Source: Desulfomicrobium baculatum DSM 4028
GTDB lineage: Bacteria; Desulfobacterota; Desulfovibrionia; Desulfovibrionales; Desulfomicrobiaceae
Assembly: GCF_000023225.1 (NCBI RefSeq)
Contig: NC_013173.1
Location: 994,501 to 1,058,500 of the forward strand
Direction of reading: 5' to 3'
DNA: 64,000 nt
Both the position numbers and the translations under genes were made by a program. This document shows, in pieces, positions 1-64,000 of the stretch. The notes under the pieces were generated by a model that was given only the letters and a program-made list of their open reading frames with translations, was not told where the DNA came from and made no database searches. Numbering within the stretch: the stretch's first letter is position 1; every line of letters starts with the position of its first letter.

Positions 1-479
1 TTGGCCAGGTCGAGCAAGAGTTTTTCCAGAACTGGGGCAAAGCTGCGGCGGATGAGATTCAGCCGGGCTGTCGCGCGTTTTTGCGGGTTTTTGAGATGCT
101 CAAAAAATCCTTCGTTCAGGGATGCGAAGGCGTACCGCTCCCGCACGTTCCTCCAGGAGGACGGTTCAGTTGCCAGCAGTGTTTTTCCGGGGATCGGATG
201 CAGCGTCCAGAACCCGTCCGTTCGGAGATAGAAGAAGGGCAGGTGAAGGCTCGGACGTAGGCGGTCGGGTAGGATGGCGTTCCAGTAGAGCATGAACGCG
301 TCGGTCAGGTCGTCGTCGGGCACGATCCGGTTTTCCGTGATCCTGCCGGCATCCATGAGGTCGAGCACGGCCAGGAGCAGGAAGGGCTTGTACGGAGCCC
401 GGCCAAAGGTTTCTGTCGGCCAGGTTGCTCTGTTGGTGTCCTGCCGGATGGCCGGGAACGCGAAGGATGGCATTTGCAT
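1..479 (-). CDS. HNH endonuclease family protein, N-terminal part (cut by window edge)
   Basis: An open frame on the minus strand starts at 479 (ATG; a second ATG at 473) and stays open to the window edge, giving at least 159 residues. The N-terminal part reads APYKPFLLLAVLDLM (about residues 28-42) followed by LHLPFFYLRTDGFW (about 78-91). This is the layout I associate with the DNA-binding domain in front of HNH nucleases, such as the sulfur-recognising SBD domain of phosphorothioate-dependent restriction enzymes. The HNH domain itself would lie outside the window, so nuclease function is inferred from the N-terminus alone. No strong ribosome binding site is visible. It could be a restriction or defence gene. 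It has no partner gene inside the window. Confidence 0.65.
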   Translation of the reverse strand, partial: MQMPSFAFPAIRQDTNRATWPTETFGRAPYKPFLLLAVLDLMDAGRITENRIVPDDDLTDAFMLYWNAILPDRLRPSLHLPFFYLRTDGFWTLHPIPGKTLLATEPSSWRNVRERYAFASLNEGFFEHLKNPQKRATARLNLIRRSFAPVLEKLLLDLA

Positions 480-732
480 GGGGCTTTTTATCGCCCATTT
501 TAGGAAATGTCAGTAGGGAAGCTCAGAGTATTCAAGCTTTTGCACCCTATATGTCACTGGTCGGATGTGAACAAAATACCTCTCCCTTGATGCAACGACA
601 GATTGAGGCCATCTCGGTCTTGATACCCCATTCCAATACCCCCACAGAGGTGAGACGCAAGAGGTAGTCTAAAACGTACTGATGCAATTTTATGAGTAAT
701 AATCAAAGGATCTCAGGTGGATAGCAATAAAA

Positions 733-757
733 AAGCCCGGAAATCCGGGCGTTTTTT
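733..757 (-). terminator. Rho-independent terminator of the tRNA gene
   Basis: A 6-bp GCCCGG/CCGGGC hairpin with a 4-base loop (735-750) has A residues on its left and T residues on its right. Read on the minus strand it lies just after the tRNA at 765-840 and ends in a T run. Confidence 0.8.
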
Positions 758-764
758 GTGTGCA

Positions 765-840
765 TGGTGGGCCAACCAGGGGTCGAACCTGGGACCATCC
801 GGTTATGAGCCGGGGGCTCTACCAACTGAGCTATTGGCCC
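765..840 (-). tRNA. tRNA with CAU anticodon (Met, or Ile2)
   Basis: The 76-nt minus-strand gene starts GGGCCAATAGCTCAG and ends in an encoded CCA (765-767). It forms a full cloverleaf: the 7-bp acceptor GGGCCAA pairs with TTGGCCC, the D arm is normal, the anticodon loop is CTCATAA, and the T arm CCAGG/CCTGG encloses TTCGACC. The CAU anticodon fits elongator Met or the lysidine-modified Ile2 tRNA, and sequence inspection alone does not separate these. It is not an initiator, because the first acceptor pair G-C is intact. Confidence 0.93.
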
Positions 841-868
841 TCTCGTGAGGAGCAACGGTTGTTAAGTC

Positions 869-1786
869 CTACTTCGCTTCTTTGTCAAGAAGTGTGCGGC
901 GTCTCTCTTTGACGTGGCTGATGGCCGCGCGTCCGGCCAGGGCTCCCTCGCCCACGGCCACGCTGATCTGCAGAAAGCGGCCCACACAGTCTCCGGCCGC
1001 GAAAATACCGGGGACATTGGTGCGCTGTTCACGGTCCGTTTCGATGAACTGACCGTTGCGTATGAGGCCCAGGCTGTAGGCGAAGTCGCTGGAAGAGGCC
1101 TGCCCCATGGCTATGAAGAGGCCCTGGGCGTCGATCTGTTGTCCTGATTCCAGTTGGGCTGTTTCGAGCCCGATTTCTCCGGCCAGGGTGACGATCTTGC
1201 CTTCCAGGACGGGGATCTTGTTTTCTTCCAGACGGTAGAGGAAGTCTTCGCTGATAGCCAATTCCTTGCCCTGGGAACAGATTGTCACATTCGGGGTGTA
1301 CTGCAGCAGTTCAAGGGCCTGGTTGGCGGCGAAGTTTCCTTCCCCGACGACCAGGACCGGTTTGCCGCGCATGAAGAAGCCGTCACAACTGACGCAGTAG
1401 GACACTCCCTTGCCTTCATAGTCGCCCAGATTCGAGATGCCGGGTCTGATGCGGGACACGCCGGTGGCCAGGATGATGGACGCGGCTTCGATCTCCTCGT
1501 CCTCGGTCTTGGCCACGAAAGCGCCTGTATCGTTTTGATGAATGCCGAGCACCCGGTCGCAACGGATATCCGCTCCGAACTTGGCGGCCTGTGCTTTGCC
1601 TCGCTCGATCAGCTCCTTTCCGGTAATGGTCTCGGTGAAGCCGAAATAATTGTCTATTTCATAGTCGCCGGCAACTTTTGGGGCGCATCCCAGAATCAGG
1701 GTGCGCATGCCGGCCCGTGCCGTGTAGATGGCGGACGAGAGGCCTGCGGGCCCTTGTCCTATGATGAGGATGTCAACGCTTTCCAT
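869..1786 (-). CDS. Thioredoxin reductase-like FAD/NAD(P)-dependent oxidoreductase
   Basis: A 305-residue flavoprotein of the thioredoxin reductase/AhpF fold. The FAD-binding Rossmann motif GQGPAG is at residues 10-15, a CVSC redox pair at 131-134 matches the CxxC of thioredoxin reductases, an NAD(P)H-binding GEGNFAA segment follows near 148, and GIFAAGDCVG near the C-terminus is the second FAD motif. I chose the ATG at 1786 because AAGGAG lies directly upstream; a longer frame exists but reads into the spacer and the preceding kinase gene. The CxxC spacer is VS rather than the AT/AV common in classical TrxB, so the electron partner may not be a standard thioredoxin. No thioredoxin gene is adjacent. 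Confidence 0.9.
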   Translation of the reverse strand: MESVDILIIGQGPAGLSSAIYTARAGMRTLILGCAPKVAGDYEIDNYFGFTETITGKELIERGKAQAAKFGADIRCDRVLGIHQNDTGAFVAKTEDEEIEAASIILATGVSRIRPGISNLGDYEGKGVSYCVSCDGFFMRGKPVLVVGEGNFAANQALELLQYTPNVTICSQGKELAISEDFLYRLEENKIPVLEGKIVTLAGEIGLETAQLESGQQIDAQGLFIAMGQASSSDFAYSLGLIRNGQFIETDREQRTNVPGIFAAGDCVGRFLQISVAVGEGALAGRAAISHVKERRRTLLDKEAK

Positions 1787-1850
1787 AATGATTCTCCTTT
1801 GCTTGTGGCAGGTCAGATAAGAACGGACCAAGCGCGAGGCAATGCGTATT

Positions 1851-3485
1851 TCAAATTTTGCAGTGACACTCTGCCAGACAGTGGTGCAGGGCCTGCCCAA
1901 GGGTGACCATGTCGACCGGTTTTGATATGATCCGGCACACTGCGTGGTGTGAACAGACGATGTTCCCGAGCGGCGAGGCCGTGGCCAGCATGATGCGCAG
2001 GGCCGGATTGACCTTTTGCGCCGTCGCGCAAAGCATATCAAGGCTGTTCAAAGGGCCGTCTTCGGTCAGGATGAGATCGAACCGCATCGGCTCTTCCTGC
2101 ACAAGTTCGCACCCGTGCGCCACGCTGTCGGTCTGCCAGATCTGGTAACCGAGTTTGGTCAGGCAGGAACTGATGGTGGTGCGTACCTCCGGATGTGACT
2201 CGATGACCAGGATGCGTTCCGCATTGCCCCGAATGTTCGGAATCGAAAGACACTCGGCGCAGGTCGGGATTTTACTGCGGCTGACCGGCAGACAGACCCT
2301 CGCTGTGGTGCCGCCTGCCTGGTTTCGGGAGAAAAGCAGCTTGCCGCGCAGTGTCTTCACGATCTTCTGCGTGACAAAGAGTCCAAGCCCGGTCCCTTCG
2401 TCTCTGGGCTTGGTGGTGAAGAACGGCTCGCACAGCCTCGGCAGGTTCTCTTCAGGTACGCCCGGCCCGTTGTCGCTCACGCTTATGACCATGAGCATGC
2501 TTTCGGGATCGGTGATCATGATATCCGGCTGCTGGTCGTCATATGCCGTGGCCGAGATCTCGATGCACGGCTCTTCGGTGCCTGCGAGGGCATGGATGGC
2601 GTTGTTGGTCAGATTCATGAGAATCTGCTGCAGATGGACCGGGTCGCCAAAAAGCGTGCCCAGAGTGTGGTCCACCCGGGTCTTGATCTCGATGCGCGAA
2701 TTGGTGGTGCCCCGGATGATGTCCAGGGTTTCCAGCATGGTGTCGCGCACGGAAAAATGGGTGAATTCCTCGTGCATCTTGCCGGTAAAATGCAGCACGC
2801 TGCGAATGAGCGAGGTGCCGCGCTGGCAGACGCGCAGAATGCGCTCCAGGTCTTCCTGGTCCGGGGTGTCGCTTGCCGCGACGGAACCGCGAATGAGTTC
2901 TGTGGAGAAAACGATGGAGGACAGGATGTTGTTGAAATCGTGGGCCATGCCGCCGGCAAGGGTGCCGATGATGCCCAGCTTTTGCTGCTTTAGAAACTGC
3001 TGCTCAAGTTCACGGTTGGCCTTTTGCAACTCCAGGGTGCGTTGCTGCACCTGGCGTTCGAGGTTGAGCTTGTAGTCCTCGTTTTCGCGGATCAGCGCGG
3101 CCCGTTCCAGTGCCTTGTCCACGGCGTGCAGGAGGACCGTGGGCGAGACGATGGGCTTGACCAGATAGTCCCAGGCACCGAGGCGCAGGGCCTCCACCGC
3201 TTCATCAAGGCCTCCTTCGCCGGAAACCACCAGCACGGGAGTGTGGGGCGTGACGCCGGAGAGCCTGGATAATAGTTCCAGGCCGTTCATGACCGGCATC
3301 TTCAGGTCGACGATGAGCAGGTCCGGCCCGTGGGCCTGGAACATGTCCAGGCCTTCCTGCCCGTTGCCGGCCTGCAGGATCGTAAAACCCCGGGAGCTGA
3401 GGCTCGCTCCGGTGGTGGCGCGGATGAACGGATCATCGTCCACCACCAGAACGGTTGTCGGGCGTTTGGGCTGCGAAGCCGGCAT
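1851..3485 (-). CDS. Response receiver / sensor histidine kinase with degenerate C-terminal receiver
   Basis: A 544-residue soluble signalling protein. Residues 10-125 form a receiver domain with acidic pocket DDD near 16-18, phospho-acceptor D60 and conserved K110. A coiled coil (about 130-170) leads to a HisKA helix with AHDFNN and H182. The ATPase domain shows an N-box (NLTNNAIHAL), a G1 box (DNGPGV) and a G2 box (GTGLGL). A second receiver-like domain fills about 425-540, but the usual D-x-MP segment reads TEDGPLN, so phosphorylation there is doubtful. No membrane segment is present, so input probably arrives by phosphotransfer to the N-terminal receiver. It starts one base after the stop of the upstream adenosine-specific kinase gene, so the two are probably co-transcribed. 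Confidence 0.88.
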   Translation of the reverse strand: MPASQPKRPTTVLVVDDDPFIRATTGASLSSRGFTILQAGNGQEGLDMFQAHGPDLLIVDLKMPVMNGLELLSRLSGVTPHTPVLVVSGEGGLDEAVEALRLGAWDYLVKPIVSPTVLLHAVDKALERAALIRENEDYKLNLERQVQQRTLELQKANRELEQQFLKQQKLGIIGTLAGGMAHDFNNILSSIVFSTELIRGSVAASDTPDQEDLERILRVCQRGTSLIRSVLHFTGKMHEEFTHFSVRDTMLETLDIIRGTTNSRIEIKTRVDHTLGTLFGDPVHLQQILMNLTNNAIHALAGTEEPCIEISATAYDDQQPDIMITDPESMLMVISVSDNGPGVPEENLPRLCEPFFTTKPRDEGTGLGLFVTQKIVKTLRGKLLFSRNQAGGTTARVCLPVSRSKIPTCAECLSIPNIRGNAERILVIESHPEVRTTISSCLTKLGYQIWQTDSVAHGCELVQEEPMRFDLILTEDGPLNSLDMLCATAQKVNPALRIMLATASPLGNIVCSHHAVCRIISKPVDMVTLGQALHHCLAECHCKI

Positions 3486-3486
3486 G

Positions 3487-3969
3487 TCAGAACTTGTAGC
3501 CGATCATGCGCAGGAATTTTGTGCGCTTGTCCTTGTCTTCGTCGGTTTCGACTCCTTTGGATGCAAAACCGTCGACCACGCCGAGGATGCCCCGGCCCTG
3601 ATCCGTCTGGGCCACGATAACCTGAACCGGGTTGGCCGTGGCGCAAAAGAGGCGCACCACTTCGGGCACGTTCTGGATGGTGTTGATCACGTTGACCGGG
3701 AACATGTCGCGCATGAACAGGATGAAGCTGTGTCCGGCGGAGAGGGCCAGCGCGTTGTCGCGGGCCAGTTCGATCAGTTCGGGATCCGTGCCCGAGGTCC
3801 GGACCAGGCAGACATCCGAGGCCTCGCAAAAGGCCAGGCCGAACTTTGCGCCGGGCACGGTGTTGACCATGGCCTCATGCACGTCTTCCACGGTCTTGAT
3901 GAAGTGGGACATGCCCAGGATCAGATTGAGGCCGTGCGGGTTTTTGATGGGTACGAGCGTAAGCTCCAT
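3487..3969 (-). CDS. Adenosine-specific kinase family protein (DUF355)
   Basis: A 160-residue protein that matches, by overall sequence, the small family annotated as adenosine-specific kinase (archaeal PAE2307-like), with the family's usual length. Recognisable stretches are GAKFGLAFCEAS, HSFILFMRD and ATANPVQVIVAQT. I chose the ATG at 3969 because AGGAG sits seven bases upstream; an ATG at 3975 overlaps that ribosome site. The family name rests on a structural study and the physiological role is not firmly known. It is the first gene of a likely pair with the kinase at 1851-3485. Confidence 0.82.
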   Translation of the reverse strand: MELTLVPIKNPHGLNLILGMSHFIKTVEDVHEAMVNTVPGAKFGLAFCEASDVCLVRTSGTDPELIELARDNALALSAGHSFILFMRDMFPVNVINTIQNVPEVVRLFCATANPVQVIVAQTDQGRGILGVVDGFASKGVETDEDKDKRTKFLRMIGYKF

Positions 3970-3998
3970 CTTCATCTCCTAAAAAATGTTGCGGACCG

Positions 3999-4469
3999 CT
4001 ATTTTTGGACGCGCGACGAGCCGTCGTTGGCGCGCAGTACGCGCACTCTTTCGCCGGCATAGAACTCCTGGTCGGCTTCCTGAACCACGCTCAGGATTTC
4101 GCCCGTATCGAGTTCCACCATGATCTCGAGTGCGTTCTTCTTGGTCACGCCTTCCTCGGCCATGGCTCCGACAGCTGCGCCGCCCAGCGCGCCGACTACC
4201 GCGCCAAGCACCTGGCCCCGGCCGCCGCCGACCATGCTGCCGAGCACGCCGCCGGTCACACCGCCGCCCACTGCGCCGACACCGCTCTTCGTGCCTTCAA
4301 TCTGCACGGCTCTGACCGATTGCACGGTGCCGTAATTGACCCGCATTTCCTGCCTGGCCTGGTCGCGAGAATAGACCTGTCCCGAACGGCTGGAGGCGCA
4401 GGAAGTCAGCAAGCCGCTGCTTGCGATCAGAAAGAGGCAAAGAATGAGCAATGTTTTGTTATGGCGCAT
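3999..4469 (-). CDS. Glycine-zipper outer membrane lipoprotein (SlyB/Pcp-like)
   Basis: A 156-residue lipoprotein. A hydrophobic signal peptide ends in a lipobox LLTSC, with C24 the predicted lipidated residue. A central glycine-zipper stretch (about 65-105, with repeated GxxxG such as GGGVTGGVLGSMVGGGRG) is typical of the SlyB/17-kDa surface antigen group. The C-terminal part (EIMVELDTGEILSVVQ...AGERVRVL) resembles the beta-rich domain of that family. The start at 4469 is supported by AGGAGC upstream; a longer in-frame start would add a non-signal leader. It is probably envelope structural, anchored in the outer membrane. Confidence 0.87.
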   Translation of the reverse strand: MRHNKTLLILCLFLIASSGLLTSCASSRSGQVYSRDQARQEMRVNYGTVQSVRAVQIEGTKSGVGAVGGGVTGGVLGSMVGGGRGQVLGAVVGALGGAAVGAMAEEGVTKKNALEIMVELDTGEILSVVQEADQEFYAGERVRVLRANDGSSRVQK

Positions 4470-4596
4470 AGTAAGCTCCTGGGTTGCAATTTGAAACGGG
4501 GGTTCTCCGATCCACGCACTGGAAAAGAGTCCTGAAGCCAATCTATAGTGGTTTGGCGATGGGGGTCAAGGATTCGCCGCGCAGGGTATACCCGGT

Positions 4597-5532
4597 TTAT
4601 TGATTGAGCGTTCCCGACAGTGCACTTTGCGCGGTGCGATCGTGGGGTTTCAGCGCTTCAAGAAGGACCGCTTCGGGATCGGCAATGTTTTTGGCGCGCA
4701 GCACCTTCAGGAACTTTTCGTAGAGAGTGTCCAGATCTACATACTGCGCCACGGATTTGTATTCGGGCATGGTCAGCACGGAAGAGTAGACGGGCAGATT
4801 GTCCGCGTCGTGACCGTTCAAGACCACAAGGGAGAATTTGCGCCCTTCAAGTTCGAAATCCAGTTTGAATTCCTTGATGTCGGTGTTGGTGATGGTATTC
4901 AGGTTCGAGATTGATTTGGCCCGGGCGAAGATGCCGGAGATGATGCGCAGGCTGTCTTTTTTCATCTGGGCCAGAGCTTCGCGCTCGGACAGCTCGATCA
5001 GCAGGATGGACTTGTTCAGCTCGTAATAGATGTCATCGAAAATATTGTTGTTCTTGAGTTCGTCGTAGAGCGCCTCGAAGTCGGCGTGGTTGATCCTGCG
5101 GAAATGGGACATGTCCGGCCGCTCGTTTTCCACGGCCTCGAAATCATCGCATACATAAGGCACGATGGATGTGGTCTCGTAGAGATAGAATTCAAGGCCG
5201 ATGGCCCCTTCCTCTTCCAGGATGGCAGATACCGACAGATCGGCCAGCAGCGTGCCGCCGTCGATTTCCAGGCCGTAGTCGGCGTAGGTCTGGCGCAAGC
5301 GGGGGTCGGAGGCCTCGATGACGTAGTTGTAGATGGGGTAGGCCAGACCGTCCTGGTCGTGGATGGCCAGCTCCTTCCAGGAAGCGAAACGGGTCGCGAC
5401 CATGTGCTGAAAAATCTTCTTTATAAACTTCTTCATGCACATCGTGAAGAGTTTGAGTTCCTTGCCACGTACGGTCGGTTCTTCTGATTCCCTGGTGGTA
5501 GGCAGCTCTTCGAAATCTTCATCTCTCTTCAT
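4597..5532 (-). CDS. Uncharacterised protein downstream of L-serine dehydratase
   Basis: A 311-residue soluble protein that I do not recognise. There is no signal peptide or membrane segment. The N-terminus is charged (KRDEDFEELPTTRESEEP) and followed by a basic helix MKKFIKKIFQ. The rest is mixed alpha/beta with many acidic residues, and the C-terminus has a helical region YEKFLKVLRAKNIADPEAVLLEAL. The start codon overlaps the stop of sdaA in an ATGA arrangement, so translation is coupled to it. That says co-expression with serine catabolism but does not establish a function. Confidence 0.75.
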   Translation of the reverse strand: MKRDEDFEELPTTRESEEPTVRGKELKLFTMCMKKFIKKIFQHMVATRFASWKELAIHDQDGLAYPIYNYVIEASDPRLRQTYADYGLEIDGGTLLADLSVSAILEEEGAIGLEFYLYETTSIVPYVCDDFEAVENERPDMSHFRRINHADFEALYDELKNNNIFDDIYYELNKSILLIELSEREALAQMKKDSLRIISGIFARAKSISNLNTITNTDIKEFKLDFELEGRKFSLVVLNGHDADNLPVYSSVLTMPEYKSVAQYVDLDTLYEKFLKVLRAKNIADPEAVLLEALKPHDRTAQSALSGTLNQ

Positions 5533-6749
5533 GCGGGTCCTCGTTTTTCCTTGCGTTCGCCATATGCTTTAGCCAGCCCCCCGTGGGATGTTTCCCGGTA
5601 GAGGCTCGGCAGGTCGTGTCCTGTCTCTTTCATGACTCGCACCACTTCGTCAAAGGGGATGCGGTGGGAGCCGTCCGATAAAAGCGCCATGTGCGCGATG
5701 CTCACGGCCTTGGAGGCGGCCATGGCGTTGCGCTCGATGCAGGGTATCTGGACCAGCCCCCCCACGGGGTCACAGGTCAGTCCCAGGTGATGCTCAAGCC
5801 CCATCTCGGCGGCATACTCGATCTGGCGGATGGTGCCGCCCATGAGTTGGGCGGCGGCCGCCGCGGCCATGGCGCAGGCCGAACCGACCTCGCCCTGGCA
5901 TCCGACTTCGGCCCCGGAGATGGACGCGTTTTTCTTGATGATCACGCCGATCAGTCCGGCTGTGGCCAGAGCCTGCAGGATGGACCGGGGGCGTAGCCCC
6001 ATGATTTCATGCAGGTAGCGCAGCACCGAGGGCAGCACTCCGCTGGCTCCGCAGGTCGGGGCAGTGACCACGGTCCCGCCGGAGGCGTTCTCCTCGGACA
6101 CGGCCAGCGCGTAGGCGGCCAGCAGGCCGGTGCGGCGCATCTCCAGTCCGCCGAGCAGGGTTTTCTGGTGGTAGGAGCTGGCCTTGCGGGCCAGGCCCAG
6201 GCCGCCTGGCAACACTCCTTCAGTGGTCAGGCCGCGTTCCATGCAGTCCCGCATGGCGTTCCAGATGTCTTCCAGGAAGATCCAGATGTCCTCGCTCTCG
6301 TGGCGGGACACGAATTCCCAGTAGGTGATTCCTTCTTCGGCGCAAAGATCCATGATTTCCGTCAGGCTTTGCAGCGGATAGACTTGTGGCGTGGCGAAGG
6401 TTGAGCCCCTGTCGCGCAGGGCGCCGCCGCCGATGCTGAACACTGTCCAGCTGTCGATTACGTGTCCGTTTTCGTCCAGGGCCGTAAAGTCCATGGCGTT
6501 GGGATGCTCGGGCTGTTGCCGGTCATGGGCCCAGACGATTTCGACGGGGAAGGGGGCCAACGCTTCCCGGATGGCCTTGTCGGTAAGGTGCCCCTTGCCG
6601 GTGGCGGCCAGACTTTCGTACAGGACCACCTGGAACGACGCCGCGCCGCGCACGCGGGCCCGGAACTGCTCGGCGGCGAGTTTGGGGCCCATGGTGTGGC
6701 TGCTGGAGGGACCTGCGCCAATTCGATATATTTCCCGGATGGATTCCAT
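5529..6749 (-). CDS. sdaA: L-serine ammonia-lyase, iron-sulfur type, single chain
   Basis: This 406-residue enzyme deaminates L-serine to pyruvate and ammonia using a [4Fe-4S] cluster. The beta-type domain comes first (SIREIYRIGAGPSSSHTMGP) and the alpha-type domain follows (TAPTCGASGVLPSVL; LTCDPVGGLVQIPCIERN), with the cysteines expected for cluster ligation. The length fits the fused single-chain form found in many Gram-negatives. I chose ATG 6749 because GAGG lies seven bases upstream; a GTG at 6755 is an alternative. It overlaps the following 311-residue gene by four bases and is divergent from the DUF493 gene at 6872. Confidence 0.94.
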   Translation of the reverse strand: MESIREIYRIGAGPSSSHTMGPKLAAEQFRARVRGAASFQVVLYESLAATGKGHLTDKAIREALAPFPVEIVWAHDRQQPEHPNAMDFTALDENGHVIDSWTVFSIGGGALRDRGSTFATPQVYPLQSLTEIMDLCAEEGITYWEFVSRHESEDIWIFLEDIWNAMRDCMERGLTTEGVLPGGLGLARKASSYHQKTLLGGLEMRRTGLLAAYALAVSEENASGGTVVTAPTCGASGVLPSVLRYLHEIMGLRPRSILQALATAGLIGVIIKKNASISGAEVGCQGEVGSACAMAAAAAAQLMGGTIRQIEYAAEMGLEHHLGLTCDPVGGLVQIPCIERNAMAASKAVSIAHMALLSDGSHRIPFDEVVRVMKETGHDLPSLYRETSHGGLAKAYGERKEKRGPA

Positions 6750-6871
6750 CCGCACCTCGCCACGTGGAAATTTGGTATTGACTGTCCGAAAAGGCCTGGG
6801 TCATGAAGTCCGTCACGGACGCTGGTCCTTGGACTAGCCGCCCCGCACACATCCGTCAACAAGGAGCCCCG

Positions 6872-7126
6872 ATGAACAAGCCGGAACTCGAGTTTCCCCT
6901 GCACTGGGAATATAAAATAATCGCCACGCGGACTGATGCGGCTTTCGCGGCCATTTGCGCTACGATAACCGCCCACGGCTTTGCCGAAACACCGTGTGCC
7001 AGCAACGTTTCCCGCAACGGGTCGTATGTGACCTACACCGTGCGCATGCGCATCGAAAGCCGAGAGCAGCTTGACGGCCTGAGCCGGGCCTTGTCGGATT
7101 GCGAGGGAGTGAAGTACCTGCTTTAA
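6872..7126 (+). CDS. DUF493 (YbeD-like) family protein
   Basis: A small 84-residue protein with the DUF493/YbeD ferredoxin-like fold signature. It opens with FPLHWEYKIIAT, carries SRNGSYVTYTVRMRIESREQL in the centre, and ends in the short LSRALSDCEGVKYLL helix-strand. The start at 6872 follows AAGGAG with seven bases spacing. Family members are thought to be small regulatory ACT-like proteins, and the substrate is unknown. It is divergent from sdaA, with about 120 bases between the starts. Confidence 0.82.
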   Translation: MNKPELEFPLHWEYKIIATRTDAAFAAICATITAHGFAETPCASNVSRNGSYVTYTVRMRIESREQLDGLSRALSDCEGVKYLL

Positions 7127-7336
7127 GGTGAATACTGATCGGTGAAAGGGAAGTGGCAGAGACAATTTTCGATTCAGTCTTTTAAGACTGATTTTTTCTT
7201 GATAATCCATATTTTACAATTCAGCATTTTTTCCTCTTGACTGCCCACAGGGAAACTCGTAGAAGCCTCTTCGTTGTCGGCGCGAAACATGTTTTGAAGG
7301 CTAATGCCTTGACATGCTTTGCATATTCCGACTCGC

Positions 7337-7412
7337 GGGCCAATAGCTCAATTGGTAGAGCATCTGACTCTTAATCAGCAGGTTCAAGGTTCGATTCCTT
7401 GTTGGCCCACCA
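7337..7412 (+). tRNA. tRNA-Lys (CUU)
   Basis: A 76-nt gene with acceptor GGGCCAA/TTGGCCC, D arm AGCTCAATTGGTAGAGC, anticodon loop CTCTTAA (CUU, lysine), T loop TTCGATT and encoded CCA at 7410-7412. The first 15 bases nearly equal those of the CAU tRNA at 765-840, suggesting related acceptor arms. A terminator follows directly. Confidence 0.95.
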
Positions 7413-7422
7413 GCGCACCCAC

Positions 7423-7458
7423 GGGGTTGCGGAAATACTTTCCGCAACCCCTTTTTGT
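7423..7458 (+). terminator. Rho-independent terminator after tRNA-Lys
   Basis: A 13-bp perfect stem (7423-7435 with 7439-7451, GGGGTTGCGGAAA) with a 3-base loop is followed by TTTTT. It ends the tRNA-Lys transcript. Confidence 0.9.
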
Positions 7459-7625
7459 ATTTTGGGCTTGGTAAATCGGGAGTTGGAGCGGCTTGCGGCG
7501 AAAAGGCGTGAAATCGCGGGTCGATCCGGTGTCGGATACAAAGAAAAAGGCATGTGATTGCGGAGAATTGCCGCGCACCACATGCCTTTGCGTTCATCGT
7601 GAACCGGGGTCGTCCGGCCCGGCTT

Positions 7626-8795
7626 CTATGCCTTCGTTCGACTCAATCTCGGCAACAGCAGCAGCACCAGTGAACTCGTGACCATGCCGACCAGCGCCAT
7701 GGTCAGGATCTTGTTGTCCCAGGGCAGGGCGATGAACCACATGGCCGTGGCGCCGCACACAAAATAGGTGAACATGATCAGCGAGGCCGCAGATCCCGCG
7801 TCGTTCTTGACCTGTTCGAGCAGGAAGTTGCTGCTCGGGGGGCGGGTCAGCCCCAGGCTCATGGTCATGGCCGCCATGGGCAGGGCCATGCCCCAGGGGC
7901 CGAGTCTGGAGCACAGGGCCAGGATCGTGGCGAAGATCAGAATCCCGGCATAGCCGATGAGGATGATGCGAAAACCCGGAATGCGCTTCAGCAATCGTCC
8001 GCAGATCCAGAATCCGAGCATGAGCGCGGCGGAATTGAAGGCGAAGAAGTAGCTGTATTCCTGTTCGCTCAGACCGAAATAGGTCACGAAGATGAAGGAC
8101 GACCCGCCGATGAAGCAGAAAAGCGGGGTCATGCCCAGGGCGATGAGGGTGCACAGGGTCATGAAGCGTGGGTTGCACATCAGCCTAACGTAGCTGCCCA
8201 TGACCTGGCCGAGGGTGCGCGTCGTGGCCGGGGCGGGTTCCTTGAGTCTCAAGACCCCGCAGATGGCCAGGGCGCCAAGGAGCATCTGGGCGTAGAAGAT
8301 GGCGGACCAGTGGGCGAAGGTGAGCATGAGGCCGCCAAGCACCGGCGCGAGCATGGGAGCCAGGGACACGATGACGGCCATGTGCGCCAGGGCCCGTTCC
8401 CGCTCCGCCCCTACGAAATAATCCTTGGTCATGGCCAGGGACAGGGTGGAGGCAGAGGCCGCCCCCATGCCTTGCAGGACGCGTCCGACAATGAGCGCCG
8501 TAGGGCTTTCCGCTCGGGCGCAGACCAGACATGCCAGGATGTAAAGGGAAATACCGCCCAGGAGAACGGGCTTGCGGCCATAACGGTCTGAAAGCGGCCC
8601 GTAGAAAAGCAGAGCCAGGCTGAAGCTGACGAAAAAACCAACCAGGGTCAGGTTGATGATCGTCTCGGTGCTACCCCAGTCCGTGGTTAGGGAGGGGAGT
8701 GCCGGCAGATACATGTCCGTGGACAGGGGCGGAAAAGCCGCGAGCAGGGCCAGAATGAGCAGGGCGCGTATTTTTAGGGGGGCTGGTATTGTCAT
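7626..8795 (-). CDS. Bcr/CflA family multidrug efflux transporter (MFS)
   Basis: A 389-residue, 12-segment major facilitator. STDMYLPALPSL in the first helix is typical of the Bcr/CflA drug:H+ antiporters, and loop 2-3 carries the MFS motif A as GPLSDRYGRKP. The motif-C-like region is APMLAPVLGG. The start at 8795 (MTIPAPLK) gives the normal family length; an upstream in-frame ATG at 8864 would add a hydrophilic leader and overlap the divergent gene's region, so I rejected it. Its ribosome site is weak. Substrate cannot be told from sequence. Confidence 0.88.
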   Translation of the reverse strand: MTIPAPLKIRALLILALLAAFPPLSTDMYLPALPSLTTDWGSTETIINLTLVGFFVSFSLALLFYGPLSDRYGRKPVLLGGISLYILACLVCARAESPTALIVGRVLQGMGAASASTLSLAMTKDYFVGAERERALAHMAVIVSLAPMLAPVLGGLMLTFAHWSAIFYAQMLLGALAICGVLRLKEPAPATTRTLGQVMGSYVRLMCNPRFMTLCTLIALGMTPLFCFIGGSSFIFVTYFGLSEQEYSYFFAFNSAALMLGFWICGRLLKRIPGFRIILIGYAGILIFATILALCSRLGPWGMALPMAAMTMSLGLTRPPSSNFLLEQVKNDAGSAASLIMFTYFVCGATAMWFIALPWDNKILTMALVGMVTSSLVLLLLPRLSRTKA

Positions 8796-8968
8796 AATGA
8801 TTTTTTTGTTGGTTTGAGGGGCTCGCCTACTCTCCGCGTGCGGGGCAGGCAAGCAAAACTCCAATGGATTTTTTTTGGTTTTTTGCGTGCGAAGAACGGT
8901 TGGCCCTTGGGCGGAACAATCTCTGCACTACGGTGATGCAGCAGGAAGATTTTTCCCGGAGGTATCAC

Positions 8969-9436
8969 ATGAGCATCGCACCCCTGGCCGCTCTCGGCAT
9001 CGCCAAGACGGCATTTTCCATCATCGGTTCCCTGGCCGACGCAATGAAGCGTCCCTCGGCGGAATCCACCGGTTCCGCCATGGTCGCGGCCGCGCCGCAG
9101 GAATCCTTGTGGCATCAGATCGGCAAGGAAGTGGACTTGAGTTCCATGACCAAGGATGACCTCGCCAAGGTCTCGTCGATGCTCTACGACAACGGACTCA
9201 TCAGCCTGCGAGACCACGCCACGATGACTTTCGATCCAAGCTTCGCGGGTTCCTCGAACCTGCTGACGGCGGCGGACGGGTCGGGCCGCGTGGACTGGAT
9301 GGCGGAGTTTCAGGCTCGTTTGGCCAAACACCAAAAAGAGGGCGATACCCAGTCCGCTGCCCAGGATGGGCGCGTGCTCGACATCCTGTCCCGACTGCAG
9401 GCCGGAGCCAAGGGCGTCACTTCGATCCGGGTCTGA
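8969..9436 (+). CDS. Uncharacterised small protein
   Basis: A 155-residue protein starting at an ATG with CGGAGG nine bases upstream. Residues 1-25 (MSIAPLAALGIAKTAFSIIGSL) form an amphipathic or weakly hydrophobic helix without a cleavage site. The rest is hydrophilic with a helical C-terminus (VLDILSRLQAGAKGV). I do not recognise a family. It is divergent from the Bcr/CflA exporter and converges on the BASS transporter. Confidence 0.7.
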   Translation: MSIAPLAALGIAKTAFSIIGSLADAMKRPSAESTGSAMVAAAPQESLWHQIGKEVDLSSMTKDDLAKVSSMLYDNGLISLRDHATMTFDPSFAGSSNLLTAADGSGRVDWMAEFQARLAKHQKEGDTQSAAQDGRVLDILSRLQAGAKGVTSIRV

Positions 9437-9483
9437 CCCGGCAAGGTTTTCCCGTTTTTCATTCCGGCTTCGTCAGCCGCGTC

Positions 9484-10434
9484 CTATTCCTTCACGTGGA
9501 GATTCCCCTCGCCTGCGCCGGCAGTCCGGCTCCAAATCCGGGCCAGGGCGACTCCCGTCAAATTCTGCCACAGGCTGAAAATTGCTCCCGCCAGGGCCGC
9601 CGTCGGGCCGAAAAACGTTCCGGCCAGGGCCACGGCCAATCCTGAATTCTGCATCCCCACTTCAATGGAAATCGTACGGGCAGTGATGGTCCCGCCTCCC
9701 AGCATGCGTGTTCCCCAAAATCCGCAGATATAGCCCATCGCGTTGTGCAGGATGACCGCGAGCATGATCAGCGCCGGAAATTCCAGAATCGTTTTTTGAT
9801 TGAGGGCCACCACGCAGGCGATGACGGCGGAGATGGTGACCACCGAGATGGATGGGAAAATTTGGATCAGCGGCTTCAGCCGCTCGCGCAGCAGATGGCG
9901 CAGGATCAGGCCGTCCAGCAACGGAAAGACCACGATCCAGAACACGGAGCGGACCATGGCCCAGAAATCCACGTCCACCCGTTCTCCGGCCAGCAGTTCC
10001 ACCAGGGCCGGTGTGGCCAGAGGCGCAATGAGGGTGGAGAGAAGGGTCATGACCACGGACAACGGCACGTCGGCCCGCGCGAAGTAGGCGATGACATTGG
10101 AGGCCGTGCCCGACGGGCAGCACCCGACCAGAATGACGCCCACGGCCGCCTCGGGCGGCAGGCGCAGCGCCAGACAGAGGGCCCAGGCGATGAGCGGCAT
10201 GATCAGGTACTGGAGTCCCACGCCGAGCCCCGCCGTCCGCCACTCACGGCCCACCCGCGCGAAATCGCCGAAGTCCAGGGTCAGGCCCATGCCGAACATG
10301 ATGATCCCAAGCCCCAAGGCGATGTGCGGCTTGATCCAGGCGAAAAGCGGTGGATGAAAGAGGGCCAGCAGGGAAAATCCCACGGCCAGGGTCAGGAAAT
10401 TGCGTTCGATCCATTGTGCCAGGGTGCGCAGCAT
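9484..10434 (-). CDS. Bile acid:sodium symporter (BASS) family transporter
   Basis: A 316-residue membrane protein with about ten hydrophobic segments. Family marks are GCCPSGTASNVIAYFARAD in the first half and EVGMQNSGLAVAL in the second; these correspond to the two crossover regions that bind sodium and substrate in BASS proteins. I chose the start at 10434 (MLRTLAQWIERNF), with GGAG upstream; the frame continues further back but into low-complexity, non-membrane sequence. Bacterial members move organic anions such as pantoate or keto acids, and the substrate here is unknown. Confidence 0.87.
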   Translation of the reverse strand: MLRTLAQWIERNFLTLAVGFSLLALFHPPLFAWIKPHIALGLGIIMFGMGLTLDFGDFARVGREWRTAGLGVGLQYLIMPLIAWALCLALRLPPEAAVGVILVGCCPSGTASNVIAYFARADVPLSVVMTLLSTLIAPLATPALVELLAGERVDVDFWAMVRSVFWIVVFPLLDGLILRHLLRERLKPLIQIFPSISVVTISAVIACVVALNQKTILEFPALIMLAVILHNAMGYICGFWGTRMLGGGTITARTISIEVGMQNSGLAVALAGTFFGPTAALAGAIFSLWQNLTGVALARIWSRTAGAGEGNLHVKE

Positions 10435-10607
10435 GAAGGGCTCCGAAGTTCGTGTTCGCGGTGGGTGAGTGTGGTCCCAAAAGGCGTGGAGAGTCAACGG
10501 GATGCAGAGAAAGCGGGGGAACGGCGCGGGCCGGGCGCATGGCCCATCCGTTGAGGAAAGCCCGCCGCAAGGTAACGACTGCCCCGGAAATGCCCCGGGG
10601 CCGCCGG

Positions 10608-10934
10608 TTATCTCCAGTCTTTGCGCGGCGCAGTGGTGACGAGCTGAATGCCGGCCTGATAAAAGCCGGACCAACCGTCCGCGTCTTTTTTGCACCAGCG
10701 GATGAAGCCTGTCAGGAAGCTTGGGCTATCGTAGTCGATTGTTCCTCTGATCTCGTCGGCAAGGTAGATGCTCACAGGTACATCGTCGACGGCAACCTCG
10801 CGATCCAATTCCAGCAGGAGTCCGTCCGGGCTTTGATTGATGATCCTGGCCAGGCAGGGGCTGGGCAGTGATGGGGATACGACGGCGCAGCGCTGCAGGC
10901 TTGCAGTCCTGTTGAACTTTCTGTTTTCCGGCAT
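10608..10934 (-). CDS. PilZ domain protein
   Basis: A 108-residue single-domain protein. The arrangement NRKFNRTASLQR, then INQSPDGLLLELD, then FIRWCKK...GFYQAGIQLV fits the PilZ beta-barrel, which binds cyclic di-GMP in many members. The first arginine motif is poor (KFNRTASLQR instead of RxxxR), so binding is uncertain. The start at 10934 has GGAG upstream. No neighbouring flagellar or cellulose gene is present. Confidence 0.65.
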   Translation of the reverse strand: MPENRKFNRTASLQRCAVVSPSLPSPCLARIINQSPDGLLLELDREVAVDDVPVSIYLADEIRGTIDYDSPSFLTGFIRWCKKDADGWSGFYQAGIQLVTTAPRKDWR

Positions 10935-11157
10935 GGAATGCTCCGAATGTGGGAGTTGCGAAAAATTATGTCTGTGATGCGGCCAAAAACTGCTTCTCAG
11001 CAAGCCATCGTGAACGCGATTTATTTGCGCGACATATCCGTTATTTTGCACAATGCCAATAGGTTGCTTGAAATTATCCGGACAGAGGGGGGACGGGCGC
11101 ATGCGCAGGCGTGGGCGGAGTCCGGGTCGCGTTGGCGCGTTACGCGTGTTTCCGGGC

Positions 11158-11205
11158 AAAAAAGCGAAAGGGCGTGGACGCATCGGGAGTGATGCGCCAA
11201 CGCCC
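11158..11205 (-). terminator. Rho-independent terminator after the acidic protein gene
   Basis: An imperfect hairpin at 11170-11205 (GGGCGT and CGCATC pairing with GATGCG and ACGCCC) is followed on the minus strand by a T-rich tract (11158-11169). It lies about 30 bases after the stop of the gene at 11234-12142. Confidence 0.7.
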
Positions 11206-11233
11206 CTTGCATGCGCTGGCCTGATTGTCTGCC

Positions 11234-12142
11234 CTAAACCTCGGCGTTGAGCTGAGTCGAGGCGTCATCGACAGGGGTGGCGCCAGTTTCGACTCCTGAA
11301 CTCAGATTTTTGTATATATCCAGAAACTTCGAATAGGCCGCGCCGTTGCCCCGAGGTTCGCTCAGCGGAGGTAGCTGCTGTGCCGCTGTCGCATCGCTCT
11401 GCAATGTGCCCAGGCTTTCGCTGAACCAGTCTGAAAGGTCCTGCAAGGCGGTTTTGAAAGTCGTGCCCTCTGCAGATTGCTCAAGGCCTTCCTCCAACGC
11501 ATCGCCCCCCTCCTCGCTCAATGTCGCGGCAAGCTGTTCCGCAGTTTGATCATCGGGGCTCGGCGCATCGCTATCTTCCTGAAGCTCGGCCAGTTCCTGC
11601 TCGTCAGGGGCAGGCTCTTCCACGACGGGCACTCCGGCAAACGCTCCTCCAAGCTTCTCAAGGAAGCTTGAGAACGTGGCGTTTATGCTTTCCAGGGTTG
11701 TGGACAGGGGCGTTTGCGACGCCTTGTCTCCTTCAAGCAGAAGTTGGATTTCGTCTGCGAAGGACTCGGCCAGTTCCTTGTCCTGCGCGGACAGGTCATA
11801 CTCTTCTCCAAGTGTACCCGCCTTTGCCGCAAGATCGTCAAGCAGGCCAGGAACCGCGCCTTCAAACGCTTTTGCCGCGTTCTGGGCTGCCGCTTGCTGG
11901 AGTTCGTCGTGGAAGTTGATGCGCAGGCGCACGTCCGCGACGCCGCTGAAGTGTCCTTCCTGCAGGAGACGGAGCACTCCTTTCGAGCCTTCCGGGCCGG
12001 TGGCCTCGGCCGGTGCCGTGATTTCGTTCTTCCTAGCCTGCGACGCCACTTCCTGCGCGGCAGTGCGCGCTTCGGCGTGTTTGGGCTTGGCGTTCATCCA
12101 GGCTTGCTGGACATGCTGATTGTCTGAGGCGTGTACATTCAT
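11234..12142 (-). CDS. Uncharacterised acidic protein
   Basis: A 302-residue, strongly acidic protein without signal peptide or membrane segments. Near residues 55-85 it carries GVLRLLQEGHFSGVADVRLRINFHDEL, a stretch that looks like a conserved core. The flanks are Ala/Glu/Asp-rich and low in complexity (for example PDEQELAELQEDSDAPSPDDQ). The start at 12142 has AAGGAG upstream. I cannot name the family or a function. It is transcribed alone, with its own terminator. Confidence 0.72.
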   Translation of the reverse strand: MNVHASDNQHVQQAWMNAKPKHAEARTAAQEVASQARKNEITAPAEATGPEGSKGVLRLLQEGHFSGVADVRLRINFHDELQQAAAQNAAKAFEGAVPGLLDDLAAKAGTLGEEYDLSAQDKELAESFADEIQLLLEGDKASQTPLSTTLESINATFSSFLEKLGGAFAGVPVVEEPAPDEQELAELQEDSDAPSPDDQTAEQLAATLSEEGGDALEEGLEQSAEGTTFKTALQDLSDWFSESLGTLQSDATAAQQLPPLSEPRGNGAAYSKFLDIYKNLSSGVETGATPVDDASTQLNAEV

Positions 12143-12588
12143 GATGCTGCTCCTTGAAAAGGTGCCTGATGCCGTTCTTATCGGCGATTCGGCGAGAAAT
12201 CTTTACCTCTGTGGCCTCCATTGCTGCAAAGAGCATGCTAAGCGCGGAGTGATTGCGCCCTCCCTTATGGCCGATCCACCGGCCATGTCCGGACTGTCCG
12301 GAAATTGGAGGCGCTGCGGGTCGGGCAACGTCGATTGTCCTCTGCACGTTTACAATACCCGCTTCATCGGGTAGGGCCGCTCTGCATCTTTTGCCTGATG
12401 GATTGATACAGGATTCCGAGAGCCGCCTCTTCAAAGCACGAAGCGTCTTTGTGCCAGTATCAGCTAGCCCTGTGTGCATGGTTGCTGCGCTTCCAGTGTT
12501 TCATTGCATCAAATTTGGATATTTTTCACTCGATAATATATTATTTTTTTTAAAATATGGGTTCTGAAGAGACAAGGAGAATGGGAAT
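12143..12588. other. Intergenic region with AT-rich promoter-like stretch
   Basis: 446 bases between divergent genes. The first 350 bases show no gene or clear repeat. The last 80 (about 12505-12560) are AT-rich, unlike the surroundings, with TTGGAT and GATAAT-type hexamers, and probably hold the promoter of the permease at 12589. Confidence 0.4.
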
Positions 12589-13938
12589 ATGAGCATGGAG
12601 TTGAACAAGAAATACGGGCTTTTTACCGCCATCGCCATGGTCGTGGGCATCGTCATCGGCAGCGGCGTCTTCTTCAAGGCGGAAAAAATTCTCACCGCCA
12701 CCGGGGGCAATCTGCCGCTGGGGATTCTGGCCTGGATCATCGGCGGGTTCATCATGATCTCCTGCGCCTACACATTTTCGCTCATGGCTACTAAATACGA
12801 GCGCGTGAACGGCATCGTCGACTACGCCGAAGCCGCCATGGGCAAGAAATACGGTTATTATGTCGGCTGGTTCATGGCGCTCATCTATTACCCGACCCTG
12901 ACCTCGGTTTTGGCCTGGGTCTCGGCCAGGTATACGGCCGTGCTGTTCGGGTGGGACATCACCGGAGGCGAGTGCATGACCATTTCCGGTTTCTTCCTGG
13001 TGGCGAGCTATGCCTTGAACGCCCTGTCGCCAGTGCTGGCCGGAAAATTCCAGGTCACGACGACCGTGGTCAAGCTGATCCCGCTTTTGCTCATGGCTGT
13101 GGTCGGCACGGTGTTCGGCTTGGACAACGGCATGATCGTGCAGAATTTTACCACCTCCGTCACGGAAGTCGATCCGCTCATTGCCGTGTTCACCGCCGTC
13201 GTGGCCACGTCTTTCGCATACGAGGGATGGATCATTGCCACCAGCATCAACGCGGAACTCAAAGACTCCAAGAGGAATCTTCCCCTGGCTTTGATGGTGG
13301 GCACCTTCACGGTCATGGTCGTTTATATATTATACTACGTCGGCCTGGCAGGGGCGGTCACCAATCAGACCCTGATGGAAGGCGGTCAGGAAGGGGCGAA
13401 GCTGGCTTTCGAGACCGTCTTTTCAAGCCTGGGCGGAACGCTCATCTTCGTTTTTGTCATCATCTCCTGCCTAGGCACCCTGAATGGCCTGATGCTCGGA
13501 TGCACGCGCGGCATCTATTCCATCTCCGCCAGAAACCAGGGTCCCAACCCGTTCATGTTCAAACAGATCGACAATGCGACCAACATGCCCACGAACTCCG
13601 CCGTTCTGGGCCTCCTGTTGTCCGCGTTCTGGCTGGTGTATTTTTACGGGGCGAATCTCACCACACCGTGGTTCGGCTTTTTCTGCTTCGACCCTTCGGA
13701 ACTGCCCATCGTGACGATCTATGCCCTGTATATCCCCATTTTCGTGGTCTTCATGAAAAAGGAATCCGACTTTTCGGTATTCAAACGCTACATCATGCCC
13801 TCTTTGGCCATATTCGGCAGCCTGTTCATGATGTTTGCCGCCTGCTTTTCGCACGGCATGGCCGTTGTGGCGTATCTTGCCATCTTTGGAGTGGTGATGC
13901 TGGGCGGGGTGTTCTTTTCGCGGGAGCGCGAGTTGTAG
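12589..13938 (+). CDS. APC family amino acid permease
   Basis: A 449-residue polytopic protein with about 12 membrane helices. The first helix carries GIVIGSGVFF, the glycine-rich substrate-binding motif of amino acid-polyamine-organocation permeases, and the later FAYEGWIIATSINAELKDSKRNLP is the helix 6 to loop region typical of LAT/YfnA-like members. The start at 12589 follows AAGGAG. It is a single gene closed by a strong terminator. The transported amino acid cannot be read from sequence. Confidence 0.88.
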   Translation: MSMELNKKYGLFTAIAMVVGIVIGSGVFFKAEKILTATGGNLPLGILAWIIGGFIMISCAYTFSLMATKYERVNGIVDYAEAAMGKKYGYYVGWFMALIYYPTLTSVLAWVSARYTAVLFGWDITGGECMTISGFFLVASYALNALSPVLAGKFQVTTTVVKLIPLLLMAVVGTVFGLDNGMIVQNFTTSVTEVDPLIAVFTAVVATSFAYEGWIIATSINAELKDSKRNLPLALMVGTFTVMVVYILYYVGLAGAVTNQTLMEGGQEGAKLAFETVFSSLGGTLIFVFVIISCLGTLNGLMLGCTRGIYSISARNQGPNPFMFKQIDNATNMPTNSAVLGLLLSAFWLVYFYGANLTTPWFGFFCFDPSELPIVTIYALYIPIFVVFMKKESDFSVFKRYIMPSLAIFGSLFMMFAACFSHGMAVVAYLAIFGVVMLGGVFFSREREL

Positions 13939-13970
13939 CGTTCGTTTTCGGAGACTTTTGTTTCACAGAT

Positions 13971-14018
13971 AAAAAATGCCGGGCGGCTGCGTGATTGCAG
14001 CCGCCCGGCTTCGTTTTT
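13971..14018. terminator. Bidirectional terminator between permease and thiY
   Basis: A perfect 13-bp stem (13978-13990 with 13997-14009, GCCGGGCGGCTGC) with a 6-base loop has A residues on the left and T residues on the right. It serves both the permease (plus) and the thi genes (minus). Confidence 0.9.
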
Positions 14019-14037
14019 TAGCGGGCGTTCGTTCAGC

Positions 14038-14973
14038 TCAGCGCAGCTCCACCGCCCATTTCTCAAGCTCGGGCACGGTGTCCACGATCTTCTCCTTCAG
14101 CAGAAAATCCGCGAACCGGGTGTAGCGTTTGTGGTCCAGAGCTCCAGGCCGCAAGGCGAAGCGGGGCAGGGTGTCCTTCCAGGCGCGGCGGTTCAGTTCG
14201 TCGTCGAGGCTGGCGCGGTCCCCGGAGACGAAGAGCTTCCAGCTCTCGTCCGGATGGTTGATCAGGTACTGCACCCCTTCCTCAAGCGCGTCGACAAAGG
14301 CGCGCAGTTTCGGGTCGGAAAGTCTGTTCGAGGCGGCGACGAGGATCAGTTCGTCGTAGGCGGGCACGCCGTATTCCTCGACAAAAAAGGCCTTGCCGGG
14401 GCGGCCCTCGATGTCCATCTGGTTCAGTTCGAAGTTGCGGAACGCACCGATGACGGCGTCGGTCTGGCCCGTGAACAGGGACGGGGACAGGGAGAAGTTG
14501 ACATTGACCAGTTTCACGTCACCGAGGGCCAGGCCTTCTTTCTCAAGCATCACTTTCAGAAGCGCGGTCTCGAAGCCGCCCACGGAATAGCCGATGGTCT
14601 TGCCCTTCAGGTCCGCGATGGACTTGATGGGGCCGTCTTTGAGCACGACCAGCGAATTGAGCGGCGTGGCCACGAGGGTGGCGATACGGGTCAGCGGCAG
14701 GCCTTCGCTGACCTGCATCTGGTGCTGATGCTGGTAGGACACGGCGATGTCGGCCTGTCCGGCGGCCACGAGCTTGGGCGGGTCGTTGGGGTTGGAGGGG
14801 GCGATGAGCGTAACGTCCAGGCCGTGGTTTTTAAAGAAGCCTTTTTCCAGGGCCACAAAGAGAGGAGCATGGTCGGGGTTGACGAACCAGTCCAGGAGCA
14901 CGGTCAGCTTTTGGGCGTGGGCCGAGGTGGCGCAGAGGAGGATGGTTGCAAGGAAGAGGGTGATTTTTTTCAT
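14038..14973 (-). CDS. thiY: ABC transporter substrate-binding protein for thiamin pyrimidine precursor (ThiY-like)
   Basis: A 311-residue periplasmic protein of the NMT1/THI5-like fold. A signal peptide (MKKITLFLATILLCATSAHA) precedes KLTVLLDWFVNPDHAPLFVALEKGFF, the hallmark opening of ThiY, which binds formylaminopyrimidine/HMP precursors. GYSVGGFETALLKVML lies in the middle. It is the last gene of the thi cluster, separated from thiX by 279 bases holding a structured repeat. Exact ligand specificity is inferred from the family and from the thiamin context. Confidence 0.85.
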   Translation of the reverse strand: MKKITLFLATILLCATSAHAQKLTVLLDWFVNPDHAPLFVALEKGFFKNHGLDVTLIAPSNPNDPPKLVAAGQADIAVSYQHQHQMQVSEGLPLTRIATLVATPLNSLVVLKDGPIKSIADLKGKTIGYSVGGFETALLKVMLEKEGLALGDVKLVNVNFSLSPSLFTGQTDAVIGAFRNFELNQMDIEGRPGKAFFVEEYGVPAYDELILVAASNRLSDPKLRAFVDALEEGVQYLINHPDESWKLFVSGDRASLDDELNRRAWKDTLPRFALRPGALDHKRYTRFADFLLKEKIVDTVPELEKWAVELR

Positions 14974-15042
14974 TGGGTTATCCTTGGGTTGGGCGCGGGG
15001 CGCCGTGGTTTGAAGAATGGGAAATGGTTTGCAGCAGTGCGG

Positions 15043-15222
15043 CCGCGTTCCGGTTCGATTCGGGCCGGGGCCGCCAAAACTCCTTCACCGGCCTCGTACT
15101 GTTTTCCCGTCGCTGCTGCCGAACAAAAGGGCGTGCTTCGGGCGGAAGGCGACGGGAAAACAAACGATGCCTGGCTCAGTCAGACAGTTGCCGCCCCCGG
15201 CCCGAATCGAACCGGAACGCGG
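15043..15222 (+). repeat. Structured dispersed repeat, copy A (within thi cluster)
   Basis: A 180-bp element. The outer arms are a perfect 28-bp inverted repeat (15043-15070 with 15195-15222, core CGGTTCGATTCGGGCCGGGG). The inner hairpin arms are 15100-15113 and 15149-15162 (TGTTTTCCCGTCGC and its complement). Between outer and inner 5' arms lies the first conserved box (15078-15098, includes CTCCTTCACCGGCCTCGTA). After the inner hairpin lies the second box (15162-15187, includes GATGCCTGGCTCAGTCAGAC). The boxes match copies B and C, while both stems have entirely different sequences. It sits between thiX and thiY, in the minus-strand transcript. Confidence 0.9.
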
Positions 15223-15252
15223 GGACCGGGGCTGAAATAGTGAAGATCGGAT

Positions 15253-16002
15253 TCATTGGATTCCCTGTTTCGGCTGCCAGAAGACCAGCTTGTCCAGCAG
15301 GCGGTCGATCAAAAAATAGAGGGCCAGGGACGTGACCGCCAGGACGGTCAGGGCCGCGAACATGACGTCGATCTGCATGCGGGCGTTGGCGTGGAGCATG
15401 TAGAACCCAAGCCCCGCGCTCGACCCGACCCACTCCCCGACCACGGCTCCGATGGGCGCCACGGCCGTGGCCACGCGCAGGCCCGAGGCGAAGGCGGGCA
15501 GGGCCGAGGGGATGATGATGGTGCGCAGCACGGCCAGGGGCTTTGCTCCCATGATGCGGGCCAGTTCCAGCAGGTCGGGTTCGGTGCGCTGCATGCCTGA
15601 GTAGAAGGACGAAGCCACCGGAAAAAAGATGATCAGCACCGCCATGCCCACCTTGGACGCCATGCCGTAGCCCAGCCACAGCACCAGGATCGGAGCCAGG
15701 GCAAAGACCGGGATGGCCTGGCTGACCACCAGCACGGGCAGCATCCAGCGCTTGAGGAGCGGCGAGAGGATCATGATTAAGGCCGCGCCCGTGCCAAGGA
15801 TCGTGCCCAGGGCCAGGCCCAGCAGGATTTCCGTGAGGGTCGTGCCCAGATGGGACAGGAGCAGTGGAAATTTGTCGAGCAGGGCATGGCCGACGGGCAG
15901 CGGTCCGGGCAGGATGTAGGGCGGAGCCCCGGTCAAAGTGACCAGGAGTTGCCACAGGAGGAGCAAGCCTGCCGTCAGGATCAGGGGGCGCAGGATGTTC
16001 AT
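15253..16002 (-). CDS. thiX: ABC transporter permease of thiamin precursor uptake (ThiX-like)
   Basis: A 249-residue inner-membrane permease with about six hydrophobic segments. The EAA-type loop reads ELARIMGAKPLAVLRTIIIPSALPAFASGLR (about 145-175), as in taurine/nitrate-type and ThiX permeases. It overlaps the ATPase gene by four bases, so both are translated together. The binding-protein gene lies beyond the structured repeat. Substrate is assigned from context (thiM-thiE-thiD, TPP riboswitch). Confidence 0.86.
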   Translation of the reverse strand: MNILRPLILTAGLLLLWQLLVTLTGAPPYILPGPLPVGHALLDKFPLLLSHLGTTLTEILLGLALGTILGTGAALIMILSPLLKRWMLPVLVVSQAIPVFALAPILVLWLGYGMASKVGMAVLIIFFPVASSFYSGMQRTEPDLLELARIMGAKPLAVLRTIIIPSALPAFASGLRVATAVAPIGAVVGEWVGSSAGLGFYMLHANARMQIDVMFAALTVLAVTSLALYFLIDRLLDKLVFWQPKQGIQ

Positions 16003-16754
16003 GCCGCCTCTCCGTTCATGAGCCGTTTGAGCAGACTCGCATACAAGGCGGTCACTTCCGGGTTGCCTGCTTCTCGCGGGGGGAGGGCGGCGGGCTCGAT
16101 GATTTCGAGCACCCGCACGGGCGCGCCGCCGAGGACGACGATGGTGTGCCCCAGACGCAGCGCCTCCATGGGATCGTGGGTGACCAGCACCACGGTCGCC
16201 CCCACGGTCAGGCGCGCGGCCAGGTTCTGCAGCCGCACGCGGGTCAGGGCGTCAAGAGCGGAAAAGGGCTCGTCCATGAGGATGACGGGCCGCTCCTCCA
16301 TGAGCGTGCGCAGAAGCGCCCCGCGCTGGCGCATGCCCCCAGACAGTGCCGTGGGCAGCTTGTCTTCGTAGCCGGTCAGGCCCGCTTCCCGGATCAGGGC
16401 CAGGGCCTTGGCGCGTTTTTCGTGCGAAAGTTCGCCCCGCAGACGCGCCCCGAGGAGGACATTGTCCAGCAGCGTGAACCAGGGCAGGAGCAGGTCGTTC
16501 TGGCTCATCCAGGCTACTGTGCTGTCTGTTGTCGGCTCGAAACGAATCCTTCCCTTGAAATCAAGGTTCGGCGATCCGGCCATGAGCTTGAGCAGGGTTG
16601 ACTTGCCGCATCCGCTCGGTCCCAGGATGCAGGTCGTCCTGCCGCCCGCAAGCGTCAGGGTCAAATCCGCGAAGAGCGGCTGGCCGGCGAAATCGAGGCT
16701 AAGGTCCTCAAGGACGATGTCCGGGGCGGTCTGCATGGGCGTGGAGAGTTGCAC
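15999..16754 (-). CDS. thiZ: ABC transporter ATP-binding protein of thiamin precursor uptake (ThiZ-like)
   Basis: A 251-residue ATPase. Walker A is GPSGCGKST, the ABC signature LSGGMRQR, Walker B VILMDEP, and the switch histidine lies in VTHDP. The N-terminus DIVLEDLSLDFAGQPLF is typical of the nitrate/taurine/ThiZ subgroup. The start is GTG at 16754, three bases after the thiD stop; ATG 16736 is possible, and neither has a strong ribosome site. It pairs with the permease at 15253-16002. Confidence 0.87.
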   Translation of the reverse strand: MQLSTPMQTAPDIVLEDLSLDFAGQPLFADLTLTLAGGRTTCILGPSGCGKSTLLKLMAGSPNLDFKGRIRFEPTTDSTVAWMSQNDLLLPWFTLLDNVLLGARLRGELSHEKRAKALALIREAGLTGYEDKLPTALSGGMRQRGALLRTLMEERPVILMDEPFSALDALTRVRLQNLAARLTVGATVVLVTHDPMEALRLGHTIVVLGGAPVRVLEIIEPAALPPREAGNPEVTALYASLLKRLMNGEAA

Positions 16755-16756
16755 GG

Positions 16757-17572
16757 TTACTCGAAGAACCGGTAGAAGTGATGCACCGGCCCGTGGCCCC
16801 GCCCGATGACGTACGCGGCTCCGGCCCGGATGGCCCCGCTTATGTACTCCTTGGCGTGGCGCACGGCCGTCTCCACATCCTCGCCCCTGGCCAGGTTCGA
16901 GGCGATGGCCGAGGACAGGGTGCAGCCCGTGCCGTGGTTGTTGCGGGTCGGGATGCGCACGCCCGGCAGGGTCACGACGCGGCCTTCGGGGCCGAGGTAG
17001 AGGGTGTCGTCGCTGTCGCCCGATTCCAGGTGCCCGCCTTTGACCAGCACATTCTCGCAGCCCATGGCCGCAAGCTCCGTCAGCGCCTCCATGGCCGCTG
17101 CCTGGGTGGCGATCTCCCGGTTCAGCAGCACCGAGGCTTCGGGCAGGTTCGGCGTGATGAGCGTGGCCAGGGGGATGAGCTCGCTTTTCAGGGCTTCGAT
17201 GGCCTCGTCCTGCAACAGCTTGTCCCCGCTCTGGGCGACCATGACCGGGTCGAGGACAATGGTCCCCACCCCGTGCCGGATCAGGCCCTGCGCCACGGTG
17301 CGGATCAGTTCCGGGGAAAAGAGCATGCCGATCTTGACCGCGTCGGCTCCGATGTCGCCGAGCACCGCGTCCATCTGCGCGGCCACGAAATCAACCGGCA
17401 CGGGGTGGATGCCGGTCACGCCCAGTGTGTTCTGGGCGGTCAGGGCGGTGATGACGCTTGCTCCGTAGCAGCCGTGGGCCGCGATGGTCTTGAGGTCGGC
17501 CTGGATTCCGGCCCCGCCGCCGCTGTCGGACCCGGCGATGGTCAATACCCGGTGATATGTGCGCTGGTTCAT
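16757..17572 (-). CDS. thiD: Hydroxymethylpyrimidine / phosphomethylpyrimidine kinase
   Basis: A 271-residue ribokinase-fold enzyme that phosphorylates HMP to HMP-PP. The N-terminal VLTIAGSDSGGGAGIQADLK, the central KIGMLFSPELI and DPVMVAQSGDKLL, and the C-terminal NNHGTGCTLSSAIAS (anion hole and catalytic Asp/Gly-rich region, here with H-G-T-G-C) are all present. The start at 17572 overlaps the thiE stop as ATGA. It lies between thiE and thiZ in one minus-strand operon under the TPP riboswitch. Confidence 0.95.
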   Translation of the reverse strand: MNQRTYHRVLTIAGSDSGGGAGIQADLKTIAAHGCYGASVITALTAQNTLGVTGIHPVPVDFVAAQMDAVLGDIGADAVKIGMLFSPELIRTVAQGLIRHGVGTIVLDPVMVAQSGDKLLQDEAIEALKSELIPLATLITPNLPEASVLLNREIATQAAAMEALTELAAMGCENVLVKGGHLESGDSDDTLYLGPEGRVVTLPGVRIPTRNNHGTGCTLSSAIASNLARGEDVETAVRHAKEYISGAIRAGAAYVIGRGHGPVHHFYRFFE

Positions 17573-18204
17573 GGGTGTTCCTTGGCTCGGCGAATGATGG
17601 TTTTGAGTTCTGCGGCTGCTCGCTTCGGGTCCGGGGCCGAGATGATGGCCGAGACCACGGCCACCCCGTCGCATCCGGCGCGGATGACCTCGGTCGCGTT
17701 GCCGGGGCCGATGCCGCCGATGCCGACCAGGGGCAGGGACACGGCCGCGCGGATGAGGGCGACGCCGTCAAGGCCCAGCGCCGGGGCAGTATCGGTCTTG
17801 GTCGGGGTGGCGAAGACGGGGCTGATCCCGACATAGTCCGCGCCTTCGGCCTGCGCGCGCACGGCGTCGTCCACGCATTCGGCCGAGATGCCGATGAGCA
17901 TGTCCGTTCCGACCAGTCGGCGGGCGTCGGCGATGAGCATGTCGGTCTGGCCCAGGTGTACGCCGTCTGCGCCCACGGCCAGGGCCACGTCGAGGCGGTC
18001 GTTGATGATCAGCGGAATGCCGGTCCCGGCCAGCAGTTCCCGTACGGCCCGCGCTTCGGTCACGAACTGCCGCGTCGAGCACTCTTTTTCGCGCAACTGC
18101 ACGCAGGTCACGCCCCCGGCCACGGCGGCGCGGACGATGTCCACGGTGGAGCGGCCCAGGGACAGTCTCCGGTCCGTGACCAGGTACAGGGACAAATCAG
18201 GCAT
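17569..18204 (-). CDS. thiE: Thiamine-phosphate synthase
   Basis: A 211-residue TIM-barrel enzyme joining HMP-PP and thiazole phosphate. The motifs YLVTDRRL, CVQLREKE, LIINDRLDVALAVGADGVHLGQTD, and GISPVFATPTKTD with the diphosphate-binding GIGGIGPGN are in the expected order. It overlaps thiM by eight bases and thiD by four, so the three salvage enzymes are translationally coupled. Confidence 0.95.
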   Translation of the reverse strand: MPDLSLYLVTDRRLSLGRSTVDIVRAAVAGGVTCVQLREKECSTRQFVTEARAVRELLAGTGIPLIINDRLDVALAVGADGVHLGQTDMLIADARRLVGTDMLIGISAECVDDAVRAQAEGADYVGISPVFATPTKTDTAPALGLDGVALIRAAVSLPLVGIGGIGPGNATEVIRAGCDGVAVVSAIISAPDPKRAAAELKTIIRRAKEHP

Positions 18205-19012
18205 GGTGTTCCTCGCGGATGCGGCAGCCTTTGGCCAGGTCTTCGGGGGAGAGATTGTAGAGGGCGTCCAGAAGATGGATCTGGAAGGAGCCGGGACCGT
18301 CGGCGATGTTGCCGGCCCGTTCTCCGGCCAGCCCGAAGAAGGCCAGGGCAGTGGCGGCGGCGGAGACGGGATCCGGGTCCACGGCGTGGAAGGCTCCGAC
18401 CAGGGCCGTGGCCGAACAGCCCGTGCCCGTGACGTAGGGCATGAGCCTGTGCCCGCCTTCGATGATCAGGGTGCGATGGCCGTCGGTGACAATATCCGTG
18501 GGGCCGGTGATGGCCAGGGTCGTGCCCAGTTCGCGGGCCAGGGCGCCGGCCGCTTTGGCCGCGTCCTCGATGGAGTCGGTGGAATCCACGCCCTTGGTCG
18601 CGGAGCCCTGTCCGGCCAGGGACAGGATTTCCGAAGCGTTGCCGCGCACTACGCTGACCTTTGTCCAGGCCAGGATGGATTTGGCGGTTTCGGTGCGAAG
18701 CCCGGTCGCCCCGGAGCCCACCGGGTCAAGGATGATGGGCTTGCCCAGGGCCGAGGCCCTGCGTCCGGCCTTGAGCATGGCCGCGACCCACACGTCGGTC
18801 AGGGTGCCGATGTTGAGCACCAGCGCCCCGGCGTAGGCGACCATTTCTTCGACTTCGTTCTCGGCATGGGCCATGACCGGCGACGCGCCGCAGGCCAGGA
18901 GCACGTTGGCGGTGTAGTTCATGACCACGAAATTGGTGATGTTGTGGATCAGGGGCTTGGAACGCCTGATGGCTCGCAGATTTTCGGCTGCTTTTTGGGA
19001 CAGATCGGACAT
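18197..19012 (-). CDS. thiM: Hydroxyethylthiazole kinase
   Basis: A 271-residue enzyme phosphorylating the thiazole alcohol for thiamin salvage. Family motifs are PLIHNITNFVVMNYTANVLLA at the N-terminus, ILDPVGSGAT in the centre and YVTGTGCSATALVGAF with the catalytic cysteine in GTGCS. The start at 19012 has GAGG upstream; a longer frame would read into the riboswitch. It is the first gene after the TPP riboswitch. No de novo thiC or thiG is seen in the window. Confidence 0.95.
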   Translation of the reverse strand: MSDLSQKAAENLRAIRRSKPLIHNITNFVVMNYTANVLLACGASPVMAHAENEVEEMVAYAGALVLNIGTLTDVWVAAMLKAGRRASALGKPIILDPVGSGATGLRTETAKSILAWTKVSVVRGNASEILSLAGQGSATKGVDSTDSIEDAAKAAGALARELGTTLAITGPTDIVTDGHRTLIIEGGHRLMPYVTGTGCSATALVGAFHAVDPDPVSAAATALAFFGLAGERAGNIADGPGSFQIHLLDALYNLSPEDLAKGCRIREEHHA

Positions 19013-19083
19013 GGGATACCTCACACGAAGAGTTGTGGAGGCAGCGGAGGCGAGGAATGGTTTGCCGGCGATTGCGGCCAGTC

Positions 19084-19157
19084 TTGCAATTCCCTTCGCT
19101 GGCATGATCCAGATCAGGTTCAACGGGTATCATCTCAGGCTCCTCGCCACCCCTGCA
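19084..19157 (-). promoter_or_regulatory. TPP (THI-box) riboswitch controlling thiM-thiE-thiD and transport genes
   Basis: On the minus strand the leader reads GGGGTG, then CTGAGATGATACCC, then TTGAACCTGATCTGGATCAT and GCCAGCGAAGGGA. These are the invariant parts of the TPP aptamer: the pyrimidine-sensing CTGAGA region and the pyrophosphate-sensing arm. It ends about 70 bases before the thiM start. No obvious terminator stem with a T run lies between the aptamer and thiM, so control may be at translation initiation. Confidence 0.95.
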
Positions 19158-19364
19158 AAAACTCGTCATTGGCTAGGATAAGCGGGGGGAGGTGTCAAGA
19201 CAGGCGTGCGCCGACGCTGAATTACGCGGGCAGTTTTTTATGTATGACAACAGAATGGAGTTTTATGCGGCCTTGTGCCATGTTCTTACTGATGCGGCTG
19301 AACTTGTGGAACAGAAGTAATGACGCGTCCTTTACAAAAATTCAGCCGGCGCCGGAGTTGAGAT

Positions 19365-20027
19365 ATGATCCTGTCTGAGAAAATCGCCTTGGCCAGATCG
19401 CGGATGGTCGAGGTGCTGGAGCGTTTCGGCCCCGGCGCGGCCGTGGGCTGGACCGGCGGCAAGGACTCCACGGTGGTGCTGGCCCTGTGGAGGGAACTGC
19501 TCGCGGCCAAGAGGCTAGGTGCTCCTGTGCGGGCCCTGAATCTGGACACGGGCTGCAAGTTTCCGGAGGTGCTCGCCTTTCGCGACCGGCTGGTCCGCGA
19601 GTGGGATCTGGAACTGCACATTGTCCGGCCCGGCGTCGATCTGTCCCGCTACCCGCTGGCTGTCGACCCGGTGGCCTGCTGCGGCGATCTGAAGATCCGT
19701 CCTTTGAATGAGGCCGTGCGGGGCTTGTCCATCCCGGCGCTGTTGACGGGGGTGCGCGCCGACGAGAATCCGGACCGGGCGGACCGGCCCTGGCTGGAAG
19801 ATCACGGCGACCGCGTCCGGGTTCTGCCCATTCTGGAATGGACGGAACTGGACATCTGGACCTTCATGACGCGCGAGTCCATCCCCTGGTGTACGCTCTA
19901 CGATCAGGGCTATCGGTCGCTTGGTTGCATGCCCTGCACCTCCCGTTCGGGCCATGGCGAGCGTTCGGGCCGCGACGCGGCCAAGGAGGAGCGCATGGGG
20001 CAGCTCAGAAGCCTGGGATATTTTTAG
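19365..20027 (+). CDS. PAPS reductase-like PP-loop protein with Fe-S type cysteines
   Basis: A 220-residue protein of the PAPS reductase/FAD synthetase superfamily. The PP-loop is GWTGGKDSTV (about 25-34). ACCGDLKIRPL near 105 and GCMPCTS near 190 supply the CC...CxxC set that binds a [4Fe-4S] cluster in assimilatory APS reductases. The C-terminal catalytic-cysteine tail of true CysH (ECG(I/L)H) is not present. The protein ends shortly after the CxxC, so it may activate or transfer sulfur rather than reduce APS. It is convergent with cooA, and their ends overlap by four bases. Confidence 0.78.
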   Translation: MILSEKIALARSRMVEVLERFGPGAAVGWTGGKDSTVVLALWRELLAAKRLGAPVRALNLDTGCKFPEVLAFRDRLVREWDLELHIVRPGVDLSRYPLAVDPVACCGDLKIRPLNEAVRGLSIPALLTGVRADENPDRADRPWLEDHGDRVRVLPILEWTELDIWTFMTRESIPWCTLYDQGYRSLGCMPCTSRSGHGERSGRDAAKEERMGQLRSLGYF

Positions 20028-20704
20028 GCTTGGTCCTGCCCGGTCAGGGCTTCGAGGACGCTGATGTCGGGGATGCAGATGACGCCGCGCCCCTTGAGCT
20101 GGATGGCGTTTTCCTTGGCCAGGGCGTTCAGCAGCGAGGAAACTGTCTGACGGGAGGAGCCGATGATGGTGGCCATCTGCTCGGTGTTCAGCCCCAGGGA
20201 GACCATGCCTCCGTCGGAGCAGCCGCCGCATCCCTTGCACTCCACGCAACGCGGCATGCGCCGGGCTTCGTAGACCAGAAATTCGATGAGTCGGTTGCGT
20301 ACATCCTTGAAGGCCAGGGTGTCGATGACGGAGATGGCGTGCGAGAGAAGGTCGCCAAGCACATGGATCATGGCCGAGTTGAAGCTCGGCATGGAGCCGA
20401 GGTAGCGGCGGACTTCGGGTACCCCGGCGATCAGGATCTCAAGCTCGTCCAGGGCCTGCACAAAGGCTCTGGTGTGCGTGGCGTAGACATCCCCGCAGTC
20501 GAGCATGGCCATGGTGAATTCCTTGTCGCGATAGGCGAGGTACACGCGGGCCCGGCCCCTGGTCACGATGAATATCTGGTCCCCGGACTTGGGTTCGAAG
20601 GCCAGCACTCCCTTTGCATACTTTCGGGAAATGAAGAGCTTGCGCAGAGGGGCCATCTCCGGGCGGTCAAGGTCCTGCAGCAGCGTGGTTTCGGTCAGGC
20701 GCAT
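20024..20704 (-). CDS. cooA: CooA-like Crp/Fnr family CO-sensing regulator
   Basis: A 226-residue regulator. The N-terminal cyclic-nucleotide-like domain contains MLDCGDVYATHTRAF (about 67-81), aligning with the heme-ligand loop of CooA: the histidine is kept, while the position of the redox-switch cysteine is Ala, with a Cys nearby. The C-terminal helix-turn-helix is TEQMATIIGSSRQTVSSLLNAL. An inserted CVECKGCGGCS cluster (about 153-163) precedes it and could bind metal. It lies downstream of cooS-cooC on the same strand, as in other Desulfovibrio-type clusters. CO sensing is inferred from context and the retained histidine. Confidence 0.8.
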   Translation of the reverse strand: MRLTETTLLQDLDRPEMAPLRKLFISRKYAKGVLAFEPKSGDQIFIVTRGRARVYLAYRDKEFTMAMLDCGDVYATHTRAFVQALDELEILIAGVPEVRRYLGSMPSFNSAMIHVLGDLLSHAISVIDTLAFKDVRNRLIEFLVYEARRMPRCVECKGCGGCSDGGMVSLGLNTEQMATIIGSSRQTVSSLLNALAKENAIQLKGRGVICIPDISVLEALTGQDQA

Positions 20705-20742
20705 GATGAACTCCGGCTTTCGATCCTGGAAAAGTCGGTCTT

Positions 20743-20776
20743 GACGGGGGACTCGGTGCGAGTGTCCCGTCTTTTT
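20743..20776 (+). terminator. Possible plus-strand terminator between cooC and cooA
   Basis: GACGGG and ACTCG pair with CGAGT and CCCGTC around a GTG loop, with two central mismatches, followed by TTTTT. The T run is on the plus strand, opposite to coo transcription. It could stop read-through from the PAPS-reductase-like gene or an antisense RNA. Confidence 0.35.
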
Positions 20777-20840
20777 CCGGATTCATGCTGGCTTCCCGCC
20801 CTTGTGTCCAGCGCCGAAGGCCAGGTGTCTTTCACACCCT

Positions 20841-21617
20841 TCAGGAATTTTTACCCATTGACGCGAGCAACCGGGCGCAGGCCGCATCGACAAGAGGGCC
20901 ATCGGCCAGATTAAGGACGCTGGCCTGGGCCAGTTGCCGCTCGACCAGGCTCGGCAGGATCGGCAGGTGCACCACGTTGTCCGGCAGGCCCGTCATTTTC
21001 GGAAGTTCGGGTTCGCCCATGCCGCGATTGACCGCCAGAACCTGCCGCGTCAGTCCCAGTTCACCGGCCAGCGCGCCCACTCTGGCCGCTGTCTCCAGCG
21101 ACCGGCGGCTCGGTTCGCTGACCACCACCAGGGCGTCCACCCCGGCCACGGTCCCGCGCCCCAGATGCTCCACGCCCGCTTCCAGATCCACCAGCACGTA
21201 ATTTTCCTCCTGCAATACCAGATGGGCCAGCACGGACTTGAGCAGAGCGTTGGCCGCGCAGGCGCAACCGTCGCCGGCCCCGGTGATGGAGCCCATGGTC
21301 AGGAGGCGCTTGCGGCCCGGCCGGATGCCCCCGGCGGCGGTGACGGGCAGTTCCACGCTGAGTTCACCCGGCAGGTCGGACACATCCGGGTTGAGGCGCA
21401 GATAGCCGCCACCGATGCGCTCGCGGACCAGATCCTCGCGCGCGTTCAAGGGCACGGGCAGATCCTCGGGTCCAAGCCCGCAAGCCTGGCCGAGGCTCAG
21501 CGCCGTGTCCGCGTCCACCAGCAGCACGTCGTGTCCCTGCCTGGCCAGATAGTCTCCAAGCCAGGCGCATAAGGTGGTCTTTCCCACCCCGCCCTTGCCC
21601 GCGAATGCGATCTTCAT
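20841..21617 (-). CDS. cooC: CO dehydrogenase nickel-insertion accessory ATPase
   Basis: A 258-residue MinD/ParA-type ATPase. The deviant Walker A is KGGVGKTTLCAWLGDYLA at the N-terminus and the Walker A' region is LLVDADTALSL. The CAC pair (DGCACAANALL, about 140) matches the cysteine pair that CooC uses to bind nickel at the dimer interface. The start at 21617 follows AAGGAG. The gene is 63 bases after cooS and very likely in its operon. Confidence 0.92.
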   Translation of the reverse strand: MKIAFAGKGGVGKTTLCAWLGDYLARQGHDVLLVDADTALSLGQACGLGPEDLPVPLNAREDLVRERIGGGYLRLNPDVSDLPGELSVELPVTAAGGIRPGRKRLLTMGSITGAGDGCACAANALLKSVLAHLVLQEENYVLVDLEAGVEHLGRGTVAGVDALVVVSEPSRRSLETAARVGALAGELGLTRQVLAVNRGMGEPELPKMTGLPDNVVHLPILPSLVERQLAQASVLNLADGPLVDAACARLLASMGKNS

Positions 21618-21680
21618 GCGATTCTCCTTACAAAAGGGGGAAGTCTGCGCTTCCCCCTTTTCGTCCATTCGATTCGTTGG

Positions 21681-23564
21681 CTAAGCCGGCCAGCCCAGGG
21701 CCACTCGCTTGGCCTTGATGCGTTCATCGATCAGTTCTGCCGCCTGCAGTGGGCCGGGCTCTACCGCAAAGCATGCCCCGAAGACGTCATCGAGACCTTT
21801 CAGCGCCAGGGTCGTGATCATGGAACTGCCCAGGATGTGTGGCGGGAGCCCCAGGTGGGTGTAGATTCCGCTGGCCACGGCGTAGAGGCCGATGGCCGCC
21901 GCCTTTTCGGAGTACCATTCGGGCGCGCTGGCCGCCACGGGCAGGTCGCTGATATCAAGGCCCGCATAGTTGGCCAGTACCGCGCAGATGTGCAGGATGC
22001 GCGAGTTGTCCACGCAGCTGCCCACATGCAGCACCGGCGGGATACCCAGGGCCTGGCAGATTTCCGCCAGACCGGCCCCGGCCCGTGAGGACGCCTCAGG
22101 TTCCAGAAGCCCGGCCTTGCCCATGGCCACGGTGGCGCAGCCCGTGGCCAGCACCAGGATGTCGCGTTTGATGAGCTCCTGGGCCAGGTTCACATGCACA
22201 TGGTCGTGCTTGAGCTTGGGGTTGTTGCAGCCCACGATTCCGACCACGCCGCGCACCTTCCCGGCCTGCAGGGCCTGGATCAGGGGCTCGGGCGTACCGC
22301 CCAGGGCGCCGAGGATGGCCTCGTTGGAGAAGCCGGAGGTGATGGACATGGGCTTGGACGGAATCTCGACCTTGTCCGGGTCGCGGAGGGAGTAGGCTTC
22401 GATGGCCATGAGCACGGCTTCACGGGCCTTTTCGCGGGCGTTGTTATAGTTGAATTCCATGTGGATGCCACCGGGGAACTTGGCCTTGTCCGAGGTGGAG
22501 ACGAACTTGGTGTGGTAGCATCCGGCCACGTTCACGAGGCTCGGCATGATGCACTGGTAGTCCACGATGACCATCTCCACCGCGCCGGTGACGATGGCCA
22601 GCTCGGTCATGAGGTGGTTGCCGGCCATGGGCACGCCCTGGCGCATGAGCAGCTCGTTGCCCGTGCAGCACAGGCCCGCGATGTTGATGCCCGTGGCTCC
22701 GGCCTCTTTGGCCTTGGCCAGGATCGCGGGTTCGCGGGTCGCGGCCAGGATCATTTCCGAAACGATGGGGCTGTGGCCGTGGACCAGGATGTTGACCTGG
22801 TCCTCGCGCAATACGCCCAGATTGACGGTGGATTTGACGGGTTTGGGCGTGCCGAAGATGATGTCCGAGACTTCGGTTGCGATCATGGATCCGCCCCAGC
22901 CGTCGCCCAGGGCCACGCGGCCGGCGTGCAGGCAGATGGAGACCGGGTCGCAGTCCACGCCCATGTGCGTGCGGTGGAGCATCTCCACGCAGTCGCGGTC
23001 GATGCCGCGCGGCGTGCAGCCGAAACGCTCCCAGAGATCCTTTCGTTTCTGGGGTGCGCGGCTGCTGAAGGCCACGTTGTGGGAGCGGCACCCGTAGTCC
23101 TCGAAGAAGAGGTTTGCCAGGGCCTTGGCCCGTTCCTGCACCGACAGTCCTTCGACATCTATGCCCAGTTCCTTGCAGATGCGTTCAAGCTTGGCTTCGT
23201 CGCGGATGCCGTAGTCCGTGGTCTTGCCCTCGCCGATCGCAGCCAGGGTTTCAAGCAGGTCCCGGCCATGATCCGAATGCGCGGCCGCTCCGGCGGCCAC
23301 AAAGCGGCCGAAGTTGCGGGCCACGGTCAGATCGGCATCGGCTCCGCACACGCCGAGCATTTTCTTCGGTCCCTTGGGATTGATGCGGCAGGGGCCCATG
23401 ACGCACTTGCTGCACGTCAGGCCTTGTTCGCAGAAGGTGCAGTGCGGCGTCTGGTCTTTGAGTCGGTCCCAGACGAGGTTCACCCCCTCGCGTCCGGCCT
23501 TGGCGATCATTTTCTGGGCGTCTTCCCAGGGGCTCAGATCCGAAATTTCCCTTTCTTTGGCCAT
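21681..23564 (-). CDS. cooS: Anaerobic carbon monoxide dehydrogenase catalytic subunit
   Basis: A 627-residue Ni-Fe-S enzyme oxidising CO to CO2, of normal length for CooS. Cysteine ligands of the D and B clusters lie in HCTFCEQGLTCSKCVMGPCRI (about 42-62), and later cysteines for the Ni-containing C cluster occur in GLCCTGNELL, VGIVGCNN, ATGCATVAMG and LHVGSCVDNSR. The start at 23564 has GGAGG upstream. A CooA-type operator lies 114 bases upstream of the start. Only the ferredoxin CooF and hydrogenase genes of the hydrogen-evolving pathway are absent, so this is probably a stand-alone CODH. Confidence 0.95.
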   Translation of the reverse strand: MAKEREISDLSPWEDAQKMIAKAGREGVNLVWDRLKDQTPHCTFCEQGLTCSKCVMGPCRINPKGPKKMLGVCGADADLTVARNFGRFVAAGAAAHSDHGRDLLETLAAIGEGKTTDYGIRDEAKLERICKELGIDVEGLSVQERAKALANLFFEDYGCRSHNVAFSSRAPQKRKDLWERFGCTPRGIDRDCVEMLHRTHMGVDCDPVSICLHAGRVALGDGWGGSMIATEVSDIIFGTPKPVKSTVNLGVLREDQVNILVHGHSPIVSEMILAATREPAILAKAKEAGATGINIAGLCCTGNELLMRQGVPMAGNHLMTELAIVTGAVEMVIVDYQCIMPSLVNVAGCYHTKFVSTSDKAKFPGGIHMEFNYNNAREKAREAVLMAIEAYSLRDPDKVEIPSKPMSITSGFSNEAILGALGGTPEPLIQALQAGKVRGVVGIVGCNNPKLKHDHVHVNLAQELIKRDILVLATGCATVAMGKAGLLEPEASSRAGAGLAEICQALGIPPVLHVGSCVDNSRILHICAVLANYAGLDISDLPVAASAPEWYSEKAAAIGLYAVASGIYTHLGLPPHILGSSMITTLALKGLDDVFGACFAVEPGPLQAAELIDERIKAKRVALGWPA

Positions 23565-23677
23565 GCGTGCCCTCCTTCTCGTTTTATGGCTTGCGCCAGG
23601 TCCTGGGTGATGGGAGCTGTATTGCCGCCGTGTGGCGGTCCGACCGGAATGTCCTAGCCATAGCATGATTTTTTGTC

Positions 23678-23693
23678 TGTCGCCTAGCTGACA
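23678..23693 (-). promoter_or_regulatory. CooA-type operator upstream of cooS
   Basis: Minus-strand TGTCAGCTAGGCGACA equals the TGTCA-N6-CGACA two-half-site consensus described for CooA in Rhodospirillum rubrum. It is embedded in a slightly longer palindrome (23677-23694). It lies in the divergent spacer between cooS and ispG. A cooA-like gene is two genes downstream of cooS. Binding is inferred. Confidence 0.75.
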
Positions 23694-23759
23694 GCGGGGG
23701 GTAATTTTCGGATTTCCCGTCCTTGGCTTTGAAGACCAAATTCATTACGCTCCCCCGCC

Positions 23760-24863
23760 ATGACCCAAAACGATCCATCCGTACTTTTTCCGCGCGTAAG
23801 GACCCGCTCCCTCTCTGTGGGCGGGGTGGGCATTGGCGGGGACAACCCTGTGCGCGTGCAGTCCATGACCAACACGGATACTCGTGACGTCGACGCGACC
23901 CTGGCCCAGATCAAGGCCCTGGCCGGGGCCGGCTGCGAGATCGTGCGTCTGGCCGTGCTCGATCTGGAAGCGGCCATGGCTCTCAAAACCATCTGCGCCG
24001 CCACGCCCGTGCCGCTCATCGCGGATATCCACTTCGATTCCCGTCTGGCCGTGCAGGCCGTGGAGGCGGGCGTGAAGGGCCTGCGCATCAATCCCGGCAA
24101 CATCGGCGGGCCTGACAAGGTCGATCGGGTGGTCGACGCAGCCCGCGCGGCCGGCGTGCCCATCCGCATCGGCGTGAACAGCGGCTCCGTGGACAAGGAA
24201 CTGCTCAAAAAACACGGCGGCCCGACCCCTGCGGCCATGGTCGAGAGCGCCTTGGGACATGTGCGGTTGCTGGAAGAGCGCAAGTTTGGGGACATCAAAA
24301 TTTCGCTCAAATCCTCAAGCGTTTTGGGTACGATCGCGGCCTACCGGCTCATGGCGAAGACCGTCGATTATCCGTTGCACATCGGCGTGACCGAAGCCGG
24401 TACGGCCATGCGCGGGGCGGTCAAGTCGTCCGTGGGTCTCGGGATTCTGCTGGCCGAGGGCATCGGCGACACGCTGCGGGTTTCGCTCACCGCCGATCCC
24501 GTGGAGGAAATGCTCGTGGCCTGGGAGATCCTGCGCGCTTTGGGCCTGCGCTCCAGAGGCCCGGAGATCGTATCCTGCCCGACCTGCGGCCGTACGGAGA
24601 TAGGGCTCATCGAACTGGCCAGCGCCGTGGAAGACAGGCTGCGCGGGGTGGAGGACGTCTTCACCGTGGCGGTCATGGGCTGCGTGGTCAACGGGCCGGG
24701 CGAGGCGCGGGAGGCGGACATTGGCGTGGCCGGTGGCCGCGAGTCGGGCCTCATCTTCCGCAAGGGCGAGGTTGTGCGCAAGGTCAAGGGCCGGTCGGAG
24801 CTCTTGCCCGCCTTCATGGAAGAGCTGGAAAAATTTCTGGAGGAGCGGCGGGGCGTCGCATGA
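23760..24863 (+). CDS. ispG: 4-hydroxy-3-methylbut-2-en-1-yl diphosphate synthase
   Basis: A 367-residue [4Fe-4S] enzyme of the MEP isoprenoid pathway. The TIM-barrel domain begins VGGVGIGGDNPVRVQSMTNTDT, with LIADIHFD and LRINPGNIGG. The C-terminal sulfite-reductase-like domain has SCPTCGRTEIGL and VMGCVVNGPGEAREADIG with the three cluster cysteines. It is divergent from cooS, with the CooA box between them. dxs and ispA, acting in the same pathway, are 7-8 kb downstream. Confidence 0.96.
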   Translation: MTQNDPSVLFPRVRTRSLSVGGVGIGGDNPVRVQSMTNTDTRDVDATLAQIKALAGAGCEIVRLAVLDLEAAMALKTICAATPVPLIADIHFDSRLAVQAVEAGVKGLRINPGNIGGPDKVDRVVDAARAAGVPIRIGVNSGSVDKELLKKHGGPTPAAMVESALGHVRLLEERKFGDIKISLKSSSVLGTIAAYRLMAKTVDYPLHIGVTEAGTAMRGAVKSSVGLGILLAEGIGDTLRVSLTADPVEEMLVAWEILRALGLRSRGPEIVSCPTCGRTEIGLIELASAVEDRLRGVEDVFTVAVMGCVVNGPGEAREADIGVAGGRESGLIFRKGEVVRKVKGRSELLPAFMEELEKFLEERRGVA

Positions 24864-24917
24864 AAGCGCGCCAGCTGATTCCGGCTGATGGAAATGCCTG
24901 CCGCACGGGGGTGAGAC

Positions 24918-26006
24918 ATGTCTGGTAAGGACTTTCAGGACCGCGCCGTCGGGGCCATCATGGGCGCTTTCATCGGGGACGCCCTGGCCCTCGGACCGCA
25001 TTGGTACTACAATCTGGACGACCTGCGCCGCGACTATGGCGACTGGATCACCGGCTACACCGACCCGAAGCCTGGCCGCTATCATGCAGGCTTGCGGGCC
25101 GGGCAGCAGTCCCAGGCGGGATTCATCCTCGAACTGACGCTGGCCTCTCTGGTGGAGCGCGGCGAGTATGATGCCGAGGATTTCTGCCAGCGCATGGACT
25201 ATGAGCTGTTTTCCCTGCTCGACGGCACGCCCGTGAGCGGACCGGGGAGCTACACCAGCCAGTCCATCCGCGAGGCCTGGCGGCGGCGCGTCAAGCAAAA
25301 GCTGCCGTGGGGACAGACCGCGGGACAGGCCGACACCACCGAGGCCATCGAGCGCACCCTGGCCATCGCCGTGCGCTACGCCCTTGATCCCGCGCAGCTT
25401 GCCACGGCCGTGGCCGGTAACGCCGCCCTGACCCAGGCCGATGACCTCGTCCTGTCCCTGACCGTGGCCTTCGGCACCGTGCTCGGGCAATTGGTGCAGG
25501 GGCATCCGCTGGACACGGAGATTTCCGACCGGCTCATGAAGCTGGTCAAGACCGGGGAGCTGCCGTTTCACGCCGTGACCCGCGAGAACCTGCAGCCGCC
25601 ACGACCGGGTGATCCCGATCCGCCGCGCGCCGGGCGTTTCGCGTCTCCTGACGCGCTCCTGTCCCCTGCGTACATGGCCGCCGCAGCTGCGGACCCAGGC
25701 GTCCGCATCGAACCGGCCTGGAAGGTCTCTCTGGTCTATGGCATGCCCTGCGCCATCTACCATCAGCTGCCCGCTGCATATTACTTGGCGGCGCGCTTCC
25801 GTGACGACTTTGAATCCGCCGTGCTCCATGCCGTGAACGGCGGCGGACAGAACCAGGCCCGCGCCATCCTGACGGGCGCCCTGGTCGGGGCTCAGGCGGG
25901 ATTTTCCGGCATTCCCTGGCGCTTCACCGACGGCCTTGCGCGAGGCACCGACTTGCTGGAGCTTGCGGAGAGGCTGGCGGAGCAGGCGGCGGGGGAGGGC
26001 CGTTGA
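24918..26006 (+). CDS. ADP-ribosylglycohydrolase family protein, metal motif divergent
   Basis: A 362-residue protein with the ADP-ribosylglycohydrolase fold. The N-terminal GAIMGAFIGDALALGPHWYY corresponds to the family opening, and VNGGGQNQARAILTGALVGAQAG (about 316-338) is the usual second metal-binding block. The canonical GGDTDT is replaced here by GGGQNQ, so the two aspartates that hold the magnesium pair are missing. It may be a non-canonical or inactive relative. It overlaps the following DUF1016 fragment by four bases. Confidence 0.78.
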   Translation: MSGKDFQDRAVGAIMGAFIGDALALGPHWYYNLDDLRRDYGDWITGYTDPKPGRYHAGLRAGQQSQAGFILELTLASLVERGEYDAEDFCQRMDYELFSLLDGTPVSGPGSYTSQSIREAWRRRVKQKLPWGQTAGQADTTEAIERTLAIAVRYALDPAQLATAVAGNAALTQADDLVLSLTVAFGTVLGQLVQGHPLDTEISDRLMKLVKTGELPFHAVTRENLQPPRPGDPDPPRAGRFASPDALLSPAYMAAAAADPGVRIEPAWKVSLVYGMPCAIYHQLPAAYYLAARFRDDFESAVLHAVNGGGQNQARAILTGALVGAQAGFSGIPWRFTDGLARGTDLLELAERLAEQAAGEGR

Positions 26007-26467
26007 GTACTAGCCTTTTCCAATACGGTTCCCTTTTGGGAAAGATCAAGTCTCGTATCCGCTCGGCACAGGCGAAAGCGGCGCTTTCCGCTAACGCGGA
26101 GATGATAGCCATGTATTGGGACATCGGGCGGATGATCCATAATCGTCAAGTTGAAGAGGGGTGGGGGGCGGGCGTCATTCCTCGGCTGGCTGCGGATTTG
26201 AAAAATGAACTGCCTGAAGTTAAAGGATTTTCTGAACGAAATTTGAAGTACATGATTCGTTTCGCTCGAGAATACGGTACGGACCTTGAGGATGGGTTTC
26301 TTTCTTCGCGGGCAATTGTGCAGCAGCCTGCTGCACTTTTCGCAGAGGGCGATGATCGAGGACCGATTGTGCAGCAGGTTGCTGCACAATCGGAAATGCC
26401 CCTTGCCGTCATATTGGGACTGCCGTGGTTTCATCACATAGCCCTTTTTGAGAAGATCAATAATTAA
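26003..26467 (+). pseudogene. Truncated DUF1016 (YhcG-type) protein, N-terminal domain only
   Basis: A 154-residue frame starting with TTG, overlapping the previous stop. The N-terminal DUF1016 domain is clear (LLGKIKSRIRSAQ..., MYWDIGRMIH, GAGVIPRLAADLKNELPEVKGFSERNLKYMIRFA). It ends at LPWFHHIALFEKINN, exactly where full proteins of about 350 residues continue into the PDDEXK nuclease-like domain, so the nuclease half is absent. Two internal hairpin-forming segments (26318-26336 and 26364-26392) encode repeated IVQQ units. It is probably a remnant of a mobile or defence-associated gene. Confidence 0.75.
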
Positions 26468-26497
26468 TTTACCTATATTCCATTGAGGAGACATTTC

Positions 26498-28240
26498 ATG
26501 CTTTTCAGCAAATTCTACGTGCCCACCCTGAAGGAAACCCCGGCCGAGGCCGAGGTGATCAGCCACAAGCTTCTGCTGCGCGCGGGCATGATCCGCAAGC
26601 TGACCAGCGGCATCTACACCTACATGCCGCTTGGCCTTCGTGCCATCAACAAGGTCGCAAACATCGTGCGCGAGGAGATGAACCGGGCCGGGGCCCAGGA
26701 AATCTCCATGCCCATGGTGCAGCCGGCCGACCTGTGGCAGGAGAGCGGGCGCTGGGATTTCTACGGCAAGGAGCTCCTGCGCCTCAAAGACCGTCACGGC
26801 CGCGACTACTGCCTCGGACCCACGCACGAGGAGGTCATCACCGACCTGATCCGCGGCGAGGTCCGCTCCTACCGTCAGCTGCCCATCAATCTGTACCAGA
26901 TCCAGACTAAGTTTCGCGACGAGATTCGCCCTCGCTTCGGCCTCATGCGCGGGCGCGAGTTCATCATGAAGGACGCCTATTCCTTCGACAAGGACGACGA
27001 GGGCGTGAACGCCAGCTACCAAGCCATGTACGACGCCTACACCCGCGTCTTCACCCGCCTGGGCCTGGAATTTCGGGCCGTCAGCGCGGACTCCGGCGCC
27101 ATCGGTGGCAGTTTTTCCCATGAGTTCATGGTGCTGGCCGACACCGGCGAAGACACCCTGGCCGTATGTACATCCTGCTCCTACGCCGCCAACCTGGAGA
27201 AGGCGGAAACCAAGGCTCAGCCCATGTGCACAACTACCTGCGCCGCGTACGAGCAGGTAGCCACTCCTGGCAAGCACACGGTGGAAGACGTGGCCGGATT
27301 CCTGGCCGTGGCCATGACCCAGGTCATGAAGACCCTGCTCTTTGACGTGGACGGCAAATCCGTGGCCGTGCTGCTGCGCGGCGACCGCGAAGTCAACGAC
27401 GTGAAGCTGAAAAATCTCCTCGGCGCGACCAGCGTCGAGCTGGCCACCCCGGAACAGGTCGTGGCCTGGACCGGCGCGCCCGTGGGCTTTGCCGGACCGG
27501 TAGGACTTACGGTCGACGCCATCTACGCGGATCACGAGATCGCGGCGGGCACGGACTTTGTCTGCGGAGCCAACGCCGCCGACGCGCACCTCATCCACGT
27601 CGACCCGCGCCGCGACATCACCCTGTCCACGGACGCCGCCCCCACGGGCTACGCGGACCTGCGCTCCATCACCCTGGACGACCCCTGCCCGGCCTGCGGC
27701 GGCTCCCTGACCATGCCCAAAGGCATCGAGGTCGGCCACGTCTTCAAGCTCGGCACCAAGTACTCCAAGTCCATGAACGCGACCTTCCTGGACGAGAACG
27801 GCAAGGAACAGGTCATCATCATGGGCTGCTACGGCATCGGCGTCAGCCGCGTGGTCGCGGCCTGCATCGAGCAGAACAACGACGCAAACGGCATGATCTT
27901 CCCGCCGTCCATCGCACCCTTCGAAATCACCATCCTGGCCATGTCCACCAAGGACGAAAAGGTCATGGCCAAAGGCCGCGAAATCCACGACTGGCTCGAA
28001 TCCCAAGGCATCGACACCCTGTTCGACGACCGCGACGAACGCCCCGGCGTGAAGTTCAACGAAGCGGACCTGCTCGGCTCCCCCATGCAGATCGTCATCG
28101 GCGGCAAGGGGCTCGAAAAGGGCGTGCTGGAGGTGAAGAACCGCAAGACGGGCGAGAAGAGGGAACTGCCCGTGGCCGATTGGCAGAATGCGGTTCTGGA
28201 ATGGCGCAAGGAAGTGATGAAGGAGTGGGGTCTGGCATAA
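26498..28240 (+). CDS. proS: Prolyl-tRNA synthetase (bacterial type)
   Basis: A 580-residue class II synthetase. Motif 1 spans the [15 protein letters not shown] region, motif 2 is [26 protein letters not shown] and motif 3 lies in [17 protein letters not shown]. An editing (INS) domain lies between motifs 2 and 3 (about 225-405), which defines the bacterial form. The ATG at 26498 is chosen with GAGGAG eight bases upstream; an upstream TTG would absorb the ribosome site. The anticodon-binding domain is at the C-terminus. Confidence 0.96.
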
Positions 28241-28255
28241 CCTGCCGCCATAAGG

Positions 28256-28292
28256 AGTCGGGCTGTTGCGCCACTGTCGCAACAACCCGGCC
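28256..28292 (+). terminator. Hairpin between proS and xseA
   Basis: CGGGCTGTTGCG and CGCAACAACCCGG form a stem with one mismatch around a CACTGT-type loop. No T run follows, so it may be an attenuating or RNA-stabilising hairpin, not a classical terminator. Confidence 0.45.
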
Positions 28293-28311
28293 CAACGGAC
28301 ATCATTTACAC

Positions 28312-29682
28312 ATGCACATCTTCTCCGTCCGTACCCTCACCCAAGCCATCAAGGATGTCCTTGAAGGCGAATTCCCGTTCGTCTGGGTCCGGGGACAGGT
28401 TTCCAACCTTTCTCGTCCGCCGTCCGGGCATGTGTATTTTTCCCTCAAGGACGATGACGCCACCTTGAGCGTGGTCTGGTTCAAGGGGGCGCAGCCCAAG
28501 GGTTCCGTGGACGGTGGCGAGCGGGTCAATCCTGTTACCGGCGAGGTGGAGAGCGGGGAGCCTTTTGCGCTGTGCGATGGGCAGGAAGTGCTCGTGGCCG
28601 GGCGCATGAATGTCTATCCGCCGCGCGGGGCCTATCAGCTGGTGGCGGAGTTGGTGCAGGGGCAGGGCTTGGGCGAGCTGGCCGTGGCCTTTGAGGCCAT
28701 GAAGGCCAAGCTTGCCGCCAAGGGCTATTTCGATCCGGACCGCAAAATGGTCCTGCCGCGCAATCCGCGCCGCGTTGCCGTGGTCACGGCTCCCCAGGGC
28801 GCGGCCTTGCAGGATTTTTTGCGCATCGCGGATGACCGGGGCTATGGGGCCACCATTCGGGTCTATCCGAGCCTGGTGCAGGGCGAGAGCGCTCCGGCGC
28901 AGATTGCCGCCGCCCTGGACCGCGCCGACCGGGACGGGTGGGCCGAGGTCATCGCGCTCATTCGCGGCGGCGGGTCCCTCGAAGACCTGTGGGCCTTCAA
29001 CACCGAGCCCGTGGCCGAGGCCGTGTTCCGGGCGCGGCTGCCGGTCGTGTGCGGCGTGGGGCATGAAGTGGACACGAGCATAGCCGATCTGGTGGCGGAC
29101 CAGCGCGCGGCCACGCCGTCGCATGCGGCGCAGATTTTGTGGACCGAACGCGGCGTGCTGCGTCAGCAGGCCGACGAAATTTTTCTGGCTCTGACGCGCG
29201 GCATGGATCGCCTGCTGGACCTGCGCGAGCGCGACCTGCAGCGCCATGCGCAGGGTCTTGCCTGGCATTCCCCGGCCCGGCGCATCGAGCGCGGCGGCTT
29301 TGAACTGGAGCGCCTGGCTGGCCGTCTGCGGCAGGCCATTCGCACGCAGGTGGAAAGCCGCGCCGCGACCCTGGTGCGTCTGGAGGATCGGATGTATCGA
29401 TCCTTTGGCCCGGCCGCGATGCTGTCGCTGCGTTCGGAACTGGACAGGGCGCAAGGGGCCCTGGAACAGGTCGGAAGCCGCTTCGTGCGTGTCCGCCTGG
29501 AGAGTCTGCGCGGAGTCGAGGGCCGTCTGGCCGCCCTGGACCCTGCGGCCCCGCTGGCGCGTGGATACGCGCTGGTCCGAGGTTCGGCCGGTTTTGTTCG
29601 TTCGCGGGAGGATGTGCAGGCGGGGGATGAGATCCGGGTGCAGGTGGCGGACGGAGAATTTTCAGCGGAGGTGCTGCCATGA
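28312..29682 (+). CDS. xseA: Exodeoxyribonuclease VII large subunit
   Basis: A 456-residue nuclease subunit. An N-terminal OB-fold begins IFSVRTLTQAIKDVLEGEFPFVWVRGQVSNLSRPPSGHVYF, and the catalytic domain carries RGGGSLEDLWAFNTEPVAEAVF and CGVGHEVDTSIADLVADQRAATPSHAA. Long helices typical of the coiled-coil arm follow. The start at 28312 was chosen because the OB-fold begins there; a longer frame runs into proS. It forms an operon with the M23 peptidase (4-base overlap), xseB, ispA and dxs. Confidence 0.95.
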   Translation: MHIFSVRTLTQAIKDVLEGEFPFVWVRGQVSNLSRPPSGHVYFSLKDDDATLSVVWFKGAQPKGSVDGGERVNPVTGEVESGEPFALCDGQEVLVAGRMNVYPPRGAYQLVAELVQGQGLGELAVAFEAMKAKLAAKGYFDPDRKMVLPRNPRRVAVVTAPQGAALQDFLRIADDRGYGATIRVYPSLVQGESAPAQIAAALDRADRDGWAEVIALIRGGGSLEDLWAFNTEPVAEAVFRARLPVVCGVGHEVDTSIADLVADQRAATPSHAAQILWTERGVLRQQADEIFLALTRGMDRLLDLRERDLQRHAQGLAWHSPARRIERGGFELERLAGRLRQAIRTQVESRAATLVRLEDRMYRSFGPAAMLSLRSELDRAQGALEQVGSRFVRVRLESLRGVEGRLAALDPAAPLARGYALVRGSAGFVRSREDVQAGDEIRVQVADGEFSAEVLP

Positions 29683-30554
29683 CGTTTGGGCGAGTTCTTT
29701 TTTTCATGCTTTTGACCCTGTTCCTGTCAGCCATGCCCGGCCCGGGCTTGCATGCGGCGCAACTGCGCCTGGAATGTCCGGAAGTCATCGGAATCGGCCT
29801 GCCCTTCGTGGTCAGGGTCGAGTCCGACGAGCCTCTGGACAGGCTGCGCGTGGAGTGGGCCGGGAAGACGCTTACCGTACCCGGGGCCGGAAAGAAGGCT
29901 GTTGAATTTCTGCTCGGAACGGACGTGCTCAAGTCCAGGCCGGGCTCTGAGACCCTGCGCATCCTCAAGCTTGGCCTCAGTCCTCTGGCCGTGCAGACTT
30001 CCATTCTGGTCGAGCAGCGCGACTTTCCCGAGCAGCGTCTGACCGTGCCTACGGAAATGGCCAGCCCCCCTGCGGCAGTGCAGGAGCGCATCGCGCGCGA
30101 AAACGCCGAGATACGCGCAGTCCTGAACACGGTGTCCCCCGACAGCCATCTCATTTTGCCGCTCATGCGGCCTGTTCCGGGCGAAGTCAGCAGTGATTAC
30201 GGCCTGAAGCGTTTTTTCAACGACATGGAGCGCAACCCGCACCGAGGACTTGATCTGCGGGCCGCGTTGGGCGATCCCGTACGGGCCGCCGCGCCCGGGC
30301 AGATCGTGCTTGCGGCGGATCATTATTACGGCGGCCGATCGGTTTTTCTCGACCACGGCCTGGGCGTGTTCACCGTTTACATGCATCTGGACGATATAAA
30401 GGTTCGTCAGGGCGACATGGTCGAGGCCGGGGAGATTCTCGGACTGGCAGGCCAGACCGGGCGGGTCACGGGGCCGCATCTGCACCTGGGCCTCTACGTG
30501 CTCGATCTGGCCATGGACCCGGCGGCCCTTTTTTTCGCGAAACAAAGCCAATAA
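29679..30554 (+). CDS. M23 (LytM) family metallopeptidase, exported
   Basis: A 291-residue protein with a signal peptide (FFMLLTLFLSAMPGPGLHA). After a beta-rich N-terminal domain, the C-terminal LytM domain has HRGLDLRAALGDPVRA and GPHLHLGLYV, giving the HxxxD and HxH zinc ligands of active peptidoglycan endopeptidases. It is presumably periplasmic and acts on cell-wall cross-links. It sits between xseA and xseB, overlapping xseA by four bases. Confidence 0.9.
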   Translation: MTFGRVLFFMLLTLFLSAMPGPGLHAAQLRLECPEVIGIGLPFVVRVESDEPLDRLRVEWAGKTLTVPGAGKKAVEFLLGTDVLKSRPGSETLRILKLGLSPLAVQTSILVEQRDFPEQRLTVPTEMASPPAAVQERIARENAEIRAVLNTVSPDSHLILPLMRPVPGEVSSDYGLKRFFNDMERNPHRGLDLRAALGDPVRAAAPGQIVLAADHYYGGRSVFLDHGLGVFTVYMHLDDIKVRQGDMVEAGEILGLAGQTGRVTGPHLHLGLYVLDLAMDPAALFFAKQSQ

Positions 30555-30566
30555 ACAAGGCGTGAC

Positions 30567-30797
30567 ATGGCAAAAGCACAACAGACTTTCGAGAAACGGC
30601 TGGAACGGGTCCGTGAGATCACGGCTCTGCTTGAAAGCGGGGACCTGCCCCTGGAGCAAGGCGTGAAGCTTTTTCAGGAAGGGGTGGCTCTCTCCAAAGA
30701 ATGCGCGGCGGAACTGGAACAGGCCCGCATCATCGTCGAGAGCGCCGGTCAGGAGTCCTCGGCCCAGAACGGAATGGCACCCGGAGACGAGGCATGA
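30567..30797 (+). CDS. xseB: Exodeoxyribonuclease VII small subunit
   Basis: A 76-residue helical protein with the XseB pattern: TFEKRLERVREITALLESGDLPLEQGVKLFQEGVAL, then a KECAAELEQARIIVE helix. It assembles with XseA in multiple copies. Its stop overlaps the ispA start as ATGA. Confidence 0.92.
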   Translation: MAKAQQTFEKRLERVREITALLESGDLPLEQGVKLFQEGVALSKECAAELEQARIIVESAGQESSAQNGMAPGDEA

Positions 30798-31681
30798 ATC
30801 CACAGGAAATGAAGGCCGAACTGGGGGTACTGGGCGCTCTGGTGGAATCGCGCCTGGCCACGATATTCGCGGATGGTCGCAGCCCGTCGCCTTTGGTCGC
30901 CTCTATGGAATATTCCCTCATGGCCGGCGGCAAGCGCTTGCGCCCGGTGCTCTGCCTGGCCTGGGCCGAACTGGCGGGGGGTAGCGTGCACGCGGTGCTC
31001 GATTTCGCCTGCGCTATCGAGTGCATCCACACGTATTCCCTCATCCATGACGATCTGCCGGCCATGGACGACGACGACCTGCGCCGGGGCAAGCCCTCCA
31101 ATCACAAGCGGTTCGACGAAGCCACGGCCATCCTGGCCGGGGATGGCCTTTTGACCGAGGCCTTCACCCTGGCGTCGTCCCTTGAACTGCGGCCGGAGAG
31201 GATCCTCAAGGCCGTTTTTCACCTCTCGACTGCTGCCGGTCCGCGTGGCATGGTCGGCGGTCAGGTTTTGGACATGGGGCTGACCGGGAAATCCGCAAGC
31301 CTGCCGCAGCTGCGTGAGATGCACGCCAAGAAGACCGGGGCGCTGATCGAGACGTCCTGCGTCACGGGCTGCGTTCTCGGCGGCGGAGACGACTCCGAAC
31401 AGGCCAAGGCCTCGGAATATGGGCGGGCCATCGGTCTGGCCTTTCAGGTCACGGACGACATTCTGGACGTGATCGGAGACGAGGCCGCGCTCGGCAAGCC
31501 TGTGGGGAGCGACGTGGCCCAGGGCAAATCGACATATCCGGCCCTGCTCGGCATCGATCAGAGCAGGGTCCTGGCCAGACAGAGCGTGGACCAGGCCCTG
31601 GCCGCCCTGGCGGGATTTTCCCATCCTCGCGCCGATTTTCTGCGGGCCGTGGCCCTCTATATTTTGGATAGAACGCATTAG
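30794..31681 (+). CDS. ispA: Farnesyl/geranylgeranyl diphosphate synthase (polyprenyl synthetase)
   Basis: A 295-residue prenyltransferase. The first aspartate-rich motif is DDLPAMDDDDLRRG with the family's extra acidic residues, and the second is DDILDVIGD. The size and motif spacing fit short-chain synthases (C15 or C20). It lies between xseB and dxs, a gene order common in Proteobacteria. Chain length cannot be decided from sequence alone. Confidence 0.93.
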   Translation: MNPQEMKAELGVLGALVESRLATIFADGRSPSPLVASMEYSLMAGGKRLRPVLCLAWAELAGGSVHAVLDFACAIECIHTYSLIHDDLPAMDDDDLRRGKPSNHKRFDEATAILAGDGLLTEAFTLASSLELRPERILKAVFHLSTAAGPRGMVGGQVLDMGLTGKSASLPQLREMHAKKTGALIETSCVTGCVLGGGDDSEQAKASEYGRAIGLAFQVTDDILDVIGDEAALGKPVGSDVAQGKSTYPALLGIDQSRVLARQSVDQALAALAGFSHPRADFLRAVALYILDRTH

Positions 31682-31689
31682 GAGCATCA

Positions 31690-33597
31690 ATGACTGAGCA
31701 AACCCTGCAGGAACTTTTTCCCATCCTGGCCGCCATCAAGAATCCCGGCGACGTGCAGGCCATGGATGAAAAGGAACTGACCAGGCTTGGCGAAGAGATT
31801 CGCCGCATGATCATTCAGACCGTGTCCACCACGGGCGGGCATCTGGCCCCGTCCCTTGGCGTGGTGGAACTGACCATGGCGCTGCTGCGCGTCTTCAACC
31901 CGGCCCGCGACCGCATCGTCTGGGACGTGGGGCATCAGGCCTATGCCTACAAGCTGCTGACCGGCAGGCTCGGGCGCTTCCACACCCTGCGTCAGTTGGA
32001 CGGAATCAGCGGCTTTCCCCGCATCTGCGAGAGCCCCTTCGATCATTTCGGCGTCGGCCACTCCTCGACGTCCATCTCCGCCGCCCTGGGCATGGCCGCC
32101 GCCCGCGACCTGGCCCATCAGGATCACAAGGTCGTGGCCGTCATCGGCGACGGCTCCATGACCGCCGGGCTGGCCTACGAGGGCCTGAACCAGGCCGGGG
32201 GGCTGGGCAAGAACATGGTCGTGGTCTTGAACGACAACGAGATGTCCATTTCGCGCAATGTCGGGGCGCTGTCGTCTTTCCTCAGCCGCAAGCTGTCCAA
32301 GCGCTGGGTGCAGCGCTTCAAGAAGGAAGCCGAATCCATCATGCGCCAGATCCCGAGGATCGGTGACGATCTGGCCGAATACGCCCGCCGCAGCGAGGAC
32401 TCTCTCAAAAGTTTCTTCACCCCCGGCATGCTTTTCGAGGCTTTCCGCTTCACCTACATCGGCCCCTTGCAGGGGCACGACATGCGCATGCTGACCAATG
32501 TCTTTCAGCAGACCCGTGAACTGGAAGGCCCCATTCTGGTCCATGTCCTGACCAAGAAGGGCAAGGGCTACGCGCCGGCCGAAACCAATCCGACCTTTTT
32601 TCACGGGGTGGGCTGCTTCGAACCCGAGACCGGGGCGGCCCGAAAGTTCGCGGACTGTCCGCTGCCCAGCTACACCGAGGTGTTCGGTTCCACGCTGTGC
32701 AAGCTGGCCGAAAAGGACGAGCGCGTTGTGGCCATCACCGCCGCCATGCCCGAGGGCACCGGGGTGAGCTGCTTCGCGGACAGGTTTCCGGAACGCTTTT
32801 TCGATGTCGGCATCTGCGAGCAGCACGCCGTGACCTTTGCCGCCGGGCTGGCCTCGCAGGGCATGAAGCCCGTGGTGGCCATCTATTCGACCTTCATGCA
32901 GCGTTCCTACGACCAGATCGTGCACGACGTCTGCCTGCAGAACCTGAACGTGACCTTCTGCCTGGACCGGGGCGGCCTGGTCGGCGAGGACGGGGCCACG
33001 CATCACGGCGTGTACGACCTGTCCTTTCTGCGCCATATCCCTGGGCTGGTGGTCATGGCTCCGCGCAACGAACCCGAGCTGCAGCACATGCTGGCCACGG
33101 CTCTGGCCCATGAAGGCCCGGTGGCCTTGCGATATCCGCGCGGAGTGGGCGAGGGAGCGGCCCTGGTCGAGACGCCGGAAATTCTTCCCCTCGGCCGGGG
33201 CGAGTTGCTGCGCGAGGGATCGGACGGAGTCATCGTGGCGCTGGGCAGCCGGGTCAACCCTGCCCTGGAGGCGGCGCGGATGCTGTGCGAGGAGACAGGC
33301 AGGGAAGTGGCCGTGTTCAACGCCCGTTTCGTCAAGCCGTTGCCCGAGGAGCATTTGCTGGCCTTGGCCGCCTCGCAACCCTTTATGCTTCTGGTCGAGG
33401 AGAACGCCCTGCCCGGAGGCTTCGGTTCCGCCGTGCTTGAGCTTCTGGCTGACCACGACGCGCTTTCCAGCCTGCGCGTGAAGCGGCTGGGCGTTCCGGA
33501 CCGCTTCATTGAACACGGCAGCCAGAAGGAACTCCGGGCCCGGGTCGGCATCAATAGGGACGGGATTTTGAATACGTTGCGGGCGCTGGTCCGCTGA
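31690..33597 (+). CDS. dxs: 1-deoxy-D-xylulose-5-phosphate synthase
   Basis: A 635-residue thiamin-diphosphate enzyme making DXP from pyruvate and glyceraldehyde 3-phosphate. It shows the VGHSSTSISAALGMA and GDGSMTAGLAYEGLN (ThDP/Mg) motifs, the catalytic glutamate region FDVGICEQHAVTFAAGLA, and DRGGLVGEDGATHHGVYDLSFL. It is the last gene of the xseA operon, meeting the N-ATPase operon tail to tail with 39 bases between stops. Confidence 0.96.
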   Translation: MTEQTLQELFPILAAIKNPGDVQAMDEKELTRLGEEIRRMIIQTVSTTGGHLAPSLGVVELTMALLRVFNPARDRIVWDVGHQAYAYKLLTGRLGRFHTLRQLDGISGFPRICESPFDHFGVGHSSTSISAALGMAAARDLAHQDHKVVAVIGDGSMTAGLAYEGLNQAGGLGKNMVVVLNDNEMSISRNVGALSSFLSRKLSKRWVQRFKKEAESIMRQIPRIGDDLAEYARRSEDSLKSFFTPGMLFEAFRFTYIGPLQGHDMRMLTNVFQQTRELEGPILVHVLTKKGKGYAPAETNPTFFHGVGCFEPETGAARKFADCPLPSYTEVFGSTLCKLAEKDERVVAITAAMPEGTGVSCFADRFPERFFDVGICEQHAVTFAAGLASQGMKPVVAIYSTFMQRSYDQIVHDVCLQNLNVTFCLDRGGLVGEDGATHHGVYDLSFLRHIPGLVVMAPRNEPELQHMLATALAHEGPVALRYPRGVGEGAALVETPEILPLGRGELLREGSDGVIVALGSRVNPALEAARMLCEETGREVAVFNARFVKPLPEEHLLALAASQPFMLLVEENALPGGFGSAVLELLADHDALSSLRVKRLGVPDRFIEHGSQKELRARVGINRDGILNTLRALVR

Positions 33598-33636
33598 TAT
33601 CCTGCAGGAACTGCCTTCGAAAACCGTTGTCATGGG

Positions 33637-34524
33637 CTACTTTCCGCCCAGTGCTTCGAAGCCGGAGATGACGTCGAACAGTTCCTCGTCGATGTCGCTC
33701 TGGCGTAAACGATGAAATGCTGCGTTGAGGCCCTCCAGCAATTCATCGATGTTCTTGTCGGCGCGCTGCATCGCCGACAGGCGACTCGCATTTTCGCTCG
33801 CAAGGGATTCGGCGCACGCCCGGAAAAGCGAGACGAAAAGATATTCGCGAATGAGCGCCCGCAAGGTCGACGTGCCGCCACCCATGATTTCGGGCAGGTT
33901 TTTCGTCGGCCAGGGGAGTTCGGCCAGCTTGCGTCGCCAATTTTCGTCCAGCGGGAGCAGCCGCTGATTGACGGGCGCGTAAACCGCCCCGGAGGTGGGG
34001 CGGTTGTAGAAGAGGTGGAGTTCGGTGACTTCCCCCCGCTTGCGATGCCTCTCGCTCTCCACGAGAATTTGTCCTACGAGCGGCGTGATGCCTTTGACGG
34101 AGCCCGGCACGGTGAAGAGTCCCGTCGGCGGCAGGCCCGCATCCGCCAGACGCGCATGAATGCGTTCACCGACGGCCCAGACCTGGGGGGTGCCCGGTAG
34201 CGCCGCCATCGTCTTGACCGCGTAATCGGCGACCACATCATTGAACTGGCCCACCAGACCCTGGTCCGAACCGAACACGACCGCGCCAACCACGTCCGAA
34301 ACCGCATGTCCTTTTCGTTCTGCACTCATTGGCACCGGTTCCTTCTGTCGGAAGCATGTGCCCAGCCCCAGTTCCACGGTATGATAGTAATCGGCCAACG
34401 CCCGCACCGATTGTTCGTATTGCCCAATGCTTGAGGCGGCTACGGCTTTCATGGTGCGAACGACGGATTGGAGGTCTCCGGCGGTGCTGATCTTTCGGCG
34501 CAGGTTCGCCACTGTGTCGCTCAT
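33637..34524 (-). CDS. atpG: N-ATPase gamma subunit
   Basis: A 295-residue central-stalk subunit. The N-terminus [26 protein letters not shown] and the C-terminal helix region ([41 protein letters not shown]) are those of F-type gamma, though with poor identity to housekeeping versions. It ends the nine-gene N-ATPase operon. Its start overlaps the alpha stop. Confidence 0.88.
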
Positions 34525-36284
34525 GACTTCTTCCCGATTCCGGACGCGGCCTCGGGTTTCACCTCCGTCCGGACTTCAGGCCGAGACCCCTGCGGTTTGG
34601 GTTCGGGCTTCGACTGCGGTCCGGCCTTGACTCCCAATGGTGCATCTTCTTTGGTTTCCGAGGCCTCCTCGAGTTCTTCTGGCCTGGCTTCAATTTCTGA
34701 ACCCGGCCCAGGCTCAGTTTTCCTGTCTCCGATTTTTCCCTGACCTTTCTTTTGCTCGACCTGGAAGCGCGCAAGGGAGTTGTGGGCGATTTGAATGATC
34801 GCTTCACGATCCGCGTCGCTTAATTTTTCGGCGGAATACAATCGCTCGATCACCTTGGGCGGGATATCCGCAGCCGCTTCCTGCACGGCATTTTCCGCTT
34901 CCGTCATCTGCTCAAGCGGCACAAGGTCGAACAGTTCCGCGGTCAAGGCGAGCAGCACGGCGATTTGCGCAGGCACCGAGACCGGGGTGGATTCCTGCTG
35001 TTTGAGGCAGGCCCTGATCCGCCGCCCGTGCTCGAGGATTTTGCGGGTGTCTTCATCCAGGCGTGCTCCGAACCGGGAAAAGGTTTCGAGCTCCTCAAAC
35101 TGTGCATAAGCGAGCTTGAGATCGCCCGCCACCGCGCGATAGGCCGCCCGTTGCGCTTTGCCGCCGACGCGCGAAACGGACTTCCCCACATCGACCGCAG
35201 GCAGCACGCCCAGTTCGAACAGCGACGGAGAGAGGTAGATCTGACCATCCGTGATGGAAATCAGGTTGGTCGGAATATAGGCGGAAATGTCCTGCGCTTC
35301 GGTTTCGATGACAGGCAGAGCGGTGAGAGAGCCGCCACCGGCCTCTTCGCGCAGATGCGTCGCACGTTCGAGCAGTCGCGAGTGGATATAGAAGATGTCG
35401 CCGGGGAACGCTTCGCGACCGGGCGGACGGCGCAGCAGGAGAGAGAGTTCACGGTAGGCGCGCGCGTGATGGGTGAGGTCGTCGTAAACAATCAGCACAT
35501 CCCGGCCCGCTTCCATGAAATATTCCGCGATGCTGGTCGCGGCGTAAGGGGCGATGTACGCGAGGCCCGGGGGGTCGTTGCCTTCGGTCACGACAATGAC
35601 GGTGTACTCCATCGCGCCATTTTTCTGCAAGGTTGCCACGGCCTTCGCCACGGCGGACGCACGCTGACCGATGGCGCAGTAGACGCACAGGACATCCTGG
35701 TCGCGCTGGTTGAGGATTGTGTCCATGGCAATGGCGGTCTTGCCCGTCTGGCGGTCGCCGAGAATCAGCTCGCGCTGGCCGCGCCCAACGGGAATGAGCG
35801 CATCGATGACCTTGAGGCCGGTCTGCAGGGGTTCCGTGACGGGAGAGCGGTCCATGATGGGCGGGGCAGTGCGCTCGACGGGCAGGCGACGGTTTCCGGC
35901 CACTGGCCCGTTGCCGTCGAGGGGCCGACCGAGCGGGTCGATGACGCGTCCGAGCAGACTATCGCCCACGGCCACGTCCATGACCCGGCCCGTACGCCGG
36001 ACTTCATCTCCCGCTTGGAGATGCCAGTATTCGCCGAGCAGGACGACACCGATTTCGTCCTCGTCCACGTTGAACGCAATGCCGGGCACATCGCCGGGAA
36101 ACATCACCAGTTCATCATAGCCCACACCGGGAAGACCCGACACCTTGGCGATGCCGGTGGCGACACTGGTGATCGTGCCCACCTCCCGCAGCGTCAGTTG
36201 CGGCGTGAATGTTTCCCGCACGTGGCTTATGTTGGAGAACACGCTGTCGAAAACGTCCTGAAGGCTCTCTGATTTCATGCTCAT
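34521..36284 (-). CDS. atpA: N-ATPase alpha subunit with long C-terminal extension
   Basis: 587 residues against about 505 usual. Walker A is [16 protein letters not shown] (about 176-191), and the non-catalytic site and VSRVGGKAQ motif are conserved. From about residue 515 the protein continues with a charged, Pro/Glu/Lys-rich tail (repeated PKP and EVK elements) absent from ordinary alpha subunits. Head-piece function (regulatory nucleotide sites) is established for the family. The tail's role is unknown. It overlaps the b-subunit stop by four bases. Confidence 0.93.
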
Positions 36285-37117
36285 TGGCTCTTTGTTACGG
36301 GCCAGGGTTCTTTTGGCCCGGGTTCTTCCCCGTCTTCGGATTTGTGTTGGGCGCTGGGCTCGGTTCTCTCTTTGAGAAGTTCAGCGACGCCCATTTCCAG
36401 CGATGAAAGGTAATCCTCGATGCTCCAGGCCACCTTCTGTCCATTTGTGCTCAGCTCAATGCCGCAGATCAGGTCCGGCCCGGTCTCGAAGCGGACCTGA
36501 ACTTCCGCCGCGAAGGTTTCATTAAGCGCATCGTGTATGGCATTGTGCTGCTCCGCAGGCAGGTCGTAGGCGCTGCGCACCAGTGCGGGGCTTGGACCTG
36601 CAAGGGCCTTGGCGAGGGCTTCCTTCGCCTGGCCGTCCAGCTCTCGCAAGCGGCGAATGAACGCCTCGACCAGACGCTCCTCCAAACTCGTCGTGGCAAG
36701 ATCCGTCAGCGTTTTTCTTGCGATGGCGAATACTTCCTGCCGAGTCCGGCGGCTGATTGCTTGACGTAAACCGTGTGCTTCGTCTCTCAGCGTTTCCTGT
36801 CGCCGGGCTCTCAAGGTGTCGGCCGCTTCCCGTGCCTCGTCGAGGAGCCGTTGACGTTCGGTTTTCACCTCGTCCATCGCTTTGTTGAGCAGCGCGGCGC
36901 GTTGCCGGTCGAACTCCTCGTTTTTCTGCTGAAACTCGTCGCTCTGTTTCCGGGCTTCGGCCTTTCTCCTGTCGGCGTCCGCGAGTTTGTCGGCGATCCG
37001 CTTCTCCCGCTCTTCGATGGCGTGAAGGATGGGCTTGTAAAGAAAGCGTTTCATCAACCACATCAGGACCAGAAAGTTGAGCGTCTGCGCTCCGACCGTG
37101 AACCAATCGATGATCAT
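36281..37117 (-). CDS. atpF: N-ATPase subunit b (fused b/delta type)
   Basis: A 278-residue stator subunit. One N-terminal membrane helix ([22 protein letters not shown]) leads into a very long charged coiled coil (about 35-160) and then a delta-like globular part with [30 protein letters not shown], typical of the C-terminal half of delta. This fusion explains why no separate atpH is in the operon. The start at 37117 has GGGGAAG upstream. Confidence 0.88.
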
Positions 37118-37121
37118 GGTC

Positions 37122-37403
37122 TTACTTCCCCGCCATTTGGGCGATGGCATAATTCCAGAACGGGTTGGCGAAGATGAGAATCATCGAGACCACGAAACAG
37201 TAGATGGCTGTGGATTCGATCATCGCCAGGCCCACGAACAGGGTCCGGGTGATGGTGGCGGAGGCATCGGGCTGCTGTGCCAGTGACGTCAGCGCCGTCG
37301 CGACCGCCTTCCCCTCCGCCAGCGCAGGTCCCATGGTGCCGAAACCGGTGGTGATGCCGGCGATGATGATTGATGCCACTGCGATAATAGTCATGCTGTC
37401 CAT
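37122..37403 (-). CDS. atpE: N-ATPase c subunit (Na+-type motif)
   Basis: A 93-residue two-helix proteolipid. The second helix has E63-S64-T65 and Y68, the ESTxxY signature of sodium-binding rotors such as Ilyobacter. In the first helix the position of the sodium-ligand Gln32 is Glu (E30), giving two carboxylates per hairpin. The loop AQQPDA resembles the RQP loop of standard c subunits. It lies between a and b in the operon. Ion specificity is inferred from the motif. Confidence 0.93.
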   Translation of the reverse strand: MDSMTIIAVASIIIAGITTGFGTMGPALAEGKAVATALTSLAQQPDASATITRTLFVGLAMIESTAIYCFVVSMILIFANPFWNYAIAQMAGK

Positions 37404-37434
37404 AGGTTCTCCTTTTTTTGGAGGTGTTCATGCT

Positions 37435-38130
37435 TCACTGTGTTGCCCTGGGTTCAGGCCTGGGTTTGCGAATTCGTATGGCGGCCGCGATGTAAACCGC
37501 GGCGAGGATGCTGAAGATGTATGCCTGCACCATGCCGGTGAGCAGCCCCAGCATGGTCATGACGATTGGGAAGAGGAAGGGCGTGATCGTGATCAGGATG
37601 GCGATAATCATCGCCCCGCTCATCATGTTGCCGAACAGACGGACGGCCAGGGCCAGCGTGCGCGAAACTTCGCTGATAATGTTGAAGGGCAGCATCATGA
37701 TCGTCGGTTTCATATAGGACTTGAGATAGTCGCCTAGCCCCTGCTCCTGGATGCCAAAGAACGGCACCGCCACGAACACGCACAGCGCGAGCGCAACTGT
37801 GGTCGAAAGTGAACCGGTCGGCGGTTCGTAACCGGGAATGACGGTGCAGAGGCTGGCTGCGGCAACAAAAAGGAAGAGCGTGCCCAGGAAGTCGAGATAT
37901 TTCCGCGGCTGACTGAGGCCGATCTCTTCAATCTGTTTCTCGATGCCGGTGACGACGATTTCAAGAAGGTTCTGCCAGTGGGTGCGTGTCAGGTCCGTGG
38001 AAAGTCTGCGCGTAATGATTTTCGAGCCAATGGCCATTACGAGCATCAGTCCCCACGTGAATGCAATGGTGGCGTTGAGTTTGAGAAAGCCGTATTGCCA
38101 GAATATGATTTCATCGGGGCTAAGACGCAT
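37435..38130 (-). CDS. atpB: N-ATPase a subunit
   Basis: A 231-residue polytopic membrane protein with five or six helices. The essential arginine lies in RTLALAVRLFGNMMSGAM. The N-terminus carries the N-ATPase-type sequence LSPDEIIFWQYGFLKLNATIAFTWG. It overlaps atpR by eleven bases and lies 31 bases before atpE. Confidence 0.93.
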   Translation of the reverse strand: MRLSPDEIIFWQYGFLKLNATIAFTWGLMLVMAIGSKIITRRLSTDLTRTHWQNLLEIVVTGIEKQIEEIGLSQPRKYLDFLGTLFLFVAAASLCTVIPGYEPPTGSLSTTVALALCVFVAVPFFGIQEQGLGDYLKSYMKPTIMMLPFNIISEVSRTLALAVRLFGNMMSGAMIIAILITITPFLFPIVMTMLGLLTGMVQAYIFSILAAVYIAAAIRIRKPRPEPRATQ

Positions 38131-38431
38131 GTCCGGCCTCCTGTGCCAGGCAAGCCGGCTTTTCCACCGTTCTGGTGAGCCGCGTCACGACAAGGCGCGC
38201 AATGAAAAAACCAAGGAGGCACATCAGCAGCCTGCCCAGATGACCGCCCGCGATAAAATGGAACCCTGTCAGGGTAATGCCCATTCTCAGCAACAGGCTG
38301 GCGAAGAACCAAAACGCCGGCCGCTTGGACGAAACGCCTTTCCTGACCGTCCACCAGAGGCCGCCAAAGAACAGCCCGCCGAGCAAAACGCCCGCCGCCA
38401 GCGCCAGGACCAGTGTCAAAGTTTCATTCAT
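38120..38431 (-). CDS. atpR: N-ATPase-specific membrane subunit R
   Basis: A 103-residue, three-helix hydrophobic protein with MNETLTLVLALAAGVLLGGLFFGGLWW at the start and LLLRMGITLTGF in the middle, matching AtpR of N-ATPase operons, which is thought to help c-ring assembly or ion selectivity. The ATG at 38431 has GGAGG six bases upstream; ATG 38434 is adjacent. It overlaps both neighbours. Confidence 0.88.
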   Translation of the reverse strand: MNETLTLVLALAAGVLLGGLFFGGLWWTVRKGVSSKRPAFWFFASLLLRMGITLTGFHFIAGGHLGRLLMCLLGFFIARLVVTRLTRTVEKPACLAQEAGHAS

Positions 38432-38748
38432 CATTGTCCTCCTTTCCCATTTCCCTGTTTTCCTTGGCCACCCAATGCCAGGCGTTAAAACAGCCGACCG
38501 TGAGCCCGGCCACAATCAGCGCCAGGGTCCAGGAATGGCTTCCCGGATGCCGATGGTCCAGCCAGATGCCGAGCGCCGCGCCGAGCAGCGTTGGAATCAC
38601 CACCGACCAGCCTACAAGCCCCATCATGCCCAGGCCAAACCAGACGCCCGGCGTGGGGTTGCGCCGCGCCTTGAGCTTGCGCGCCGCCTTTGCGCCGACC
38701 TCCCGACTGAACGTGGTGCGGTCATCCTTGCTTTTGATTTCCGGTTTT

Positions 38749-38756
<8 letters not shown>
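38424..38756 (-). CDS. atpQ: N-ATPase-specific membrane subunit Q (AtpI-like)
   Basis: A 110-residue protein with a basic N-terminus and two membrane helices (GLGMMGLVGWSVVIPTLLGAALGIWLD and WTLALIVAGLTVGCFNAWHWV), the AtpI/AtpQ arrangement. It overlaps atpC and atpR by eight bases. The D-C-Q-R-B-E-F-A-G order is the diagnostic N-ATPase arrangement. Confidence 0.88.
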
Positions 38757-40669
<1,913 letters not shown>

Positions 40670-40754
40670 TTAGTTTCCCATGACGCGGAGTCCATTGGGA
40701 ACCGCCCGTCGACCCAATCACGGAACCTGGACACGTCGGTCTCCGAAATTCCTT

Positions 40755-42134
40755 TCAAGCCGTCATGTTCGGCAGACACGCCTGTGAATGTGGTTTTCCC
40801 TCCTTCGCGCACAAGGCAGGTTCGGATTCAAGCATTTCGCGCACGCGCGTTATTTGCGTGTTTATCCTCGTGCGGTCATGCTTGGCCTCAAGGGTGCGCC
40901 CGGCCAGTTCGGCGATCCATTGAACCTGATCGAGAAGAGCCCGCCTGCGCTGTGGGGTGGTCGTTAAACCGGCAAGAGTCAAAATGGCGTCGATCATCCG
41001 GGACATGATGACGAAATTGCCTGAGGCATTGCCTCGAATCTGGTCGAAGGATTCGGTCAGCAGACTTTCAAAGCCGGGGCCCCTTGCAATCACGCGCAGC
41101 CGTTCTTCCCCGTAGCGGTACAACGACGTGATTCGCCGGGGCGCCAGACGGGCCAGGATCACCGTCAGATAGTCCACGCACATCACGGCTGTTGTTGTGT
41201 CGTTGATGCCGGGGGAGAGTGCTTTCAAGGCCACATCCACGATCTGTCTGATGCCGAAGGCAGCGTCCTGCTCCACCGTGCGGTGGCGACTGATGGTGAA
41301 CGTTGCCTGCAGGGCGGCAACCGTCTCCTGGTCCAGCGGGTCCCGCAGAGCGAGCGAGACCAGCGCGGTGTCCCGGACAACGAACTCGCCGATGCCGCGC
41401 TCCATCCGCACGATGGTGTCCATGTCCTGCGCCACGCGCATGAGCGCGTCGTTATCCACGATCTGGATGTAGCCGCTCTTCCCGGCCAGGACGGTGCGCC
41501 AGCTCCTTTCAGCCAGAAGATCCGGCGACGGGTCGTCAATGCTGTCGGCAGGTTCTTGTCCGGGGTTTTCCGGGAAAAGCCGCTCTATGGCCTGGACAGT
41601 TTCGCTGGCGACGGAAGCGATGATATTGGACGCCTGGATCGAAGAGGCGATGTAATGAATGAAGAACATGAGGGCGCCCACTCCTCCGAGCGCCAGCACA
41701 AAACCAAAGAACACCGCCAGGCTTGGAACAAATGCTCCCTCATCGCCGCCGCGAATGGTGCGCAACACGATCAGGCTGTAGGTGAAAATGCCGGCGAAGA
41801 TGCCAAGTACGACCTGCGTAACGCGGCTGCGCATGAAGTTCCGCAGGATTCGCGAGGAATACTGGCTCGATGCCAGCGCCAGCACCACAAGGATCATGGA
41901 GAACGTGACTCCCACCACGGTCATCATGGAACCGGCAATCGTGGACATCATCCCGCGTGCGCCTTCCACACCGGCCCCGAACAGGCGTGGCCACCGGGCC
42001 AGCCACAGGTCGCTGCCGGCTGAGTCCGCTTCGACCAACGCTACCGCCAGGGCTATGCTGAATACGACAATGAGCGAAGGCACAAACCAAAAGCTCGACC
42101 GCAGATTGCTCCAAAGTTGCCTTAATTTATTCAT
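40755..42134 (-). CDS. DUF2254 family membrane protein
   Basis: A 459-residue protein with four N-terminal membrane helices (about 15-150) and a large cytoplasmic part. SAGSDLWLARWPRLFGAGVEGARGMMSTIAGSMMTVVGVTFSM and LSPGINDTTTAVMCVDYL are characteristic of the DUF2254 family, whose function is not known. It is upstream of the N-ATPase operon on the same strand, so the two may be co-transcribed. Nothing in the sequence ties it to the ATPase mechanism. Confidence 0.82.
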   Translation of the reverse strand: MNKLRQLWSNLRSSFWFVPSLIVVFSIALAVALVEADSAGSDLWLARWPRLFGAGVEGARGMMSTIAGSMMTVVGVTFSMILVVLALASSQYSSRILRNFMRSRVTQVVLGIFAGIFTYSLIVLRTIRGGDEGAFVPSLAVFFGFVLALGGVGALMFFIHYIASSIQASNIIASVASETVQAIERLFPENPGQEPADSIDDPSPDLLAERSWRTVLAGKSGYIQIVDNDALMRVAQDMDTIVRMERGIGEFVVRDTALVSLALRDPLDQETVAALQATFTISRHRTVEQDAAFGIRQIVDVALKALSPGINDTTTAVMCVDYLTVILARLAPRRITSLYRYGEERLRVIARGPGFESLLTESFDQIRGNASGNFVIMSRMIDAILTLAGLTTTPQRRRALLDQVQWIAELAGRTLEAKHDRTRINTQITRVREMLESEPALCAKEGKPHSQACLPNMTA

Positions 42135-42702
42135 GAGTCAGATCCCACTTCCCGTTACGGATTTTTGTCATGTTGAATGGCATGATGATGGAGTTGCTGT
42201 TAAAAGTATCTTGAGTTTTTTCACACCCTCATATTTTTTAAATATTTGCGATGTAATGACATGAGCAATAAGTGTTCCTGTGAATTATATTATTTTGTTT
42301 TAATGAATAAGCTAAATTAATTATTAAATTTTTTGAAATGGAAATATTGTGCATTAAATCCGTTTGTTTGATCCGCGATATGTTCTGTATCCGCAATATA
42401 TCACAGCCGTTCAGGACAAGCGTCGCTTTTGTCGTTTTATCCTGAGGGAAAACCACTGCCCGGTTCAGAGCTGGAAATGGAGTGGTGCCAGGGTGGGCCG
42501 GATCATCTTGCGGAGCACGGCAGCCAAAAGGAGTTTCCTGTCAGCCTGGTCTCGATGGGGACGGAATTTTTGCGGCTTGTGCATCATGTTGAACTGGGCT
42601 CCGCGGTCCCCCCCCATACGCTGAAAAGCCCGGCATGAATCGGGCTTTTCAACGTGCAAACGTTCTTGGCGGCCGCCGCCGGGGGCTGCGGACCGCTTGA
42701 TC
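42135..42702. other. Long intergenic region with AT-rich island
   Basis: 568 bases. About 42200-42400 is clearly AT-rich against a GC-rich background and has no gene. From about 42430 to 42638 a GC-rich open frame of about 69 codons exists with reasonable codon rhythm, but it has only a TTG start and no ribosome site. The rest holds the usp terminator. Confidence 0.5.
42622..42651 (-). terminator. Terminator of the usp gene
   Basis: TGAAAAGCCCG (42622-42632) pairs with CGGGCTTTTCA (42641-42651). Read on the minus strand the stem base ends in a TTTT run about 50 bases after the usp stop. Confidence 0.8.
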
Positions 42703-43125
42703 CTACTTCTTGACCACCATGACCGAGCACGGGGCATGTGAAACAACCTTGCTTGAAACGCTGCCGATGAGGAAGCGTTCCACCGCGCCCGCTCCCTTGT
42801 TGCCGATGACTATGAGGTCGATTCCGTTTTTCTCGGCATACTCGACAATAGCATCTGCCGGGGAAGCACTCTCTTGTGCGATGACGTTTACCTTAGCGTC
42901 GGCAGCTTGAGCCTGGTCCTTGATCCGCTGTATGGTTTCCTGGACGCCTTGGCGGATTTTATCCAGAAAATTTCCCGAAACTTCTCCAAGATACAGATTG
43001 TTGAAAGGAGCAGTGGAAATGGTCAGGGCCGTGAGTTCCGCATCTTCCTTGGCCGCAATTTCCATTGCTTTCTTGAGCACCAGAGTTGCGTAGGTCGATT
43101 GATCGAGAGCCACCAGAATCTTCAT
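42703..43125 (-). CDS. Universal stress protein (UspA family)
   Basis: A 140-residue single-domain stress protein. It begins MKILVALDQSTYATLVLKKAM, and the ATP-binding pattern G-x2-G-x9-G-S is present as GNKGAGAVERFLIGSVSSKV near the C-terminus, so an ATP-binding type is likely. It is monocistronic with its own terminator. The start has AAGGAGGAT upstream. Confidence 0.92.
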   Translation of the reverse strand: MKILVALDQSTYATLVLKKAMEIAAKEDAELTALTISTAPFNNLYLGEVSGNFLDKIRQGVQETIQRIKDQAQAADAKVNVIAQESASPADAIVEYAEKNGIDLIVIGNKGAGAVERFLIGSVSSKVVSHAPCSVMVVKK

Positions 43126-43363
43126 TTTTTCATCCTCCTTTTATACGGGTTTCTTTAGTCCTCCATGCAAGGAAATATCACATCTTTTGTAGCAAGCGGT
43201 GAAAAGGCGAATTGGAGCGGGTTGAACTGCCGGGTGTTGAACAGGCGATGTTTATTGAAAACATAACTCTCCCCTCGATCTTTGGCAACGTTTGGGTAAA
43301 ACCGAACCGCTTCGAAACGATTGTTCAGGAAATCAGCGGGCTGGGATGCATCGAGGCGGGCGG

Positions 43364-43408
43364 TAACTGCGTAAAAGGCCCGGAAAATCCGGGCCTTTTA
43401 CGCAGTTA
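43364..43408. terminator. Very long perfect terminator hairpin at the pirin gene end
   Basis: A perfect 21-bp stem (43364-43384 with 43388-43408) closes a 3-base loop. The lower part is A/T-rich and the top GGCCCGGA. The minus-strand pirin stop codon (43406-43408) is inside the stem. The unusually long stem reads the same on both strands and can stop transcription in both directions. Confidence 0.85.
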
Positions 43409-44263
43409 GAGGGGTTGGTTGACAGGGTGCTTGATGAAGGTCCCTTCGTGGTATTCTTTGAAGGCCAGTTCGAGTTCGGCCTTGGTGTTCATGACGATGG
43501 GTCCGCGCCAGGCGATGGGTTCGCCCAAAGGGCGGCCGCTGATCAGCAGGAAGCGGATGCCTTCCGGGCCCGCTTCGACGGCCAGCGAGTCTCCGGGGCC
43601 GAAGAGGACCAGGTCGCGGTTGGCCACCGCTTGGCCCTCCACCGCGCCCGCGCCTTCGATGACGTAGATGAAGGCGGTGTGGTTATCGGGCAGGGTGTGG
43701 GTGAAACCGGTTTCGGCGGGGACGTCGCAATCCAGATACCTCGGCTGGATGACAATATCGTCCATGGGGCCGTGCACGCCCTCGACCTGTCCGGCAATGA
43801 CCTTGATCCGCGTGCCGTCGGCAAGAGTCGTTTGTGGGATCTGCGCAGCGGTCAGTCCACGGTAGCGTGGGGCCATCATTTTTTCGGCAGCCGGCAGATT
43901 GGCCCAGAGTTGAAAGCCGTGCATGGAACCGTTCGGGTCGCCCTTCGGCATCTCTTGATGGACAATGCCGGAGCCTGCGGTCATCCATTGCACGTCGCCG
44001 CTGGAGATGATTCCCGTATTGCCCAGACTGTCGTCGTGCTCGACATCTCCCTTGATGACATAGGTGATGGTCTCGATGCCGCGGTGCGGATGCCAGGGGA
44101 AACCGCGTTTGAAATCCTCGGGTTTGTCGGACCTGAAATCGTCGAATAAAAGGAATGGATCGAATTCAGGGGCCTCGTAGTAACCGAAAATCCGCCGCAG
44201 CTTCACGCCCGCTCCTTCGGTCACGGGTTCGCCCTTATATATGGCCTTGATCGCTCGTCGCAT
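43406..44263 (-). CDS. Pirin family bicupin protein
   Basis: A 285-residue protein of the pirin family. The metal-binding residues are in FPWHPHRGIETITYV and IVHQEMP, within the N-terminal cupin (about 55-115). The second cupin domain includes HTAFIYVIEGAGAV. Bacterial pirins are iron-containing and some act as quercetinases or regulators, so the role here is open. The start at 44263 follows CAGGAG. Confidence 0.9.
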   Translation of the reverse strand: MRRAIKAIYKGEPVTEGAGVKLRRIFGYYEAPEFDPFLLFDDFRSDKPEDFKRGFPWHPHRGIETITYVIKGDVEHDDSLGNTGIISSGDVQWMTAGSGIVHQEMPKGDPNGSMHGFQLWANLPAAEKMMAPRYRGLTAAQIPQTTLADGTRIKVIAGQVEGVHGPMDDIVIQPRYLDCDVPAETGFTHTLPDNHTAFIYVIEGAGAVEGQAVANRDLVLFGPGDSLAVEAGPEGIRFLLISGRPLGEPIAWRGPIVMNTKAELELAFKEYHEGTFIKHPVNQPL

Positions 44264-44341
44264 GGTCGCTCCTGGTAATGGCGTTTCCGCGTGTCGCGCC
44301 GGTTCGAATAAACGCCTGCTTCGCACGGATTGTCATGAGGG

Positions 44342-44728
44342 TCAGTTTCTGCGTGGTCCTGGAACCTGGAATATTTTTATTTCGGTCTTGTCTGGCTGCT
44401 TGGTGACCAGATATTTGTGTCTGTTCACCGCCCGTTCGGTCAAAAGCAGCATGATGTCCGGCAGGTCCGACTGGGCGTGCATGCGGTTGAACCCCTCGTC
44501 GTCCCGCAGTCTCTTGGTAACTTTATAGCCTTGCTTTCCTTTTGGATCGAGAACCACGTCCCCGGGTTGCACCTCGACCTGATCCCCGATTGCCCTGGTC
44601 AGGAAGTCAAAGATGGTGCGTTCGTAAAATTTTTTCACGTCTTCCGTAGACTCGGCCGCGTCGATCTGGCTGCGGTAATGCGGCTCCACTTCACGTTGCT
44701 GCGCTTTGAAAGACAATTGTCGTGTCAT
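44342..44728 (-). CDS. Uncharacterised protein
   Basis: A 128-residue, hydrophilic protein without signal peptide, starting at ATG 44728 with GGAGG upstream. It is mixed helix and strand, with repeated basic and acidic patches (STEDVKKFYERTIFDFLTRAIGDQ; VEVQPGDVVLDPKGKQGYKVTKRL). I do not recognise a family. It is a single gene separated from pirin by about 80 bases. Confidence 0.68.
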   Translation of the reverse strand: MTRQLSFKAQQREVEPHYRSQIDAAESTEDVKKFYERTIFDFLTRAIGDQVEVQPGDVVLDPKGKQGYKVTKRLRDDEGFNRMHAQSDLPDIMLLLTERAVNRHKYLVTKQPDKTEIKIFQVPGPRRN

Positions 44729-45152
44729 GCTGACCTCCATTAAAAAGTGAAAGAACCGGTTTGAAAAACTGCCTTAACCAGGTTCACGCAAGGGTATTCG
44801 CAAAAAAGAGGAGGATATTCGGGGAGTCTGTGCATGGTGGTGAAAATTCAATTTACTGGTTTATTCAAACCATAGCTCGCAGGTGAATATTTGGCAATGC
44901 CGGGCCGAAATGAGTTACAAACTCTGCTCTTTCGGTTGGTTAGGGGCCTGATCCGCAGAGCTTGCTTCGCGGATCAGACGGTGTACGCGGTTTCGATGAC
45001 TGTCTGGAAAGCCGCACGGGAACAGCCGGATGAAGCCGGCAGCGATGCCCGCAGGCCTGGCTGGTTGCGTGAAAGCCCAAAAAAACATAGATTATTGTTA
45101 TGTCGGATTTCAGCCACATACGTTCAATTTCGCTTTAGCCAATGGACAAATT
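44729..45152. other. Intergenic region with one hairpin
   Basis: 424 bases without a supportable gene. CTGATCCGC and GCGGATCAG form a 9-bp inverted repeat around 44949-44978. The downstream end becomes AT-rich towards the rhodanese gene. Confidence 0.5.
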
Positions 45153-45569
45153 ATGGAATATTCAAAAATTTATAGATTTTTCGTGTTCTTTTTCGGAGCA
45201 TTTTTCATTGTTTCAGGAATTGCTTCTGCAAGCGAGCATGTGTTGCCTCCGTTGGAAGCGCAAAAACTGATTGAAGCGAACAAGGATAATCCACAGTTCA
45301 TCATTATTGATTTACGGACAAAAGCTGAATTTGATGATGCTCATATCGAAGGCGCAAAACTTGTTCCTTATTATGCAACGAATTTTAAAAGAATAATTTC
45401 TCAAATGGATAGAGAATCAAAAATTCTTCTTTATTGTCAAAAAGGCAGGCAAAGCCCACTTGCTTTGAAAGCTTTGGAAAAGTTGCGATTTTCGGATATG
45501 TATATTTTGGATGGTGGGTTTGACGAGTGGATCAATGCGGGGCTGCCGACAGCGTATACTTCTTTTTGA
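45153..45569 (+). CDS. Rhodanese-like protein, exported
   Basis: A 138-residue protein with a signal peptide (IYRFFVFFFGAFFIVSGIASA) and one rhodanese domain: IIDLRTKAEFDDAHIEGAKLVPY, then the active-site loop YCQKGRQSPLALKAL with the catalytic cysteine. It is clearly AT-rich compared with its neighbours, suggesting recent acquisition. The start at 45153 has only a weak ribosome site. It probably handles periplasmic sulfur species. Confidence 0.85.
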   Translation: MEYSKIYRFFVFFFGAFFIVSGIASASEHVLPPLEAQKLIEANKDNPQFIIIDLRTKAEFDDAHIEGAKLVPYYATNFKRIISQMDRESKILLYCQKGRQSPLALKALEKLRFSDMYILDGGFDEWINAGLPTAYTSF

Positions 45570-45608
45570 ATTGGATATTTTAAATATTTTTAAATATATA
45601 TAAATACG

Positions 45609-45667
45609 TTACTGCACAAAAAACGTCATCTTCTTATTCAAGAGGATGACGTTTTTTTGTGCAGTAA
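45609..45667. terminator. Bidirectional terminator after the rhodanese gene
   Basis: A long stem (about 45609-45630 with 45645-45667) contains A- and T-tracts and reads ACTGCAC...GTGCAGT at its base. It ends the rhodanese transcript and can act in both directions. Confidence 0.82.
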
Positions 45668-45683
45668 TCTTATCTTGTTCAGC

Positions 45684-45858
45684 GGTCCGTTGTCGTCATG
45701 GTCTTGAGGTGCGTCGGCTGTCTGACTGAGCCAGGCATCGTTTGTTGAATCGTTGCCTGATGTGCTGTTCGGGTTTTCCGCACTGCACGCAACGATTCAA
45801 CTCTACGAGGCCGGAGAAGGAGTTCCGGCGTAACTCAAGACCATGGCGACAACGGACC
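45684..45858 (-). repeat. Structured dispersed repeat, copy B (core inverted)
   Basis: A 175-bp element. Outer arms are 45684-45708 and 45834-45858 (25 bp, 24 Watson-Crick pairs plus one G-T). Inner hairpin arms are 45744-45756 and 45789-45801 (GTTGAATCGTTGC), with a 32-base loop. The conserved boxes are on the minus strand: 45804-45824 for the first and 45718-45743 for the second. Outer arms resemble those of copy C with paired substitutions. It lies between the rhodanese terminator and the RluA-type gene. Confidence 0.9.
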
Positions 45859-45975
45859 TTGAGGCGCCGAGCACGTGGTTTGGAAAACGCAAAGATTAAA
45901 ACACAAAACTTAAAACATTAAAACCTATTACAATAACTGCCCTTGAAAGTCTGACTGGTCGTGTAGTTGTCGTAT

Positions 45976-46821
45976 TCAGTCCGTCAGGGGAAAGGGAAGA
46001 TCCGGCACGGCCCATTGCTTGGGCGCGTTCGTGAACGGGCAGGTGAAGGCCAGGCTTCTGGCCACAAGCTGCAGCTCCTGCACCTGTCTGGTGCCGCGAC
46101 CGTAGCGCGGGTCGCCCATGACGGGATGTCCCAGGCCGTTCAGGTGGCGGCGGATCTGGTGTTTGCGGCCTGTGTCGATGCGGGCGAGGAGCAGGGTCAT
46201 GTCGGAGGCGGGGTCGCTTTGGACAACATGAAAGCGAGAACGCGCCTCTTTGCCATCCAGGGGCTCGTTAACCTCGATGTCGGTCCAGTCCGGAATGCCG
46301 CGCACGATGGCCGCATATTCCTTGACTACCGCGCCTTGGCGAAAAAGTTCCCCCAGTTTGGCGGCTGCCTTGCCGTCGTGGGCCAGGAGCATGATCCCGC
46401 GTGCTTCGCGGTCCAGGCGGTGGACCGGGTGCAGCTCGTTTCTGGAGCCGAGCTTGGCCTGGGCCAGACGGGGCAGGGTGCAGTGGTCCGCGAAACGCGT
46501 GCCCTGGGACAGGACTGCGGCAGGCTTGTTCCAGACGGAATAGTGCTTGGCCTTGGCAATGAGTTCCGGCTGGGCCGGAACCAGGGCCAGCAGGGCGGGA
46601 TCGTAATTGATCTCCAGGCGTTCGCCGGGTTTGACTTCCGCGGAGGCCCGCCGCAGCCGGGACGTCGAGCGTCCGGGGCGGGACCACCACACGCCGCCCT
46701 TGGCCATGCAGTCCTTGATGCGGGCCTTGGGCAGCCCGGTCAGGCGTGCCAGGGTGTCGCAGGCCGGGGCGGCTTCTTCGACGGTGAAGGTGCTGGAAAA
46801 AGTTTCGGGTGTTGTGTGCAT
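45976..46821 (-). CDS. RluA family pseudouridine synthase
   Basis: A 281-residue enzyme. The catalytic motif HRLDREARGIMLLAHDGKAAAKLGE carries the aspartate that attacks uridine. An N-terminal S4-like region (PACDTLARLTGLPKARIKDCMAKGGVWW) precedes it. The C-terminal RIDTGRKHQIRRHLNGLGHPVMGDPRYG is the family's RTGRxHQIR block. The RNA target is unknown. Its start overlaps the stop of the small tautomerase gene. Confidence 0.9.
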   Translation of the reverse strand: MHTTPETFSSTFTVEEAAPACDTLARLTGLPKARIKDCMAKGGVWWSRPGRSTSRLRRASAEVKPGERLEINYDPALLALVPAQPELIAKAKHYSVWNKPAAVLSQGTRFADHCTLPRLAQAKLGSRNELHPVHRLDREARGIMLLAHDGKAAAKLGELFRQGAVVKEYAAIVRGIPDWTDIEVNEPLDGKEARSRFHVVQSDPASDMTLLLARIDTGRKHQIRRHLNGLGHPVMGDPRYGRGTRQVQELQLVARSLAFTCPFTNAPKQWAVPDLPFPLTD

Positions 46822-47030
46822 CAGGGTTTCCCGAATCCGGGTCCGAACCTGTCGACGTGCAGTTCCCCGCCCGTGGCCCAGTTTTCGCGTTCGAATTCAT
46901 GTAATTGGATGGAGACAATGTCTGGCGGAAGATCCAGGGTTTCGGACACTGCCCGGGTGACTTCGGCCACGAGTTTGCGTTTTTGTTCGATGCTGCGGCC
47001 CTTGGCCATGCGGATGCTGATAATGGGCAT
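46821..47030 (-). CDS. 4-oxalocrotonate tautomerase-like protein
   Basis: A 69-residue member of the tautomerase superfamily. Pro2, which becomes the N-terminal catalytic base after Met removal, is present (MPIISIRMAKGRS), and the helix RKLVAEVTRAVSETL and strand VSIQLHEFERENW follow the family pattern. The physiological substrate is not evident. It overlaps the RluA gene by one base and follows the cupin gene by one base. Confidence 0.85.
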   Translation of the reverse strand: MPIISIRMAKGRSIEQKRKLVAEVTRAVSETLDLPPDIVSIQLHEFERENWATGGELHVDRFGPGFGKP

Positions 47031-47031
47031 G

Positions 47032-47373
47032 TTATTTTTTCGCCGGCAGGTAGGGCAGGTAATCCTCGCGCACGGGGGAGAATACCTCGATGGCCAGGCA
47101 GGTTTCGTGGATGACCGCGCCGTGCTCGACTCCCGGGGCGATGCACCAGCTGTCGCCTGGGCCGAAATGGTGCTCCTGGGTGCCTATTGTCATGGTCATA
47201 TGCCCAGAGACCAGATATCCGGTCTGTTCGTGCATGTGCGAATGGACCGGGAGGAATGAGTGCTCTTTGAGTTCGAAACGGGCCATGAGGGTCTTGTCTC
47301 CATGGACCAGGGTGCTGACACTGATGCCCGGGATGAGCTCGTGCCAGGCGGTATCATCGTTCTTGGTGATCAT
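47032..47373 (-). CDS. Single-domain cupin protein
   Basis: A 113-residue cupin. The first cupin motif is FLPVHSHMHEQTGYLVSGHMTM and the second FGPGDSWCIAPGVEHGAVI, supplying the His/Glu metal ligands. ATG 47373 has AAGGAG upstream; the frame continues back but without support. It is the first gene of a three-gene minus-strand operon with the tautomerase and RluA-type genes. Confidence 0.88.
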   Translation of the reverse strand: MITKNDDTAWHELIPGISVSTLVHGDKTLMARFELKEHSFLPVHSHMHEQTGYLVSGHMTMTIGTQEHHFGPGDSWCIAPGVEHGAVIHETCLAIEVFSPVREDYLPYLPAKK

Positions 47374-47569
47374 ATGGGTGCTCCTTTGGTGCTCGTGACG
47401 CATGTGTGTATCCGATCGATTATGACTTGACAAACGTTCAGTGCGTGGGGCAGTGCTTTTCTTCATGAATACTACGGCCAGCAGCGTTTCCCTTCTTTGG
47501 TGGCGGCATGAAATACATGCCGTGGGATGCGTCTTGGCCTGAAATCCGTCAAAGGATAAGCAAAATACC

Positions 47570-47606
47570 AACCGCGGCAGTGCAGACTGACCGCGGTTTT
47601 TTTTTA
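47570..47606 (+). terminator. Terminator hairpin in the trpB leader
   Basis: AACCGCGG-CAGT pairs with ACTG-CCGCGGTT (one bulged A), followed by nine T residues. It lies 25 bases before the trpB start and downstream of the divergent promoter space, so it is placed to attenuate trpB. Confidence 0.8.
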
Positions 47607-47629
47607 TTCGAACCCCAAGGAGACTCCTC

Positions 47630-48838
47630 ATGACCATGCCCACAGCCGACGGTTTTTTTGGCACCTACGGTGGACAGTTCGTCCCCGAACCGATCAAGGA
47701 CATCCTGAACGAACTGGCCGAGGCCTTTGAGCGTTACCGCAATGATCCGGATTTCATCAAGGAATACGAATACTACCAGAAGCAGTTCACGGGCCGTCCC
47801 AATCCGCTCTACTTCTGCGCCAACCTGACCAGCCGCTGCGGCGGGGCCAAGATCTACCTCAAACGCGAGGACCTGAACCACCTCGGCGCGCACAAGGTCA
47901 ACAACACCATCGGCCAGATTCTGCTGGCAAAACGTATGGGCAAGAAGAAGATCATCGCCGAGACCGGCGCGGGGCAGCACGGCGTGGCCACGGCGGCCAC
48001 CGCCGCGCTCATGGGCATGGAGTGCACCATCCACATGGGCGCGGTGGATGTGGAGCGCCAGAAGCTCAACGTCTTCCGCATGCAGATGATGGGGGCCAGG
48101 GTCGTGCCCGCCGAGAGCGGCCAGAAGACCCTGAAGGAGGCCGTGGACGAGGCGCTGATGTCCTGGGTTCAGGATGCCCAGAATACCTACTATCTGCTCG
48201 GCTCCGCCGTGGGTCCGCATCCGTACCCGCTCATGGTGCGGGAGTTCCAGTCCATCGTCGGTCGGGAAGCCAAGGCCCAGATCCTGGAGGCCGAAGGGCG
48301 CCTGCCCGATTACTGCATCGCCTGCGTGGGCGGCGGTTCCAACGCTATGGGTCTTTTTTCCGAGTTCATTCCGCACAAGGAAGTGCGGCTTGTCGGCGTG
48401 GAACCCGCAGGCCGGGGACTGGGATACGGGGAGCACGCGGCCACGTTGTGTCTGGGCGAACCGGGCGTCATGCACGGCTTCAACTCATACATGCTCAAAG
48501 ACGAAACGGGCGAGCCCGCCGAAGTCTATTCCATCTCCGCCGGGCTCGACTACCCCAGCGTCGGCCCCGAACACGCTCACTTGAAGGACCTGGGCCGCGC
48601 CGAATACGTGCACGCCAGCGACAAGGAAGCCCTGGACGCTTTCTTCCTGCTCTCACGCACCGAAGGCATCATCCCGGCCCTGGAATCATCCCACGCTCTG
48701 GCCCACGCCCTGCGCATCGCACCGACGCTCTCCGCGGACACGATCATCATCGTCAACCTGTCGGGACGCGGCGACAAGGATGTGGATCAGATCGAGCGCA
48801 TGGTTGAAAGCGGCGAAATCGTGCCTCCGGTCCTTTAG
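47630..48838 (+). CDS. trpB: Tryptophan synthase beta chain
   Basis: A 402-residue PLP enzyme condensing indole and serine. The Schiff-base lysine lies in LGAHKVNN (about 84-91), the phosphate cup in [12 protein letters not shown], and [19 protein letters not shown] is the substrate-binding loop. It is the TrpB1 type (GAGQHG, catalytic loop). No trpA or other trp gene is adjacent, unlike the usual trpBA pair. The start at 47630 has AAGGAG upstream, and a terminator precedes it. Confidence 0.95.
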
Positions 48839-48845
48839 AATACAG

Positions 48846-48873
48846 CGGCCCGGTCGATTACCCGACCGGGCCG
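48846..48873. terminator. Hairpin between trpB and the UPF0173 gene
   Basis: An 11-bp perfect stem (48846-48856 with 48863-48873, CGGCCCGGTCG) lies between convergent genes. No long T run follows on either side, so it is a weak terminator. Confidence 0.55.
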
Positions 48874-48912
48874 TAAGTCCATACATTCGCGCGGGTGTTC
48901 CCCGCCTGGTGC

Positions 48913-49605
48913 TCAGCCCACCAGCCCCAAGGGCACGCCGACTTCGGCCTGGGTCAGGGTGTCGGCCAGACCGAGTTTGTCCAGTTCCTTTCTGAAAGCA
49001 TCCACGTTCTGCTCCAGGGCCGGGAACGTGCCCCAGTGCATGGGCAAAACCTTCTTGCACCGCAGCATCATGGCCGCCAGGGCCGCCTGGGCCGGGTCCA
49101 TGGTGAACACGCCGCCGATGGGCAGAAGGGCCAGGTCGATCTTGTAGAGTTTGCCCCACAGGGCCATGGACGAGAAGACTCCCGTGTCCCCGGCGTGGTA
49201 AACCGTGTATCCGTCCTCCAGACGGATGATGTACCCCACGGGCACGCCCGACTCGCAGGAGTGGTGGGCCTGGGTCATGGTCACGCTGATGCCTTCGTGG
49301 GAAACTGTGCCTCCGATGTTGAAGCCGATGCCGTTCAAGATCTGGCTGCCCGGCAGCCCCTGGGCCTTGAGCTTGGCGGCCAGTTCCACGATGCAGCCCA
49401 GGGTTGCGCCGGTGCGTTTGCAGATATCCAGCGCCTGGCCCACATGATCATCGTGATCGTGGGTGACCAGGATCAGGTCGGCCTCGATGTTCGCCGCCGC
49501 GGCCTTGGCTGAAGGGTTGCCGTCGAACCAGGGATCGACGAGAATGGTTTTTTGATTGGATGTGATGGCGAAGGCCGAGTGGCCGTGCCAGGTCAGTGTG
49601 TTCAT
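48913..49605 (-). CDS. UPF0173 metal-dependent hydrolase
   Basis: A 230-residue metallo-beta-lactamase-fold protein: WHGHSAF at the N-terminus, THDHDDHVG (metal site), AHHSC, and AGDTGVF with the bridging Asp. The size and motifs match the UPF0173/YtkL group, whose substrates are uncertain. The start at 49605 follows AAGGAG. It follows the hybrid kinase gene by ten bases on the same strand. Confidence 0.9.
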
Positions 49606-49615
49606 GCTGTCTCCT

Positions 49616-51829
49616 TCAAGTGTGTTCGCCCGCAAGGGCGATGTGCAGTTCTTCGAGAATGCCGCCTGTTGTCAGCAGCAGGCTTTCGGCCTCCTGACGC
49701 AGGTTTTCGGGGCTCGCGCCGGCGCGGGCCGATTCCTCCACTTTTTTGGCCGCGAGGCCTTCCTCGGTCAAGCCCATATTCAGTAGCACGCCTTTTATGC
49801 CGTGGGCATGGTGCATGAGTTTGTCCGCTGCGGCGGCTTCCAGGCAACTTTTAAGGCCCTGTTCGTGCGTGGTCAGGGTCTCGGCCAAGCTGTGGATGAG
49901 CGGCATGGCTTCTTCGCGGTCAAGTTCGTACTGGGCGCTCAACGCGGCCAGCATGCGCTCGACGTAGCCGGTTGCGCCGGACGCTGGTGCCGCCTGCTGT
50001 CCGGAAAACGTCGGGATCGGATCTGACGGCGTTTCGGGCTGGTCCGGGTTTTTCTCCGGCTCGGGGGGAGAGTCGAGGGTGTCGCTGAAGCGGCTCAGCA
50101 CCGCGTGCACTTCCTCCAGACGCAAGGGCTTGGTCAGGTAGCCGTCCATGCCGATGCCCAGACAACGTTCCTTGTCTTCGAGCAGGGCGTGAGCGGTCAT
50201 GGCCACTATGGGTGTGTAGGTGCCGTGTACCTTTTCGCGTACGGCCCTGACCAGAAAACTGTCGTCCATGTCCGTGGGCGCGGGCAGGCCCTGTTCGCAG
50301 GCGCGGATGATGCCCGTGGCCGTGAATCCGTCCATGACCGGCATCTGCAGGTCCATGAAAATGAGGTCGTAGGCGCGTCTGCTGATCATGGTCAGCACGT
50401 CCAGGCCGTCGCTGGCCTCGTGCACCGTGTGTCCCATCTTGCCGAGCAGCAGTCCGGCCAGCTCCCTGTTGGTGGACACGTCGTCGACCAGCAGAATTTC
50501 AAGCGGGCGCAGCCGGGGCAGACTCCGCTCCGTGGGTTGATTGTCCGGCAGGTGCAGGCGCAGGCCGAAAACCCGGGCCAGGGCGCGCAGCAATTCGTCC
50601 TGGAGCAGGGGTTTGGTCAGCACGGCCTTGACCTGTCCCGCGCCGGAAGTGATCGACGTGTCGCCAAGCTGGGTCAGCACGATGCTCGGGAGCTCATGCA
50701 GGGCTCCGCCCGAAAGCATGAGTTCCATGCAGGCAAAATCTCCGAAATCCGTGTCCATGATCGCAAGGTCGACGTTTTTTCCGTCACGGCCCATGCATTC
50801 CATGCAGTCCGCGTCCTCGGTGTCGAGACCCCAGAAGGCGAGCAGTTCCTTGACCTGGGTCCGGATCAGCGGGTTGTTGGCCACGACCAGCACCGTGGCC
50901 GCGTGGTCGAAGATCTGGGCATGGGCCGTGTCCGGTAATGAAACCTGGCCCAGGCGTGCGTGAAATTCAAAGGCGCTGCCTTGTCCGGGAGTGCTCTGGA
51001 CGAAGATGTCGCCGCCCATGAGCTGCACCAGCTTGCGCGAGATGGAAAGCCCAAGGCCCGTTCCGCCGTAAACTCGGGTGGAGGAGCTGTCCACCTGGGT
51101 GAAGTCCTCGAAGATGGTCCCGAGCTTGTCCGCCGGAATGCCGATGCCGGTGTCCTCGATGCGAAAGCGGACCACGCAGTCGTCGCCCGCTTTCGGCTCC
51201 ACCTGACAGGAACAGCAGACATGGCCGGAGGGAGTGAACTTGAGGGCGTTGCCGAGCAGGTTCATGAGCACCTGGCGCAGGCGGATGGGGTCGCCCTGCA
51301 TGTGTCGGGGCATGTCCGGAGGCAGGCGACAGATCAGTTCCAGCCCTTTTTCGGCGGCCGTGAGCCCGAGGGTGCTTACAGTTCTCTCGACCTCGGCGCG
51401 CAGGTCGAAGGGGCGTACTTCCAGTGCGAACTGGCCGGCCTCGATTTTGGAAAGATCAAGGACCCCGTTGATGAGATTGAGCAGGGACTCGGAGGCGTTC
51501 TTGACGATGGTCAAGGCGCGGTGCTGCTCCGGCGTGACTTTTGTGTTCAAGACGACGTCGGTCATGCCGATGATGGCGTTCATGGGGGTGCGGATTTCAT
51601 GGCTGAAGTTGGCCAGAAATTGCGATTTCATCCGGCTTGCGGACTCGGCCTGCTGCTTGGCCCTGTCCAGTTCCGCGACCAATTGCGTCAGTCCGGCCGC
51701 GTCTTCGTGCTGAAGATTCAGGGCAAGACCTCGTTCATCAAGACGGCTTTTGAGTTCGCGAAGCTCTTTTCGGCACGCGCGGAGTTCAGATTCAAGATCG
51801 TGTGCGCTGGATTTTTGGCGAATGCTCAT
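49616..51829 (-). CDS. Soluble hybrid sensor histidine kinase (HK-REC-REC-HPt)
   Basis: 737 residues from ATG 51829; a GTG start at 51895 would add 22. Order: N-terminal coiled coil, HisKA with [15 protein letters not shown], ATPase ([29 protein letters not shown]), a first receiver-like domain lacking a good phospho-acceptor ([13 protein letters not shown]), a second receiver (LVDD...[12 protein letters not shown]) and a C-terminal HPt with the HAHGIKG histidine. This fits a phosphorelay. It has no membrane segment, so the signal is cytoplasmic or received from a partner. Confidence 0.9.
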
Positions 51830-52127
51830 GAAATTCGGGTTCCCCTTGATGGGTCGTTCGGGAGGTGCTTTGTTCCGCTTGTCGGATTTTGCCACGGGTG
51901 CGCCGCGAGATGTTATTTTTCAGGTACCAGAATTCGTGTCCGTGTCCAAGCGGCCCCTGCTTGCCGTTCCGGGAGGGGAGACGTGCCGGGTGCCGGAGCC
52001 TCCCAGGAGAACGTGCGGCCGTGATGGTGAAAATTATGGCATGGAATTGATTTTCTTTTTCTTCTTTCTTGGGTAGTGTCGGTGTTGTCAAATGCGGACG
52101 TTTTAAAATGATGGATGTTTGCCGGCC

Positions 52128-52775
52128 ATGAAGAGATCAATCCGTTTTTTCTGTCTGTTATGTATTCTTTTCGCATCCTTTCCACTGGGGCATCTTTTTG
52201 CCGCAGAGCATTCGGTGAGTGTCCACCGTGTCGCCGCAGGGGATAGCATCCGTCAGCTATTGCTGAAATACGGCTGCATCACCTCCATGGGCGAGTACGC
52301 GAAGGTCCGGGATGTTTTTGCGAGGCTCAATCCCGGAATTTCTCATTCCGCGCTCCTGGCTGCGGGAGGCGATGTCTCCGTGCCCGTGTTCGTGAAAAAT
52401 TCGGGCACGACCTGTCTCTCTTTCGCGGAACAGCGCATCGTGCGCGTGGAATTCGAGTCCCTGGCCTCCGCCGAGCGGGTGCGCATCTATCTGGACGGTC
52501 CCGTGCTGCCCGACGTGTTCACGTTGAAGACAGCCCTTCCGGTCCGGCTGGTGTGCGACTTCGACGGCGTCCTGCCCATGGCCGACCTGCCCAGAGAAAT
52601 CCTCTGTGAGGGTCGCATGGTGCAGAAAATCAGAGTCGGGCACGAAGACAAACCGTTCAAGCGCGCCAGGATCGTGCTTGATGTCGTTGAACCCCTGATC
52701 GGCCGCATCGAGCAGGAATTTTTTGAACAGGAAAGCCTTTTTACGATAACGGTTTTTGAAGAGTCTCCTAAATGA
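52128..52775 (+). CDS. Exported AMIN-domain-like protein
   Basis: A 215-residue protein with a signal peptide (FFCLLCILFASFPLGHLFA). The N-terminal half contains a LysM-like GDSIRQLLLKYG and FARLNPGIS pattern. The C-terminal half (IVRVEFESLASAERVRIYLDGPVLPDVFTLKTALPVRLVCDFDGV) resembles AMIN domains that bind peptidoglycan or secretin components. It is upstream of cobH by 67 bases, probably by chance. Family assignment is moderate. Confidence 0.65.
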   Translation: MKRSIRFFCLLCILFASFPLGHLFAAEHSVSVHRVAAGDSIRQLLLKYGCITSMGEYAKVRDVFARLNPGISHSALLAAGGDVSVPVFVKNSGTTCLSFAEQRIVRVEFESLASAERVRIYLDGPVLPDVFTLKTALPVRLVCDFDGVLPMADLPREILCEGRMVQKIRVGHEDKPFKRARIVLDVVEPLIGRIEQEFFEQESLFTITVFEESPK

Positions 52776-52842
52776 GGTTTTGATTCCGCGCCGCGAAACC
52801 CCTCAAGCATTTTGTCCGGCGCTTCTTCATAAGGATAATCTC

Positions 52843-53484
52843 ATGTACGTCGCAGTCCCACCTCTGGAGATAGAAACCCGCTCCCTGGCCATTATCGACG
52901 CAGAGGTCCCGGAACCTCGGCCTTTTGCAGGGGAGCAGTGGGTTGTCGCCCGGCGGATGATCCATACCTCTGCGGATTTCGATCTGCTCTCGCACATCCG
53001 CTTTCACCCTGACGCCATCCAGGCCGGCAAAAGCGCATTACTGGCCGGAGCCGACATCGTGACCGACACCCGCATGGCCCTGTCCGGCATTCCGGTCCGG
53101 CGGCTTGAGCCGCTTGGGTGTCGCGTGCGGTGCCTGATCGATGATCCCGCCGTGGCCAAAAGGGCTAAAAGCGAAGGCGTGACCCGCGCCTGGGCCGCAG
53201 TGGACGAAGCCATGGCGCATGGCGGGGCGGACATCTTTGTCATCGGCAATGCGCCGACGGCCCTTTATCGCCTCCTGGACTGGATGGAGCGAGGAGCCCG
53301 TCCGCCCAAACTCATCGTCGGCATGCCTGTCGGTTTCGTGAATGCGGCGGAATCCAAGGAACTGCTCCTGGCCCAAGACGCCATCCCCTACATCACCATC
53401 GCCGGGCGCAAGGGCGGCTCAAGCCTCGCGGCCTGCGTGATCAACGCCCTGCTCAAACTGGCGCGGGAGAAGTCGGGCGTCTGA
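52843..53484 (+). CDS. cobH: Precorrin-8X methylmutase
   Basis: A 213-residue CobH/CbiC enzyme that moves a methyl group in cobalamin synthesis. RRMIHTSADFDLL holds the catalytic histidine; GADIVTDTRMALSGI and LIVGMPVGFVNAAESKELL are family blocks. The start at 52843 has AAGGA upstream and matches the family length; a longer frame reads back into the preceding gene. No other cob gene is adjacent. Confidence 0.93.
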   Translation: MYVAVPPLEIETRSLAIIDAEVPEPRPFAGEQWVVARRMIHTSADFDLLSHIRFHPDAIQAGKSALLAGADIVTDTRMALSGIPVRRLEPLGCRVRCLIDDPAVAKRAKSEGVTRAWAAVDEAMAHGGADIFVIGNAPTALYRLLDWMERGARPPKLIVGMPVGFVNAAESKELLLAQDAIPYITIAGRKGGSSLAACVINALLKLAREKSGV

Positions 53485-53511
53485 GGCAAGATGGTCTGAG
53501 CATGACAAACC

Positions 53512-53547
53512 AAAGCCCCCGCATGAACAATCACGCGGGGGCTTTTT
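53512..53547 (+). terminator. Rho-independent terminator after cobH
   Basis: AAAGCCCCCGC (53512-53522) pairs with GCGGGGGCTTT (53535-53545) and is followed by TT. A strong stem with an 12-base loop, about 28 bases after the cobH stop. Confidence 0.88.
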
Positions 53548-53610
53548 CGCATCGAATTTGAAGAAGCGTCGAATTTGAAGAAGGGGAAGATTTTGCTATT
53601 TGTGGAAAAC

Positions 53611-53785
53611 GGTCCGCTGTCGGCAGGGTCTTGAGACCCGTCGGAACTCCTTCTCCGGCCTCGTAGAGTTGAATCGTTGCGTGCCGGGCGGAAAATCCGG
53701 GTGATCCGTCAGGCAACGATTCAACAAACGATGCCTGGCTCAGTCAGACAGCCGACAGTTCTCAAGACCCTGCCGACAGCGGACC
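53611..53785 (+). repeat. Structured dispersed repeat, copy C
   Basis: A 175-bp element with perfect 26-bp outer arms (53611-53636 with 53760-53785, beginning GGTCCGCTGTCGG). Inner hairpin arms are 53668-53680 and 53713-53725 (GTTGAATCGTTGC), with a 32-base loop. The first box is 53645-53665 (includes ACTCCTTCTCCGGCCTCGTA) and the second is 53726-53751. It follows the cobH terminator and precedes the minus-strand monooxygenase gene. No gene lies inside. Confidence 0.92.
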
Positions 53786-53850
53786 TTGAGGTGCTGAGTA
53801 GGTGACGAGGAAAGGCAAATCCGAAATTGAGAACCTAAAACTTCAGTTTC

Positions 53851-54156
53851 CTAAACTTCTTCAACAATAGTCAGCTTCATGTCGAGCACTATATCCTTGA
53901 TTCTGTCCTCAAATCCCCGCATGTGGCCTGAGCGCAGGTGACTTTCCAGCGCCCTGCGGCTGGTCCATTTTTCCAGCACCGTGACCCGGTCCGGGTCGAG
54001 GGGCTGGAAATGCAGCCCCATGTCCACGTCCCGGGCCGGGAAGTAATCGACGCAACCGGGTTCCTGACGGACCAGGACGGCCAGATCGCGGAATTCCCGC
54101 AGGAAGACAGGAGCGGTGCCGGGTCTGAGGGTGACATGGGCCACGACATGGATCAT
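53851..54156 (-). CDS. Antibiotic biosynthesis monooxygenase (ABM) domain protein
   Basis: A 101-residue ferredoxin-like protein: MIHVVAHVTLRPGTAPVFLREFRDL at the start, EPGCVDYFPARDVD and VTVLEKWTSRRALESHL, the ABM pattern including the heme/quinol-type EKW. Members include YgiN quinol monooxygenases. ATG 54156 overlaps the DUF3592 stop, so the genes are translated together. The substrate is unknown. Confidence 0.85.
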   Translation of the reverse strand: MIHVVAHVTLRPGTAPVFLREFRDLAVLVRQEPGCVDYFPARDVDMGLHFQPLDPDRVTVLEKWTSRRALESHLRSGHMRGFEDRIKDIVLDMKLTIVEEV

Positions 54157-54653
54157 TTGGCCCCCTTTGTCGCGCCGGCCCCGCTCAACAGATAGACGCC
54201 GAATATGACGGCCACGCTGCCGGTCAGGAAGCAGAAAAGGCCGACCCCCGCCTTGAGCAGAAAGAGGGGCATGTAAAGGTTGCGGTAGAGCAGGGATTGC
54301 GCAGGGTCGTCCGGATCGACCAGCGCGGCCACGGGCCGCTTTTCCTCCTGCGCCGCACGCAGGGACAGGTGCAGGTCCTTTTGCGGACATTCATCTCCGA
54401 TGCATGAGAATTGTCCCTCAAAGGCGCGTCCTTCGAACTCGTAGCGGTAGTCGACCAGGGTCTGGTTGCCCAGCGCCTGGTCCTCGCTGGAAAAATGATC
54501 CACGGAAACGAGTTCGACAGTGATCGGCGTCCATGATGCGGCGGCCTGATGAACCAGGGCGCTTTGTCCGGCATCCAGCAGGAAGCGGGTGCCGAGGATG
54601 ACAAAAGGGATGCCCAGCACGAGCAGAATCATTTTGCGCAAGGTGGAAAACAT
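54153..54653 (-). CDS. DUF3592 membrane protein
   Basis: A 166-residue protein with a first membrane helix (MILLVLGIPFVILGTRFLL), an extracytoplasmic region (VELVSVDHFSSEDQ...VDYRYEFEGRAFEGQ) and a C-terminal helix pair, as in the DUF3592 family. Function is unknown. It is between the metal-binding-domain gene and the ABM gene in one operon. Confidence 0.78.
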   Translation of the reverse strand: MFSTLRKMILLVLGIPFVILGTRFLLDAGQSALVHQAAASWTPITVELVSVDHFSSEDQALGNQTLVDYRYEFEGRAFEGQFSCIGDECPQKDLHLSLRAAQEEKRPVAALVDPDDPAQSLLYRNLYMPLFLLKAGVGLFCFLTGSVAVIFGVYLLSGAGATKGAK

Positions 54654-54656
54654 GCA

Positions 54657-54857
54657 CTAATCCTGCGGGTCGAAGCCGATTTTGCGGATCGCCTCTTTGA
54701 CCTGGTCGAGATTGATCTCGGGCGCGGCGTCGAAGCTGGCCTGGCCGGGGGTGAGGGTCACGGTGATGTTCGAGATGCCGGGCGTTGCCTCAAGCAGCCT
54801 GGTCACGGAACCCGTGCAGTGGGCGCATGACATTCCTGAAATTTTGATAACTGGCAT
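54657..54857 (-). CDS. Heavy-metal-associated (HMA) domain protein, copper-chaperone type
   Basis: A 66-residue ferredoxin-like protein. The metal motif GMSCAHCTGSVTRLLE carries the CxxC of CopZ/Atx1-type chaperones, and the ending KEAIRKIGFDPQD is typical. ATG 54857 has AAGGAGG upstream. It precedes DUF3592 by three bases. No copper ATPase is in the window. Confidence 0.9.
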   Translation of the reverse strand: MPVIKISGMSCAHCTGSVTRLLEATPGISNITVTLTPGQASFDAAPEINLDQVKEAIRKIGFDPQD

Positions 54858-54978
54858 GGGTGCCTCCTTTTTTTGCGACCATGGCCGAAAGAGTCGTGGA
54901 AGGCAACGTTTGCAGACACTGGACAGAACGGTGCGTTCTGGGACAAGTGATACGGAAAACATCTAACAAGGGCATGTC

Positions 54979-55812
54979 ATGCTTTTTCGCAATTCGAAAT
55001 TACGACTGAACCGCCGGAGCTTAAGCTCGTCCGTGGCGGATGAATATTGGAAACGGTATCGCATCAAATTGAAAGACAAGGCCGCCGTGGCGGGCATCGC
55101 ACAAGCCGGAGATCTTGTGGTCCGCACCCTGAACATGATCGGCGTCCACATTGCTCCCGGAATCACGACCGATGCACTGAACACCCTGGTCCACGACTTC
55201 ACTCTGGAACATGGGGCAGTGCCTGCCCCCCTCGGCTATCGGGGATTTCCGAAGAGCACGTGCGTATCCGTCAACGACGAGATCTGCCACGGCATCCCCG
55301 GCCCGCGCGAGCTGCGCGAGGGCGACATCGTCAACGTCGACGTGACCAGCATCAAGGACGGCTGGTTCGCCGACGCCAACCGCACGTTTTTCGTCGGCGA
55401 GGTCTCGCCCGAGGCCAGAAGGCTGGTGGACGTGACGGCGCAGTGTCTGGCCCGCGGCATCGCGGCCGTGCGTCCGGGGGCGACCCTTGGCGACGTGGGC
55501 CATGCCGTTCAGAGCCATGCCGAGGAGGCCGGGTATTCCGTGGTGCGTGAACTCGTCGGCCACGGGGTGGGGCACGCCTTTCACGAACAGCCCCAGGTCA
55601 ACCACACCGGGCGTCCCGGCCTTGGCATCGTGCTGGTGCCGGGCATGGTCTTCACCATCGAGCCCATGATCAACCAGGGCGGCCTGGCCATCCGGCGGCT
55701 CGATGACGACTGGACCGTGGTCACGGCCGACGGCTCCCTTTCGGCCCAGTTCGAGCAGACCGTGCTGGTCACCGAGAAAGGGGTGCGTAGTCTGACTCCG
55801 TATCCGCTCTGA
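54979..55812 (+). CDS. map: Type I methionine aminopeptidase
   Basis: A 277-residue metallopeptidase removing N-terminal Met. The five metal ligands are in IVNVDVTSI, DANRTFFVG, GHGVGHAFHEQP, FTIEPMI and FEQTVLVT. The N-terminus (MLFRNSKLRLNRRSLSSSVADEYWKRYRIKLKDKAAVAGI) is about 30 residues longer than the minimal E. coli form. It is single-gene with a terminator. Confidence 0.95.
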   Translation: MLFRNSKLRLNRRSLSSSVADEYWKRYRIKLKDKAAVAGIAQAGDLVVRTLNMIGVHIAPGITTDALNTLVHDFTLEHGAVPAPLGYRGFPKSTCVSVNDEICHGIPGPRELREGDIVNVDVTSIKDGWFADANRTFFVGEVSPEARRLVDVTAQCLARGIAAVRPGATLGDVGHAVQSHAEEAGYSVVRELVGHGVGHAFHEQPQVNHTGRPGLGIVLVPGMVFTIEPMINQGGLAIRRLDDDWTVVTADGSLSAQFEQTVLVTEKGVRSLTPYPL

Positions 55813-55841
55813 TTTCACGTTATTTTCGGTAAGACGAAAGG

Positions 55842-55886
55842 AAGACCCGCGCCTACGGATGGCCGTGAGCGCGGGTCTTTGTTTTT
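55842..55886. terminator. Terminator between map and fdhB
   Basis: AAGACCCGCGC (55842-55852) pairs with GCGCGGGTCTT (55869-55879), followed by TGTTTTT. A-rich sequence on the left makes it usable for both convergent genes. Confidence 0.88.
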
Positions 55887-55940
55887 AGAGAGGCCGGGAA
55901 GCCGTCTTCCCGGCCAGCCGATGGAGGAGGGCCTTCTGGA

Positions 55941-56675
55941 CTAGGCCTTGCTTCTGGAAGTCGAGCCGAAGAGCTTGGCGAACATGGCCTTGCGGTTCAT
56001 GAGCCCAGGCGTGGTGGCTGCGGCCACCGCAAAGTCGTGAAACTTCTGCGGTGCCATCTGGTAGAGGTAGATGACCCTGGTCGAATCGGCGTCGCCCAAC
56101 ACCGCGTCAGGGAATTTCTTCTGCACCTCGGCCAGACGTTTTTCAGCCAAAGCCAACATCTCGTCCCGATCTCCGAAGTTCATTGTTCCGGTCGGGCAGG
56201 CCTGCACGCAGGCGGGTTTGAGGCCGTTCTGCACACGGTCAAGGCACATTGTGCACTTGGTCATGACCTTGGTGGCCGCATCCTGACGCGGAATGTTGTA
56301 GGGGCAGGCTTCGCGGATTTCATCGAAATCAGGCAAATCCTTGGTTTTTTCAGTGAAGGTGATGGCGCCGGTGACCTCGTCCTGCAGAATGGCCGTGTCG
56401 TCATAGGCATCGGCGGTCATTTTGCAGGGGGGTTCGGTGCAATGCCGGCACTGTTCCGGAAAGAAGAGCCAGGCGGCCATGAAGCCCTTGTCGTCGGCAA
56501 CTTCTTTCATGTGCACGGTTTTATAGGTGATGGCCGAAACATCCATGGGGTTCTGGTGCGACCCATGGTTTCTGGTCTGCTCGGCCGGGAGTTTGTTCCA
56601 CTGCTTGCATGCGATCTGACAACCGCGGCAGGCCGTACATTTGGTCAGATCGACGAAGAATGATTTTCCTGACAT
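55941..56675 (-). CDS. fdhB: Formate dehydrogenase beta subunit (four [4Fe-4S] ferredoxin-type)
   Basis: A 244-residue electron-transfer subunit. Four cysteine clusters are visible: CTACRGCQIACKQW, CRHCTEPPCK, the isolated Cys in ACPYNIP with CTMCLDRVQ, and CVQACPTG. There is no signal peptide; it would be co-exported with FdhA by the Tat route. No cytochrome or membrane gamma subunit follows, as in the soluble periplasmic FdhAB of Desulfovibrio. It starts nine bases after the fdhA stop. Confidence 0.94.
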   Translation of the reverse strand: MSGKSFFVDLTKCTACRGCQIACKQWNKLPAEQTRNHGSHQNPMDVSAITYKTVHMKEVADDKGFMAAWLFFPEQCRHCTEPPCKMTADAYDDTAILQDEVTGAITFTEKTKDLPDFDEIREACPYNIPRQDAATKVMTKCTMCLDRVQNGLKPACVQACPTGTMNFGDRDEMLALAEKRLAEVQKKFPDAVLGDADSTRVIYLYQMAPQKFHDFAVAAATTPGLMNRKAMFAKLFGSTSRSKA

Positions 56676-56684
56676 ATTGGCTCC

Positions 56685-59600
56685 TTACGCTTTCTTCACG
56701 TTGACCATGAAGGCCTTGGTTTCCGGGATGCCGGTGTTCGGATCGCCGACAGCAGGAGTCAGCAGGTTGGCCGCATCCCCGCCGTCCTTGGGCCAGACCC
56801 AACCGTAGTGCCAGGGGATACCCACGACATGGACAGGGTTGCCCATGACGTCAAAAGGCTTCAAGCGCTTGGTGACGATGGCGATGGCCCAGAGCTGTCC
56901 GCGCGGATTCTCCAGAATGACCTTTTCGCCGTTCTTGATCCCTTTGAGTTCAGCCAGTTCCTCGCTCATTTCGCAGAACATCTGCGGCTGGGCTTCCGTC
57001 AGCCAGGGCAGCCAGCGGGTCAGTACGCCCGTCTGCCAGTGCTCGGTGACCCGGTACGAGGTGCACACGAACGGGAAGCGCGGGTCGCAGGTGGTGCGCT
57101 TGTGAGCGTCTTCGGCAAACATGAGGGCCGTGGGGCTGTTGAGCTGCGTGGAGAAGGGATGCTCGGTGACCGGACATTCCAGGGGTTCGTAGTATTCGGG
57201 CAACGGACCGTCGTTGAGGCCCGGGCCATAGATCTGTCCCACGCCATGCTTCTGCATGATGAAGGGATACTTGGCGCCTGCGTCTCCGCCGCCATCGACC
57301 ACGTCGATGAGCCACTTCTTGTTCGCGCCGTCCCATGCCAGGACAGGCTTCTGCGGTGCCCAGGGTTTGCCGGTCATGTCGACGGAAGCCCTGTTGTAGA
57401 TGATGCGGCGGTTGACCGGCCAGGACCAGGTCCATCCGGGGAAGAGGCCGATATTGGCCTGTTCCGGGGTCTGGGTCTTGTCGCGGCGTTCGGACATGTT
57501 GCCCTTGTCGGTGTAGGAGGCGGTGTAGATCCAGTTACCGGCGCAGGTCGAGCCGTCGGCCTGCAGCATCACGAAGCTCGGAACCTGGCTGCCCGCTTTG
57601 TACACGGTTTCCTTGCCGTCAGCGCCCTTGATGGTCGTGTCTTTCAGGAAGTAACCGTTGATGAGCTTTGCGACCTTGTGCGGATCGAAAACGTGTCCAT
57701 CGCCCCAATCGTCGACGTTGAGGCCGAGGACCGGATCGGGGAACGCGCCCTTTTCCTTCTCGTACAGCTCGCGGATTTTGAGCGCCAGTTCATAGATGAT
57801 GTCGCCGTCGGGCTTGGACTCGCCCATGGGCTTGGGACCGGCGTAGCGCCACTGCATCCAGCGGCCGGAGTTGGAGATGGAGCCTTCCTTTTCTACCGAG
57901 ACCGAGCAGGGCAGGAAGAAGACTTCGGTCTTGATCTTCTTGGGATCAACGCCCGGGCCCTTCCAGAAGGAACCAGTCTCGTTCTCGAACAAGTTGACGT
58001 TGACCATCCAGTCCAGCTTGGACAGGGCTTCGCGGGTCTTGTTGGAGTCCGCGCCACTGGCGGCGGGGTTCATGCCCCAGGCGAAGAAGCCCTTGAACTG
58101 GCCTTTGAGCATCTTATCGAAGAGTACCAGCCAGGAGGCATTCTGTCCTACATCGAGCTTGGGCATCCAGGTGTAGGCGGTGGGCAGGTCGGCTTCCTTG
58201 TAGAAGGACTTGAGCAGGCTGGCTAAGTACTTGGGTTTGTGCTGCCACCAGTTGACGCTCTTGGGGTCCTTGCTGACCGGAGTGTTGGCCTTGTTGTAGT
58301 CTTCCAGGGTCGCCCAGTTGGCACGCGGGGTGGCCATGTAACCGGGGATGATGTGGAAGAGCAGGGCCTGGTCGGTGGAGCCCTGGACGTTGGATTCGCC
58401 GCGCAGCGCGTTCACGCCGCCGCCGGCCACGCCCATGTTGCCCAGCAGCAGCTGGATGATGCTCATGGCGCGTATGTTCTGCACGCCGACGGTGTGCTGG
58501 GTCCAGCCCATGGCATACAGGATGGTGCCTGCCTTGTCCGGTTTGCCCGTGGCGGTGTACGCCTTGTAGAAGGCCAGCAGCTGGTCTTCGGGAGAACCGG
58601 AGATGGCGGAAACTTTCTTGGAGTCGTAACGCTCGTAGTGTTTTTTCAGGATCTGATACACGCAGCGGGGATCTTTCAAGGTCATGTCCCGCTTGGGCAC
58701 GCCGTTCTCGTCCATTTCAAAGTCCCAGGACTTCTTGTCGTACTTGCGTCCAGCCTCGTCGAAGCCGGAGAACAGGCCGTCCTTGAAGCTGAAATCCTTG
58801 GAAACGAGAAAAGAGGCGTTGGTATAGTGGAGAACGTATTCCTTCTGAGTCAGGTCATTGTCCAGAATGTACTTGATCATGCCGCCCAGGACACCGATGT
58901 CGGAGCCCGACCGCAGGGGAACGTACATGTCCGACTTGGAGGAGGTGCGGGTGTAACGCGGGTCGACGTGAATGACCGTCGCGCCTGCTTCCTGCGCCCT
59001 GGTGACCCATTTCCAACAGATGGGGTGGTTTTCGGCAGCGTTGCTGCCCATTATCAAAATGCAATCACTGTTCTTGAAGTCGATCCAGTGGTTGGTCATC
59101 GCGCCGCGTCCGAACGACTCTGCCAGAGCCGCAACAGTTGCGCTGTGTCAAATACGGGCCTGATGCTCTATGTACGTTAGCCCCAGACTGCGCAGGAAGG
59201 CCTGGTAGATCCAGCATTCCTCGTTGTCCATGGCGGCCGAGCCGACGGAGGCCAGGCCTTCGGTGCGGTTGACGACTTCGCCCTTGGCGTTCTTTTCGGT
59301 GAAGGATTCGTCACGGACTTTCTTGACGCGCTTGGCGATCTCCGTGATGGCCCAATCCCAGCTCTTTTCTTCCCACTTGTCGCTGCCGGGTGCACGGTAC
59401 TGCACCTTGGTGATGCGCTGGGGATTTTCCGCCAGCTGGTAAATGGCCGCGCCTTTGGCACAGAGGGCGCCTTCGTTGATGGGATGATCCGGGTCGCCTT
59501 CGATGTTTATGGCGCGCCCTGTTTTCTCGTCGGTGGTGACGATGAGTCCGCAGCCTACCGAACAGTAGCAGCAGACCGAGGTGGTTTCCTTGCCTTTGCG

Positions 59601-59720
59601 CAAGCTCAAAAGCTGAGCATGGGCCTTGGTCGGCGCCAGGTCAAACCCGAGGCCCCCGAAGGCCGTGACCGCTGTCGCAGCGGCCGTGAGTTTGACGAAT
59701 TCTCTTCTTCCCAGTTTCAT
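56685..59720 (-). CDS. fdhA: Selenocysteine-containing formate dehydrogenase alpha subunit (in-frame UGA)
   Basis: 1011 residues if the in-frame TGA at 59148-59150 is read as Sec191. Upstream the reading frame runs 190 residues from ATG 59720, with a Tat signal (GRREFVKLTAAATAV) and a C-x2-C-x3-C...C [4Fe-4S] site (C50, C53, C57, C87). After the TGA the sequence HSATVAALAESFGRGAMTNHW continues the catalytic segment, as in SeCys FDHs. The molybdopterin domains follow (GSNAAENHPICWKW; YAMGWTQHTVG; PVTEHPFSTQLNSP). It is probably a periplasmic W/Mo enzyme oxidising formate. Confidence 0.96.
59107..59150 (-). promoter_or_regulatory. Bacterial SECIS element of fdhA
   Basis: Just after UGA (59148-59150), an mRNA hairpin forms with a GGCUCU-type apical loop starting at the same distance from the UGA (position 21) as in E. 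coli fdhF. It would recruit SelB-Sec-tRNA. No sel genes lie in the window. Confidence 0.8.
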
Positions 59721-60046
59721 GCAGTTCCTCCTGACAATGTTTCTGGTGTTTACCTACCACGAATTTCCCGGCCGAGGCGCAATTGCAGCCACCGGCCCGA
59801 AGGGAGAACGGAATCGAACCTCAGAGGTGCCACGGGCCGGGCTACCCTGCTTCCAATTATCCTCACGCGGACGCGTCTGGTCAGAACCGGACGAAGGTCA
59901 AAACCAAGTCCGGAAAAGGGCAGCATGGACTGCGTCCGGGAAGGTTTTGATTCCTGCGTGAAAGATGTGGATACTTTCGATGCGTTTTCCGATTTTTTCA
60001 TGTTTATGCATATGCATGAAAAAAAGAAGCATGTGCAAGAAGATTC
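59721..60046. other. fdhA leader region with strong hairpin
   Basis: 326 bases. On the minus strand, 59790-59844 forms a long hairpin with CCGGCCCG/CGGGCCGG and AGCC/GGCT pairing. Its loop carries GGTTCGATTCC, which resembles a tRNA T-loop, but the flanking T-stem does not pair. It may be a structured 5' leader of fdhA. No gene is supported here. Confidence 0.55.
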
Positions 60047-60907
60047 TTAATCCTCAAAGTCCGGCACCATGGCGCAGAGATATTCGGCCAGGATGGAGAA
60101 TATATCATCGTTCTTGTGATTGTAGCGGAATTCCAATTCCTTGATGTAAAGCGGGAAGTTTCTGGGAGAGATGCCTTTCAAACGTCTGAACCAGTCCTTG
60201 GAGAAGGACCAGAATCCCTTGGAGGAATCTATGAACAGTCCTTTGTCGGCGTGGCGGATGTTGTAGATTGCGGACAGATGACTGCCACCGACCAGCAGCG
60301 CCGCGTACTGCTTGAAGCGGTCCGTGTAGATGATTTTGCCCAGACTGGCGGTCTTCAGATGAAAGTTCATCTTGAAATGGATGATGCTGTCCCCGTCAAG
60401 TTCGGGAATGAGGTCGGCGAATACGTGCGGGCCGCGTTCCACGATGCCGAAAACGGGCATGCGGCCACCGGTCTTCGTGCTCATGTCCAAATGGAATTTT
60501 CCGGATTTCGAGAAATCAAGGCCCTCGATGGAGCGGATGATCAGGCGTGCGTCCAGGGAATGCGCCAGGATGGCCATGCGCAGGGTGGTCGCCGCCTTGT
60601 AGGCGGTGTTGTAGGTGATGCCGAGCTGTTCCGCCATGCGGCCCGTGGGCACCTCCAGTTCGAAGAGTTTGATGAGGCGCAGCCATTGCTGGGCGGAAAG
60701 ATTGCCGTTGTTTATGAAGCGCTGGCTGAAGTCGTGAAAGGTGTACGAACAGCGGGAGCAACGCCGCTTGCCGTCCCGCAAGGAATAGAGTTTGCGGCTG
60801 CGGCATTTGGGGCAAAATCGTTGATGGTTTTTCCAGCAAAATTGCAACATAAACTTTTTTGCTGAATTTTCATTTTTTACTATATTTTCAAAATCTTGAA
60901 AATTCAT
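60047..60907 (-). CDS. IS1595 family transposase-like protein
   Basis: A 286-residue protein. An N-terminal zinc ribbon CPKCRSRKLYSLRDGKRRCSRC (about 34-55) and helix-turn-helix are followed by a DDE-type core: HLDMSTKTGG, IIYTDRFKQY and ELEFRYNHKND. The family is IS1595. I see no terminal inverted repeats or target duplication around it, and there is only one copy. It may be a solitary, possibly domesticated transposase. It lies upstream of fdhA on the same strand. Confidence 0.85.
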   Translation of the reverse strand: MNFQDFENIVKNENSAKKFMLQFCWKNHQRFCPKCRSRKLYSLRDGKRRCSRCSYTFHDFSQRFINNGNLSAQQWLRLIKLFELEVPTGRMAEQLGITYNTAYKAATTLRMAILAHSLDARLIIRSIEGLDFSKSGKFHLDMSTKTGGRMPVFGIVERGPHVFADLIPELDGDSIIHFKMNFHLKTASLGKIIYTDRFKQYAALLVGGSHLSAIYNIRHADKGLFIDSSKGFWSFSKDWFRRLKGISPRNFPLYIKELEFRYNHKNDDIFSILAEYLCAMVPDFED

Positions 60908-60963
60908 TTATGAAAAATCCTGTGCAAAATTGTGGGTAATAACGATTATGTGCTTTTTGACGG

Positions 60964-60985
60964 ATATCTTATTTAGACAAGATAT
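60964..60985. promoter_or_regulatory. Inverted repeat in the spacer before the transposase and LivJ-like genes
   Basis: ATATCTT (60964-60970) and AAGATAT (60979-60985) are perfect 7-bp arms around eight bases. It lies 57 bases upstream of the transposase start and 183 upstream of the plus-strand lipoprotein, in an AT-rich divergent promoter region, and resembles an operator. The regulator is unknown. Confidence 0.45.
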
Positions 60986-61167
60986 GTTTGGATTAGATTC
61001 TGTCACAAAAGACATAACGCCTCGTGATCACAAGGAGGAAACTCATGGTTTTGCACAGAATACAGCCCTTGCTCCGCGAGAGCAAGCCTCGGAGTTTCAG
61101 TGGCGCATGCTGTTTTTTTTAGCTAATCAAGATCCGAGCATATAACGATTTCCCCAAGGAGGCTGAT

Positions 61168-62394
61168 GTGCGCGGAGGATTGCGGATTCTTCTTTTGGCG
61201 TTGTGCGCGTTGTGGCTGGCGTCCTGCCAGGATGCGGAGGTCCAGATTCCTCTCGCCCCGGTTCAGCTCGGAGTGACCGATAGCGAAGTCATTTTCGGGT
61301 CTTCCCTGGCCTTGCAGGGGCACGCCGGATATTTGGGGCAGGAAACGCTGCGCGGAGCAATGAGTTATTTGCAGCACGTCAACGAACAGGGCGGAGTGCA
61401 TGGACGGACAATACGTGTCATCACCCGAGACGATTCCTACGATCCGCCGAAGTGCCTGGAAAACACCCAGCGTTTTCTCATCGAGGATCAGGTCTTTGGG
61501 CTTTTCTGCTATGTGGGCACCCCGACCACGGTCAAAATCCTGCCTTTGGTGGAAGAGGCGCAGGTTCCGCTGCTAGGTATGTTCACCGGGGCCAATGCGC
61601 TGCGCGAACCCTTCATGCCTTACCTTATCAATGTTCGCGCTTCGTACTATCAGGAAACCAACGCTGCGGTGGAGCATCTGGTGCAGGATCTCAAACTGAC
61701 CCGCATCGCGGTCTTCTACCAATACGACGCCTTCGGCTTCGACGGTCTGACCGGTACGGAACTGGCGCTCAAGCGGTTTGGACTGGAGCCCGTGGCCAGA
61801 GGAAGCTATGTGCGCGGCACGCATGACATCAGCGAGGGCCTGCAGCGTATCCGAGAATCCGGGGCCGAGGCCGTGGTCATGATCGGCACATCGGACCCAT
61901 GCGCGAACTTCATCAGAAAATCTCTTGAAAACGATTACGCACCCATTTTTTACATGGTCTCCTTTGTGGGCGCCAAGGAGTTGTCGCGCAACCTCTTGCA
62001 GTCCGAGACGAGTCGTGTGGACGTGATCATGTCCCAGGTCGTGCCACCGCCCCTGAGTCGCGACGGCACCGTGGCTGAAAGTGCAAAGGAATTCGCGCAG
62101 TTGCTGGAGAAATATTTTCCTGGCGAGGAGCCAAACTTTGTCGGGTTCGAGGGGTATATCAATGCCAAGGTCCTCGTGGAGGGACTCCGGCGGGCCGGAC
62201 GGGATTTGAGCCGCCAATCCTTTCTGGAGGCCATCACCTCCATGACGGATTTTTCTCTGGGCGGTGACGTCGGGCTGACTTTCGGCCCCCAGGATCATCA
62301 GGGCATGGACAAGGTCTACTTCACCCGCCTGCGTGAAGGCCGGTTCATACTCCTCGACGATTGGACGCAGCTTGTCAGGGAGGGGCGCCGATGA
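61168..62394 (+). CDS. Branched-chain amino acid-type ABC binding lipoprotein
   Basis: A 408-residue LivJ-like periplasmic binding protein with a lipoprotein signal peptide (lipobox WLASC, C20) and the type I binding-protein pattern (VIFGSSLALQGHAGYLGQETLRGAMSYLQHVNEQGGVHGR; YYQETNAAVEHL; RIAVFYQYDAFGFDGL). No ABC ATPase or permease is adjacent; instead it overlaps a sensor kinase by four bases (ATGA), suggesting a ligand-sensing partner. GTG start with AAGGAGG upstream. Confidence 0.88.
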   Translation: MRGGLRILLLALCALWLASCQDAEVQIPLAPVQLGVTDSEVIFGSSLALQGHAGYLGQETLRGAMSYLQHVNEQGGVHGRTIRVITRDDSYDPPKCLENTQRFLIEDQVFGLFCYVGTPTTVKILPLVEEAQVPLLGMFTGANALREPFMPYLINVRASYYQETNAAVEHLVQDLKLTRIAVFYQYDAFGFDGLTGTELALKRFGLEPVARGSYVRGTHDISEGLQRIRESGAEAVVMIGTSDPCANFIRKSLENDYAPIFYMVSFVGAKELSRNLLQSETSRVDVIMSQVVPPPLSRDGTVAESAKEFAQLLEKYFPGEEPNFVGFEGYINAKVLVEGLRRAGRDLSRQSFLEAITSMTDFSLGGDVGLTFGPQDHQGMDKVYFTRLREGRFILLDDWTQLVREGRR

Positions 62395-64000
62395 AGCCGT
62401 ACGCACGCATTTCGCTCAAGAACAAGATATTCGCCTCCATCCTGGCCGTTATCCTCATCATCAGCGTGACCATCGCGCTCCTGGCCCGCTGGATCCTCAT
62501 TTCCGGACTGACCAAGGAGCTGGAGCTGCGCGGTATTGCAGTAGCCCACTCCATTGCCGAACGAGGCGGCGGGTTTGTTCTCGACAAGAACTATTCGGAG
62601 TTGCTCAGCCTCATTTTCGAAGAAGCGCGCCTGCGGGAACGCCAGCACATGATCAATTACATCTTCGTGCTCGATCGCAGCGAAAAGGTTCTCTCCCACA
62701 CCTTCACGGTGCCTTTTCCCGGCCCCTTGAGCACTGCCAACCCGGTGCTCGAAGGAAAAATGAACAGCGTGCGTCTGGTCGCGGTGGGAGCGCAGACCTC
62801 CTACGACATCGCCGTGTCGATGAACGAGGGCCTGTACCGCATTGGAACGGTGCACGTGGGCCTGAGCAAGGAGCATATCGACAAACTCGTTTCCAAGCTC
62901 AGATTCATGTTCCTGGGGTTCATATCGGCGGTCATCATCATCATCTTTTATGTCAGCCATCGCATTTCGCGCTACATAACCAGTCCGATTTCTCGCCTGA
63001 CGAACATTTCGGATGAACTCAGCCGGGGAAATTTCGATGTGCATCTGGACCTTGGCGAGGACCTTGACTGGGCGGTGACCAACTGCCCGGCCTACAAGGA
63101 CACCAACATGCCCTGCTGGCATTTTGATGAACAGGGGCGCAAATCCCTCAAATCCAAGGGCAAGACCGGCCAGGTCTGCGCGACCTGTCTCTTCTATCGC
63201 AAGCGGGAGGGGGACGAGGTCATCCAGCTCGCCGACTCGTTCATGAGCATGGTCTGGTCCATCCGTCTCTACCGCAAGCGTCTGCAGGAATCGGAGATGA
63301 AGTACCGCTCCCTCTTTGACTCCGGCCCCGACCCCATTTTTGTCGTGGACTGCAACACGGACCGGATACTCGACGCCAACCCCAGAGCCGAGGAGCTGTA
63401 CGAGTATTCCAAGGGCGAACTGCTGGGCGTGTCTTTCATGGTGCTGGGACACGACCAGGTCCGGGAATGCCTGAACTCTCTCAATGAGGCGCAGACGAAC
63501 AGCGGCTGCGTCTATTATCCGAAGGTGCTGCACTACAAAAAGGGCGAACGCCCCTTTTACGTCAACATGCACGCCTGCCCCATCAGCTACGGGGGCACTC
63601 ACGCCATGATCGTGGCCGTGACCGACATCACCGAGATGATGGAGAAGGACGCACAGCTCGTGCAGGCGGCCAAGATGAAGACTCTGGGCGAAATGAGCGC
63701 GGGCATCGCCCACGAGATCAACCAGCCCTTGAACGCCATCAAGATGGGCAGCGAGTATCTGAACCTGCTCATCGAGCAGAACCGGCAGGTGACCGAAACC
63801 CAGATCCGGGACATGGCCACGGAAATCAGCCAGCAGGTGGACCGGGCCACGGACATCATCAACAACCTGCGAGCCTTCGGCAAAAAGTCCGGACTGGTCA
63901 TGGAGCGGGTGGACATGAACGAGCCCATCCGTGGGGTGCTGTCCATCATCGGCCGTCAGTTCTCCATCCAGCGCATCACCATCCGCCTGGAGCTGGGCGA
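62391..64000 (+). CDS. Membrane sensor histidine kinase with HAMP, four-cysteine insert, PAS and HisKA (cut by window edge)
   Basis: An open frame of at least 536 residues from ATG 62391. Two membrane helices (about 12-35 and 171-188) flank a sensing domain. A HAMP-like segment (ISRLTNISDELSRGNF) is followed by an insert with C232, C242 and the pair C263/C266, then a PAS domain (about 300-415) and HisKA (GIAHEINQPLN, H441). The gene runs out of the window before the ATPase domain. It overlaps the LivJ-like gene, so the pair probably forms a periplasmic-binding-protein-linked sensor. Confidence 0.9.
   Translation, partial: MKPYARISLKNKIFASILAVILIISVTIALLARWILISGLTKELELRGIAVAHSIAERGGGFVLDKNYSELLSLIFEEARLRERQHMINYIFVLDRSEKVLSHTFTVPFPGPLSTANPVLEGKMNSVRLVAVGAQTSYDIAVSMNEGLYRIGTVHVGLSKEHIDKLVSKLRFMFLGFISAVIIIIFYVSHRISRYITSPISRLTNISDELSRGNFDVHLDLGEDLDWAVTNCPAYKDTNMPCWHFDEQGRKSLKSKGKTGQVCATCLFYRKREGDEVIQLADSFMSMVWSIRLYRKRLQESEMKYRSLFDSGPDPIFVVDCNTDRILDANPRAEELYEYSKGELLGVSFMVLGHDQVRECLNSLNEAQTNSGCVYYPKVLHYKKGERPFYVNMHACPISYGGTHAMIVAVTDITEMMEKDAQLVQAAKMKTLGEMSAGIAHEINQPLNAIKMGSEYLNLLIEQNRQVTETQIRDMATEISQQVDRATDIINNLRAFGKKSGLVMERVDMNEPIRGVLSIIGRQFSIQRITIRLELG

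Follow-up and report, generated by a model that had tools for sequence, protein, structure and literature searches.

Three copies of a hairpin element lie in a 64,000-nucleotide stretch of the Desulfomicrobium baculatum DSM 4028 chromosome (the window), and they belong to a real and apparently undescribed family. It is probably a MITE-like, non-autonomous family of mobile elements in the Desulfovibrionales, whose hairpin core is under selection for structure. Counted for this reading are the covariation of the stems, a wobble bias on one strand, terminal inverted repeats (TIRs) and target duplications (TSDs) around one core in two carriers, dispersal with 0 to 54 copies within the genus, replication polarity and placement at gene ends; counted against it are the absence of TIRs and TSDs in D. 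baculatum, of an identified transposase and of a clean empty site. We propose that transposases encoded elsewhere would move the element in trans via its terminal repeats, while the folded strand of the core, as RNA or transient single-stranded DNA, may be read by some factor. The core might be retained since whatever reads the fold aids propagation of the element or lowers its cost, and the replication polarity could reflect insertion or survival at forks.

Anatomy and distribution of the element

Copies A and C share one order of boxes and arms on the strand on which the element was first read (the first-read strand), and copy B lies in reverse complement orientation relative to both. The original prediction placed all three copies exactly, and its account of their sequences holds: the 21-nt box has a single base difference in A, the 26-nt box is the same in A, B and C, and the stems of A differ from those of B and C. 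The features are as follows.

15043..15222, + (first-read strand; the complement is the constrained folded strand): copy A, whole element (sequence; orthologue in G010)
15078..15098, +: copy A box 1, AACTCCTTCACCGGCCTCGTA (sequence; conserved across the genome-wide set)
15162..15187, +: copy A box 2, AAACGATGCCTGGCTCAGTCAGACAG (sequence; conserved across the genome-wide set)
45684..45858, -: copy B, whole element (sequence; inverted versus orthologues in G010, G007, G014 and G002)
53611..53785, + (first-read strand; the complement is the constrained folded strand): copy C, whole element (sequence, fold, orthologues)
53611..53644, +: copy C outer stem, 5' arm (fold; covariation)
53645..53665, +: copy C box 1, 21 nt (conserved in all copies)
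53668..53680, +: copy C inner stem, 5' arm, GTTGAATCGTTGC (fold; covariation)
53713..53725, +: copy C inner stem, 3' arm, GCAACGATTCAAC (fold; covariation)
53726..53751, +: copy C box 2, 26 nt (conserved in all copies)
53752..53785, +: copy C outer stem, 3' arm (fold; covariation)

The fold of copy C has an energy of -113 kcal/mol (z = -11), and patterns allowing up to 3 mismatches match the single-contig genome of 3,942,657 bp 38 times for box 2 and 44 times for box 1, versus 0 and 3 times for the reversed patterns; the fold of copy C and the box-2 counts are not chance. Reading of the pattern matches leaves about 42 copies in the genome, so that the "three-copy" description gives way to a large family, each copy consisting of the two boxes, with the inner hairpin between them, and a ~33-bp outer stem. 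The boxes are near-invariant and lie within an internal loop, and the stems vary. They had been taken as unpaired, yet folding and covariation models pair TCGT with ACGA (UCGU/ACGA) and GGC with GCC inside them, making them partly paired. By eye the boxes are unlike the R boxes of integron attC sites; a K-turn or tandem-GA internal loop is suggestive by eye only and is not claimed. A coding origin of the boxes was considered since some changes look synonymous, and was dropped since in some copies the inner stem interrupts the reading frames with stops. An autonomous version with a gene between the boxes was sought and none was found, the lone box 1 matches being copies with a changed box 2.

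Copy number within the genus ranges from 0 to 54 per genome, with 20-54 in most congeners larger than 3.6 Mb and none in five congeners of 2.3-3.2 Mb (G004, G005, G006, G011 and G012). With a covariance model, copies whose stems differ widely and whose GC content is 35 to 71% turn up in five Desulfovibrionales families, and nothing turns up outside the order in samples of 347 genomes of the class and 345 of the phylum. The exact core pattern, run against 84,980 species that were each represented by one genome, matches only metagenome-assembled genomes labelled Desulfomicrobium, Desulfonatronum, Desulfovibrionales or Proteobacteria, the last being one assembly that appears to be G001. The element was not found in phages, plasmids or IMG/VR. 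The original prediction did not recognize the family, and the copies tested against Rfam 15 (including 6S and HEARO) give no match above the gathering score, and a permissive Rfam search with copy C gives no credible one. No description of the family was found in open-licence papers, nor does one appear in the passages of the D. baculatum genome paper that deal with repeats and transposition (PMC3035215). A divergent version occurs in another family of the order as four near-identical tandem units of ~226 bp (L110:5433-6282, G026).

Neighboring genes have their ends toward the element 55 times and their starts toward it 23 times, as judged with a simple gene caller. Copy A lies between a gene for an NMT1/THI5-like binding protein and a permease gene, copy B between rhodanese and pseudouridine-synthase genes, and copy C between CbiC and ABM-domain genes. 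We also noted a TPP riboswitch at 19071-19164 (-) of the window, which lies upstream, on the same strand, of the transporter genes flanking copy A (14038-16002, -), so that copy A may belong to a thiamine-regulated transcript. Several D. baculatum copies (L002, L012, L015, L021, L025 and L032) are adjoined by a second dispersed repeat, CTCCCCTCCTGCCAAGGAGGGGTGCCCGAAGGGCGGGGTGGTT.

Covariation and the constrained strand

Covariation of the stems is overwhelming, as the original prediction had anticipated from three copies. RNAalifold on 36 D. baculatum copies returns 49 pairs, 39 of them with two-sided changes. Across 47 copies from several genomes, 94.8% of stem cells are paired versus 69.8% in shuffled alignments, and sliding the structure by 1-3 columns leaves at most 48% paired. 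Two-sided cells number 508 in this set, a value reached in 0 of 500 shuffles (shuffled mean 142); the covariation score is 0.69 versus 0.20 shuffled, and 33 of 41 pairs have changed on both sides.

The mispairs indicate which strand is constrained. On the first-read strand, A-C/C-A mispairs fill 58 cells and G-T/T-G mispairs 13; since cells are not independent, we also counted distinct column types, which gives 35 versus 10 (p = 3e-4). An A-C mispair corresponds to G-U (or G-T) on the opposite strand, which means that wobble is tolerated on the complement of the first-read strand. In Desulfomicrobium the bias is strong (59:6); eight copies from other genera and families show the same sign, without significance (10:4). 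The usual C-to-T excess on the leading strand would have the opposite effect. Consensus folding energies agree, at -107 kcal/mol for the complement and -77 kcal/mol for the first-read strand. These data indicate that the folding constraint acts on the complement of the first-read strand. Selection on a folded single strand, as originally put forward, is thus strongly supported by the covariation and the wobble bias, and it is the choice of strand that has to be reversed. Because G-T mismatches are mild in DNA as well, the wobble test does not distinguish RNA from single-stranded DNA. Together, the results suggest that a folded single strand, beyond DNA sequence alone, is what selection preserves.

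Palindromes are prone to template-switching correction, and the arms might have been matched by such self-correction with no selection on pairing, for which the scarcity of single-sided intermediates in some pairs could be cited. We regard this as very improbable: the outer stems of the orthologous copies C of D. baculatum and G001 differ by single changes as well as by compensated pairs, the single-sided changes leave one of the strands with wobble pairs, and the strand asymmetry seen in the wobble bias is not expected from self-correction.

Tolerance of wobble on one strand together with covariation is a trait of functional non-coding RNA, and the element has it. In an unlikely rival reading, the element is a structured non-coding RNA present in many copies and with a function for the host; it would have spread by duplication, sometimes hitch-hiking in transposons, and could act in trans or serve as a processing or stability element in read-through transcripts. 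The conserved internal-loop sequence flanked by covarying stems fits such an RNA, as does copy A, which lies between two co-directional transporter genes with its folded strand in the transcript sense. On the other hand, no promoter of its own, as a functional non-coding RNA might be expected to have, is conserved beyond the stems across 94 copies, neither strand is preferred relative to co-directional neighbors (8 versus 9 gene pairs), the sense of the folded strand is head-on to replication in most copies, and several congeners lack the element.

Carriers and locus dynamics

In Desulfonatronum the anatomy shows movement via terminal repeats: there the hairpin is central in two kinds of miniature element. 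The first is ~225 bp long, with TIR GTAACTACTCAGC and 8-bp duplications (e.g., GAATAGAT and GTTCCATA), and the second ~250 bp, with TIR CAGGGCNNNTTTGTTCTCA and 10-bp duplications (e.g., GAGAGGGGCT and GTGCCTGGAA). Flanks of the second kind match at 9 or 10 of 10 positions in 10 of 27 candidates, versus 0 of 2,000 random pairings. Orientation of the hairpin relative to the asymmetric arms is uniform in this kind (15 of 15 scorable), and in the first kind the hairpin of one element (L053) is flipped. Elements of the second kind also exist without the hairpin, two of them with perfect 10-bp duplications; both of these, L286:1501-1705 and L289:1320-1520 in Desulfonatronum G029, carry CAGGGC terminal repeats. 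The first carrier family may be IS66-like, as its GTAA ends suggest, and the second, with CAGGG ends and a 10-bp TSD, is presumably of another type; both assignments serve as leads.

D. baculatum copies have palindrome arms only, with no recognizable TIR or TSD, and copies at different loci align within the palindrome and not past its ends. A search for TSDs around the Desulfomicrobium copies returned scattered short repeats only, tandem duplications aside. No transposase for the element was identified; a scan for a partner TIR and for open frames covered the six single-TIR loci in G029. Since such ends are not recognizable in D. baculatum, movement by terminal repeats is something we infer there. 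MITEs are small (about 100-300 bp), non-coding and dispersed in many copies, as are the units of 180-250 bp found here, with about 42 copies in D. baculatum; Desulfonatronum adds two TIR types and TSDs of 8 and 10 bp. Membership holds there and would extend to Desulfomicrobium. As the core of two Desulfonatronum miniature transposons, the hairpin is best read as a non-autonomous mobile element, in agreement with one of the roles first suggested. The proposed route through single-stranded DNA is disfavored: where insertions are clean, in Desulfonatronum, TIRs with target duplications point to ordinary double-strand transposition.

Copies at individual loci have been lost, tandemly duplicated and inverted. 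Copy C is present in G000, G010, G001 and G007, being tandemly duplicated in the last, and is absent or a remnant in six further congeners examined. At locus B, close relatives have two or three copies in tandem, all in a single orientation, D. baculatum has one copy, inverted relative to its orthologues in G010, G007, G014 and G002, and G001 has none; the inversion lends indirect support to the suggestion of a recombination site. Precise empty sites in sister genomes had been proposed as a check, and loci without the element were found; none was a clean empty site, the flanks being either diverged or still marked by remnants. Half-elements that comprise the 3' inner arm, box 2, the 3' outer arm and the tail form tandem arrays with periods of ~90-160 bp in G002 (L068, L069 and L070), G007 (L071) and G014 (L073). 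Short palindromes of the type GTCATTCCCGCGNAGGCGGGAATCC occur in or beside element clusters (L076, L077, L068 and L168, the G010 copy A) and seem to be inserted into their tails.

Replication polarity and comparison with known systems

GC skew in D. baculatum switches near 3.5 and 1.65 Mb, and relative to these points the first-read strand runs with the fork in 37 of 42 copies (p = 4e-7), or 32 of 37 once tandem copies are merged; among the five exceptions is copy B, which is inverted. The close relative G010 gives 44 of 52, and 40 of 44 outside the terminus region, a result not independent of G000, with which it shares many loci. Desulfonatronum G029, which is independent, has skew switches at 0.7-1.2 Mb and 2.2-2.7 Mb; all five full-length matches agree with the polarity (that at 2.41 Mb depending on where the origin lies within the 2.2-2.7 Mb interval) and two weak matches disagree. 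A polar chromosomal mark for replication or segregation, its orientation kept by selection, would explain such an orientation along both replichores in three genomes, but some congeners have no copies and the inverted copy B is tolerated, which makes this reading highly improbable.

Movement of a MITE needs only its ends, so the MITE-like reading leaves selection on the core without explanation. It is possible, though we hold it to be rather unlikely, that the hairpin is an independent, structure-recognized module that sits in unrelated transposon ends and fixes the orientation of insertion or retention at forks, its folded RNA or nascent-lagging-strand DNA being bound by some factor. If true, such a module would be mobile and selected for shape, with sequence fixed only in the internal loop.

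Replication polarity is known for IS200/IS605, for Tn7 with TnsE and for other elements that contact the replication clamp (PMC5371812), and a single-stranded DNA element of the IS200/IS605 or REP/RAYT type, mobilized by a Y1 HUH transposase, would share it (PMC5371812). Y1 genes are also loosely correlated with the element, being commoner in genomes that bear it. Nevertheless, we find this origin improbable. Target duplications as in Desulfonatronum are not made by such enzymes, several genomes, G015 and G041 among them, bear the element without Y1 matches, and the element is absent from the fetched flanks of Y1 genes examined in eight genomes, including the two genes of D. baculatum. A plain IS200/IS605 scheme (PMC6006769) is also at odds with the strand: the lagging-strand template exposes the first-read strand, the complement of the one constrained in folding. 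The two D. baculatum genes (L152:2566-3546 and L153:2772-3551, at 1.116 and 2.924 Mb) are RAYT-like and carry their own repeats (GGGGGTCAGGTCTCGCGTTGA and TGGGTCTCTGAGACCAAGAA), not the hairpin element; beside the second is an open frame of (I/V)AAS repeats (L153:4674-5660), probably a simple-repeat tract. With Y1 genes not flanked by the element and this pair having its own repeats, a RAYT partnership was rejected; the profile also lacks the conserved GTAG beside the stem that marks REP/RAYT. A retroelement copied by a reverse transcriptase was likewise rejected, no RVT_1 match being detected in D. baculatum at E 1e-5.

Miniature transposons are normally viewed as a pair of ends with filler between them. 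In this family that filler is under clear one-strand structural selection throughout an order, with arms that drift freely and a polarity that matches replication, which makes the role of a MITE core a testable question. The family is also a natural covariation data set for a shape-recognized nucleic acid, and it adds an unannotated repeat that accompanies tandem duplication, inversion and loss in sulfate reducers.

IS66-type insertion sequences have GTAA ends and 8-bp duplications; compared by ends and TSD alone, one Desulfonatronum carrier resembles them (GTAACTACTCAGC and an 8-bp TSD) and the other, with a CAGGGC TIR and a 10-bp TSD, does not. Like IS200/IS605 (PMC5371812, PMC6006769), the element has a hairpin and an orientation bias with replication; unlike them, it has target duplications in Desulfonatronum, its constrained strand is not the lagging-strand template, and it carries no gene. 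With REP/REPIN and RAYT (PMC6006769) it shares dispersed intergenic palindromes, tandem clusters and patchy copy number; REP hairpins, however, are 21-65 nt long with a foot of GT[AG]G, and they lie on either side of their Y1 gene (PMC6006769), whereas the element is ~180 nt with no GT[AG]G foot seen and no Y1 linkage. Bacterial MITEs with long stem-loops include ERIC/IRU/RU-1, YPAL/RU-2, Correia/NEMIS and RUP (PMC2229807, PMC10969869). Like these, the element is ~100-250 bp, non-coding, intergenic and present in many copies with a long hairpin, and in Desulfonatronum it has terminal repeats and target duplications. Such MITEs are described by their conserved ends, whereas here the ends and stems vary and the internal-loop core is conserved, with one core common to two sets of ends and an orientation that follows replication. 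It is this selected, shape-conserved core under two sets of ends, together with its replication polarity, that sets the family apart from described bacterial MITEs.
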